Counted from the first letter of the stretch, positions 1 to 50,158 are shown. The stretch is DNA of 50,158 nucleotides from Methanosarcinales archaeon (GCA_030611045.1 JAUWQN010000003.1:1-50158), one strand, 5' to 3'. Notes: a model not told the origin generated them from the letters alone. Numbers and translations are program-made.

Positions 1-2
1 TT

Positions 3-1127
3 GAGCTGTTCAACAAAATAAAGCATCTTGAGACAGAATCGTCTACATTGATCTATGACATCACCTCCACGTATTTTTATTCGACAAAATTGCCTAAAGC
101 GCGACTCGGATACAACCGGGATGATAACAGCTTACCCCAGATAAACATCGGATTGGTCGCAACAAAGAACAAAGGTCTACCCGTCCTTTTCAGGACGTAT
201 GAGGGAAATATAACAGATGTGAGGACGGTAGAACAACTTGTTGCAGATGTTAAACGGGTAGACTTCCGCATTGATGCGATAATCCTGGATCGGGGGATGG
301 CGTCAAGGAATAATTTACTAAAGCTGGATGGAGATGGCCTGAAAATAATTGGGGGTATCCCTCTAACGTCCAATGAGGCTAAAGAGCTGGTAGCGCGCGA
401 TATATCCGAAGAAAATGAGTTGATGCGTCCCTCAGGTCTAATCTATTACGAAGACCTCGCTACATCGCTGTTTGGCATTCCTGGTAGGGCAATTATTTGC
501 TTCAATCACAGTGATCTTGAGAGAGAACGCACGGCACGATTGAAAAAGATAGGTATTGCGGAGATAAAAGTCGCGGAGATCTTGTCTTCGCAGACAGGTA
601 ATGAAAATCCAGATAGTCTGGAAAAGGAAATACGAGCGGCAATCCGTGGAGTTTCTGATTATTTTGTGATAAACAACGACGGGAAAACAATAACCGTAGC
701 GCCTCACGCAGAAAATCGAAGAACTGCAAGGCTGCGAGATGGCAAATGCTTGCTTTTCACCACTAATTTTGAGAAGAGTGCATCGGAGATTATTGCCACG
801 TATTTTGGTAAGGATGTCATTGAAAAGATTTTCGATTGCTTCAAAAACTGGCTAGATCTGCAGCCGGTAAGGCATTTTGAGGAGGGAAACATTGACGTTT
901 ATATTTTTATCTGCTATCTTGCATATCTGGATTTGGCACTGTATAAGCATCATTTAGGCGTTACGGGTTGGGCGGGTGTGGAGGATAGTCTGGATGAACT
1001 GGGTAGAATACGAAAAACTACGCTTGATTTTGGTGGAGAAAGCAGTGATAAAATTTCCGTTCTCACTAAAGAGCAAAAGGAGATTATTGAAAAGTTGGGG
1101 TTTGCGGATAGGCTTTTCGGGTTGTAG
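3..1127 (+). CDS. IS1634/IS4-like DDE transposase, 5' end outside the window
   Basis: Frame is open to the window edge (ELFNKIKHLETESSTLIYDITSTYF...); DITSTYF / LGYNRDDNSLPQINIGLVATKNKGLPVLFRTYEGNITD is typical of IS1634-type transposases. Confidence 0.85.
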   Translation, partial: ELFNKIKHLETESSTLIYDITSTYFYSTKLPKARLGYNRDDNSLPQINIGLVATKNKGLPVLFRTYEGNITDVRTVEQLVADVKRVDFRIDAIILDRGMASRNNLLKLDGDGLKIIGGIPLTSNEAKELVARDISEENELMRPSGLIYYEDLATSLFGIPGRAIICFNHSDLERERTARLKKIGIAEIKVAEILSSQTGNENPDSLEKEIRAAIRGVSDYFVINNDGKTITVAPHAENRRTARLRDGKCLLFTTNFEKSASEIIATYFGKDVIEKIFDCFKNWLDLQPVRHFEEGNIDVYIFICYLAYLDLALYKHHLGVTGWAGVEDSLDELGRIRKTTLDFGGESSDKISVLTKEQKEIIEKLGFADRLFGL

Positions 1128-1860
1128 CCCATACAACTCTGAAAGTCAGGATATAAACATGTCCCGCGTCATTCATTCTGGCACGAAACTCTCCGCTCTG
1201 CCCGTAGAAGTCATCGCAACAAATCGCCTCAAAGGGAAAACCGTTAGCATGAACTCGCTGGATCATCTTCCACCCGAGTTCTATCTTCGTCTCGAATTTC
1301 CGCTCAGGTGGAATCCCAACGCGTTCACGCAGCTCAGCCATCTCCTGTGTGAACCACTGCTCGGGCAAATACAATTCACCATCTACCCAGGTCCACTCAG
1401 ACCCGTTGGTGTAAGCCAGAAGAGTCCCCACTTGGCACATATCTACTTTTCCTCTCCGCCCAGAGTATTGCCGCGCAGCACCAGCACTCTTGTTCCCCTT
1501 CTTATCGTTTGCACTCTCATCCAAAATCAGGACATCACCCCGTAGCTCAGGCGTAGCCGCAATTTCCGCTTGCACATGTTGAATCACCGCTTGCGCCGAC
1601 CACGGGGAGTTTGACATGAAATGCTGCATATTCTGTCCAGGAACCCCCATGTTGCATCCAATATTAGCAAAATTGCGCTTATTCTCCATTCGTAACTGAC
1701 CGCATATATAATGGTATGCGTACTCGCCGATGTCACGAGTTTTAGTCTTGAAGTCTTCCTGAAATCGCTGCCAGAACCCGGATAAGCACTGGGTGAGACT
1801 TTGTGTATTCTCAACGGATAAGCCCCATCGCTGGGGCTCAAGTACAGAATCGGCGTTCAT
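1084..1860 (-). pseudogene. IS701-like DDE transposase, C-terminally truncated
   Basis: MNADSVLEPQRWGLSVENTQSLTQCLSGFW...LILDESANDKKGNKSAGAARQYSGRRGKVDMCQVG...CCDDFYGQSGEFRARMNDAGHVY resembles the IS701 N-terminal half; the ORF then runs into antisense IS1634 sequence and stops. Confidence 0.8.
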
Positions 1861-1935
1861 ACCGTTATTTATTGTGCAATAGAAGAAGAGGATATAAAAA
1901 GTTTATTGCCAAATGTGACATTGCCAAATTAAATA

Positions 1936-2841
1936 TTGACGATAAACAACATGGTAGAAGATCTTGGCGATATACTAAGCAACGGATTTGACACGTGGAA
2001 GAAGAATTTGAGTATTTGCCTGCCATTTGTGTTTAGTTTGATACTGACCTCCTTAGTGGCACTTATAATCATCGGTGGTGCCCTACTGGTGACGGTAGGT
2101 CCTGTATTGCCCTCCTTGATGCCCCATATTGCTAATTCCGGTGAGATCCCGCCAGAGATTATTCAACAGCTTTATCCGCTATTCCTTCAAAATATGGGCA
2201 TAATCATCGCGGCAGTCATCATCACGATAATTTTAGTGCTGCTGATAAGTGTTTTTTTCACCGCGGGCGCAATTGGCATGGCGAAAGAGGCGACGGAAAC
2301 GGGTAGAACAAGCCTCTCTGACATGATGGATTATGGAAAACGAAAATTCCTGAATCTGCTTGGTGCCGACATCATCGTTGGTTTAATTGTTCTTGCGGGT
2401 GTGGTATTCTTAGTCCCTGGCGTGTTATATCTGCTTCCAACCATAAACACATCACAAACGCCATTCGACGTAACGAATATGGCAGCATTTGCACTGCTCT
2501 TTTTAGGATTCGTGATAATGCTCATCTATATGCTCATTATAAGCATAATGCTCGCACTTCCACCGTACGCGGTTGTTATAGGCGACCTTAGAGCGGTAGA
2601 CGGTGTCAAAAAGGGGTTTAACTTTTTCATGGCACATAAAGTTGATGTCTTTTTGCTCTGGCTCGTCGTAGGTGTGATAGCCATGGTTGCGAGTATTATC
2701 CTCAGTAATATACCCTTTATTGGACAACTGATAAGCATGGTGGTATCGGTTATTGTCATTCAACCCTTGAGCGTTATATGGTGGAGCAGATTGTACCTGA
2801 GCATGGAGGGAGATTATATTCTTCAAGAATTGGAAAAATGA
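1936..2841 (+). CDS. Polytopic membrane protein (DUF7847/glycerophosphodiesterase-membrane-domain-like)
   Basis: 301 aa ORF with multiple long hydrophobic segments; good coding character. Confidence 0.7.
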   Translation: MTINNMVEDLGDILSNGFDTWKKNLSICLPFVFSLILTSLVALIIIGGALLVTVGPVLPSLMPHIANSGEIPPEIIQQLYPLFLQNMGIIIAAVIITIILVLLISVFFTAGAIGMAKEATETGRTSLSDMMDYGKRKFLNLLGADIIVGLIVLAGVVFLVPGVLYLLPTINTSQTPFDVTNMAAFALLFLGFVIMLIYMLIISIMLALPPYAVVIGDLRAVDGVKKGFNFFMAHKVDVFLLWLVVGVIAMVASIILSNIPFIGQLISMVVSVIVIQPLSVIWWSRLYLSMEGDYILQELEK

Positions 2842-2910
2842 GTTACTGAGCAGGAGAGATACTACTGATTTTAAGCCTATTTATTGCTCTTTTATTATAC
2901 TGACCGCTCA

Positions 2911-3000
2911 TATAACGGCTGAGCGTATCCGAAATTCCGAGCAAAGCGAGGAATTTGGGCGGAGGTGCGAAGCACCGTAGCCAGATACGCTCTGTTAGGC
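2911..3000 (-). repeat. Imperfect palindrome with attC-like architecture
   Basis: TAAC(2913-2916)/GTTA(2994-2997) and GAGCGTATC(2921-2929)/GATACGCTC(2984-2992) enclose two inner hairpins (AAATTCC/GGAATTT, GGTGC/GCACC). On the minus strand it starts GCCTAAC (RYYYAAC) and ends GTTATAT. Confidence 0.5.
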
Positions 3001-3046
3001 GCAAGCGAGTGTAACGAGCGTGTAATGCGAAGGCGGCACATATTAA

Positions 3047-4096
3047 TTAAAGCTTTGATGTCTTTTCATGAAGTTTGCTAATAACTTTTTGAAAGACGTC
3101 CAGGGCTTTCTCTGCCAAATCTTTATTCGTAAAAATTGGCTCTGATGGAGGGACTTCTTCAAAATTTATTATTGTTTGGTCTCCTTTTGAATGAATTATC
3201 TTGTGTCTCCACTTTATGAACTTCTGCGCTTCAACCAAAATGTCATTTGGGATACCAATTTCCCAGATTTTTAAACCATACCCCTTATTATACGCATCTT
3301 TAAAGGATTCCCAATTTTGAAAGTTTACTGATCTTCTTTCGATAAAAACCTCTAATTCCGTTTTTCCTTGTTTGCTTGTGGTTTCATTTATTTCTCCTTT
3401 GAATTGCTTCCTATATTTCTTGGGAATAAAACGCTCATACAAACCTTCCATATTTACAACCTTACCTTCCTTTTCAAACTCAACAAATCTTGTTCGAGCA
3501 TATACCTCAAAAGCTGTTGTTAGCATGACAATTATCTGTTGAGCTAAAGTCGATTCAAAAAGGAAATCTCCTTTCTTGCAGTTTTCGATCAGTATTCTTA
3601 CTTTCTCCATTTGGAAATCAAAAATCTCTCTTGCCATGGGTTCTAAAACGACTTTTTCGCCAACCTTAACCCTATAAAATCCAACTTGAATGCCTTTATC
3701 TCCTATTTGATAAATTGCTCCATCTTTGCCCACTCGAAACTTAATATTAGGATCTTTAATAGACTTTCCATTTCTAAATTCGCTTCCATAGTCTCCGACG
3801 TAAATGGTATTTTCCTTTTCTGACCATGTGAAAGCAACGAATAACTTTGGAGCATCATGAAAATCTCGAATACTTATTTTTGCGGTTTTCGTTTCGTAAC
3901 TCGGATTACTCTGAATAAACCTAAGATTAAAATCAGAATCTCTTTCTAAAATAAAAACTGTTTGGCCTTTGGCTATTTCAAGTATTCTAATCAACGGTGT
4001 ACCTTCATCAAATAGATTTGATTCACTTACAACAAATTCAACTGTCCCTTCCTGTTCATTTAACTGTTCAACAGGAATCCTAAGTGGGTTATACAT
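3047..4096 (-). CDS. Hypothetical protein with HEPN-like C-terminal region
   Basis: 349 aa ORF; helical C-terminal half with WRHKIIHSKG, matching the R-x4-H signature of HEPN domains. Confidence 0.6.
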   Translation of the reverse strand: MYNPLRIPVEQLNEQEGTVEFVVSESNLFDEGTPLIRILEIAKGQTVFILERDSDFNLRFIQSNPSYETKTAKISIRDFHDAPKLFVAFTWSEKENTIYVGDYGSEFRNGKSIKDPNIKFRVGKDGAIYQIGDKGIQVGFYRVKVGEKVVLEPMAREIFDFQMEKVRILIENCKKGDFLFESTLAQQIIVMLTTAFEVYARTRFVEFEKEGKVVNMEGLYERFIPKKYRKQFKGEINETTSKQGKTELEVFIERRSVNFQNWESFKDAYNKGYGLKIWEIGIPNDILVEAQKFIKWRHKIIHSKGDQTIINFEEVPPSEPIFTNKDLAEKALDVFQKVISKLHEKTSKL

Positions 4097-4252
4097 TTAC
4101 CGCCTTCCTCCTATTAATCTTTTGCCGCCGAGCATTATTGCATCTAACTCGTTCATATGCGACATTGATGCCGTATATCCTACCAGTTTGGAGTTATATG
4201 CGAACTGTATGCCGTATATACTTCCCTCTGTCAGTCTTTCATCACCCATCAT
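4097..4252 (-). CDS. Possible 51-aa small ORF directly abutting the HEPN-like gene
   Basis: MMGDERLTEGSIYGIQFAYNSKLVGYTASMSHMNELDAIMLGGKRLIGGRR*, TAA immediately followed by ATG of the next gene. Could be a decayed fragment. Confidence 0.3.
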   Translation of the reverse strand: MMGDERLTEGSIYGIQFAYNSKLVGYTASMSHMNELDAIMLGGKRLIGGRR

Positions 4253-4334
4253 TTTCCCTATATGTCAAATTCAGAATAAGGCACACTCCAACATTTCTCT
4301 TCTGGATGCCATCTGTATGTATCCTTCGATAGTT

Positions 4335-4475
4335 TTAATCTTTGTGATGGATGTAGTCAAGGTTATACGGGAAAGAGATTTTAATCCTTTCTCCGTCTTT
4401 CCCAACTTCTATCAGTTCTATCGTATCCGCAATATTGCGTATATAAATCCCTTGGTCGAACTTCTCAATCGTCCC
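4335..4475 (-). pseudogene. Startless coding-like fragment
   Basis: Reads GTIEKFDQGIYIRNIADTIELIEVGKDGERIKISFPYNLDYIHHKD*, protein-like but preceded in frame by TAA and lacking a start. Confidence 0.35.
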
Positions 4476-4479
4476 TTAA

Positions 4480-4731
4480 CTATTCACCCGAAGTCGCATA
4501 TATCTCATACGGCATTATCTTCTTATTCGCCTTCTTCTTCCCTTTCAATTTACTTACAAGGCTAGCGGCTTTCTCCTTCTTCTGGCGCTTCTTCAACCGT
4601 TCCATTATGCTTGCCATCTCATTCTCTTTTTCTTCATCGCCGTATTCTATCTCTTCCTCACTTAGCGCTTCCTCTTCCTCTTCTACTCCCTCTTCTATCT
4701 CCATGCTCCCTTCGGAAACCGCCACACTCAC
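4480..4731 (-). CDS. Candidate Pup/UBact-like small protein modifier
   Basis: 83 aa (GTG start; alternative ATG at 4704), Glu-rich N-terminal half, Lys-rich second half, Gly-rich-free body, C-terminus ...MPYEIYATSGE (Ser-Gly-Glu). Last gene of an operon with Dop/PafA homologues and an ARC ATPase. Confidence 0.65.
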   Translation of the reverse strand: MSVAVSEGSMEIEEGVEEEEEALSEEEIEYGDEEKENEMASIMERLKKRQKKEKAASLVSKLKGKKKANKKIMPYEIYATSGE

Positions 4732-4852
4732 GTTAATCTCATCCCCTTTTTACCTTGCAAGCAAATACCGTTACTTAAAAATTATCCTTGTTTCTATTTA
4801 TCATTTTTCATTCATTCATTGATACTGAATAAAACTAACTCTAAATGTTACG

Positions 4853-6442
4853 TTACAGAATCACCTTCTCGGGGTATAATCCTTTCGCGGCTGCTAAAAT
4901 CACCTCTAAGTCTGCACCTTCCATCAGTTCATCACTCATCTCATCCTTATTCAGCATAAACGGCTCGTCCAGTATTATTTTCGCTTTGCCAACCGTCATC
5001 GTTGACCAGCTAATATTTCTTACACGCGAGCGGTATCGTTTCAATAGTTCAACTTTAAAAAATTCTCGCGTCTGCTCGGGTGCATTACTCAATGCATAGT
5101 TCACTCGTTCCGGAAGCGAGGACCAATCCACATCCGGCAATTTGCTCTTTGCGAATGCTAATGAATCCTTTGGATTGAACAGGCAATCACTTATTATACT
5201 TCCTTTTTCGTCATCGAGGTAATACCGCACGCTCTCATCCAGCAATGCATATTGGTTACAGACACTCATGCCTTCAGAGGCAGTTTTTGGCTCGTAATTC
5301 ACAAGCAACGCCAATTTCGTTACCCAGTCAATACCATCCACGTAGTTCTCCAGGCTCCGCGCTTCTAAGTCTTCTATCAGATTATTAAAACAGTTTAGCC
5401 CTATTTCATCCCACTTACCCACTTCTCCACCCTCATTATCCTGCATCTTCTCTATCGCATCTAAATAAAACCGTAAAATGGATACCGCATCTGTTCTCTC
5501 TCCGGTCTTCAATTTTATCGCCCACTCGCAGTCCTGTGTATCCAGTGATAGTTTCTTGAACGCTCTTACCGGGTCTTCTATCTCTGGTGCATCATCTAAA
5601 AAGTCCAACTCAAACGCACGCGTTACCAGCGCTTGTGTGATATCACGCAAGAAAATCGCATATTCAGAACGAAGCGCCTCGTAATGAATATCATGCAGTC
5701 GCCAATACTGATGCGCGGCATGGGGCTGATCTCTCGTGTTCAGGATGCCTCTTCCCGTAGTGGTAGAAAGCGAAGATTTTTGCACAACAAACATCGCTCG
5801 TGGTGAAATAACGAACTTCACTCCCCCTTTACCAACGTTCTCTCCTGAAACAACATCTCCGGATCCGGTGAACAGTATTCTTGTAACGACCCAGGGTATG
5901 AGCGCTTTTTCTACACGACTCCAATCTTTGCACGCTGCCCGGTTTGTGATTATATTCCCATGCGTAGCGTAGGTATTGGTCTTTATCTTTCCCCCTTTAC
6001 CCGTCCGCATACCAGTTTCAGGAGAAGGAGAAGAAGGAGAAGAAGTAAAGAAATTGGCAACATTATTCTTATGGATGACTATTTTCTCCTTTAACGCTAA
6101 ACTCGCCTCTCGCGACCCCACAAAGGCGTAGATCTCTGATGCTTTATCGTATGCCACGGCGTCAAAAGGGTTATTATAAGACGGTGTTGCAATCTCAAGA
6201 TGCCCCATATCGTTATAAATCCGAGAGCCGTTATCACCGTATGAAGACGTTATTTTCGATTCATGCAGCTCTTGCGAGACTTCCGTAATAATGTCCCACG
6301 TCACATCTCTTGAAAATCCGCTCCTTTTTAAACCTTGAATCGCAGCATTAACCAGCAATGAAGGATTTAAGCGTGCTTTCGCACTCACTGGATATTCCTG
6401 CTCAATTCCCCTTATCTTATTCTCTGTCCCTATCCGTGGCAC
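4853..6442 (-). CDS. Dop/PafA family (Pup deamidase/depupylase or Pup ligase) homologue retaining the catalytic Asp
   Basis: GIEQEY; NGSRIYNDMGHLEIATP (cf. Dop NGARLYVDHAHPEYSAP); HKNN; IPWVVTRILFTGSG; GILNTRDQPHAAHQYWRLH (cf. [20 protein letters not shown]); APEQTREFFKVELLKRY. Confidence 0.88.
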   Translation of the reverse strand: MPRIGTENKIRGIEQEYPVSAKARLNPSLLVNAAIQGLKRSGFSRDVTWDIITEVSQELHESKITSSYGDNGSRIYNDMGHLEIATPSYNNPFDAVAYDKASEIYAFVGSREASLALKEKIVIHKNNVANFFTSSPSSPSPETGMRTGKGGKIKTNTYATHGNIITNRAACKDWSRVEKALIPWVVTRILFTGSGDVVSGENVGKGGVKFVISPRAMFVVQKSSLSTTTGRGILNTRDQPHAAHQYWRLHDIHYEALRSEYAIFLRDITQALVTRAFELDFLDDAPEIEDPVRAFKKLSLDTQDCEWAIKLKTGERTDAVSILRFYLDAIEKMQDNEGGEVGKWDEIGLNCFNNLIEDLEARSLENYVDGIDWVTKLALLVNYEPKTASEGMSVCNQYALLDESVRYYLDDEKGSIISDCLFNPKDSLAFAKSKLPDVDWSSLPERVNYALSNAPEQTREFFKVELLKRYRSRVRNISWSTMTVGKAKIILDEPFMLNKDEMSDELMEGADLEVILAAAKGLYPEKVIL

Positions 6443-6455
6443 TTCCTTTCTCCTT

Positions 6456-8192
6456 CTACACTTCCTTGCTTATCTCTGCTATCTTCTTCTTTATTGATTC
6501 CTCATTCCAGCCATCCAGTTCATCGAACCGGAACGTTTTGTTATTAGCATACAACAGGTAATCTAAGTATGGGTTTCTGACGATTCTATCTCTTATTTCC
6601 CTGCTTATCTCATCCTCCCAGCCCCTTATATCATCCTCCTCGGCGAGCAATCGTACGAGAACCTGTCGTGCTCCTTCTCCTCTACTCCGCTCTCGGCAAA
6701 ACACCACTACCGCACTTGGCATTCTCGCGAGTTCCGGATAACGCTCAAACAGCCGTGCATATTCCTCGCTGCTCGGTCTGCTCACATCTATCTTCACATT
6801 TGGCTCCTTGTTTATCGTTATCTTATTCCAGCTTAGTGTCGCATTCTCGAATGCAGACGCAAGTCTAACCCGTAACTCGGCTCGCGAATTCTTCGGTGGA
6901 AAGAGTAACGCTTCTCCTACATCCTCTTCGGTTAGTATTCGTTCCACTCCAATCTTATCCGCAACGCACTCGTATAAGTCGTAATCACAGAGATTGGTGA
7001 AATCAAAAGATGCGGCTATCTTCTTCTCCATCTGATCTTCCATCATATACATGCTCCGGTAATCAAACTTCCCTATTGGGATGTAGTTGTATTCAAAATC
7101 ATTTATCTCGTTCTTTATCGCCCATAACTTCATTACCCATTCTATGCGACGGAAAACGTAAGGATCTTCAAGCAATCCCTGGTCAAACTTGGCGCAAATC
7201 CTCTTAAAAGTATCCAGGGCATATTTATCCCAGTAAGAGACTTTTCGCTCCTCAAACAACTCCTCTATTGCTTCGAGATAGTAACTCGTAAGGTAATCAA
7301 TGGCGGATTCCGTCCTCCCATTCATCAGCTTTATGCGCCAGTCACCTTCCGTATTCGCTGAAATATCTTTAAAAGTATGAAGTGGATTCCAGATCTCTTC
7401 CACATGCGTGATTTTCCCTGACTCTATCGCATCTATTACATACGACGTAATGGCATTGCAGAGCAACCTTGTGACCTCCGAACGAACTCCTTCGCCTGAC
7501 GTAACATGCACACGATATGTATCCCTTGTGCTCAATGGTTCGTCCCGTGTGGATAATATCGGCCACTGCGACGGTGATTCGGTGAAAACCCTTCGAGAAA
7601 CCATCGCTTTGGGCGATATTACGTATTTTATCCCTTCTTTATCCGCCACATAACCTCCAGCGCCAAAGAATATCTTACGAAGCACCAGAAACGGGATGAG
7701 TAAATTCTCTTTGCCTACAAAATTCTTCCGGTCCACTGTATATGACTCGTGCGTGCCCCTGCTGTACCTCTTGTCTATCTCCACGTTTGCTTTCCAGCAC
7801 TGGATATAGGCTAAAGACCTCTTTCTCTTCTTCAATTTCTCTCGGTATCGTTCGTTTGCTTTCTCCACGCCTATCTGCATGTACAGCTCTGCTGCCTTGT
7901 CATATTTAAGCACCTCGAAGGCATCTCTACATTCAGGCGTTGCTATCTCGAGATGCCCGCCCGTGCAGATGTAAATTCGCGATCCATTCCTCAAAAAGCC
8001 ATCGTTCCTTCTACGCAGCTTCGAGCAGATCGCATTCGATTCGTCAAAAAAAGTATAATTCTCGAGTGCGCGAATTACTTCATCCACATGATAAAATCTT
8101 GCATAACGGTACAATCCCGGTGATTCGGAACTTAGGCCCACCCTAAATTCATGCTCGAGCCCTTGCCATTTGTTCAAATCCTCCCTTTCCAT
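6456..8192 (-). CDS. Second Dop/PafA family paralogue with Asp-to-Cys at the catalytic position and a C-terminal extension
   Basis: GLEHEF; NGSRIYICTGGHLEIATPEC (cf. PafA [20 protein letters not shown]); LLIPFLVLRKIFFGAGGYV; PILSTRDEPLSTRDTYRVH; VGEALLFPPKNSRAELRVRLASAF. Confidence 0.85.
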   Translation of the reverse strand: MEREDLNKWQGLEHEFRVGLSSESPGLYRYARFYHVDEVIRALENYTFFDESNAICSKLRRRNDGFLRNGSRIYICTGGHLEIATPECRDAFEVLKYDKAAELYMQIGVEKANERYREKLKKRKRSLAYIQCWKANVEIDKRYSRGTHESYTVDRKNFVGKENLLIPFLVLRKIFFGAGGYVADKEGIKYVISPKAMVSRRVFTESPSQWPILSTRDEPLSTRDTYRVHVTSGEGVRSEVTRLLCNAITSYVIDAIESGKITHVEEIWNPLHTFKDISANTEGDWRIKLMNGRTESAIDYLTSYYLEAIEELFEERKVSYWDKYALDTFKRICAKFDQGLLEDPYVFRRIEWVMKLWAIKNEINDFEYNYIPIGKFDYRSMYMMEDQMEKKIAASFDFTNLCDYDLYECVADKIGVERILTEEDVGEALLFPPKNSRAELRVRLASAFENATLSWNKITINKEPNVKIDVSRPSSEEYARLFERYPELARMPSAVVVFCRERSRGEGARQVLVRLLAEEDDIRGWEDEISREIRDRIVRNPYLDYLLYANNKTFRFDELDGWNEESIKKKIAEISKEV

Positions 8193-8220
8193 TTCTCATG
8201 TCAGAGTTAAGTTAACCAAA

Positions 8221-9852
8221 TTAAAAGTGCATTCCTGTGTCTTCCTCTGGCATCTCTTCATATCCTGATACTAATATCTCCTCTGCTCTTCGCTGCACAA
8301 ACTTATCAAATCCTTCTTTTAAGTGCCCCATATTCACACCTATCTCCTCTATGTGCTTATATCGCTTAAGCAAATCCTCTACCTTCTTTCCCACGTCTAA
8401 TATCTCCGAAAAACCTTCTTTATCCCATACGTTCCTCAGCGCATCGTTGCTGATAGCACCTTTTTTCATCATCAGCATTGTCCGCTCCTCCAACGCCTTA
8501 TCTCTCGCATAACCAAATATCTGCGCGATGAACCGCCCGGTTATTGCATCCTCTCGCTTTATCCGCCCTATTTCTGTCTCAACGTACGTGTCACTATACA
8601 TGTAACGGACAATCTCTTCCACCAGATAGGTCCTCGCCTCTTCTTCTCCCCCTTTCTCCTTTATCAGGTAGCGGTCGAGCGGGATTTTTTTTGCGTAAAT
8701 CCGTGCGATGGAATAAGCAGCTTCTCTCTCTGGCTTCGAGACCTCGATTATCTTGTCAAATCGCGACCTAAATGCGGAATCTATAAGATGCAGCCGGTTT
8801 GTTGCACCGATTACAGTGAGGTGTGGATGCAGGGCGTAAAAACCATCTAAAATATCCAGTAGTTGTCCCGTAACTCTTTCCGGTGCACCGGACGACCCTG
8901 TGTACATACCTCTTTCTTGCGCTAAAGCATCTATCTCATCAAAGAAGATTACACCATAATCGTTCTCTCCCTCCTCTAATTTATCGTTCGCAGCCTTGAA
9001 CACCATCCTTACATTCTTCTCTGACTCGCCAAGCCACATGCTGAACAGCTCTCCGGCACCCACCTTTACAAATTCACAGTTGGGTAATGTAGATGCTAAT
9101 GCTTTTGCGCACATTGTCTTCCCACATCCAGGCGGACCGTACATCAGTATCCGGCGGGAACTTTCGCCATATTTAGAGTAATCCTCAGGATTTACCATCG
9201 GAAGAATAATGCTCTCTATCAAGTCCTGTTTCACTTCCTTCAAGCCACCGATATTATTAAAACTCACTTCAGGGCTCTTTGTGACTTCATAGCGAGAGTA
9301 CTCCTTTGCCGTATAACTTTTCTTTATATCAAGCGTACCGGGAAGGAGTCCTACCTTCATCCCCTCTTTTACCGTTTCCTTTTCTTCATCCCGCAGCCTT
9401 TTATATATCCTACCACGACCTTTTCCAGTGGATACTTCAACTATCCAGCCATCACCATCATCTTCCTTTCTCAGCTCCTCTACCTCTCCAACCTCTAAAT
9501 CAACCATCCGGTCATATATGTTGGTGATTCCTATGGTAAACCCACTGGGGTTATTCCTATCCGGGATGCGTCCTATGAACACGTACTTTCCCTCTTGTAG
9601 CTCCTCTATCTCCTTCTCAGTAAGCGTCCCGTAAGGTAAAGATTTTAATGCCCCGTTTAAATTCACGATGGCACCGTCGTTAAGTTTCTCAACCACGAAT
9701 CCGCAGTCTAATGGTGGTGCCCTTGATTTTGAAACAAGCTTCTCTAAATCCTCTTTATATGCTTCTGTCTCCTCGTATTTCCTTCTTAACCTTCGATAAT
9801 CGCTCTCTAACCGCTCATACTCGTATCTTGGAATATAATCCTCTTGTTCCAT
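8221..9852 (-). CDS. mpa: ARC/Mpa-type proteasomal AAA+ ATPase
   Basis: N-terminal coiled coil, interdomain OB-like region, Walker A GPPGCGKT, Walker B VIFFDEID, and the ARC-like segment after the sensor region (VRYMYSDTYVETEIGRIKREDAITGRFIAQIFGYARDKALEE). Confidence 0.85.
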   Translation of the reverse strand: MEQEDYIPRYEYERLESDYRRLRRKYEETEAYKEDLEKLVSKSRAPPLDCGFVVEKLNDGAIVNLNGALKSLPYGTLTEKEIEELQEGKYVFIGRIPDRNNPSGFTIGITNIYDRMVDLEVGEVEELRKEDDGDGWIVEVSTGKGRGRIYKRLRDEEKETVKEGMKVGLLPGTLDIKKSYTAKEYSRYEVTKSPEVSFNNIGGLKEVKQDLIESIILPMVNPEDYSKYGESSRRILMYGPPGCGKTMCAKALASTLPNCEFVKVGAGELFSMWLGESEKNVRMVFKAANDKLEEGENDYGVIFFDEIDALAQERGMYTGSSGAPERVTGQLLDILDGFYALHPHLTVIGATNRLHLIDSAFRSRFDKIIEVSKPEREAAYSIARIYAKKIPLDRYLIKEKGGEEEARTYLVEEIVRYMYSDTYVETEIGRIKREDAITGRFIAQIFGYARDKALEERTMLMMKKGAISNDALRNVWDKEGFSEILDVGKKVEDLLKRYKHIEEIGVNMGHLKEGFDKFVQRRAEEILVSGYEEMPEEDTGMHF

Positions 9853-9959
9853 ACTTATCTATTAAAGTGTATGTACTTGATTTTATAAAAATCCATTGCC
9901 TCTCCTCCATTTTTATATAATAATATTAAATATATATAGAGATATAAAGAGGATAGAGA

Positions 9960-10985
9960 ATGAAAGAGGAGAAGAGAAAAATACAACTCACCGGTGGTTC
10001 AACATTTACTATCTCGCTTCCTATAAAATGGGCACGAGAGGTGGGTGTAAGGCAGGGAGATGAGCTCTCGTTAATTCAACGTGGTGATAAATCACTCGTC
10101 TTAACCCCGTTGAAGGATAAAAAAGAGCAGATAAAATGCGCAGAACTCATTCTCTCGGAAAAAGAGAGCTTTGAGGGCAACTTCAGGTATCTTATCGCTC
10201 ATTACCTCGTTGGGTATGATGTTGTAAAGCTGTTATCGCCAGGCGGTTTTGAAGCTGAGGAGAGAAAGAGGATAAAGGCGGAAGTGAGGAAGCGGCTGAT
10301 AGGCATGGAGGTTGTTGGCGAATCGTCAAAGGAGATAGTGCTCAAAAGTTTCTTGAAATATGAGGACTTCACGCTCCAGGATGCGATACGGAGTATGTCC
10401 AAGATAATTTTATCAATGCACGAAGATACGATTTATGCACTTGAGAAAAGCGATCATAACCGTGCAAAGGATGTTATAGAGCGGGATAACGAGATAGATA
10501 GATTTTATTTGCTCATTGTTCGGCAGCTTAAGGCGGTGATAAGAGACCCAGAGCTTGCGAAGAAAATAGGGGAGAGCAGACAGCGAGATAGCCTGGGCTA
10601 CCGGATTATCGTGAAGAATATGGAGCGGATAGGTGATCATATCGAGAGCATAGCAAAGAATTCTATGATGATGAGCACACCGGTAGGGCTAAAAAGCATA
10701 AAAGAGCTCGGCACTCGCACGAGAACACTCTTTACCCAGACCTTAGCTTCCTTATCAAACAATGATATAGTAAAGGCGAATGAAGCGATAAGAGATGCAA
10801 ATGCGCTGGTTGATATGGTTGAAGAGATAGATGAGCGAATCTTAGCAGAGGAATGGAGTGTTACAGATAAGATACACGCTATTTCTATACTGGAGAGTTG
10901 GGGGCGAATAGCGAAGTATTGCGAGGATATAGCAGAGGTAACGATAAATCTTGGGATAGAGGGCGTAGAGGAATCAGAGTTTTAA
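9960..10985 (+). CDS. phoU: AbrB/SpoVT-PhoU fusion, phosphate uptake regulator
   Basis: N-terminal AbrB-like (GGSTFTISLPIKWAREVGVRQGDELSL) followed by PhoU helical domains. Confidence 0.8.
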   Translation: MKEEKRKIQLTGGSTFTISLPIKWAREVGVRQGDELSLIQRGDKSLVLTPLKDKKEQIKCAELILSEKESFEGNFRYLIAHYLVGYDVVKLLSPGGFEAEERKRIKAEVRKRLIGMEVVGESSKEIVLKSFLKYEDFTLQDAIRSMSKIILSMHEDTIYALEKSDHNRAKDVIERDNEIDRFYLLIVRQLKAVIRDPELAKKIGESRQRDSLGYRIIVKNMERIGDHIESIAKNSMMMSTPVGLKSIKELGTRTRTLFTQTLASLSNNDIVKANEAIRDANALVDMVEEIDERILAEEWSVTDKIHAISILESWGRIAKYCEDIAEVTINLGIEGVEESEF

Positions 10986-11082
10986 GGACGAATCAAGATA
11001 ACGTTTAGGTAATTATGTATGACTGTAAGTATTTATTATTTAGATAGAAAGAAGAGGAGCTTGAGGTGCGTGCAGGAGATAG

Positions 11083-12420
11083 ATGTTAGGGAAGTTAAGC
11101 AGTTCGCTGAAGGAATCGATTCGGAAGATCGCAATGGCGAAGCGGATCGATAAGCATACGGTTGAGGAGTTAGTGCGCGACATACAGCGAGCTTTGATCC
11201 AGGCGGATGTTAAGATCTCATTGGTGAAGGAGCTTTCAGATCGCATACGAGCGCGGAGTTTAAAAGAGAAAGTGACGTTAAATCCGCGAGAACATGTGAT
11301 TAAGGTGGTCTACGAGGAGTTGATAAACATATTAGGGAAAGGTGTTGAAGTTCCTTTAGCGTCACAGAAGATAATGATGGTTGGGTTGCACGGTACGGGA
11401 AAGACCTCGTCGTGTGCGAAACTTGCGCGGTATTTCCAGAAGAAAGGCTTAAAACCCGCGGTTATCTGCGCTGATGTTTATAGGCCCGCAGCATCCGACC
11501 AGTTACGGCAATTGTGTGATAGCATCGACGTTCCCTTTTATGATGGTGCAAGTCTACCAGCAGGTAAGGGCGTGATGGATATAGTAAAAGCAGGCGTAGA
11601 AGGGTTTGAGAAGTACGATATTAAAATTATAGACACTGCAGGGCGGCATGCTCTGGAAGAAGAGATGATAGATGAGATACGTGATATAGAGAAGATGATA
11701 AGACCAGAGCAGCGGTTTCTTGTTCTGGATGCGAGCATAGGGCAGCAAGCATCGGTGCAAGCGCGCGCTTTTGATGATGCCGTTGGGATTACGGGCATTA
11801 TTATAACGAAGATGGACGGAACGGCTAAAGGTGGTGGAGCGCTTTCTGCGGTATCGGAGACGAATTCCGGCGTTGCATTTATCGGCACTGGTGAGAAGGT
11901 AGATGACATCGAGAAATTTGAAGCTGATCGGTTCATCTCCCGGTTGCTCGGGATGGGCGACATAAAGTCTCTGATAGAGATGGCCGAGGAGAGTTTAGAG
12001 GAGAAGGACGTGGATGCAGATATCTTGAAGGGTAAATTCACGTTAAATGATTTGTATAAGCAGTTAGAAGCGGTGAAGAAGATGGGGCCGTTTAAAAAGA
12101 TAATGCAAATGATGCCGTTAGGCGGATTTGGCGTTGATATTAATGACGAGATGTCTCAAATAACGGAGGATAAATTGGGGCAATTCAAGGTGATGATGGA
12201 TTCGATGACGGAGGAGGAGCTGAACGATCCAAAGATAATAGACGGCTCGCGGTTACGAAGAATAGCGCGTGGTTCGGGTACGAGAACTGCGGAAGTGAGC
12301 GCGCTGCTAAAATATCACCGGCTGATGCAGAAGATGATGAAACAGTTGGGTACTGGACGTGGGAAGATGCCGATGATGAAGGGGATGCAAATCGGTAAGA
12401 TGATGAAGATGATGAAATAA
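11083..12420 (+). CDS. srp54: Signal recognition particle 54 kDa protein
   Basis: GLHGTGKTSSCAKLA, DTAGRH, ITKMDGTAKGGGALS, Met-rich M domain. Confidence 0.97.
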   Translation: MLGKLSSSLKESIRKIAMAKRIDKHTVEELVRDIQRALIQADVKISLVKELSDRIRARSLKEKVTLNPREHVIKVVYEELINILGKGVEVPLASQKIMMVGLHGTGKTSSCAKLARYFQKKGLKPAVICADVYRPAASDQLRQLCDSIDVPFYDGASLPAGKGVMDIVKAGVEGFEKYDIKIIDTAGRHALEEEMIDEIRDIEKMIRPEQRFLVLDASIGQQASVQARAFDDAVGITGIIITKMDGTAKGGGALSAVSETNSGVAFIGTGEKVDDIEKFEADRFISRLLGMGDIKSLIEMAEESLEEKDVDADILKGKFTLNDLYKQLEAVKKMGPFKKIMQMMPLGGFGVDINDEMSQITEDKLGQFKVMMDSMTEEELNDPKIIDGSRLRRIARGSGTRTAEVSALLKYHRLMQKMMKQLGTGRGKMPMMKGMQIGKMMKMMK

Positions 12421-12461
12421 GGGGCCAGACCCCCCCTTATCAACCCTCCCAACCCAAAAAG
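12418..12461 (+). repeat. GGGGCCAGACC repeat element, copy 1
   Basis: taaggggccagaccc...cttatcaaccctcccaacccaaaaag directly at the srp54 stop codon. Confidence 0.65.
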
Positions 12462-12515
12462 AAAAGTTTTTGAAATACCACAATTTTTCAATCTGCACTT
12501 TGCATTTTGCAATTA

Positions 12516-13493
12516 CTACACTACCGTCACGTCACCCACTGTTATCCCTTTCTCTTTTGGCACGACTTCACCCACGATTTTGCCCTTTGTTATACGAAGT
12601 GCTTCCTGCTCCTCGCTCTCTGGAATGACCACTGCGAAACCCATCCCCATATTGAACGTCTTATACATCTCTTCGTCAGTGATGTTCCCTTTCTCCTGAA
12701 GGAACGTGAATATCTCATTTGGCGCGAGCGGATTGTTGATATCAAAGCCGAAGTCGGTGATTCTTCCCAGCTTTAAAAACCCGCTGCCGGTGATATGCGC
12801 CAAGCCGTGTACTTCACAACGCTTCAAAATCTCTAAAACCTCCGTATAAATCCTCGTTGGCGTGAGTAGCTCTTCACCTATGCTTCTCTCCGAAGTGAAA
12901 GGTGTGTTATAATCCAATCCCGCATCTTCTATTACTTTACGCGCCAGTGTTAACCCATTGCTGTGTACTCCTGAACTCTTCATGCCCAGAACCAGGTCAC
13001 CGGCCTCTATCTTTTCGCCTCGTATCACTTTATCCTTACTCACGTAGCCGACACAAGTTCCAGAGAGGTCTAAATCGTTTACTACCTCTGGCAGTATCGC
13101 CGTTTCACCGCTCACTATATTCATATCAGCAATCTCCGCACCTGCTTCCAAGCCCTTGCCCACCTCCGCAGCAATCCGCTCGTCAGGCTTCTCCATTGCG
13201 AGATAATCAACAAAAGCAAGCGGGGTTGCACCCACGCAGTAAATATCGTTCACGTTCATCGCAATGCAGTCTATACCGATGGTATCCCATTTGTCGAGCT
13301 TTGCGGCGATGAGCACTTTCGAGCCAACGCCATCGGTGGAGATCGCGAGTAGATGCTGTGGATCAAACGGGAGTTCGAAGAGCCCACAAAAACCTCGTAA
13401 ATCCTTCTGCCGCTTTATCACGCCCGAAATCGCTTTTACCACACCATGTTCCTTTTTTATGTCCACGCCCGCCTTTGCGTATGTCCAGTGCAT
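12516..13493 (-). CDS. purM: Phosphoribosylformylglycinamidine cyclo-ligase
   Basis: YAKAGVDI, STDGVGSKVLIA, GIDCIAMNVNDIYCVGATPLAFVDYLA, SGETAILPEV. Likely start is the internal Met (MHWTYAKAGVD). Confidence 0.95.
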   Translation of the reverse strand: MHWTYAKAGVDIKKEHGVVKAISGVIKRQKDLRGFCGLFELPFDPQHLLAISTDGVGSKVLIAAKLDKWDTIGIDCIAMNVNDIYCVGATPLAFVDYLAMEKPDERIAAEVGKGLEAGAEIADMNIVSGETAILPEVVNDLDLSGTCVGYVSKDKVIRGEKIEAGDLVLGMKSSGVHSNGLTLARKVIEDAGLDYNTPFTSERSIGEELLTPTRIYTEVLEILKRCEVHGLAHITGSGFLKLGRITDFGFDINNPLAPNEIFTFLQEKGNITDEEMYKTFNMGMGFAVVIPESEEQEALRITKGKIVGEVVPKEKGITVGDVTVV

Positions 13494-13575
13494 AGATGGC
13501 ATATAAGAGCTAAATGGTTCTAATAAGTTAAAGGTTGTGTTAATCCAAATCAACGCGATTCTTCAGGTATGAAAT

Positions 13576-14727
13576 CTATCTCACACATGCTTTTATACGC
13601 TCGACATTCTTCATCGCATCAGCAAATGCACTCGCTCTACTCTCGCCAACGCCTATCGCGGTGGCTATAGGCTCTCCTGGCTTCACTATTCTGCCTTTTT
13701 CCGGAATATCAACGATTCCTGCTCTATCTCGGGATAAATCCGGATTTTTCATCACCACTCCTTCTTGCTTTGCAAATACAATCGCCTTTACCGCATACCG
13801 TTTCGCCGCTACTGGCTCTGGCAACTCCCCTCTAACCGCTTTCACGTGCGCATCAATTAAATTTAAACCTGTAGAACGCTCCACTGTGTCCAAGCTGCCT
13901 TGCAGCCGTGCATTCACTTCTATCACGACCGGGCCGTCGTCAGTAATAACAAAATCAACGCCGTTCGAGCCTAACAAACCTAATTCACTTGTTAATTCCT
14001 CTGCAAGCGCGCACACACGATCAGAAAATTTGGTGACAAACGGGGAGATGTTCCCGCAATAAACAAAAGGTCCGGGTGCAGAAAGGGAATCCATGCCTAA
14101 CAACTGTTCATTCAGACAGACCGTCATTGCCGCTCTTTTTGTAGAAATTGTAGATACAGAAGCATGTTTCCCTTTTATATATTCCTGATACAAGAACTCC
14201 GGTAGTTGTGTAGCCCAGCGAATCAACTCCGTTTCGTTGTGGCAAAAGAAATTGGCGGTTCCTCCACCGCCAAAAGCGGGCTTCGCTACCACGGGATAAT
14301 GGAGCGGTATGCGCTCTCCCTCGGCTATCATTTCTGCTAACGCTCTACCGGTATAGGTGAGTGGATGCGGGATACCTAAATCGTCTAATTGCGATGACAG
14401 CCACGCTTTATTCGATATTTCTTTCGTCTTCTCCGGTGCGTTCCCTAATATCTTTCTCCTGTCTTCTGCGGTTAAAAAATCGAAATCAGCGCTCTCGAAC
14501 CCTGACCCGATAATCAGACCGTCTACCTTATCTATCTCGTTTTTAAGGGTTTTGAGTTCAGCGTGAAGCTGAAGCGGGTCTAATGGATAATATTCGCGGG
14601 CACATCGTTTCGTATCAAGATCGCCAAATGCGTCAGCGGCATACATCTCGTAACCTGCTCTACTGCCCGAACATACTATATGCCTGACGGAATATCCTAT
14701 TGCCAATATTTTGTGTATCTCGTGCAT
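13576..14727 (-). CDS. ATP-grasp domain protein (COG2232-like)
   Basis: YPVVAKPAFGGGGTANFF and EVNARLQGSLDTVE ATP-grasp motifs. Confidence 0.8.
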   Translation of the reverse strand: MHEIHKILAIGYSVRHIVCSGSRAGYEMYAADAFGDLDTKRCAREYYPLDPLQLHAELKTLKNEIDKVDGLIIGSGFESADFDFLTAEDRRKILGNAPEKTKEISNKAWLSSQLDDLGIPHPLTYTGRALAEMIAEGERIPLHYPVVAKPAFGGGGTANFFCHNETELIRWATQLPEFLYQEYIKGKHASVSTISTKRAAMTVCLNEQLLGMDSLSAPGPFVYCGNISPFVTKFSDRVCALAEELTSELGLLGSNGVDFVITDDGPVVIEVNARLQGSLDTVERSTGLNLIDAHVKAVRGELPEPVAAKRYAVKAIVFAKQEGVVMKNPDLSRDRAGIVDIPEKGRIVKPGEPIATAIGVGESRASAFADAMKNVERIKACVR

Positions 14728-14882
14728 TGTGGTGTGCCCTCTCTTTTTGTTTGTGTGTGGTCAAAAGAATAAGTGAGAACATAAGTAAAAAACAAAGGCT
14801 ATTTAGAGGGATATAAACATTATATCTTCGTACCACGTAACATAGACGGTCCAATCGATAGATAAATGGATGGTGATAGGGT

Positions 14883-17800
14883 ATGCTGTATTTCAAAAGA
14901 GAAACGCAAAAAGCAGATTTTGCAAAGCTGGAAGAAGAGATATTAGAGCTATGGGATAGAGAAAAGACTTTTGAGCGCAGCGTAGACCAGAGAGATGGCT
15001 GTGACAAGTTCGTCTTCGTCGAAGGGCCGCCAACTGCAAATGGGCTACCTCATCCCGGGCATATTCTTACACGGGTTGTAAAAGACCTCGTGCTGAGATA
15101 CAAAACGATGCGGGGCTTCTATGTGCGAAGAAAAGCTGGCTGGGACACACACGGTCTGCCGGTGGAGATAGAAGTGGAGAAGGATCTGGGGATCAGTAGC
15201 AAGCAGGAGATAGAGAAATACGGGATAGAGAAATTCAATCAGAAATGTAAAGACTCGGTTTTCAGATATGAGAAAGAATGGGTGAATGCCACTAAGCGTG
15301 TGGGATTCTGGATAGATATGGACGACCCGTACATTACGTTTAAGAACGATTATATCGAATCGGTTTGGTGGTCGTTAAAAGAGATCTGGAACAGGGGCTT
15401 ACTTTATAAAGGTCATAAAGTTGTTCCTTTTTGCCCTCGATGTGAAACCACGCTGAGCAGCCATGAAGTCGCACAGGGTTATCAAGATGTGGAAGACCCT
15501 TCGATATATGTGAAGTTCAAAGTGAAGCAAGAGAATGATGAGTCGGAACCGCTCTACTTGTTAGCCTGGACAACGACGCCCTGGACTCTACTGGGCAATA
15601 TCGCACTCGCGGTTCATCCGTCGCACACCTATGTAAAGGTACGAGTTAGCGTAAAGGATGAAGACAGAGTTAAAGAAAATGTTCTAATCCTTGCTGAAGC
15701 GCGTTTGGACGTTTTAGAAGGCGAATACGAAATAATAGAACGATTTAAAGGCAAAGATCTGGAGGATTTGAAGTATGAACCGCTCTTTGACTTTGCAAAG
15801 ATAGAGGGTGGTGAAGCGCATAAAGTAATCACCGCGGATTTCGTCACTCTCGACGAGGGCACGGGCATCGTTCATACCGCACCCGCATTTGGAGAAGTGG
15901 ATTACGAGGTATGCAGGGAGAAGAAGCTGGGGTTTTCACAGCCCGTGAGTATAGACGGGCATTTCACAGATGAGGTCCCGCCACTGGAAGGCATGTTCGT
16001 GAAGGACGCTGATAGGCTTATAATAGACATGCTGACGCAGCGTGGCATCTTATACAAAGAAGAAAGGTATTTACACTCGTATCCGTTCTGCTGGCGCTGC
16101 GGTTCGCCTCTTTTGTATTACGCACGGGAATCGTGGTTCATCGCAATGAAATCGCTCCGTGATAATTTGCTTGCTAATAATGAACAAATAAACTGGTACC
16201 CGGAATATTTGAAATACGGCAGATTTGGTAACTTCCTGGAGGATATTGAAGATTGGGCGCTTAGCAGAGAGCGATTCTGGGGCACTCCGTTGAATATATG
16301 GTTATGCAACGATTGTGGGCAGGGACATTGCGTGGGTAGTATAAAGGAATTACAGGAAAAGGCGAAGAACTCTGTTCCCAGCGATATTGACCTGCACAGA
16401 CCTTATATTGACGACGTGGTGCTGGAGTGCGATTCCTGCAGCGGAGATATGCAGCGTGTAAAGGACGTGATCGACTGCTGGTACGATTCGGGCTCTGCGC
16501 CGTTTGCACAATGGCACTACCCATTTGAGGTGGAGGAGTTCAGGCAGAACTTCCCCGCTCATTTTATCACCGAAGCGATAGACCAGACGCGGGGATGGTT
16601 CTATTCTCTTCTTGGTGTTTCAACTGCGATCTTTGATGCACCACCATATCTCAACGTGCTTTCGCTCGGTCATATACTGGATGAGAAAGGCGTGAAGATG
16701 AGTAAGAGCAAGGGAAACGTAGTTGACATGAATACTCTATTTGATACTGAAGCAGCAGATGCATTGCGATGGTATCTCTTTACCGCAGGTCCTTTAACAG
16801 ATGACATACGGTTCTCAGCGCAGGCGATACGGGAGAAGCAGAAGAAGTTCTTGAATACACTCTGGAACTCTTATTTCTTCTTCGTTACTTACGCCACCAT
16901 AGACCAGTTCAGTCCGAACGAGAAGAGCATCCCCGTAGAGCAGCGGAATGCAATAGATCGGTGGCTTATATCGCGGTTGAACACACTCACGAAGGACGTA
17001 ATTGATGCCCTTGAACGGTTCGAACTTCATGTTGCATCGCGGAAAATAGAAGAGTTCACCATTAACGACTTGAGCAACTGGTATATACGGCGGTCAAGGA
17101 GGCGGTTCTGGATTGTCGAGGAGAACTTTGATAAGGATTGTGCATATTTAACGCTGTACGAGGTTCTTGTTTCTCTCTGCAAACTACTCGCTCCTTTTGT
17201 GCCTTTCGTTACAGAACACATCTATCAGAATCTTGTGCGGGGTGTATTAGAAGACGAGCGTGATAGTGTGCATCTTTGCGACTATCCTTCTCCTGATGAA
17301 TCGCTTATAGCGGTTGAATTAGAGGGCTCGATGGAGCTGATTTCCAAATTGGTAGATGCTGGTAGACGGGCGAGGTCAGATGCAGGGATAAAGATACGGC
17401 AGCCACTAAAAGAAGTTGTCGTTACGTGTGGTAAGGACAAGCGAGAGAAAGCGGAACGTATGGCAGGGATATTGAAGGACGAGGTGAACGTGAAGGAAGT
17501 GAAATTTGGAGATGCGTCTGAGGGTATTGCAGATTTGCTCGAGGGAGAGCTTGCTAATTATAAGCGTGCGGAAGTGGATGAAGAGACCTGCTTGTTTTTG
17601 GACTGTTGCCCGAGCAAGACTCTTATAGAAGAAGGGTTGGTGAGAGACATTGTGAGAAGGACACAAGGTATGAGAAAGGACCTTGACCTGGAATATACCG
17701 AGAAGATAGAGATTATGTACGCATGTGACGAGGAGGTAAAAGAAGCGATACAGAACTTCTCGGATTATATCTGTAATGAGACGCTTGCCGTCAGTATAGA

Positions 17801-17960
17801 AGAGGGAGAAGAAGGAACGCCACCGAGTTCCGCAGAGGACGCAAAGAGCGGGCATATTTACGAGAAGAGATGGAAAATAGGCGACAAGGATGTTTACCTT
17901 GCAATTAAACCGATTTTGTCTGTAGAACGAGATAAGAATATCTCGAAGAGAGAAAAATAG
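14883..17960 (+). CDS. ileS: Isoleucyl-tRNA synthetase
   Basis: GPPTANGLPHPGHIL, WDTHGLPVE, KMSKSKGN; 1025 aa. Confidence 0.97.
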   Translation: MLYFKRETQKADFAKLEEEILELWDREKTFERSVDQRDGCDKFVFVEGPPTANGLPHPGHILTRVVKDLVLRYKTMRGFYVRRKAGWDTHGLPVEIEVEKDLGISSKQEIEKYGIEKFNQKCKDSVFRYEKEWVNATKRVGFWIDMDDPYITFKNDYIESVWWSLKEIWNRGLLYKGHKVVPFCPRCETTLSSHEVAQGYQDVEDPSIYVKFKVKQENDESEPLYLLAWTTTPWTLLGNIALAVHPSHTYVKVRVSVKDEDRVKENVLILAEARLDVLEGEYEIIERFKGKDLEDLKYEPLFDFAKIEGGEAHKVITADFVTLDEGTGIVHTAPAFGEVDYEVCREKKLGFSQPVSIDGHFTDEVPPLEGMFVKDADRLIIDMLTQRGILYKEERYLHSYPFCWRCGSPLLYYARESWFIAMKSLRDNLLANNEQINWYPEYLKYGRFGNFLEDIEDWALSRERFWGTPLNIWLCNDCGQGHCVGSIKELQEKAKNSVPSDIDLHRPYIDDVVLECDSCSGDMQRVKDVIDCWYDSGSAPFAQWHYPFEVEEFRQNFPAHFITEAIDQTRGWFYSLLGVSTAIFDAPPYLNVLSLGHILDEKGVKMSKSKGNVVDMNTLFDTEAADALRWYLFTAGPLTDDIRFSAQAIREKQKKFLNTLWNSYFFFVTYATIDQFSPNEKSIPVEQRNAIDRWLISRLNTLTKDVIDALERFELHVASRKIEEFTINDLSNWYIRRSRRRFWIVEENFDKDCAYLTLYEVLVSLCKLLAPFVPFVTEHIYQNLVRGVLEDERDSVHLCDYPSPDESLIAVELEGSMELISKLVDAGRRARSDAGIKIRQPLKEVVVTCGKDKREKAERMAGILKDEVNVKEVKFGDASEGIADLLEGELANYKRAEVDEETCLFLDCCPSKTLIEEGLVRDIVRRTQGMRKDLDLEYTEKIEIMYACDEEVKEAIQNFSDYICNETLAVSIEEGEEGTPPSSAEDAKSGHIYEKRWKIGDKDVYLAIKPILSVERDKNISKREK

Positions 17961-18024
17961 CAATTTATATATATGACAAAAAAAGAGGAATGGAATAAAA
18001 AACTAAAAAGGTGATGAAAAAGAA

Positions 18025-18216
18025 ATGCCAACAGTAGTAGATGAAGAGAAGTGTGATGGATGTGGGACTTGTGTAGAGGAATGCGCGGTGGAGTGCATAA
18101 CCTTAGAGGGCGACGAGGACAACAAAAAAGCGAAAATCAATCAAGAGGAGTGCACTGATTGCGAGACCTGCATAGACGTATGCGAGCAGGGCGCGATCAG
18201 CATGGTAGAGGAATAG
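18025..18216 (+). CDS. 2[4Fe-4S] ferredoxin
   Basis: Two CxxCxxCxxxC motifs (CDGCGTCVEEC, CTDCETCIDVC). Confidence 0.92.
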   Translation: MPTVVDEEKCDGCGTCVEECAVECITLEGDEDNKKAKINQEECTDCETCIDVCEQGAISMVEE

Positions 18217-18279
18217 TAAACACACCTCTCGAGAAGACCGCTGGATAAACCTCAAATAGTAAGGTAAGGGGATGAAGAC

Positions 18280-18786
18280 GTGGGTACCGCTGAGGCAGCA
18301 GTGGAGATAGAACGTATAGGGGTAACGAATCCCGAGGAGAAGCAGGTAATAATCGGGCAGGGTAATTTCAGTATATTTACCTGCGATGACCTCTTCAAGA
18401 CTCTTTTGACCACTGTGCCCGGGATAAAATGTGCTGTTGCAATGAACGAAGCGGTGCCGAGATTGACGAGAGTCACGGGGAATGAGGAGAGCCTGAAGAA
18501 GTTAGCGGGTGAGAACTGTCTCCGAATCGCCGCCTCTCACACTTTTTTTATTATTATGGATGATGCGTTTCCCATAAATGTACTGAACGCTCTGAAGTCA
18601 CATCCCGCAGTTGCAACTATCTTCGTAGCTTCTGCAAATCCGTTGGACGTGCTTATTGCCGAGACCGAACTTGGACGAGCGGTCATTGGTGTAGTTGATG
18701 GCACATCGGCTAACAGGGTAGAGACTGAGGCAGAGAAGAGAGAACGAAGAGAGCTGTGCGAGAAGTTAGGGTATGTGGTTGAGTAG
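18280..18786 (+). CDS. Adenosine-specific kinase (DUF355 family)
   Basis: VVIIGQGNFSIFTCDDL-like start, GIKCAVAMNEAVPRLTRVTGN, HPAVATIFVASANPLDVLIAETELGRAVIGVVDG. Confidence 0.85.
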   Translation: MGTAEAAVEIERIGVTNPEEKQVIIGQGNFSIFTCDDLFKTLLTTVPGIKCAVAMNEAVPRLTRVTGNEESLKKLAGENCLRIAASHTFFIIMDDAFPINVLNALKSHPAVATIFVASANPLDVLIAETELGRAVIGVVDGTSANRVETEAEKRERRELCEKLGYVVE

Positions 18787-18796
18787 CTAGCTAACT

Positions 18797-18822
18797 TTGC
18801 CTTTTTTTTCCTTTACTTTTTA
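18797..18822 (+). terminator. Poly-T archaeal terminator candidate
   Basis: tttgccttttttttcctttacttttt just after the stop of the DUF355 gene. Confidence 0.5.
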
Positions 18823-18933
18823 AGTCAATATTCTTTGTGATTTTTGTCTCTCTTTTAGTTAAGACTCTACTTCTTGAGCGCTACAAGGAGTGGGTTTATT
18901 TTAAATACTATTAAGGATAATCTATATATTAAC

Positions 18934-19182
18934 ATGAAAAAAGATGAGCTGGTGCACCTCCATATGTTATTGGCTCAATTTAAGAAGTACTGTGAGGTAA
19001 ATGGCGTGAACGCTGATTTCAGTAAATATAACGAGTTGGGTATTTCTCCTTTTCAGGTGCACCGAAGCAAGGAAGAGCACAAGCAGGCTATTTTTGTTCT
19101 GGCGACCGAACTTGCGTCAATGGCAGCGAGAGATACTCTTACAGAAACTAAAAAACGTCAGAAAGGGAGAAAGCAAGAATAA
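18934..19182 (+). CDS. UPF0058 family protein
   Basis: MKKDELVHLHMLLAQFKKYCE...GISPFQVHRSKEEHKQAIFVLATELASM. Confidence 0.8.
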   Translation: MKKDELVHLHMLLAQFKKYCEVNGVNADFSKYNELGISPFQVHRSKEEHKQAIFVLATELASMAARDTLTETKKRQKGRKQE

Positions 19183-19237
19183 GGACGCTGTTTAGTTTGG
19201 CTTGTCGAATCTAAGTCGTTTATCATAAAGCAAAGCA

Positions 19238-19996
19238 TCATCGCCCTCGCCGCATCGCAATCTCAGACAACTCTGCCTGTACGCGAGGCTCCTGATATTT
19301 TTCAGTGCCGTGCAGATAATCCACAATCACTTCATATTCTTGATCCGCGAGAACGTCCTTGAGCCACGCCATGCCCTTTGTCATAAAAGGAATTAAGCAA
19401 TGCAGCTTTATGTCATATTCTTTCGCAAGCTCTTCCGCGCCTTGCTCCCTATCCAGGACGACGATGACATCTGAGCACGTTACGTGCTTCAACCCGCGCA
19501 CTTCCAGCTCGAATTCCAATTGCTTTACGGCTAACACTTTACTACCAAATTTTGTTACAAGATCATCTACAATCCCCACAGTATCGCCATCTTCTAAGAC
19601 GCCTTCAATCATAGAATGCTCGCCATATTCTTTTACAAAATTATTGAAATCCTCTAACGACCGCACCCCTTCTAATTTCCGTGTGAAACACGAAGGAATG
19701 TTCGCCTCTAAAGAAATGGCGGTGGCTATCGGTATGCCTGCAGTAGCAACACCAATGATCCTGTTTATATCGTTGCATTCTTCTCTTATAAGACTGCCCA
19801 GGACATAGCCAACTTTCTTGAGCAGTTCGGGGTAGGAGGACAGAGGACGTAATTGGATGTACAGAGGGCTCCACATGCCTGAAACGAGCGTCCATCCTTG
19901 CGGGTTATCTCTGAACCACGTCTTTATCATGCCACGTTTATACAAAGCACGTATTATCTCTTTTCCTACTTTCTCTTTTTCTTCTTGCCAGCTCAT
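19238..19996 (-). CDS. Orotate phosphoribosyltransferase-like protein
   Basis: PRTase fold motifs IIGVATAGIPIATAIS and VGIVDDLVTKFGS; next to pyrF. Confidence 0.8.
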   Translation of the reverse strand: MSWQEEKEKVGKEIIRALYKRGMIKTWFRDNPQGWTLVSGMWSPLYIQLRPLSSYPELLKKVGYVLGSLIREECNDINRIIGVATAGIPIATAISLEANIPSCFTRKLEGVRSLEDFNNFVKEYGEHSMIEGVLEDGDTVGIVDDLVTKFGSKVLAVKQLEFELEVRGLKHVTCSDVIVVLDREQGAEELAKEYDIKLHCLIPFMTKGMAWLKDVLADQEYEVIVDYLHGTEKYQEPRVQAELSEIAMRRGR

Positions 19997-20022
19997 TCTT
20001 CGTACTCACTTCCAGTTGGTTG

Positions 20023-20742
20023 TTAAGTTAAGTTAAGTGCTTCATCACAAAATCTTCGTGCGGCATCTGCCATATCTTCGTGCTCATAAATTCCCGCACC
20101 TATAATCGCATACGCAGGTGCACCTTCTAAGACTCCAAAAGCGGATTTTATATCCCCGCCTTGTTTGCCAATCCCAGGCATGCTGTATTCTGGCGATTTC
20201 ACTATTCCAGACAACAACTTGTGGTACTGCTTAATAACCGCAGGTTTATTCCCCGGCACAATAAAATGGTTCACACCCTTCTCAGCCGCAATCGTGTACA
20301 TCTCCACGGGTGCATTGTCTCTGATAAACCCCTCTTCTTTCGCTAAATATCCATGATGCGTCATTTCTCCACCTACCATGGGTGTCAATTTTTCATCGTA
20401 GAGCGCATCTATGAATGCTGCTTCAGTTTGAGGGCCCGCCTGTGGGAAGATTATTACCCCTTTTATCCCTGCTTCCGCGCAGATCGCTGCAAACTTTTCA
20501 CCCATCCGCGGAATATCAGTTCCTGCTTTTTGGTGGTCATAGATCACCGGTAAATCGGTATATTCGTTCACAATATTGACTAATCGAGGGAGACCATAGG
20601 TTAACCCGAGAATAGCGCCGATTTTGTAGCCAACAATGCCCTCGAGGTCATACGTCGCCGCAATGAGTTTCCTGAACGTTTTTATATCATATACGTCACA
20701 AGCGGGAATAACGCCACGTTCAAGATGGAATAGTCCGCTCAT
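20023..20742 (-). CDS. pyrF: Orotidine-5'-phosphate decarboxylase
   Basis: VIYDHQKAGTDIP, GVIIFPQAGP, MPGIGKQGGD. Confidence 0.85.
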   Translation of the reverse strand: MSGLFHLERGVIPACDVYDIKTFRKLIAATYDLEGIVGYKIGAILGLTYGLPRLVNIVNEYTDLPVIYDHQKAGTDIPRMGEKFAAICAEAGIKGVIIFPQAGPQTEAAFIDALYDEKLTPMVGGEMTHHGYLAKEEGFIRDNAPVEMYTIAAEKGVNHFIVPGNKPAVIKQYHKLLSGIVKSPEYSMPGIGKQGGDIKSAFGVLEGAPAYAIIGAGIYEHEDMADAARRFCDEALNLT

Positions 20743-20990
20743 CTTATTTCCCCCTTTTGAATTGTAAGCCGATCAGGCAGAATCTTCTCTAATTCTTTCA
20801 TGCTTGTATAACCTTTACGCATCAATCTTTTATATTTTTTGGACACCCCAGTGCGCACGGTAAAGCTGATGGCATGGACCGGAGTGGCGTAGAGTTGAAG
20901 GAGGAAGAGGGCAAGCACTGCCGCTTTCCCTACGGAACGGATTACCGACTCCAAATCTCTAAGATGAACATTCATGGTTTTTGTTTCCAT
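20739..20990 (-). CDS. Small hypothetical protein overlapping pyrF start
   Basis: 83 aa, one hydrophobic segment; co-directional, overlaps pyrF by 4 nt. Confidence 0.45.
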   Translation of the reverse strand: METKTMNVHLRDLESVIRSVGKAAVLALFLLQLYATPVHAISFTVRTGVSKKYKRLMRKGYTSMKELEKILPDRLTIQKGEIR

Positions 20991-21423
20991 TATTCTGTCT
21001 CATTTTGATGTTTCTTGCGAAGTTAACGTTTAGGGTAACGATGATGTTAGTTCTGCTCCCTCCTGCGGGAGGAACATTTACAGTCGAACCGTTAAACGCA
21101 AGAATTTCTTCATCCTTCTTAGCCACGTAAGCAAACGGCGTCTTCGATGTTACGTTTGCCATCGTTCCAAGGGCCCGTAGGTTTGACCGAGATGGGTTTT
21201 AATCGTAAGCTGGTCTCAGGTGCAGCCGATAGTTCCGCATGTATACAATACTGCAACAATCATTTTACTACCTCCTTTTCTTGCGCAGAATCTCTTATTT
21301 TGTTAAAAGTTTGGATTTGATTCAACATTTTTATATGCCTTCTCCCACGTATCCGGAAAAAGTTCAATAAAAATAGGGAAAAGAGCTTTGAATTTAATCT
21401 TCGTGCTCTTCCCATCCTCTTTT

Positions 21424-21711
21424 TTATTTCTTCATGCGCTCTAAGTACTCATCTATGTGAATCGCAGGTAGTGTCAGTACTTCCATTTTGCCTCCAGCAG
21501 TCAGTGCGATAGCTAATTTCATAATGACTTCCTCGCTTTCCGCTTTCAATATGTTCATGAAATCATAGGAACCTAAAAGAGCGTACTGGCTTATTACTTT
21601 CACACCCATCCTCTCCGCTTCTTCAGTTACTTCTTCTATCTTCTCTGGTTTGTCTCTTATTACTTTCCTACCTTCTGTCGTAAGTGTTGACAGCATCAAA
21701 TATATGCCCAT
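21424..21711 (-). CDS. GYD domain protein
   Basis: YLMLSTLTTEGRKVIRDKPEKIEEV...GVKVISQYALLGSYDFMNILKAESEE. Confidence 0.85.
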   Translation of the reverse strand: MGIYLMLSTLTTEGRKVIRDKPEKIEEVTEEAERMGVKVISQYALLGSYDFMNILKAESEEVIMKLAIALTAGGKMEVLTLPAIHIDEYLERMKK

Positions 21712-21879
21712 TTTTCTTTTCCTCCGCTTTTTGGTTACTAATAAAGGCTGACGAGTTAAAAAGCTACCGGTAAAAGGTGAATAGAGTGAAGTAATGATTA
21801 GTTCGTATTCTCCTCGCTTTTCAGCGTTATCGCTTTTGCGGTGAAAGTAGAGCCGTTAAATCAAAGGTGATAGCATAAT

Positions 21880-22389
21880 CTAAATCTGAATTATCCAAGT
21901 ACCAGAAAAAAGTACATAACCCATAAAAAGTAAGCTCAGTATGGCCAATATAATATATATCCAGTAAATGATAGTCCTTATTCTGAATTGCTTTAAATTA
22001 ATACTTCGTTTATTCACATAGTCCTCTGCCGATGAAAACCGGTCGCATAGCAAATCATCAATTCCAAATGCTTTTAAATCGTTCTTAGTAAGTGTGTTCT
22101 GAATGTCAAGTTTATTACGAATGACAGAAATCGCATAGGTTGCTTGTAAATAATAACGACTTCCTCTATATAAAACCAACATTCCAAATATGCTGAATAG
22201 TAATGCTAAGAAGGGGAAGGTTACTGTAAGGATTGTTGGTGCTTGTGCTCTTATTAGTATTGCACTTAATCCTAAAAGTGCAATAATTAAAGCCGTAAAG
22301 AAATCTGAACTCCGCCATATTGAGGTATGGTATTCGTTCGCTAAGGATCTCTGCTCAGCAAGCAATGCGCGTAAATCTTCTTCTTTCAT
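21880..22389 (-). CDS. Small multi-TM membrane protein
   Basis: 169 aa with three predicted hydrophobic helices. Confidence 0.6.
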   Translation of the reverse strand: MKEEDLRALLAEQRSLANEYHTSIWRSSDFFTALIIALLGLSAILIRAQAPTILTVTFPFLALLFSIFGMLVLYRGSRYYLQATYAISVIRNKLDIQNTLTKNDLKAFGIDDLLCDRFSSAEDYVNKRSINLKQFRIRTIIYWIYIILAILSLLFMGYVLFSGTWIIQI

Positions 22390-22498
22390 CTTCTAATCTA
22401 ATAGCCTCCATCTCCCTGTCCAACCCAATATCCTTTGCTTGTATATAAATCTATCGCGATATTTTTTAGCAGAAATCTACTCACCTAAAGGAGATAGT

Positions 22499-24055
22499 TT
22501 AGGCAATGGTTTTTACCATAAACGGGCCTTCGCGTGTGTAGCCAAACCGTGCATAATAGTCTCGCACACCTATCCCGCTCATCACTGCTATCTTCCTGTA
22601 TCCCTTATCAGCCGCTATTTCCTCTGCTTTTCTTAATAAATGTGTTCCGTAGCCGCGATGCTGCCAGCTCTGCTGCTTCCGTTCGCCCAAGCCAACCAGT
22701 TCGCCATACACATGCAGGTCGCGAACCAAAGCAGCGTGCTTCAGCTCCGCACGATGAGGCGCGTACGGAAACCGCAACCTCAAAAGCGCTATTAAAATAT
22801 CGTTCTCAACGTCTTCGTAAGAGAGGAAATATTCTGTGCCCATGCATGCCTCGTAACGCTCTGATAAAAATATTATCTCCTGCTCATCGGCAACTCGCCC
22901 TACCAAACGAGAAAGACCTGCCTCTCTGCACCGTACACACTGGCATCTGTACCCTTCATCGTGCAATCGCGCATTCACTAATTGTCGCAGGTTGCTCTTC
23001 TTCACTCCCGCTTCTATGAACTGCGCAGGAATATCCCGCTGTATCCTTTGTATCCGCACCCACTTCGGTATTATTCGTTTCGCATACGTGATTATCTCAA
23101 TCGCTTCGTCCTCACAAATCGGCTTATAATCGCCCCGTTTCCACATATCATATAACTGCGTACCTTTAACCACCAGCGTAGGATATATCTTCAAATAATC
23201 CGGCTTGAAGTTGGAATCGTAGAAGATGCGTTCAAACATCTCTTTATCTTCTTTGAGGGTTGCGCCCGGCAAGCCAAGCATCACGTGAAAGCCCACCTTT
23301 AATGCACTATCGCGCGCTCTTCTGTTCGCCTCTATCGAATCTTCGACCGAATGCCCTCTACGTATAGTTTCTAAAACAGTGTTCGTGACCTGCTGCACGC
23401 CCAACTCGACTTTAGTAGCACCCATTTCCAGCATCTGCCCTATCTCTCCTTCATTCGCATAATCCGGTCTCGTCTCAAACGTCATACCAGTATTTCGTAT
23501 CTCCACCCCCCTCTCGCCTCCAAAATCCTTTATCGCATCCAGGCACCTTTTTACAAACCATCGCTGGTAATCTAAGGGCCTCGCAGTGAGCGTGCCACCC
23601 ATCAGGATCAACTCAACCTTCTCGAAATCGTGCCCGATTTCCGCTATCTGATGTAGCCTCGCTTTAACCTGTTCGTAGGGCTCGAAACCGTGTTGAGCAG
23701 CTCTACTGGCAGCAGGTTCCCGCCCGATGTAACTCTGCGGCGACTCGAAATCCGAGGCTGGACCACCGGGGCACATTATGCATTTCCCATGTGGACAGGG
23801 ATAAGGAGAAGTCATCACCGCAACAGGGGCAACGCCTGAAGCAGTACGCATCTTCTTCCTCTTTAATCGCTCTTTTAAATCATCTCGACTTAATTTCAGC
23901 ACGTCAGAATTTCGCGGAATGCTACACAACCCATATTTACTGCTTATTTCTTTCTTTAACCTATTTATGCTCTTTGCATCGCTTAATCCTCTTTCCGCTA
24001 CGATTTCTGCTATTTCCTTACATGCGAGGTCGTAGGTATTCGTATCTGCTGCCAT
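22499..24055 (-). CDS. elp3: Elp3 tRNA uridine acetyltransferase (radical SAM + GNAT)
   Basis: CPHGKCIMCPGGPASDFESPQSYIGREPAASRA, MLGLPGATL, C-terminal GNAT HRGYGTHLLRKAEEIA. Confidence 0.95.
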   Translation of the reverse strand: MAADTNTYDLACKEIAEIVAERGLSDAKSINRLKKEISSKYGLCSIPRNSDVLKLSRDDLKERLKRKKMRTASGVAPVAVMTSPYPCPHGKCIMCPGGPASDFESPQSYIGREPAASRAAQHGFEPYEQVKARLHQIAEIGHDFEKVELILMGGTLTARPLDYQRWFVKRCLDAIKDFGGERGVEIRNTGMTFETRPDYANEGEIGQMLEMGATKVELGVQQVTNTVLETIRRGHSVEDSIEANRRARDSALKVGFHVMLGLPGATLKEDKEMFERIFYDSNFKPDYLKIYPTLVVKGTQLYDMWKRGDYKPICEDEAIEIITYAKRIIPKWVRIQRIQRDIPAQFIEAGVKKSNLRQLVNARLHDEGYRCQCVRCREAGLSRLVGRVADEQEIIFLSERYEACMGTEYFLSYEDVENDILIALLRLRFPYAPHRAELKHAALVRDLHVYGELVGLGERKQQSWQHRGYGTHLLRKAEEIAADKGYRKIAVMSGIGVRDYYARFGYTREGPFMVKTIA

Positions 24056-24184
24056 CTCCTATGATTAATATTACATGATGCATCTACTTGCTCAATAAAG
24101 AGCAGGAAAAAATTCAAATCACATTTGGAGTTCGGAATTTATAAGTCCCCTGAACATTGAGTGAGCATGTGCATTTGTTACAGC

Positions 24185-25018
24185 TCATGCGTATCCGATT
24201 AAATCTTCTCTATCTCCCTCTCTTTCTTGTTCTCCAATCTCTTCGCTTTCTCTCGTTATACTCCCCTCTATGAGTTCCCCCTCTCTTCTCATTCTTTCCT
24301 CCAAATCAGATATATCTACTTTCAATCCCACTATCTCACCTACTTTTTCCAATAATCCCTTCGCAGCATTAAAATCCGGATATTCAGGCTCTGCAGGATT
24401 CTGTGCAGTGTTTGCGAATAAACATATCCCCTTTATCCCTTTCTCTCGCCCTATAGCAGCTACAAGTCCGGAAAAGCCTATAAATCTATCTACATGTGTC
24501 TTTTCAATTCCGTATTTAGTCATCTCTTCCAACAATTTCACATCGGTTGCGCAGCATCTGGCTCCCTCCTCTATTACCTGCGCACCAAGCGAAATCACCT
24601 CTTTTATGTGCAGCTCTACGAACAAATCCGTGAGTTTATCCGCGACCATATAATGGTTAAGCGCATCATAAGCCTGATAACCGCTTATTATCACGATGTC
24701 TCGGCTCTGTGCTTGCGCCTGTTTTTTATTATTCAGTATATAGAGTTTCACGCTTGGAAGTTCCACCACATTGTCTTTCGCTAGTTGTGCACCCACGTGG
24801 CTGGGAGCGCAGAGATAAGAAGGGCCGTAATAAACGCTGGGGAAGCCGTATGAAAAGAGTTCAGCAAATAATTGCGGCTGTGATTTTTCTACAAGTGCAT
24901 CTATGACAAGTTTACCAACAGATCGAAGCCCTGGTGCTCCCACTATTGCTATCGGATCTTTCAGCTTTAGCTTACGCGTATCCCGGTAATTTATCCACGC
25001 TCTTTTTGTTATGCTCAT
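24185..25018 (-). CDS. PAC2 family protein (proteasome assembly chaperone-like)
   Basis: AIVGAPGLRSVGKLVIDALVE, PSVYYGPSYLCAP, GFSGLVAAIGREKGIKGICLFANT. Confidence 0.85.
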   Translation of the reverse strand: MSITKRAWINYRDTRKLKLKDPIAIVGAPGLRSVGKLVIDALVEKSQPQLFAELFSYGFPSVYYGPSYLCAPSHVGAQLAKDNVVELPSVKLYILNNKKQAQAQSRDIVIISGYQAYDALNHYMVADKLTDLFVELHIKEVISLGAQVIEEGARCCATDVKLLEEMTKYGIEKTHVDRFIGFSGLVAAIGREKGIKGICLFANTAQNPAEPEYPDFNAAKGLLEKVGEIVGLKVDISDLEERMRREGELIEGSITRESEEIGEQEREGDREDLIGYA

Positions 25019-25256
25019 ATTCTAAAATAAACAGGTATTTCTTAAAAAGAATATGAAAAGATAAAAGAGCTTGCGGGTCTAAGAAGCGTCGCCACTGATA
25101 ATCCGTGTCACTTCAAATTCCGTTCGTGAAGACCGATGACTTTACATAGCACTTTACATAGCATGAGTGCCTTTACCACCAGTTAGGATACCGGGCAGGA
25201 ATAGAGCCATTCCTGTAACTTGATGGTATGTGTGGGGGTGAATTGAATTGATAGTA

Positions 25257-25668
25257 ATGTCCGAAGAGCAGAAGCGGATAAAGGTACTGCATGTAGATGA
25301 CGAGCCGGATTTCCTCGCGTTGACAAAAGCTTTCTTGGAGCGAGAATATGCAGAGTTTAGCATTGACGCCATAACCTCGGCTGGAGAAGCCGTCGAACTC
25401 TTAAAGAGTGGCACATGATGTGGTCGTCTCGGACTACAAGATGCCTGTGATGGACGGTGCTGAGGCGACCAGAAGGATAATTGAAAACAATCCAAAAGCG
25501 AACATTTACCTGTTCACCGCATATGCCGGAACAGAGACAGAGAGCGAGGCACTCAAAGCGGGTGCGAAGGGGACAATAGGCAAAGGCGCAGACTGGAACT
25601 GAACAGCGGAAACTATTGCTAATATTCTGAACACTTTTGACAAAGACCTGAAGTCGCACGAGTTGTAG
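25257..25668 (+). pseudogene. Response regulator receiver protein, frameshift plus in-frame stop
   Basis: VLHVDDEPDFLALTKAFLE...AVELLKSGT* continues in another frame as AHDVVVSDYKMPVMDGAEATRRI...KGADWN*TAETIANILNTFDKDLKSHEL*. Confidence 0.8.
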
Positions 25669-25694
25669 CCTTTTTAAAATCGAAATTTGAGCAG

Positions 25695-26093
25695 TTACCC
25701 TTCTACAACCTTTACACACACTTCTCTCTGGCGAGGCCCGTCGCATTCAACGAAAAGGATACTCTGCCAGGTTCCGAGAGCCAAAACCCCTTTTTCTATG
25801 GGAATCGTTACACTCGAGCCAAGCACAACAGCCCTGAGATGGGCATGTGCGTTGTTATCTATTCTATCATGCAGGTATCCTTTCCCTTTTGGAACCAACT
25901 CGTTCAGAAGCTTTAAGATATCGTTTTTCAGCCCGGCTTCGTTCTCATTTATTATGATTCCTGTAGTTGTATGCTTGGTAAATATCACACAGACACCGGA
26001 ATCAACGCGTTTACTGCTAACGAATCCATTCACCTCGCGTGTGATATCAATAAGCTCGGTGCTTTCCTTTGTCCTTATTTCTATCCTTTCCAT
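25695..26093 (-). CDS. YjbQ/UPF0047 family protein (secondary thiamine-phosphate synthase)
   Basis: VIFTKHTTTGIIINENEAGL, HDRIDNNAHAHLRAVVLGSSVTIPI, LGTWQSILFVECDGPR. Confidence 0.93.
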   Translation of the reverse strand: MERIEIRTKESTELIDITREVNGFVSSKRVDSGVCVIFTKHTTTGIIINENEAGLKNDILKLLNELVPKGKGYLHDRIDNNAHAHLRAVVLGSSVTIPIEKGVLALGTWQSILFVECDGPRQREVCVKVVEG

Positions 26094-26209
26094 GCTAGCT
26101 AGCTATACAAACAATCTTTAATTTAATATCGTATCCATTAAAAACTTATGGACGAAGTAGGTGTATGGCGGGGAAAAAAGTTTTATCAGCAAATAGTTGT
26201 TTCTTTTGT

Positions 26210-26235
26210 CAAGCTTTCTTTTCAAAAGAAAGGTT
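26210..26235. repeat. Perfect 9-bp palindrome upstream of thrS
   Basis: CTTTCTTTT-C-AAAAGAAAG at 26214-26232, 22 nt 5' of the probable thrS ATG. Confidence 0.6.
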
Positions 26236-26253
26236 GTGAGGTGTGAAAATTGC

Positions 26254-28167
26254 ATGCAATTGCTGTTCATCCATTCTGATTATATAGAATACGAAGCGAA
26301 GTCGAAAACGAGAGTTGCAGAGGAGATAGATCCTGCAAGGAGGAAAGAGCGGATAGAAGAGGCGCTGGTTGCTTTTATCGCGGTGGAAAGCGAAGATGAG
26401 AAGAATGTACGATACATAGTAAAGAAGGCTGCGGAAGAAGCAAATTCTATTTTTGAGCAGGTTAATGCGGAAAGAATTGTTTTGTATCCGTATGCGCATT
26501 TAAGCTCTGAGCTTGCTTCGCCGGAGACGAGCGTAGAGATATTGCGAGGTCTAGAGGAGGTTTTGCGTTCACGCGGTGTGGAAGTAACGAGAGCACCCTT
26601 TGGCTGGTATAAATCGTTTACATTGAGATGCAAAGGGCATCCGTTATCAGAGCTGTCAAGGAAAATAACGGTTCTCGAAGGTGCGGAAACGAAAGAGGCA
26701 GCGGCAGAAAAGCAATCTAAGGCGTTAGAAGCGGAAGAGAAAGCGGTATCTCATTTCTTCTTTATGGATGAACACGGTAACCTCGTAGGGACGGATGATT
26801 TTGACTTTGAAGAAAAACATGAAAATTTGAAGAAGTTCTTCGTGTATGAAAGTGAGAAGCGGCGAGAAGTGGATAAGATACCGCCGCATGTAGAACTGAT
26901 GAAGCGGTTAGAGATCGCGGATTACGAACCCTCATCGGACCCTGGGAATCTACGTTTTTATCCGAAGGGCAAACTGATAAAGTCACTCTTGGAAGACTAC
27001 GTCAGGGATTCAGTGGCTGCTTACGGCGCTGCTGAGGTGGAGACGCCGATAATGTATAGTGTAGTGCATCCATCGCTGAAGGATTACCTCGAACGATTCC
27101 CCGCACGACAGTATTCAATGTTAGGTAAAGGGGGTAAGCCTGATTTGTTCTTACGGTTTGCAGCGTGCTTCGGGCAGTTCCTCATGAGCAAGGAGATGAG
27201 CATTTCGTATAAAAACTTACCCTTAAAGATTTTCGAGCTCGCGCCGTCTTTCAGAAAGGAGAAAAGAGGTGAACTTGTTGGGCTTCGTCGTTTGAGAAAG
27301 TTCACGATGCCTGATATGCATACGCTATGCAGGGACATGGATGAGGCATTGGTGGAGTTCGAGAAGCAATACGAGTTCTGTATGCGTATTTTAGCGGACA
27401 TCGGATTTTCACCAAAGAACTACGAAGTTGCGCTACGATTCACAAAAGAGTTCTACGATGACGGTGCGAACAAAGAGCTTATAGAGCGTTTGGTGGGAAT
27501 AGCAGGAAAGCCAGTGCTGATCGAGATGTGGGACCAGCGCTTTTTCTATTTCGTGCTCAAGTTCGAGTTCAACTTCGTGGACGCGTTAGGTAAGGCTTCG
27601 GCTTTGTCCACCGTCCAGATAGACGTTGAGAATGCAGATCGGTATGGTATAACCTACACCGATGCAGATGGCGCGCGAAAAAGCCCGATTATACTCCATT
27701 GTTCGCCAAGTGGAGCGATTGAACGATGCATATATGCGTTATTGGAGAAGGCATATCTGGATATGGAGGCGGGGGTTATGCCCATGCTTCCTTTATGGCT
27801 TTCTCCTACCCAGTTGCGATTAATTCCGGTAGCCGAGCGGCATTTGGAGTACCTCGAGGAGATTCTACCAGCACTGAACGGGATAATGCGCGTGGATGTG
27901 GACGATCGCGATGAGACCGTATCGAAGAAGATAAGGGATTCAGGACGTGAATGGATCCCTTACGTTGCTGTAGTAGGAGATAAGGAAGTGGAGAAGCAAA
28001 CGTTGAGTGTTACGATTAGGGCGGAATCGAGCAAGAAGAAGCGGAAGGTAGAGGAAATGAATGTTTCTGCGTTAAAAGAGCGGATTGAGGCAAGTATAAA
28101 AGACAAACCGTTCCGATCATTGCCGCTCTCTTATAAATTGTCAGAGCGGGCGAAGTTCGTGGGATAA
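26254..28167 (+). CDS. thrS: Threonyl-tRNA synthetase, archaeal type
   Basis: N-terminal archaeal editing domain ([15 protein letters not shown]...), class II motifs ([30 protein letters not shown]). Confidence 0.95.
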
Positions 28168-28980
28168 TGAGACATCCATACTTCCACTCCGATACCCTTC
28201 AAGATCAAGCGTAACGTAAGTGAATCCAAACGCCTTCAGTTTCCTTGATACCGCTTTAAGCACTTCAAAATCACAAAAAGCGTCCAATTCTTCATTATCA
28301 ATCTCTATCCTCGCTATTCCGCCACGATGTAATCGAACCCTGAGTCCTTTGAACCCAAAATCAGTCAAGAAATCTTCAGCCGCTTCGATCATCGCTAGTT
28401 TCTCCACCGTTAGTCGCTCGCCGTATTCTACCCTTGTAGCCAAGCAAGGCGAAGAGGGCTTATCCCAAAACGGTAGCCCGATCTCTTTCGCTATTTGCCT
28501 CACCTCATACTTTGTTATGCCCACTTCGACAAGGGGGTGCCACACACCTTCTTCTTCGGCAGCGGCAAGGCCCGGACGGTATTCACAAAAGTCGGAAACA
28601 GTAACACCTTCTGCAACGGTTGTTATGCCCTCTGCAGCCGCAATGCCCTTTAATCGCTTTGTAAATTCTCGCTTGCAATAATAGCATCTGTCATGCGGAT
28701 TTTTAACAAAATCATCGTTATTCTGCCACGGAAACTGCACGATCTTATGAATGACGCCCGTGTGGGTCACAAAACTCTTGACTTGTTCTAATTCCCTTCG
28801 CGGGAACAGTTCACTGTCCACCGTTACAGCCAGGACGCGCTCTTTGCCCAGCACATCAGAAGCAACCTTCAGTAATAAACCACTATCAACACCCCCTGAG
28901 AAAGCAACAAGTAACTTCTCTTCTCCGCCTATTTTTTTTCTTAATGCTTCAAGTTTCTTTCGCACGGTGAGGTCTAACAT
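28141..28980 (-). CDS. larE: ATP-dependent sacrificial sulfur transferase LarE
   Basis: [18 protein letters not shown]-loop, [26 protein letters not shown]. Confidence 0.92.
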
Positions 28981-29033
28981 GGTAGATTAAAGCGTATGTT
29001 TTATATAGCATTGTGTAGCAACCTTTTAAAAAG

Positions 29034-29756
29034 ATGAGAAAAATAGTGAATAAGCCGCAGGTGAAGCCGTTTGTGTTTTATGGACTGTTACTTATACCAA
29101 CCGTTTTTTTGTGCTATGACGAGAACTTTGGGAAGAGTTCAGTCTTCTTCATTGTTCTACTTGCGATACTCCTGGCAAGCCTAATAGAGATACCAATATA
29201 CACGGTGCGAACCAAAAAGCCGGAGTATAGCGCGAGAGAAGCACGGGCTATCGGTGAAATTTACGGCGTGCCAATAATAGATGAGATGCAGGCCGATGCT
29301 GAAAAGAGATATAAGACCCGCGTAACGCTGAATATGGGTGGTTTTGTTATACCGCTGTTCTTCTCTCTCTATCTGCTGCTCTTTTTTAATCCGATGGAAA
29401 ACTATCCGCTACCGCTGCTGGAAATAACATTGGCTACCTTGCTCATGACGCTCATTTCCTATATGCTTGCGGAGGTGAAAGGCGGTGTAGGCATAATAGT
29501 TCCGAACTATGTAGGCCTCTTTGCGATTCCTCTTGGACTGATACTTTCGCCGTCAGAACTGCCACTTGCGATAATAGCAGAGGTATTGATATTTGTACCA
29601 GCGATCTTTGGCATACTGTTGGGGATGCTGATAATAGTGCTAACACTGCCCAAAGACGAAGTGGGAAGTGCGTTCTTTAATATCAGTGGCATTGGCAGTT
29701 TTTATACAGTATACCTTATCTCCTTCCTGGCATTAGTGATAGGATGTATAGCATAA
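29034..29756 (+). CDS. DUF1614 family membrane protein
   Basis: 240 aa polytopic membrane protein; ARAIGEIYGVPIIDE, GGVGIIVPNYVGLFAIPLGL. Confidence 0.65.
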   Translation: MRKIVNKPQVKPFVFYGLLLIPTVFLCYDENFGKSSVFFIVLLAILLASLIEIPIYTVRTKKPEYSAREARAIGEIYGVPIIDEMQADAEKRYKTRVTLNMGGFVIPLFFSLYLLLFFNPMENYPLPLLEITLATLLMTLISYMLAEVKGGVGIIVPNYVGLFAIPLGLILSPSELPLAIIAEVLIFVPAIFGILLGMLIIVLTLPKDEVGSAFFNISGIGSFYTVYLISFLALVIGCIA

Positions 29757-29775
29757 GGAGGGACGGAACATGCTC

Positions 29776-29806
29776 ATTTCGAATTTAGAGTTTAGGATTT
29801 ATAAAC
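29776..29806 (-). repeat. 31-bp dispersed repeat, copy 1 (upstream of tyrA)
   Basis: Reverse complement gtttataaatcctaaactctaaattcgaaat matches 50041-50071 at 29/31 positions. Confidence 0.75.
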
Positions 29807-29823
29807 AAAGGGGGTGAGTTTGT

Positions 29824-30732
29824 ATGCGCATAACGATACTCGGTGGTGCCGGAGGAATGGGGGAATGGTTTGCCCGTTTTTTCAAAGAGAACAACTGTGA
29901 CGTGAGAATAGTAGATATAAGCGATAAGACAGAGGCGGTGGCAAAGCAACTGGACGTACAATTTTCAACTATCAATGTCTTAAAGGCGGAGGTAGGAGCG
30001 CTAAAGGAAGAGTTTGCTGATACAGACATAGTGCTCGTCTCGATGCCTATAGATGTAACAGGACGCGTGATAGAGCGTGTGGGGCCTGAACTGCATGAAA
30101 TGTCGCTACTGATGGATGTGACATCGGTGAAAAAAGCGCCGGTAGAGATGATGGAGAAATGCACAAGCGTGGGTGTGGAAATTCTGGGTACGCACCCTTT
30201 ATTCGGACCTTCCGCGAAGAGTTTGCAGGGTCTGCCGGTCATATTCGTGCCAATACGAAAAGGGCCACTCTACGAAAGTGTATATGGCATATTTGAGCGA
30301 AACGGAGCGAAAATTGAATTTTTAACTGCCGCAGAGCATGACGAGATAATGGCTGTAATCCAGGGACTGCCACATTTTATCCTCTTCTCCTATGGCATCA
30401 CGTTAAAAAATCTTGATTTTGATGTTGAACGGGCAAGAAGATTCATGGGCCCGATGTACGCGGTGGTCATGGATTTTGTGGGTCGGCTGTTACATCAAGA
30501 CCCAGACCTCTACACACAGATACAGACGAATTTTGAGATGAGCACGATACACGATGCTTTTTTAGCGGCTGCCACGAGGTTATCTGAGTTGGTATCCGAG
30601 GGAAACGTGGATGCAATTATGGAGGAGCTGCAGATGGCGAAGCGGCATTTTGGGGATACTGAGGGCGCGATGAGAAATTCAGATAGGATAATAGAGGAGA
30701 AGATAAACCTCTCTTTAAAGAGGAAAGTTTAA
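29824..30732 (+). CDS. tyrA: Prephenate dehydrogenase
   Basis: MRITILGGAGGMGEWFARFF, LVSMPIDVTGRVIE, LMDVTSVKKAP, GTHPLFGPS. Confidence 0.88.
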   Translation: MRITILGGAGGMGEWFARFFKENNCDVRIVDISDKTEAVAKQLDVQFSTINVLKAEVGALKEEFADTDIVLVSMPIDVTGRVIERVGPELHEMSLLMDVTSVKKAPVEMMEKCTSVGVEILGTHPLFGPSAKSLQGLPVIFVPIRKGPLYESVYGIFERNGAKIEFLTAAEHDEIMAVIQGLPHFILFSYGITLKNLDFDVERARRFMGPMYAVVMDFVGRLLHQDPDLYTQIQTNFEMSTIHDAFLAAATRLSELVSEGNVDAIMEELQMAKRHFGDTEGAMRNSDRIIEEKINLSLKRKV

Positions 30733-30865
30733 CCAACGCTTTTTCTTTTTAGAAAAATCAATCCGCATATACAGAAACCGGTAAAAAACCGGAACATTTA
30801 AATACTGTTCTTTCACATATTTCATAATATGGCGAAAGTTCAGAAGATTATGAAAAAAATAAAAG

Positions 30866-31360
30866 GTGGAAGAGATGACGGGATCTCCTAAAGATGAATT
30901 TATAGTCCTTATGACTGAAAACAGCAAAGTTAACGGTCTTGATGAGCTATCGTCAAGGATTATCGGTATCCTGTTTATAGAACCAAAAGAAATTGCTCTC
31001 GACGAACTGGCAAAAAGAACAGGATATAGTCTATCCGCAGTAAGCACCGCGATGAAACTTATAGAAAGAGCAGGGATAGTTAAAAGATCAAAGAAACCCA
31101 AATCGAGAAAAGTATATTATTACATGGAAAAGGACATGCTCGCTATGTGGATACAACTCATGAGGAGAAAACACGAAAATATCATATTGCCCTCAAAACA
31201 AAAACTACCAAAAATAATTGAAAAGTATAAACTGGAAAAATCAGAAAACTCAGAAGAGGAGTTAAGGATTGTGGAAAATTATTACAAGCAGGTATTATAT
31301 TCCGAACAATTCATAAAGGACTCAATTAAGACGCTTGAACAGTATGAGGTGAATAAATGA
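30866..31360 (+). CDS. GbsR/MarR-like HTH transcriptional regulator
   Basis: RIIGILFIEPKEIALDELAKRTGYSLSAVSTAMKLIERAGIVKRSKKPKSRKVYY winged-helix pattern; stop overlaps next start. Confidence 0.75.
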   Translation: MEEMTGSPKDEFIVLMTENSKVNGLDELSSRIIGILFIEPKEIALDELAKRTGYSLSAVSTAMKLIERAGIVKRSKKPKSRKVYYYMEKDMLAMWIQLMRRKHENIILPSKQKLPKIIEKYKLEKSENSEEELRIVENYYKQVLYSEQFIKDSIKTLEQYEVNK

Positions 31361-32649
31361 AGGAAGAAGAGAAAAAAATCGGATGTTTTATGACAGCGCT
31401 TTTTGCTGTGGTTTTTTTATTGCTCCTTATGGCAGCCACAGCGTCAGCTGCCGAGGGTCCTGCGGTCATGATTACCAATTGCACCGTGGAGCCCGAAGTC
31501 CTGATGCCCGGCGACACAGGTACGATTACGCTAACCATAAAAAATATGGACACCAAATCATTAGAGACTGTGACAACGACTACTACGACTACGACTCAGA
31601 CAGCCACTACTGAGACAACATCAACGATAAGTGCAGAGATAGAGACGATACGGCTGAGTAGCAGAAGCAAAGACATAGAATGGCTGAAAGAAGGTACGCA
31701 ACGCACTGAATACTTCAAAGTAGGTGCGTTAGGACCTGCGGAAAGCATAAAAATCTCGTTACCAATAAAAGTCGCCACCTATGCAAAAAGCCGTCCGTAT
31801 TTTCTCGAAGTGTACATAGAAGTGGATAATGGCGAAAATGTGCGTTTCCCTGTCCGTGTGGACGTGGACAGTAGTGAAGTGCAATTACTTGAGCAGGATA
31901 TACCTTCGGGGATTTCGCTCAGCGAGTCGAAGAAGATAGCGATCGTCGTGGCGAATAACAGACCAAATACCGTGAGCGGTGTGAACGTGTTCGTGAGGTC
32001 GAGCAATGATGATTTTGAATTCACGCCGGAGGGAATATTCATCGGCAATTTAGGGGCATATGAAAGCAAAACGGTAAGTTTCACGCTCACTCCTCTTTCC
32101 GAAGGAGATCATGACATCTATTTCGAAACGACTTATAAGAACGGTAATAATGTGCATCACAGCGAGCTTACATCGTCTGTCGAGGTAAAGAGCAGCTCAG
32201 ATGTGAAACTTATCCTGGTGAATGCGCCTGAATTTGTTCTTAAAAGTGACGTCGCGAGGATAGATTTCGACGTCGCTAACGGGATGGCAAAGAATATCAA
32301 AGCGGTATCCGTAGTGCCCGCGATAGAAGGGCTCAAAATACTGCCTTCAGAATATTTTATCGGGGACATGGAAGCCGGCGATGTCTTTTCCGCTTCGTTT
32401 GATGTTCATACGAGTGATTTGAGCGTAGGTGAAACCGCAATACCCTTTAAAGTGCTGTTCAAAGATGTTGACACGGACAAGCAATACGAAACGCAAGGTT
32501 ACGAGGTGCATGTAGAGGTACGGGAACCGCAGAAGAGTGAATTACCGAATCAGATGCTATTTGGTGCGCTGCTGGTCATTCTCGTCCTTGTCGTTCTGGC
32601 TGTCTGGATACGAGTAAAGCGAAAGCGAGGGCGACAAGAGAGGGAATAG
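31357..32649 (+). CDS. Secreted/membrane-anchored CARDB (COG1361)-type protein with Thr-rich segment
   Basis: N-terminal signal-like TM, Ig/CARDB-like repeats, C-terminal TM helix and basic tail. Confidence 0.75.
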   Translation: MKEEEKKIGCFMTALFAVVFLLLLMAATASAAEGPAVMITNCTVEPEVLMPGDTGTITLTIKNMDTKSLETVTTTTTTTTQTATTETTSTISAEIETIRLSSRSKDIEWLKEGTQRTEYFKVGALGPAESIKISLPIKVATYAKSRPYFLEVYIEVDNGENVRFPVRVDVDSSEVQLLEQDIPSGISLSESKKIAIVVANNRPNTVSGVNVFVRSSNDDFEFTPEGIFIGNLGAYESKTVSFTLTPLSEGDHDIYFETTYKNGNNVHHSELTSSVEVKSSSDVKLILVNAPEFVLKSDVARIDFDVANGMAKNIKAVSVVPAIEGLKILPSEYFIGDMEAGDVFSASFDVHTSDLSVGETAIPFKVLFKDVDTDKQYETQGYEVHVEVREPQKSELPNQMLFGALLVILVLVVLAVWIRVKRKRGRQERE

Positions 32650-32687
32650 AGGGCGAAGACTACGACTACGTAAGAGCAATAAAATAA

Positions 32688-33350
32688 ATGATCCACACTG
32701 AAAATCTGACGAAAATTTATCGGATGGGCGATGCGGAAGTTTACGCACTGCGCGACGTGAACTTAGAGATAAAAGAAGGTGAGTTCATCGCGATAATCGG
32801 GTCATCGGGCTCGGGTAAGTCCACACTGCTCAATATGATTGGCTGTTTGGACACGCCCACAAGCGGTTCGGTCTTCATCGATAATGTAAATACTGCGTCG
32901 CTCAACGAGAACGAACTCGCAGAAATCCGCAGGGAGAAAATGGGCTTCATATTTCAGCAATTTAACCTCGTTCATACGTTAAATGCGGTAGAAAACGTCG
33001 CGCTACCCATGTTCTTCGCGGGTGTGAAACGAGAAACGAGGCTGAAAAGAGCGGAGGAGCTGCTTGTCAATGTCGGGCTTGGCGATCGGATATACCATAA
33101 ACCATCGGAACTGAGTGGCGGGCAGCAGCAGCGGGTGGCTATTGCACGCGCGCTTTCTAACGACCCGGAAATCGTCATCGGCGACGAGCCCACTGGAAAC
33201 GTGGATACAGATACGGGAAATGCAATAATGGACATCTTAGAAGGTTTGAATAAAGAGGGAAGGACAATCATTGTGGTAACGCACGATGCGGAGATTGCAG
33301 CCCACGCAGGTAGAACAAAGCGGATGCGGGACGGAAGGGTGCTTGATTGA
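32688..33350 (+). CDS. ABC transporter ATP-binding protein (MacB/LolD type)
   Basis: GSSGSGKSTLLNMIGCLDTPTSG, LSGGQQQRVAIARAL, GDEPTGNVDT. Confidence 0.95.
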   Translation: MIHTENLTKIYRMGDAEVYALRDVNLEIKEGEFIAIIGSSGSGKSTLLNMIGCLDTPTSGSVFIDNVNTASLNENELAEIRREKMGFIFQQFNLVHTLNAVENVALPMFFAGVKRETRLKRAEELLVNVGLGDRIYHKPSELSGGQQQRVAIARALSNDPEIVIGDEPTGNVDTDTGNAIMDILEGLNKEGRTIIVVTHDAEIAAHAGRTKRMRDGRVLD

Positions 33351-33353
33351 GCA

Positions 33354-34544
33354 ATGCGAGATAAATTCCTCCTCGCGTACCGGAGCATAAAGGAGCGAAG
33401 AACCCGTTCGATACTCACCGTGCTGGGTATTGCGGTGGGCATAGCGGCTATCGTTTCTTTGATGAGCGTCGGCTATGGTATGGAAGAGGCGATAACCGGT
33501 GAATTGACGGGGATGGCAGATATGATTTCGGTGATGCCCGGCAAAATAGCAGGCCACGCCTATGTGGAACTGGGGAGTTTTACCGATAGAGACGTAAAAG
33601 ACGTGCAGCGGATAAGCGGTATCAAGGACATAACAGCAATGACGTACGATGCCGTAGAAGTGGAATATAGAAACGAACGAGCCCCCATTTTTATCCTTGG
33701 CGGTGATACCAAGGAGCTGGGGAGCTTCTATGTGGATCCAGTCGGGATCAAGGAAGGTAGATGGCTCAGGGAAAATGATTATAAGGGGTGCGTCATTGGA
33801 GACCGGGTAGCCAATGACTTCTTCGATGAAGTCATACACGTGAACGATAAGCTGGAGATAAATGGTGCGAAATTCGTTGTGGTCGGCGTTTTTGAAAAGG
33901 CAAGCACGATGTATGCCGCTGACGTTGATCCCCATATTTTTCTCACATTGCGTGCTTCACAGGAAGTTCTGCAAACCGATGAGGTAAAATACATCATGGT
34001 GAGGATCTATGACATCGAGGAAGCCGAAGAGATAGCAGAGGAGATCGAGGAAGCGATAAATGATAACCACGGACTCGATGATTTCGCCAACGCAATGACA
34101 ATGGGGAGCATGATAGAGCAGATTGGAGATGTTTTTAATATCATTCGCGGCGTCCTGGTGGGTATAGCGGCAATTGCACTCGTTGTCGCATCCATTGGCA
34201 TCATGAACACGATGTTGATGTCAGTGATGGAGCGGACGCATGAGATCGGTGTGATGAAGGCGATCGGCGCGAAGAGCAGTGATGTTCTCTCTCTTTTCCT
34301 ATTAGAATCGGGTATGGTGAGCCTGGTGGGCGGTGTGGTTGGCTGCGTAGTTGGCGTTATCGTGGCAAAAGTCATCAGTTTCGGTGCAAGCGCGGCATTG
34401 GGTATAGAAATGACTGCGGTGGTGAAACCCGAAGTGTTACTTGGTGGCATGGCAGTTGCGATGGTTGTGGGCGTTCTATCAGGGTTCTATCCAGCGCGGA
34501 AGGCGTCAAGAATGAGTCCGGTCGAAGCGGTGAGGTACGAATAA
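33354..34544 (+). CDS. ABC transporter permease (MacB/FtsX type)
   Basis: RSILTVLGIAVGIAAIVSLMSVGYG, SVMERTHEIGVMKAIGAK, FYPARKASRMSPVEAVRYE. Confidence 0.93.
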   Translation: MRDKFLLAYRSIKERRTRSILTVLGIAVGIAAIVSLMSVGYGMEEAITGELTGMADMISVMPGKIAGHAYVELGSFTDRDVKDVQRISGIKDITAMTYDAVEVEYRNERAPIFILGGDTKELGSFYVDPVGIKEGRWLRENDYKGCVIGDRVANDFFDEVIHVNDKLEINGAKFVVVGVFEKASTMYAADVDPHIFLTLRASQEVLQTDEVKYIMVRIYDIEEAEEIAEEIEEAINDNHGLDDFANAMTMGSMIEQIGDVFNIIRGVLVGIAAIALVVASIGIMNTMLMSVMERTHEIGVMKAIGAKSSDVLSLFLLESGMVSLVGGVVGCVVGVIVAKVISFGASAALGIEMTAVVKPEVLLGGMAVAMVVGVLSGFYPARKASRMSPVEAVRYE

Positions 34545-35758
34545 TGAGGGATTCATTTTCGCTGACATATCGGAATATAAAAGAGCGAAAAGCTCGTGCT
34601 GCACTTACGATACTGGGCATTACGGTGGGCATAGCTGCGGTAATCGCCTTGATGTCCATTGGCTACGGCATGCAGGAGTCAATCACGGCAGAACTCGTTG
34701 AGATGGCAGATGTCATCGTGGTAATGCCAATGAGGATGGAATTAGGCAGCATTGGCACATTTGGCAGCTTTACCGACCGCGATCTGGACGCGGTGAAACG
34801 AATCGGAGGCGTAAAACACGCTGTAGCAATGATAGGCGAGATGGAAGAAGTGGAATACCGCGGTGAAAAGTTCATGGTGCAGATCGTTGGTATTGAACCG
34901 CGAGATATGGATGCGGTATTTGGCGAGACGGTGAAGCTGGAAGAGGACGGTGGCGCAGGGACAGAAGCATCAGGAAGAGCCTTACGAGATAATGATCACA
35001 AGGCATGTGAGATTGGGTACAGCATTGCCCATGATTATTTTAGTAATGAGGTTGGTGTTAATGACCGGCTCACGATAAATGGTACTAAATTCAGGGTTGT
35101 CGGGATAATTGGAAAGCAGGGGGGATTCAGGTCTGAGGTGGATTCGCAGATATACATCACAACACGAGATTCGGTGAGTGTTCTTGATAACGAGGATATT
35201 TCAACCATCTTCGTGCGTGTGCGGAATATAGAGAATGCGGAAGAGATAGCAGCAGAAATAGAGGAGCGGATAGATGACAATCACAAGCTGGATGATTTTA
35301 CGTCTGCAATGACAATGGGAAGCGCGATAGAGCAGATGGAGTCCATTTTCGGGATATTACAAGCTGTTTTAATCGCAATCTCGTCTATATCGCTTATCGT
35401 TGCTGCTATGGGGATAATGAACACGATATTGATGTCTGTGATGGAGCGTACGCATGAGATCGGAGTGATGAAAGCGATCGGCGCGAAGAACAGGAATATT
35501 CTCTCTCTGTTCTTACTCGAAGCGGGCGTGATAAGCGTAATCGGAGGCGTTTGTGGCTGTATCGCCGGCGTTATTGGCGCTCACGCTATAACTTTCGGAA
35601 TACAGGCTGCATTTGACGTTGAGATTGCAGCGATTGTAAAGCCGGAAGTTTTGCTTGGCGGCATAGCGGTTGCACTTGTTGTAGGGATGCTCTCTGGGTT
35701 GTATCCAGCGAGGAAGGCGTCGAAGATGAGTCCGGTCGAAGCGGTAAGGTATGAATGA
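34544..35758 (+). CDS. ABC transporter permease (MacB/FtsX type), tandem paralogue
   Basis: Same signature blocks as the preceding gene, start codon overlaps its stop. Confidence 0.93.
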   Translation: MRDSFSLTYRNIKERKARAALTILGITVGIAAVIALMSIGYGMQESITAELVEMADVIVVMPMRMELGSIGTFGSFTDRDLDAVKRIGGVKHAVAMIGEMEEVEYRGEKFMVQIVGIEPRDMDAVFGETVKLEEDGGAGTEASGRALRDNDHKACEIGYSIAHDYFSNEVGVNDRLTINGTKFRVVGIIGKQGGFRSEVDSQIYITTRDSVSVLDNEDISTIFVRVRNIENAEEIAAEIEERIDDNHKLDDFTSAMTMGSAIEQMESIFGILQAVLIAISSISLIVAAMGIMNTILMSVMERTHEIGVMKAIGAKNRNILSLFLLEAGVISVIGGVCGCIAGVIGAHAITFGIQAAFDVEIAAIVKPEVLLGGIAVALVVGMLSGLYPARKASKMSPVEAVRYE

Positions 35759-35955
35759 ATAACCGGAATTGTAGTTGATAGCTGCCAAGTTTCAAGATGC
35801 AAGATCCAAGACTGTGGTTTATGAACCGCAGCTCTCATACCGTCGGATAGATAAAGCTATCAAAAATGCTTTCTCCGCCTGCATCATGTATCGTGCATCT
35901 TCATCATTAGCTATACAATTACCACGAATTATAACGGCAGGTCGAACAACAACAA

Positions 35956-35983
35956 GAAAAAAAAAGAAAAAAAAAGAAAAAAA
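35956..35983 (-). terminator. Triple poly-T tract at mtd 3' end
   Basis: Plus strand gaaaaaaaaagaaaaaaaaagaaaaaaa, i.e. T-runs on the mtd (minus) strand just past the stop codon. Confidence 0.6.
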
Positions 35984-35996
35984 TGGAGAAATTAAG

Positions 35997-36830
35997 CTAA
36001 GCGCTCGGCTTCTCCATTAACTTCGTCTTCTTCAGTATTTCACCCTTTCTGGAGTGTGGCATACGGACTAAGCTGTCAGTATACTTCTCGATCTCCCGTG
36101 CCTCTTTGGCGAGCTTTGATGCCTCTCCGAGAAGCTCATGTGCCGCTGCAACAATGGGTACGTACGCTTCGGGGTCTTTCATCATGAAACAGCCTTTTAC
36201 GTCCAGTTCCGCCACTTTCTCCGACATACTGTAGGCTGCAATGGCTTTCGCTTTCGCGTACGGGTTCGAGAATCCTGCGGCTGCAACGGCTTTCTCTGCA
36301 GTTGCTATTATCTGCGGTAATTTCACCTCGCCACCTGCCCGGATCTCGTTGATCACACGGTCAATCTCATCGGCCACCAGCTTCACCACACCGGTTGCCG
36401 ACAGCACGGACATGACATCAACGTTGAAGATGCTCATCTCGACGGGGTCTAAGAACTCTCGCCGCGCTCCGATCATTGGGTCGCCAGGTATAATAATGTA
36501 GCCAAAGCCACCTTCCTTTAACTTGTCTTTCGCTTTCATCGCCGGTGCGTCCGAGACCACAATGCACGGTATGCCCTTCTCCTTCGCCATCTCGCGCGCC
36601 TTCGTAGGTCCTGGAAGAGCCGCATTCGGACTGAGCACCAATACCAGATCAGGCCCCCAGTCCAGTAAGCAAGCGGCGTCTATTGCAGCTTCCGGCGTCA
36701 TCTTCGCGCCCGTCCCAAATACTCGAACGTCTATGTCCTCTCTGTCAGCTCGCTCGTCCAGCAGCAAATCTGCTATTCGTGATATCCCGATATTCCCTAA
36801 TTTTACAAATCCAATCTTTACTATGTCCAT
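35997..36830 (-). CDS. mtd: F420-dependent methylenetetrahydromethanopterin dehydrogenase
   Basis: MDIVKIGFVKLGNIGISRIADLLLDERADREDIDVRVFGTGAKM...SPNAALPGPTKAREMA. Confidence 0.96.
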   Translation of the reverse strand: MDIVKIGFVKLGNIGISRIADLLLDERADREDIDVRVFGTGAKMTPEAAIDAACLLDWGPDLVLVLSPNAALPGPTKAREMAKEKGIPCIVVSDAPAMKAKDKLKEGGFGYIIIPGDPMIGARREFLDPVEMSIFNVDVMSVLSATGVVKLVADEIDRVINEIRAGGEVKLPQIIATAEKAVAAAGFSNPYAKAKAIAAYSMSEKVAELDVKGCFMMKDPEAYVPIVAAAHELLGEASKLAKEAREIEKYTDSLVRMPHSRKGEILKKTKLMEKPSA

Positions 36831-36972
36831 CTAAGATCACACTTTATGGTTAGGTGGCCACCAGATATAAAACTTATGGTTTTTAATCACACTTTTCTTC
36901 TGCGAGAAGCAAGAAAAAATCCGAAATAATTAAAATGTTAGACTGTCTGTATAGAACTTAGGAGCAGATATC

Positions 36973-38769
36973 ATGACGCCAAGATGGCAAGAATGTTGGG
37001 ACGCAGCACCTGAACTCTACGCACTCTTAATGGAGAGTGAGACGTTAGAAAGCGGCCGTGAAAAACTTATAAGCTATATTGACGTTTTAGAGTGGACCTA
37101 CCGGCGTGATATTGATACCATCGAGTCGTGGGATTATATTCTACTCAAAGAAGCTGTTCGCTGTCTGAAGAATATTATTTCTCCGCGCAATGAGCGTTTA
37201 GCCGGAACTTCCGCGTTAGAACATCTCTGGACCGCCGCAGTAACGGGAGATGCAGAGGTAACTGATGATTTTGTTGATGAATTTGTGCATTTATTTAAAG
37301 CGGTAAAAGGGCAATCGGATGTTTACCCATCGCGATTAATAGGGGGCATCGAATTTCCAGATTTTGAGAAGTATAATGGGCGAGAAGCAGCTTTAAAGCG
37401 GTCTGATTATCTTGATCAGATGGGACAGCGAATGAACAATTATCTTATGCGATATCCGAGTGGTCTCAAGCCTGAGATCGTAAAGAAGCGCAGTGAGAAC
37501 AAAAAAAGGATTTTAGAAGTACTTGATGCCACGGAAGCAGATTGGGAAGACTGGAACTGGCAGTTCAACCATGTTTTCAAGGATAAAGATGGCTTTGAAA
37601 CGATTAAAAAAATAATAAAGTTAAATCCTAAACAGGAAGCAGCGATTTACCTCGCTATAGAGAATAACGTTCCTTTTGGTGTGACCCCGCACTACCTTCA
37701 TCTCATGGATCCTGAGCCGAGCGATTATGACTATGCAGTACGGAGACAGGTATTTCCGCCATTAAGTTATGTTGAGAATATGATTGCGCATAAACAGGAT
37801 AAAGAATTGGCGTTTGACTTCATGCGTGAACAGGACACCTCTCCTATAGAGCTCGTTACCCGTCGCTATCCCACCGTTGCGATAATCAAACCGTACGATT
37901 CATGTCCTCAGATCTGTGTTTACTGTCAACGAAACTGGGAACTCACTTCTCCATTAATGGATCACGCTTTAGCGCCAAAAGAACGCATTGATAAGGCTAT
38001 AGAGTGGTTCGCGGAACACGAGCAAATGATGGATGTCCTGATAACGGGTGGCGACCCCCTGGCAATGGATGATGACTTAATTGAGTATATCGTGAAACGT
38101 CTGTCGGAAATACCGCACTTGCACAACATACGAATAGCTACCCGATTACCCATTACAGTACCTCAGCGGATTACCAAGGAGCTTTGCGAGATCTTTGCAA
38201 GCTATTATGAAGTGGGCAAACAAACACTATATATGGTCACGCATTTCGAACATCCTTATGAAGTCACTCCTGAGACTACTGAAGCGATTAGGCGCGTTAA
38301 AATGCTTGGAATGGATGTTTATAACCAGCAGGTGTTTACGTTTGCGAATAGTAGACGATTCGAGACTGCGGCTTTACGAATTGCGCTGAAGCAGATCGGT
38401 GTTAATCCTTATTACACCTTCAATATGAAGGGCAAATCCGAGATTGAAGATTACGCGGTACCAATAGCGCGACTTTTGCAAGAGCGGAAAGAAGAGGCGC
38501 GATTGTTGCCCGGTATCTTTCGAACTGACGAACCGGTATTTAATGTGCCATTCCTCGGTAAAAATCATCTAAGAGCCTGGCAGGACCATGAACTTGTCGC
38601 CATACAACCTGATGGGAGACGAGTGTATTCATTCCATCCGTGGGAGAAGAACATAGCGAAAGTTAAACCCTATCTTTATACTGAGGTTACGATACGGAGC
38701 TATCTTGAGAAATTAAAGGAACGGGGCGAAGATCCAGAGGATTACAGGAGTATCTGGTATTATTATTAA
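36973..38769 (+). CDS. KamA (lysine 2,3-aminomutase) family radical SAM protein
   Basis: CPQICVYCQRNWEL (CxxxCxxC), VLITGGDPLAMDDDLIEYIVKRL; long N-terminal extension. Confidence 0.85.
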   Translation: MTPRWQECWDAAPELYALLMESETLESGREKLISYIDVLEWTYRRDIDTIESWDYILLKEAVRCLKNIISPRNERLAGTSALEHLWTAAVTGDAEVTDDFVDEFVHLFKAVKGQSDVYPSRLIGGIEFPDFEKYNGREAALKRSDYLDQMGQRMNNYLMRYPSGLKPEIVKKRSENKKRILEVLDATEADWEDWNWQFNHVFKDKDGFETIKKIIKLNPKQEAAIYLAIENNVPFGVTPHYLHLMDPEPSDYDYAVRRQVFPPLSYVENMIAHKQDKELAFDFMREQDTSPIELVTRRYPTVAIIKPYDSCPQICVYCQRNWELTSPLMDHALAPKERIDKAIEWFAEHEQMMDVLITGGDPLAMDDDLIEYIVKRLSEIPHLHNIRIATRLPITVPQRITKELCEIFASYYEVGKQTLYMVTHFEHPYEVTPETTEAIRRVKMLGMDVYNQQVFTFANSRRFETAALRIALKQIGVNPYYTFNMKGKSEIEDYAVPIARLLQERKEEARLLPGIFRTDEPVFNVPFLGKNHLRAWQDHELVAIQPDGRRVYSFHPWEKNIAKVKPYLYTEVTIRSYLEKLKERGEDPEDYRSIWYYY

Positions 38770-38801
38770 TATTTATAAGATCATTTTCGCCTATTAGAAT
38801 C

Positions 38802-39767
38802 ATGGAACTTAAAGAGATAAAGCTCAAGGATTTACATCCTGAAGATTTTATAGATGAGAAAGTCGAGGAGATCAAATCGGTTGTCGGAAGTGGTTTGGCA
38901 ATCAACGCGTTATCTGGTGGTGTTGACTCATCAGCGGTGACTCTGTTAGGTCACCGAGCGTTAGGCGATCATTTGAAGACATATTTCATTGAAAACGGCA
39001 TAATGAGGCAAGATGAGCCGCAAAGAATCGTTTCGCTCTTCGAAGCACTGGGCATACCGGTAGAGATCCTTGATGCTAAAAAGCAGTTTTTCGATGCGCT
39101 TAAAGGTCTCACTGATCCCGAAGAGAAACGAGAAGCGATTACGCAAACGTTTTACAAGGATGTTTTTGGTAAGCTGGTGAAAGAAAGCGGCTCCAAATAT
39201 CTCCTCCAGGGCACCAATTATACTGACGTAGAAGAAACGGTTGCGGGAGTTAAGAGGCAGCATAATATTCTTGAACAGTTGGGAATCGATACACAAGCGA
39301 CATACGGATATGCCGTTTTAGAGCCGTTGGTTCAACTCAGAAAGCCTGCAGTGAGAACCGTTGCAAAGGCGCTCGGCTTGCCCGAAGAGCTCTACAATAG
39401 ACCGCCCTTTCCAGGCCCTGCATTAGCCGCACGAGTAATAGGCGAAGTCACTCAGGAACGCGTAGAACTGGTGAGAAAAGCAACGCAAATCGTAGAATCG
39501 GAATTACAGAGCACCGGAGCATTCCAGTATTTAGCGATCTTGCATGAGGACAAAGTTACCGGGATGAGAGATTGGAAGCGGGATTATGGCATGCAAATAG
39601 AGGTACGCTGCTGGGAGAGCAGCGATGCAAAAACAGGATCACCAACAAGACTTCCTTACGAGACGTTAGAGCGATTAGCGGAAAGAATAACGACCGAAGT
39701 ACCTGCAGTTGTCAGTGTTACGTATAACATAACCAAAAAGCCACCGTCAACGATAGAAGTGGTTTAA
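38802..39767 (+). CDS. guaAB: GMP synthase ATP-PPase subunit (GuaA subunit B)
   Basis: ALSGGVDSSAVTLLGHRALGD, LLQGTNYTDVEE, NRPPFPGPALAARVIGEVT, YNITKKPPSTIE. Confidence 0.93.
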   Translation: MELKEIKLKDLHPEDFIDEKVEEIKSVVGSGLAINALSGGVDSSAVTLLGHRALGDHLKTYFIENGIMRQDEPQRIVSLFEALGIPVEILDAKKQFFDALKGLTDPEEKREAITQTFYKDVFGKLVKESGSKYLLQGTNYTDVEETVAGVKRQHNILEQLGIDTQATYGYAVLEPLVQLRKPAVRTVAKALGLPEELYNRPPFPGPALAARVIGEVTQERVELVRKATQIVESELQSTGAFQYLAILHEDKVTGMRDWKRDYGMQIEVRCWESSDAKTGSPTRLPYETLERLAERITTEVPAVVSVTYNITKKPPSTIEVV

Positions 39768-39894
39768 TCATCATCTACTTTTGGATAGCGGTTCGGTTAT
39801 GCATTGCATGCACCAGTGCGGGGTAATGTTGCCTGAGGGGGTATTCGAACGGCCAATAAACGGTTTAATCCCGTATTTTTTTATGGAAAAACGT

Positions 39895-40287
39895 CTAATA
39901 TACAAAAGCCAGCAATTGACCCCCAACACCATTCTCAATCGCTTTTTCATGCGACATCACGCCTTTTGAAGTTGTAAGTATAAGCAGCCCAAAATCTCGT
40001 GCCGGGAGCAGTCTCTTCTCCCAATCCTCATATTCTTTCATACGGACGTAAAACCGCGGCTTTATCGCATTGCAATCGTTTATTTTACCGCGTAGCTTCA
40101 CCTTAAAAAGACCTGCTTTTCCGTCTTCAACAAATTCAAATTCATCTATATAACCTCCTTCCTTCAGTACACTCAGCACGTTCCCAATCAGCGTCGAGGC
40201 GGGTTTTATCATACATTCCATCTTCCCGACTCGCTCCGTATTCTTAATATGCGAAAGAGCATCTGCAAGCGGATCATTTAGCGACAT
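39895..40287 (-). CDS. rpsH: 30S ribosomal protein S8
   Basis: [31 protein letters not shown]...[25 protein letters not shown]. Confidence 0.95.
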
Positions 40288-40392
40288 TTTTTTCTTCTTA
40301 TCTTTTATTCTATCTATGCATATAAAAATATATGAACTTTCCACAATTTCTCTGCTTTTGGAATTTTTATTCTCTCTAAGAAACGGTTTTAG

Positions 40393-40548
40393 TTAGTTAT
40401 ACTTCCTAAATCCTACTTCCCTCGCTATCTCTCTGAAGCACTGTCTGCACATATAAATCTCATATTTACGAATCAGACCTCTCCTTCTGCCGCATCGTCT
40501 GCACGTGTTTGCACCTCTCCCAAATCTCTTCGTCCTCTCTTTTACCAT
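40393..40548 (-). CDS. rpsN: 30S ribosomal protein S14 (zinc-ribbon type)
   Basis: Not in the ORF track (51 aa). Read by hand: [51 protein letters not shown]; two CxxC pairs. Confidence 0.93.
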
Positions 40549-40740
40549 CTTACCTCACTCTATTCTTCATTCACTATACCTCTCTCACTATAAAATATTT
40601 ATCTCCTTCTTCTATATCTTGTTTAAGTATCAGGATGCTATAAATATTTATAAGAGGCCTTCAAAATCATCCATGATTTGCCGCATCTATAAGTAGGTGT
40701 TAATAACGAATCCTTGGAGGTATCTTTGATTGCGGGGGTA

Positions 40741-42324
40741 TCATGATAAATTTAAATGATAGTTCTGGAAATAAAGTTCACCGACGAACTTTTCCATAAA
40801 GTTCTCTTCCTCTTCAAGTTTTACGTGCTCAATCATCTTCGCAGCGGTTTCGGCATCTTCTCTTTTGGTCTTTGATATTAACGCCTGCCGTGCACCTTCG
40901 ATCGCCGCATTTCCCACTTTCTCCACTTTCTCCAGTTCAATTATAGGAAGAAGTCCTATGCGCATTGCATTCTCCACGTTTATAAAGTATCCAAAAGCCC
41001 CTGCCAGATAGACGCGGTCTATCTCATCAAGTGCGACTCTGTATCGCTCCATAAGCGTTTTTATGCCGACCGCTACGGCGGTTTTCGCAAGATTCAACTG
41101 GTCAATGTCCTTCTCTGATAAACTAATCTCTTCAACTATTCTAAATTCCTTTTCAGTCCCTCTGAACTTACCTCGGCTGTCAATTATCTGTTTATCCAGA
41201 AGCTCTGCCAGCGTGTCTATCAAGCCTGAGCCGCAAACTCCTATCGGGGCCGCATCGCCGACCGTTTTATACCTGACGTTTCCATCTTCTTCTATTCGCA
41301 CCTCTTTTATCGCGCCGCTTACGCCACCTGTTCCATACGCTATGCTGCAACCCTCAAATGCGGGACCCGCTGCACAGGATGTTGCAATCAACTTATCTTT
41401 GTTTCCAAGCACGATCTCTGTGTTCGTCCCGATGTCTATCGCCATGCTTATCTTCTCGCTTTTGTACATTTCCGTCGCCAGCACGAGAGCTAAAGCATCT
41501 GCACCGACGAAACTCCCTATCAGAGGAAGCCCGTAAACCTTCACTGCAGGATTTGCCGTAAGCCCGAGTTCCTTTGCCGTTTTATGTACTGCCTCTACAC
41601 ATAGGGGTTCGTAAGGGCTCTTGCCAAGTGACTCTACGGAATAGCCAAAGAATAGATCCCTCATTACGGGATTGCCAACGACCACAATCTCATAGACTTT
41701 ACCAGGCTCTACCATAGCTGTGATCATTTCGTTCACCGCGGTTCTGATTTCTCGTTCAAGCATCTTCTGACCTTTTCTCGCGAATTCTATCCGCGAAATT
41801 ACATTATTTCCGTATTTGGTCTGTGGATTTTCTCTTGAGATGATCGAAAGCACGGCACCCGTTTCAAGGTCAATTAAATACATAGCAAGCGTGGTGGTTC
41901 CTATGTCAATAGCGACACCGTTTAATCTTCCGGTATACTCGCCTGCATCTTCTGACTCGTAAAAGACGCTTTCACCCTCTCTGTGTACAAAGGGCTCAAC
42001 AGGGATCTCCCAAAATTCGCCTGATTCTAAAATGCAGTAGGATCTTCTTGGCACTCGGACGTAAATGGGCTCCTCGTCGGTTTTTAAAATTTTTGTCTGG
42101 CAGGCAAGTCTGTGCTTATCCTCAGGTATAAACTTATGTTCTGCTTCGGTCTTACCCGAGAGCGCTCCAGATGCGCTATCAACTTCAACCAAGCATTGGC
42201 CGCACTTTCCCTCACCGCCACAGGATGCATTTATGTCTATACCCAACTCCTGCAAATAAGAAAGTATGGATTTACCTTTAACAAGTTCAGCTTCTTTTCC
42301 TGAGTCTTTGAATATAATCTTCAT
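40741..42324 (-). CDS. RACo-type ASKHA protein with N-terminal [2Fe-2S] domain (reductive activator of corrinoid protein)
   Basis: CGGEGKCGQCLVEV [2Fe-2S] motif; AIDIGTTTLAMYLIDLETG; AIDIGTNTEIVLGN; AGAFGYFINVENAMRIGLLP. Confidence 0.88.
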   Translation of the reverse strand: MKIIFKDSGKEAELVKGKSILSYLQELGIDINASCGGEGKCGQCLVEVDSASGALSGKTEAEHKFIPEDKHRLACQTKILKTDEEPIYVRVPRRSYCILESGEFWEIPVEPFVHREGESVFYESEDAGEYTGRLNGVAIDIGTTTLAMYLIDLETGAVLSIISRENPQTKYGNNVISRIEFARKGQKMLEREIRTAVNEMITAMVEPGKVYEIVVVGNPVMRDLFFGYSVESLGKSPYEPLCVEAVHKTAKELGLTANPAVKVYGLPLIGSFVGADALALVLATEMYKSEKISMAIDIGTNTEIVLGNKDKLIATSCAAGPAFEGCSIAYGTGGVSGAIKEVRIEEDGNVRYKTVGDAAPIGVCGSGLIDTLAELLDKQIIDSRGKFRGTEKEFRIVEEISLSEKDIDQLNLAKTAVAVGIKTLMERYRVALDEIDRVYLAGAFGYFINVENAMRIGLLPIIELEKVEKVGNAAIEGARQALISKTKREDAETAAKMIEHVKLEEEENFMEKFVGELYFQNYHLNLS

Positions 42325-42389
42325 GATTCTTCATTGGTTTGATAAGTAAAGTAAAAATCTTAAAGCTGTTTGTATCATTATAATATCCT

Positions 42390-43031
42390 ATGGAAGGTGC
42401 GATAGTTGATGTGCTGCTCGACGTAACGAAAAAGAAAATAGAAGCTTTTTGCGAAGAGAGAGTGAACAGCGGAATGAATGCGTACGAAATCATTGAGGAT
42501 ATAACAAGGGGACTCAGGGAAATCGGGGAAGGATACAGAGAGATATATTTTGATGCAGAACTGATGGTTTCCGGTTGGAACGCAAAAAAAGCGCTGGATA
42601 TTCTAAAACCGCTCTTACAAGAAAAGAATAAGGGAGAAGGAGCGGGTGCAAAAGAAAAGTTAGGAATAATCGTTATCGGCACGGTCAAAGGTGACGTGCA
42701 CGACATAGGAAAGGAGATAGTAACGATAATGCTATCTTCCGAGGGTTTTGAGGTCATTGACCTGGGGACTGATGTAGATAAGGAAAAGTATGCAGATGCC
42801 GTTAAGGAAACCGGAGCTGATATTCTCGCACTGTCCGCCTTACTGACGACGACACGTGAGTACATGGCAGAAGTGATAGAGTATTTCAGGAGGACTGGTC
42901 TGGAGGTAAAGATACTGGTTGGCGGAGGTGCAGTCAGTTCAAGTTATGCCAACGGAATCGGTGCAGATGCCTACGGCAAAGACGCTGTTGAAGCTGTTAG
43001 GAAGGCGAAGGCGCTTTTACTTTTGGGATAG
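42390..43031 (+). CDS. Methyltransferase cognate corrinoid protein (MtbC/MttC-like)
   Basis: GTVKGDVHDIGKEIVTIMLSSEGFEVIDLGTDV (DxHxxG), LSALLTTT. Confidence 0.92.
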   Translation: MEGAIVDVLLDVTKKKIEAFCEERVNSGMNAYEIIEDITRGLREIGEGYREIYFDAELMVSGWNAKKALDILKPLLQEKNKGEGAGAKEKLGIIVIGTVKGDVHDIGKEIVTIMLSSEGFEVIDLGTDVDKEKYADAVKETGADILALSALLTTTREYMAEVIEYFRRTGLEVKILVGGGAVSSSYANGIGADAYGKDAVEAVRKAKALLLLG

Positions 43032-43043
43032 TTCAGGAATTGT

Positions 43044-44396
43044 TTAGCGGAACCATTGCTTATATAGCTCGTGCTTCTTCAAAACTTCCTTCGCATTTTC
43101 TCGTTCTTCTTGATGCCGTTTTAAGAAGGAGAACATAAGCTCAGCAGCCTGCGCCTTACATGCTTTACAAAGCCTTTCTCCGCTTTTGCATTCTTCAAAA
43201 ATCTCTTTTACTTGAGCGTCGTCTTCGATTAGATGAGCCATCAGAAGCTCATAAATCGTGCATTCTTCCGGGGTGCCTCCGAGATTCTTCTGCTCTTCTA
43301 CGGTCACTCTCCCTCCTGTTTTTGCTCGTTTCACTTTCTCTGCTGCTTCTTCCGGCGGTTCCGTTAGCGCTATATAGCTTTCCGGGACGCTTGAAGACAT
43401 TTTACCGCCAGTTAATCCCTGCACAAATCGGTGATACGTGGCAGCGGGCAAGAAGAAGCCGTATCCGCCGTATTCGAGCTCCACGTCCCGCACTATTTTT
43501 TCCACCCCAAGCATATGTGCATCAATATTACTCTCGGTGACGGGAGCGTGTGTAAATACATCCAAGTGCATATTATATTTCTTGGGGCTCGGGAATTCCT
43601 TCTCTATCCTTTTCGCTATCTCTTCTATTGCTCCTGGCTTAGTACGCTTCACCCGTATGCTTATATAGGGTCTCTGGTTCTTATCGAACCGCTTTTCTAC
43701 TAGGAACATCCTCATCCTCGATGCAATGTCCCGTGTCAATCTTATATGCGGGTCCTGGTCAACGCCAACGGGAATGACGGCAGGTTTGGGTCCATCATAT
43801 TCGTGAAGCTGCGGCTGCAGTATATCCGCGTTCTGCACTAATACACTTATCATGTGCGCTATGTTAACATCGCCCTGGAACCCGTAGATTGCACTGATTT
43901 CGCTGAAGTTAACTGCGGTTCCAAGTTCGAAAGCGAGATCACGCAGCTTTTTATTCTCAGATTGGAAGTATATGTGCCCCTTTTCTACGTCAAAACCTAA
44001 CGCAACGAGGCTCAGGATGTATTCGTTCAGTCCTATGTCCTTGCAGTCTCTCCATGAGACGCCTCTGACAGAATGCGACTCCATATCCGCTATACATGCA
44101 AATGCATCGCCTCCCATGCGCTGATGCCAGATAATCTCATCCATTACCATCTTACCGCCCAGATGGATTTTCCCGGACGGCATGAACCCACTCATCACTG
44201 CAAATGGACTCCGCTCAATCATCGCTCGCAGTACGTCCTCGTAACCACGATGCCCGACTATTATACCCCTTCGCATGTAGAGGTGCGGCTTCTCTATTTG
44301 GTTCAGCATATCCGTGAACTTGGAAATACCAAAATCGTCAAAGAGCCTTGTATAATCCTTTATATCTGTAACACCCCAGGGGTTTATCTCTGCCAT
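43044..44396 (-). CDS. trpS: Tryptophanyl-tRNA synthetase
   Basis: GFMPSGKIHLGGKMVMDEI, GVDQDPHIRLTRDIA, GGKMSSSVPESYI. Confidence 0.96.
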   Translation of the reverse strand: MAEINPWGVTDIKDYTRLFDDFGISKFTDMLNQIEKPHLYMRRGIIVGHRGYEDVLRAMIERSPFAVMSGFMPSGKIHLGGKMVMDEIIWHQRMGGDAFACIADMESHSVRGVSWRDCKDIGLNEYILSLVALGFDVEKGHIYFQSENKKLRDLAFELGTAVNFSEISAIYGFQGDVNIAHMISVLVQNADILQPQLHEYDGPKPAVIPVGVDQDPHIRLTRDIASRMRMFLVEKRFDKNQRPYISIRVKRTKPGAIEEIAKRIEKEFPSPKKYNMHLDVFTHAPVTESNIDAHMLGVEKIVRDVELEYGGYGFFLPAATYHRFVQGLTGGKMSSSVPESYIALTEPPEEAAEKVKRAKTGGRVTVEEQKNLGGTPEECTIYELLMAHLIEDDAQVKEIFEECKSGERLCKACKAQAAELMFSFLKRHQEERENAKEVLKKHELYKQWFR

Positions 44397-44474
44397 CTCA
44401 CTGAACCTTCCCTCTATCTCTCTCCTCTCGTTACTTTTGATTTTGTAGTATTAAAACTTGATTTTTACACTCGC

Positions 44475-44747
44475 TCACTCTATTTTTCTCTTCACTACCA
44501 GTATATCATAATCATGTATTACCGGATTGGCAAGCAGTTTTCGACACATCTCTTCTACCTCATTCTTCACCGTTTCTTCTTCGCCACCTGATGTTTCTGG
44601 CTCTAACGCGATTCGAAATGTTTTCATTGATTTTACACTACGAACATTGTTAAACCCAAGGAGGTGCAATGCTTTCTTTGTATTCTCACCTTCCGGGTCC
44701 GCAATTCCGTGCTTCAGCTTTATTGTTACGTCTACTTCTATGGTCAT
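44475..44747 (-). CDS. purS: Phosphoribosylformylglycinamidine synthase subunit PurS
   Basis: VTIKLKHGIADPEGENTKKALHLLGFNNVRSVKSMKTFRI. Confidence 0.88.
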   Translation of the reverse strand: MTIEVDVTIKLKHGIADPEGENTKKALHLLGFNNVRSVKSMKTFRIALEPETSGGEEETVKNEVEEMCRKLLANPVIHDYDILVVKRKIE

Positions 44748-45008
44748 TTTACCGCAACCTAAAGATGTAAGTATAGATTTGCAATCAAGCTTTAAAAGCT
44801 TAGTTGCTGCTATCTTTTAGAAGCTCCAAATTACGTGAGTATGAAAAGAGCTCAAAATTCCATGTCTTTTGTATAGGCGATCACCATTTCTAAAAGTACT
44901 CCGATAATCTAAACCAAGAGATAAAAATGAGCTTCATGGTGATGAGATTACCGCGATTGATAAAGCAAAAGCGTGCAATTTATAACTTTTATTCCCTTAG
45001 TATACTTA

Positions 45009-45836
45009 ATGCTTGAGATAATTTACGTCAGCGTTATTGTGAGTGTGCTCTGGTTTCTCTATATTTATCAGAAGGATGTATTTGGGCCCGAACCTCTGGG
45101 TAAGATCTTGAAAGCGGTAGGCTGGGGCGCGATACCAGCAGTTCTTTTATCGTTTCTCCTTGAATCTTTTCTCTTTTTCTGGGCGGGATTATTGAGCGCA
45201 CCACTCGTTGAAGAAGCGTGTAAGGGGATTTACGTCTATCGAATGCGGAATGACCCCAAATTAGAAGGCCCTATGGACGGTCTTGTTTACGGTGCTGCCG
45301 TTGCAATAGGGTTTGAAATTGTTGAAAATCTCTTATATAGCTTCTCCGTGGAGTTTGGCTTAGAACTTGCTGCGGTACGATCTATCGCGGTGGGGCATAT
45401 TCTGTTCACCGGGCTCTTCGGTTTGATGGTGGGCGTGGCAAAGATTAAGGGGAAACGACGTATGATCGTTTACGGTTATATTGGCGCGGTATTGATGCAC
45501 TTTGCCTGGAACAGTTTGGTAAGCGTGCACTGGGCATCGTACTTCATTCTTGTTCCTGTATTCATCCTCATTCTCAAGCTGCTCGCAGATATAGCATGGA
45601 AATATGAATTAGATTTGTATATCTCACCGCGTGAAGAGATGGAGTATAAGGCACGACGGTTCATTACCGAACGTGACGGCGCATCAACCGTTGCACTGGC
45701 TGACGAACTTGGTATCGATCCACACCGAACAGCGTTGTTCATGAAGAGCATCGGCGCGAAATTTGATCGTGGGAAGAAGAAATGGTACTTGGCAGCCGCG
45801 GAGCCAGAGCAGCAGGTTACTTCAGAACAAGATTAA
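45009..45836 (+). CDS. PrsW-family intramembrane metalloprotease with C-terminal winged-helix-like domain
   Basis: APLVEEACKGIYVY (EExxK-like), GPMDGLVYGAAVAIGFEIVEN, late HTH-like segment ADELGIDPHRTALFMKSIGAKFDRGKKKWYL. Confidence 0.82.
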   Translation: MLEIIYVSVIVSVLWFLYIYQKDVFGPEPLGKILKAVGWGAIPAVLLSFLLESFLFFWAGLLSAPLVEEACKGIYVYRMRNDPKLEGPMDGLVYGAAVAIGFEIVENLLYSFSVEFGLELAAVRSIAVGHILFTGLFGLMVGVAKIKGKRRMIVYGYIGAVLMHFAWNSLVSVHWASYFILVPVFILILKLLADIAWKYELDLYISPREEMEYKARRFITERDGASTVALADELGIDPHRTALFMKSIGAKFDRGKKKWYLAAAEPEQQVTSEQD

Positions 45837-45920
45837 AGTGCTTTAGGGGCAAGCAAGCATTCGAGCACTGCATTTGAGCGAGCTGTACCAATTTCGTTTT
45901 ACGTCCAAACTTTTTCTGCT

Positions 45921-48442
45921 TTGAAGTTAGATATAGTTAGCGTAAACCTTTTCGATGAGATGAGAGACAACATGAACACATTCTCTTTGTTCAACGCGGA
46001 GATTCAGAGGGTATTAGGAGCTACCTTTTCTGTTCCCACAAAACCGCAGGAATTAAGCATCCCACTCATTTTAGAGGGTAAGGACGTGCTGCTTATAGCT
46101 CCTACGGGTTCAGGTAAGACCGAAGCTGCGGTTTTACCTATCCTGCACAGGATACTGGATTTGAAGCAGCAGAAGCAGAAGCGTGCGAAGAAAGGGTTTT
46201 ATGCGCTTTATATAACGCCGTTACGTGCGTTGAACCGTGACATGCTGTTGAGGTTAGAGCGCTGGGGTGAACAACTCGGCATTACCATAGAGGTGCGGCA
46301 TGGAGATACGAGCATGTATGCACGGCGGCGACAGGCTTTAGAGCCGCCTGATGTGCTTTCACCACGCCGGAAACGATACAGGCGATTATCCCGGGATCGC
46401 GGTTGCGTGAGCATTTAAAATCTGTGAGGCACGTGATAATAGACGAAGTGCATGAATTAGCGAATTCTAAACGCGGTGCACAGCTTGCAGTTGCGTTAGA
46501 GCGGATAGTGGAACTCGCAGGTGATTTCCAGCGAATCTGTCTCTCTGCAACGGTTGGCAATCCGGAAGACGTCGCTAAGTATTTTGAGGGTCGTGCCTCG
46601 CACTTTGTTCACGCGACCTCGAACGGTAAAATCATTGCGCTTACGCCGGACGACGTCGCGGAATCAGTAGTGATTGCAAAACGAGCACGGGACGGTAAAA
46701 TAGAGGATATTCGACTGAAAGATGGCTCATTGGACGTCTTAGCGAACCAACTGTGCGGGGTGCTTCTGGATGTTAGGGTGATCTCGGCGGATAAGCTCCG
46801 TGCATTGCTCAAACGTGCATATCCGTTCAGGAATATCTCTTTTGAGGTTTTGATGCACGTGATAGAGCAGTTAGCGGAAGAAGGCCTGGTGAAACGAGAT
46901 GGAGAAAGGATATGGCGTAGCAAAAGCACCCGGAACTATTATTATGAGAATCTCTCGATGATACCGGACGAGCGAAAGGTCGAGGTGTACGATATAGTGA
47001 CAGGTAAGCTGATCTGCATGCTGGATGAGCGTTTTGTGCTGAACTTTGCGGATCCAGGCGCGTTATTCGTGGCAAAGGGCGATACATGGCGAATAGTTGA
47101 CACGGAGCTGGATGAAGAAGGAGGAAGAGAAGGAGGAGTACGGCTCAAAGTAGAGCCGGGAGTGAAACGAGAAGGTGAGATCCCGAATTGGGAAGGCGAG
47201 GAGATACCCGTTCCGTTTGAAATCGCACAGGACGTTGGTCGCTTGAGGGCGAAAATCGCTTCTTTTCTTTCGGCTAACGGTAACATCTCGGATTTGAAAA
47301 ATGAGCTGGAGCAGGATTATGGCGTGAATGCTGATTGTTTTGATACGCTCATCGAATTGATAACAAGGCAACTTGAGAAAGGTTATCCAGTGCCAACGTC
47401 ACAGGAGATAGTTGTGGAAATCGCGGATGGGGGGCGAGAAGTGGTGCTGAACACGTGCTTTGGGCATCTGGTAAACGAGACGTTTGGAAGACTGCTCATA
47501 ACGTTGCTCGGCGCTCGACTCGGCACGGACATCTCTATGGAGATAGACCCGTATCGGATAAAACTGAAATCAAGTAGGAGGATGAAGCAAGAAGCGGTGC
47601 AGCAGACGTTAGACTCAATTGAGCCCGAGTTTGTGCGGGTACTCTTAGAGAAGACCTTGAAGAACTCATTCTTGTTCAAATGGGAATTGTTAAACGTAGC
47701 GAAACGGTTCGGTGCGCTGCGTAAGAATTTTGACCGGAAACAGATTTCCGCTGATACGCTTATAAAACTGTTTTCAGAGACGCCGATTTACGACGAGACG
47801 ATGCATAATATCTTTGCTGATAAGCTGGATGTAGAGCGAACGATAGAAGTAGTGAATAGAATAAAATCGGGCGAGCTCCATGTGTATTTCTCATCACGTG
47901 GGCTGAGCCCTGTTAGTGCTTCTGGCTATTTGGGCTGGCGCGATATCTTAGCAACTGAACGAGACGAGAGTTTGATTATCGAAGCGCTCAGAAACAGGAT
48001 AATGAATGATAGAGTGATCTTATTCTGTGTGAATTGCAAGCGCTGGGAATCGCGCAGGCGCGTAAGAACCGTTATTGAACTTGGTGCGGAATCGCTCATC
48101 TGCCCGGCCTGCAACTCACGGTTAATCGCAGCATTAAAGCCGTGGGAGAAGGACGAGATCAAGCTGGTGAAACAATCCGGCGCTCATCAGACAAATGGAG
48201 AAAAAGAGAAAGAGCGTGTGAAACGAGTGTACCGAAATGCGAATCTTGTCTTGTCACACGGTGTGCTCGCGGTGATTGCGCTTGCGGCACGTGGTGTGGG
48301 CCCTGAAGTGGCATCGCGAATAATGAGACGGTTTAACCCGTCGTTAAACGCAACGGAAACAGAAGAGGAGCATGAGTTCTACCGTTCAATCCTTGAAGAA
48401 GAGCGGAAATATGCGCGGACAAGAAGGTTCTGGGATGATTAA
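45921..48442 (+). pseudogene. Lhr-like ATP-dependent helicase, frameshifted and lacking most of RecA2
   Basis: APTGSGKTEAAVLP; frame change between 'PPDVLS' and 'TTPETIQAIIPGSRLREHL'; DEVHEL; then SATVGNPEDVAKYFEG joins directly to GRASHFVHATSNGKIIALTPDDVAESVVIAKRA. Confidence 0.85.
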
Positions 48443-48443
48443 A

Positions 48444-48518
48444 TAAGGGGCCAGACCAAAGATTTTTGGATTTAACCTTTTTCTAAAAGGTGTGACTTAT
48501 CAACCCTCCCGACCAAAA
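48444..48518 (+). repeat. GGGGCCAGACC repeat element, copy 2
   Basis: taaggggccagacc ... cttatcaaccctccc, shared with 12418-12461. Confidence 0.65.
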
Positions 48519-48604
48519 AGACTTGTTGCCCTTTAAGCAGGTATTCCAGTAACTATTTTATGTGATAGATCTAAATATTATCAAAAGTAGCACTGCCCGT
48601 CAAA

Positions 48605-48844
48605 ATGATGTATAAAGTTAGTATCGTAATCGAAAAGGACGAACATGGCTATTATGCCTATTGCCCGGAACTCGAAGGCTGTCAGACGCAAGGTGATACC
48701 GTAGAAGAGGTGATGGCCAATATACAGGAGGCAGTAGAACTTTATTTGGAGACGCTTTCAGAGGATGAGATACGAGTTTTCTTAAGCAAGGAAATATTGA
48801 CCACGTCCGTAGAGGTGAAAGTTGGCGAAGTTACCACGGCTTAA
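48605..48844 (+). CDS. hicB: HicB-family antitoxin
   Basis: MYKVSIVIEKDEHGYYAYCPELEGCQTQGDTVEEVMANIQEAVELYLE. Confidence 0.93.
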   Translation: MMYKVSIVIEKDEHGYYAYCPELEGCQTQGDTVEEVMANIQEAVELYLETLSEDEIRVFLSKEILTTSVEVKVGEVTTA

Positions 48845-49028
48845 ACCGGAAGAAGCTGAGAAACTTTTGTTAAAAGCTGGGTTTGAACTGATAAGAACCA
48901 AAGGCAGCCATAGGATCTATCTTAAAGGTACAAGACGGCTAATCATTCCATTCCATCCGGGCAGGATTTTACACCCAAAGATCGTTAAGCAGGTGTTAAA
49001 AGCGGTGGAAGAAGGCGTAGAAAAATAA
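48822..49028 (+). CDS. hicA: HicA-family mRNA interferase toxin
   Basis: LPRLKPEEAEKLLLKAGFELIRTKGSHRIYLKGTRRLIIPFHPGRILHPKIVKQVLKA. Confidence 0.94.
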   Translation: MAKLPRLKPEEAEKLLLKAGFELIRTKGSHRIYLKGTRRLIIPFHPGRILHPKIVKQVLKAVEEGVEK

Positions 49029-49120
49029 AAAGTGTTCCATCGGAAATTAGGTGAACAATTTCTGGAGCACGTGTATATTGTATACTAATTGTATTCGTTT
49101 GTATAAAAATGTTATTCAAG

Positions 49121-49159
49121 TAAGGGGCCAGACCCATCAAGCTTTCTTAGGAAGAAAGT
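49121..49159 (+). repeat. GGGGCCAGACC repeat element, copy 3, followed by AAGCTTTCTTaggAAGAAAG
   Basis: taaggggccagaccc then tcaagctttcttaggaagaaag, similar to the thrS-upstream palindrome. Confidence 0.55.
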
Positions 49160-49261
49160 CGGATCAAAGAAATTTATTTCTTTCCTTTATGTCGATTAAA
49201 CATTTTCTAAAGGTTCAGTTTGGCACACACCTTTTTAAAAGGCGTGATTAAAGGTTTGAAG

Positions 49262-49324
49262 CATGAGTTTTATCGATCAATCCTTGAAGAAGAAAGGAAA
49301 TATGCACGGACGAGAAGGTTCTGG
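49262..49324 (+). pseudogene. Duplicated 3' tail of lhr
   Basis: HEFYRSILEEERKYARTRRFW; 63 nt aligned to 48371-48433 with 7 mismatches by eye. Confidence 0.8.
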
Positions 49325-50040
49325 CCTGAAAGAGGGAAGACCGCTTTTGATACTATAAATGAGCAAACGGCAAATGAGTACCTCAAAACGATTAAATCCC
49401 TTAACAATACTTGCGCTTCAGTCAGAGATACGTCATCACTGTAATCACCGAACCAATCATTATCAACGCCAATCCTATGCCTATTATCGCTCTCTGCCAT
49501 CTCCCATTCGCTTTATCCTTCATCCAGCAGCATTCTTTTTTCGCCATCATTTATCCTTACCTTTACACCCTATTAAGTTCTTTGTGTAATCCCGAGCCCA
49601 ACAGTAGGAGTAACATTTCTAATTCCCCCATCGAGACCGAAGCAAACACAAAATAATTAACACTTACATCTCACAACTGTAAACTTTATATGTCCTCTGA
49701 CTACAATTGTTGTGGCTTGCAACATACACCGAAGTTATCTGCCATCCTGTTAAGAGGAAAGAAAAAATAGAGAGAAGGTTAGTTAATGCTATTCCCCTTC
49801 TCACCTTCACCCATAGGAATCACCACAAATGTTTGGTTTGGATACACTTCGATTCGGTTCTTCTCGATTCCGTCTTCTTGTATGATAATCAGTTGCTTTA
49901 ACAGGACCCACTAAAGCTGCCTGTTTGCTTTGTGTAAATGACTGCATAGCGCCTGTTCTTGCATCTATCACATAGATTTTGAAGATACCGTGTGCTTCGC
50001 CATATGGTTCGCATGTGAGTAACTGCTCAATATCTTGTGG

Positions 50041-50071
50041 GTTTATAAATACTAAACTCTAAATCCGAAAT
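50041..50071 (+). repeat. 31-bp dispersed repeat, copy 2
   Basis: gtttataaatactaaactctaaatccgaaat; see 29776-29806. Confidence 0.75.
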
Positions 50072-50086
50072 ACTAAACAAATCCAA

Positions 50087-50158
50087 ATGACCGAAATAAG
50101 AAATCCAAAACAGTATGATTTAGAAGAACGAACGCTAAAATTCGCAAAGGATGTGATA
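50087..50158 (+). CDS. Four-helix-bundle (23S rRNA IVS-like) protein, partial at window edge
   Basis: MTEIRNPKQYDLEERTLKFAKDVI..., typical N-terminus of the family; continues beyond the window. Confidence 0.75.
   Translation, partial: MTEIRNPKQYDLEERTLKFAKDVI

Follow-up and report, generated by a model that had tools for sequence, protein, structure and literature searches.

A four-gene cassette on an archaeal contig

The window, by which we mean the whole 50,158-nucleotide stretch of DNA analyzed here, belongs, as contig C33, to a 99% complete genome of 1.54 Mb from the archaeal ANME-1/Methanophagales group. An earlier note, made from the sequence alone, had described in it a pupylation-like operon of four minus-strand genes running from position 9852 to 4480, and we found every open reading frame (ORF) where the note had placed it, with the intervening gaps of 28, 13 and 121 nt exactly as given. 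The genes encode an ARC/Mpa-like AAA+ ATPase (8221..9852; 543 aa), a PafA-type enzyme of the Pup_ligase family that we call PafX1 (6456..8192; 578 aa), a Dop-type enzyme of the same family, PafX2 (4853..6442; 529 aa), and a candidate Pup-like modifier of 83 aa with a GTG start (4480..4731). The Dop/PafA motifs quoted in the note are present in the sequence, and the small protein does end in -SGE. Downstream of the modifier gene, an ORF at 3047-4096 has a weak, below-cut-off match to the RiboL-PSP-HEPN domain.

That the host is an archaeon was borne out by genes on the same contig: an archaeal F420-dependent Mtd (35997-36830) and a ThrS with an archaea-specific editing domain (26197-28167) both scored over their cut-offs, and SRP54 is encoded there as well. 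Related loci come from records labelled ANME-1/Methanophagales, Methanosarcinales, Alkanophagales and the like, and in one ANME-1 genome assembled into five contigs, the operon lies on a contig of 1.19 Mb. The host genome encodes 20S alpha and 20S beta subunits, PAN and CDC48, with the 20S genes outside the cassette, elsewhere in the genome. Other features of the operon's contig include a PAC2-family protein (the proteasome assembly chaperone family) at 24185-25018, an Lhr-type helicase apparently split into overlapping ORFs (45921-46418 and 46403-48442), possibly by a frameshift or assembly error, and, near the contig start (48-1860), an IS1634-family transposase ORF that overlaps the end of an IS701-family transposase ORF on the opposite strand.

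PafX1 and PafX2 belong to the Dop/PafA family

The claim that the two large enzymes are Dop/PafA paralogues was upheld by profile searches, in which both matched the Pup_ligase model PF03136 far above its 25-bit cut-off (PafX1, 192.6 bits, E = 1.6e-56; PafX2, 212 bits, E = 2.1e-62). The predicted PafX1 model, which has a poorly predicted insertion near residues 464-549, matched Dop/PafA structures (Foldseek E = 1.6e-26), and the metabolite ligases YbdK (E = 3e-5) and glutamate-cysteine ligase ranked next. Compared with actinobacterial enzymes, the PafX1 profile scored higher against PafA (162 bits) than against Dop (118 bits), and the PafX2 profile higher against Dop (170 bits) than against PafA (128 bits); the NCBIfam models agreed for PafX2 (TIGR03688 Dop, 174.8 bits; PafA, 143.3 bits). 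Both enzymes fell below the equivalog cut-offs, PafX1 reaching 156.6 of 551.3 bits for TIGR03686 (PafA) and PafX2 reaching 174.8 of 492.3 bits for TIGR03688 (Dop). In a maximum-likelihood tree, actinobacterial PafA and Dop formed a group to which neither archaeal clade belonged; the AU test spoke against pairing PafX1 with PafA and PafX2 with Dop (p = 1.3e-5), on the basis of three bacterial sequences and with long branches. The bacterial side of this tree is thin, consisting of Nonomuraea and Tsukamurella references from plasmid records.

Both enzymes keep the Glu pair of GxExE, the His of HESY/THGN and the R-x-H motif, and they part at the NGxRxYxD loop. PafX2 has the catalytic aspartate of this loop (Asp78; codon GAT, 6209..6211, minus strand), which is kept in all sequences. 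PafX1 has a cysteine at the same aligned position (Cys76; codon TGC, 7965..7967, minus strand), as do 44/44 orthologues. Over these 44 sequences the PafX1 loop reads NG[SA]RIY[IV]CTGGHLEIATPEC, where actinobacterial Dop has NGARLYVDHAHPEYS; the family motif RDEPH is likewise changed in PafX1, to RDEPL. Sequence conservation is higher in PafX1 (about 80% identity) than in PafX2 (about 70%). The aspartate that aligns with Cys76 is a conserved active-site residue, proposed to act as a base or as a direct nucleophile (PMC3511204, PMC12288473). PafA has the same conserved aspartate as Dop and is able both to remove and to add Pup (PMC12288473).

Because an invariant cysteine replaces the catalytic aspartate, ligase activity cannot be assumed for PafX1. 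With a gamma-glutamyl phosphate beside it, the cysteine could give rise to a thioester, or it could leave PafX1 catalytically unable. PafX1 would be the weak link of the pathway considered below, and this Cys enzyme may be an altered ligase, a thioester ligase or a pseudoenzyme.

A small protein with a conserved Gly-Glu terminus

The candidate modifier has an acidic, variable N-terminal half, followed by a conserved basic remainder in which the conserved part reads EMASIMERLKKREKKEKAADLVSKLKGKKK-NKKIMPYEIYATSGE and the C-terminus is MPYEIYATSGE; its C-terminal tryptic remnant, last Glu included, is IMPYEIYATSGE. All 47 copies end in [SA]G[EQ] (SGE in 44, AGE in two, SGQ in one), so that the final residue in ANME-1/Alkanophagales copies is Glu in 46 cases and Gln in one. 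Exchange of Glu and Gln at the last residue is a known variation of Pup, in which Gln needs deamidation by Dop (PMC12288473). The last 46 codons evolve under purifying selection (median dN/dS 0.06 over 582 pairs), and this value in the small gene, together with recurrence in independent loci, places the operon beyond chance.

None of nine ANME-type and 12 short modifiers matched the Pfam Pup model (PF05639) in a search that recovered the actinobacterial Pup of Nonomuraea at E = 1.4e-30, and hhalign gave no similarity between modifier and Pup. Since no similarity to Pup is detectable, the role proposed for this small protein, encoded with PF03136 enzymes and ending in Gly-Glu or Gly-Gln, rests on gene context, size, composition and C-terminus; its likeness to Pup lies in these features and does not imply homology.

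The ATPase aligns with ARC/Mpa beyond its AAA+ module

The ATPase is a member of the AAA+ family (PF00004, E = 5.7e-35) and consists of an N-terminal coiled coil (about residues 9-42), a beta-rich region located where ARC has two OB domains, and one AAA+ module. Its assignment to the ARC/Mpa type, made in the note, is supported by the ARC model TIGR03689, which aligned end to end over residues 39-473, whereas PAN models covered residues 137-394 only. A similar difference was seen with hhalign, in which the aligned range was residues 40-421 for Nonomuraea ARC and only 119-393 for the genome's own PAN. The ten best Foldseek matches of the predicted structure, a low-confidence model (pLDDT 60), were all Mpa; the score for TIGR03689 was below the equivalog cut-off (157.9 of 504.75 bits). 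The C-terminal tail, GMH[FY] and rarely ending in L, is conserved. It resembles in sequence the GxYx tail that Mpa carries for 20S docking (PMC6466877), with His at the Tyr position.

The enzymes and the modifier co-occur in ANME-1 and its sister family

PF03136 was found in 52/53 genomes of the host's order and in none of the 340 other Halobacteriota genomes searched. Within the class, 52 of 58 genomes were positive, all of them among the 53 that belong to ANME-1 or to a sister family in which Alkanophagales is included; five genomes of four other families in the class lacked PF03136. A phylum-wide search of 393 genomes left the same 52 as the sole carriers. The modifier profile matched 48 of the 58 class genomes, all 48 of which are PF03136-positive, and none of the six PF03136-negative genomes. 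The chance that all six negatives would fall within the ten modifier-negative genomes is C(10,6)/C(58,6) = 5e-6, a figure that carries no correction for kinship.

Synteny extended the note's description of the operon: the order ATPase, enzyme, enzyme, mostly with the small gene next, recurs in dozens of independent loci. The four-gene order is kept across ANME-1, and the first three genes are also found together in Alkanophagales; the modifier gene of Alkanophagales and of some genera is found by itself elsewhere, with a match that is still unambiguous. Open frames of 1100-1871 aa in the genome search had raised the idea of a natural PafX1-PafX2 fusion, which we rejected after finding separate genes in all loci checked. 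Some ANME-1 genomes encode a further, single-copy PafX1-like paralogue (L083:2039-3523, L084:5918-7423, L085:4095-5672) that has Cys at the catalytic position, has its RDEPH loop deleted and adjoins neither the modifier nor the ATPase gene.

Enzyme pairs with short peptides occur in Thermoproteota

The first search also returned two Bathyarchaeota records with related enzymes. PF03136 was present in 6/257 Bathyarchaeia genomes, and 398 genomes of that phylum yielded eight further carriers, all from a single order (8/23 genomes positive). Where the cassette ends were readable, a PafX1-like gene was followed by a PafX2-like gene and then by a short peptide gene (L054/L078, L079, L081 and L082 in Bathyarchaeia; L105-L112 in the other Thermoproteota order), which in most loci begins where the enzyme gene ends or only a few bases away. 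The peptides are 36-41 aa long in Bathyarchaeia, where the last residue is E or Q, and 31-34 aa in the other order. They share PSFK...KKEH...APPG[EQ], with the PPG[EQ] end in 12/12. In one genome of the other order (G773) the two enzymes are on different contigs, and in one genome from Bathyarchaeia (G626) no peptide gene ending in -PPG[EQ] turned up next to the enzymes, at a locus with assembly gaps. These enzyme pairs have no adjoining ARC gene, and searches of five of these Thermoproteota genomes recovered no full-length ARC, giving matches to the AAA modules of other ATPases or nothing.

The catalytic position of the PafX2-like enzymes is Asp in all three lineages, and that of the PafX1-like enzymes is His in Bathyarchaeia and Asp in the other Thermoproteota order. 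The three lineages branch in the same way in both paralogue clades, so the enzyme pair is older than its spread among these lineages. The ARC-less pairs with peptides of 31-41 aa and the Cys76-for-Asp exchange in PafX1 both go beyond the earlier note.

A putative pupylation-type pathway feeding the 20S proteasome

We consider an archaeal pupylation-type pathway feeding the 20S proteasome to be the best explanation (probability about 0.7) of the enzyme family and fold, the conserved gene order and co-occurrence, the purifying selection, the Glu/Gln terminus and the presence of 20S subunits. Protein tagging itself, the direction in which each enzyme works, and binding of the ATPase to the tag and to 20S are what we infer. 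The small protein (4480-4731) would be the tag. Enzymes of the carboxylate-amine-ligase fold would use ATP to activate its C-terminal Glu at the gamma-carboxylate, or would deamidate a Gln encoded at that position to Glu, and the PafX1/PafX2 pair would attach the tag to lysines of target proteins or take it off again. PafX2, with its catalytic Asp, would be the Dop-type deamidase/depupylase that prepares and removes the modifier, and PafX1 would most likely be the ligase, with Cys76 working in place of Asp. The N-terminal coiled coil of the ATPase would bind the tag, and the GMH[FY] tail would dock the ATPase on 20S, into which tagged proteins would be fed. As PAN and CDC48 are encoded in the same cell, such a route would be an addition and not a replacement.

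Several observations count against this pathway: PafX1 lacks the conserved Asp and carries RDEPL instead of RDEPH, the modifier shows no similarity to Pup, the PafA, Dop and ARC equivalog cut-offs were missed, and in the tree the archaeal PafX1 and PafX2 stand apart from PafA and Dop of Actinobacteria. The note had gone as far as a complete ligase/hydrolase/modifier/unfoldase set. That reading is weak at PafX1, without its catalytic Asp, and at the modifier, without detectable likeness in sequence to Pup. Its wider claim, that a genuine archaeal genome holds a pupylation-like operon, is well supported by the families to which the genes belong, their order, their strict co-occurrence and the E/Q exchange at the modifier's last residue; the opposite of what the note had named as contrary to it was seen, namely Pup_ligase matches, a conserved small -GE protein and an archaeal contig.

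Two more specific readings concern PafX1. It might conjugate the modifier through a Cys76 thioester, the ATP-activated C-terminal gamma-glutamyl group passing to Cys76 and from there to lysine. We regard this route as conceivable and would still bet against it; if true, it would be an E1/E2-like step invented independently on a glutamine-synthetase-type fold. Somewhat less probable to us is that PafX1 has lost its catalytic activity or serves as a regulatory partner, a substrate- or tag-binding subunit, with PafX2 performing both attachment and removal, or processing alone. The drift of the catalytic position, from Asp to Cys in ANME-1/Alkanophagales and to His in Bathyarchaeia, would suit such a partner, as would the additional loss of the RDEPH loop in the single-copy paralogue of some genomes and the ability of PafA alone to remove and add Pup (PMC12288473). 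A dead enzyme would not, however, be expected to be better conserved than PafX2, to retain its nucleotide-site Glu residues, conserved His and R-x-H, or to carry an invariant Cys and no random residue in place of the Asp, and the third lineage, the other Thermoproteota order, has Asp in both enzymes.

Very unlikely, in our judgment, is that no protein is tagged and that the small protein is a LysW-like amino-group carrier, the gamma-carboxylate of its C-terminal Glu being loaded with a small amine during biosynthesis by enzymes that are metabolite ligases. A small acidic protein with a Gly-Glu end, a fold that also includes YbdK and glutamate-cysteine ligase (the next Foldseek matches), and Thermoproteota cassettes with no adjoining ATPase would fit this reading. 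Yet the modifier lacks a Cys motif of the LysW zinc-finger type, the cassette has no biosynthetic genes and in ANME-1/Alkanophagales includes a proteasome-type ATPase, and Dop/PafA structures are much nearer (E = 1.6e-26) than YbdK (3e-5). Bacterial contamination or an assembly chimera, which the otherwise mainly bacterial occurrence of PF03136 might bring to mind, we rejected as scarcely credible for an operon that shares its contig with archaeal housekeeping genes, lies on the 1.19-Mb contig of a five-contig ANME-1 genome, recurs in 52/53 genomes of the order and forms divergent archaeal clades in the enzyme tree.

The pupylation-type pathway suggests that Pup-style proteasome tagging also exists in archaea. 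Reviews place pupylation in Actinobacteria and a few other bacteria, and we found no earlier report of it in archaea or ANME-1 in the open-access literature; a subscription or unpublished report may exist. A version conserved in almost every genome of ANME-1, methane-oxidizing archaea that control methane release from sediments, would set Pup-type tagging beside PAN within one archaeal cell. The sequence of the modifier would prove to be replaceable in a system whose enzymes and Glu/Gln terminus persist, and the Thermoproteota peptides would rank among the smallest protein modifiers known. The invariant Cys of PafX1 makes the disputed role of the Asp, direct nucleophile or base, directly testable.

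Comparison with known systems

LysW-type carriers are small acidic proteins ending in Gly-Glu that are modified on the gamma-carboxylate, an ATP-grasp enzyme loading them during the biosynthesis of amino acids. The archaeal modifier has the same Gly-Glu end, but ATP-grasp and amino-acid biosynthesis genes are absent from its cassette. UBact brings Pup-type logic, with a small -GE/-GQ modifier, to some Gram-negative phyla outside Actinobacteria; compared by description only, it is alike in its modifier and differs in its hosts. SAMP/Urm1 modifiers have a beta-grasp fold, a C-terminal Gly-Gly and E1-type activation, where the cassette instead has a modifier with C-terminal Glu/Gln and carboxylate-amine-ligase enzymes. 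These modifiers are archaeal protein tags linked to proteasomes (PMC4569737, PMC4895103).

The actinobacterial Pup-proteasome system (Pup, PafA, Dop, ARC/Mpa, 20S) differs from the archaeal one in several respects. The archaeal modifier is unrelated in sequence and ends in SGE/AGE or PPGE/PPGQ where Pup has GGE/GGQ, Cys replaces the catalytic Asp in the PafA-type enzyme, and the ATPase tail is GMH[FY] where that of Actinobacteria is GxYx. The archaeal ATPase gene lies within the enzyme cassette, with the 20S genes elsewhere, and the host also has PAN. Alike in both are two PF03136 enzymes, for which profile scores pair PafX1 with PafA and PafX2 with Dop, a small protein with C-terminal Glu/Gln, a coiled-coil ATPase whose N-terminal region is ARC-like, and genome-encoded 20S subunits.
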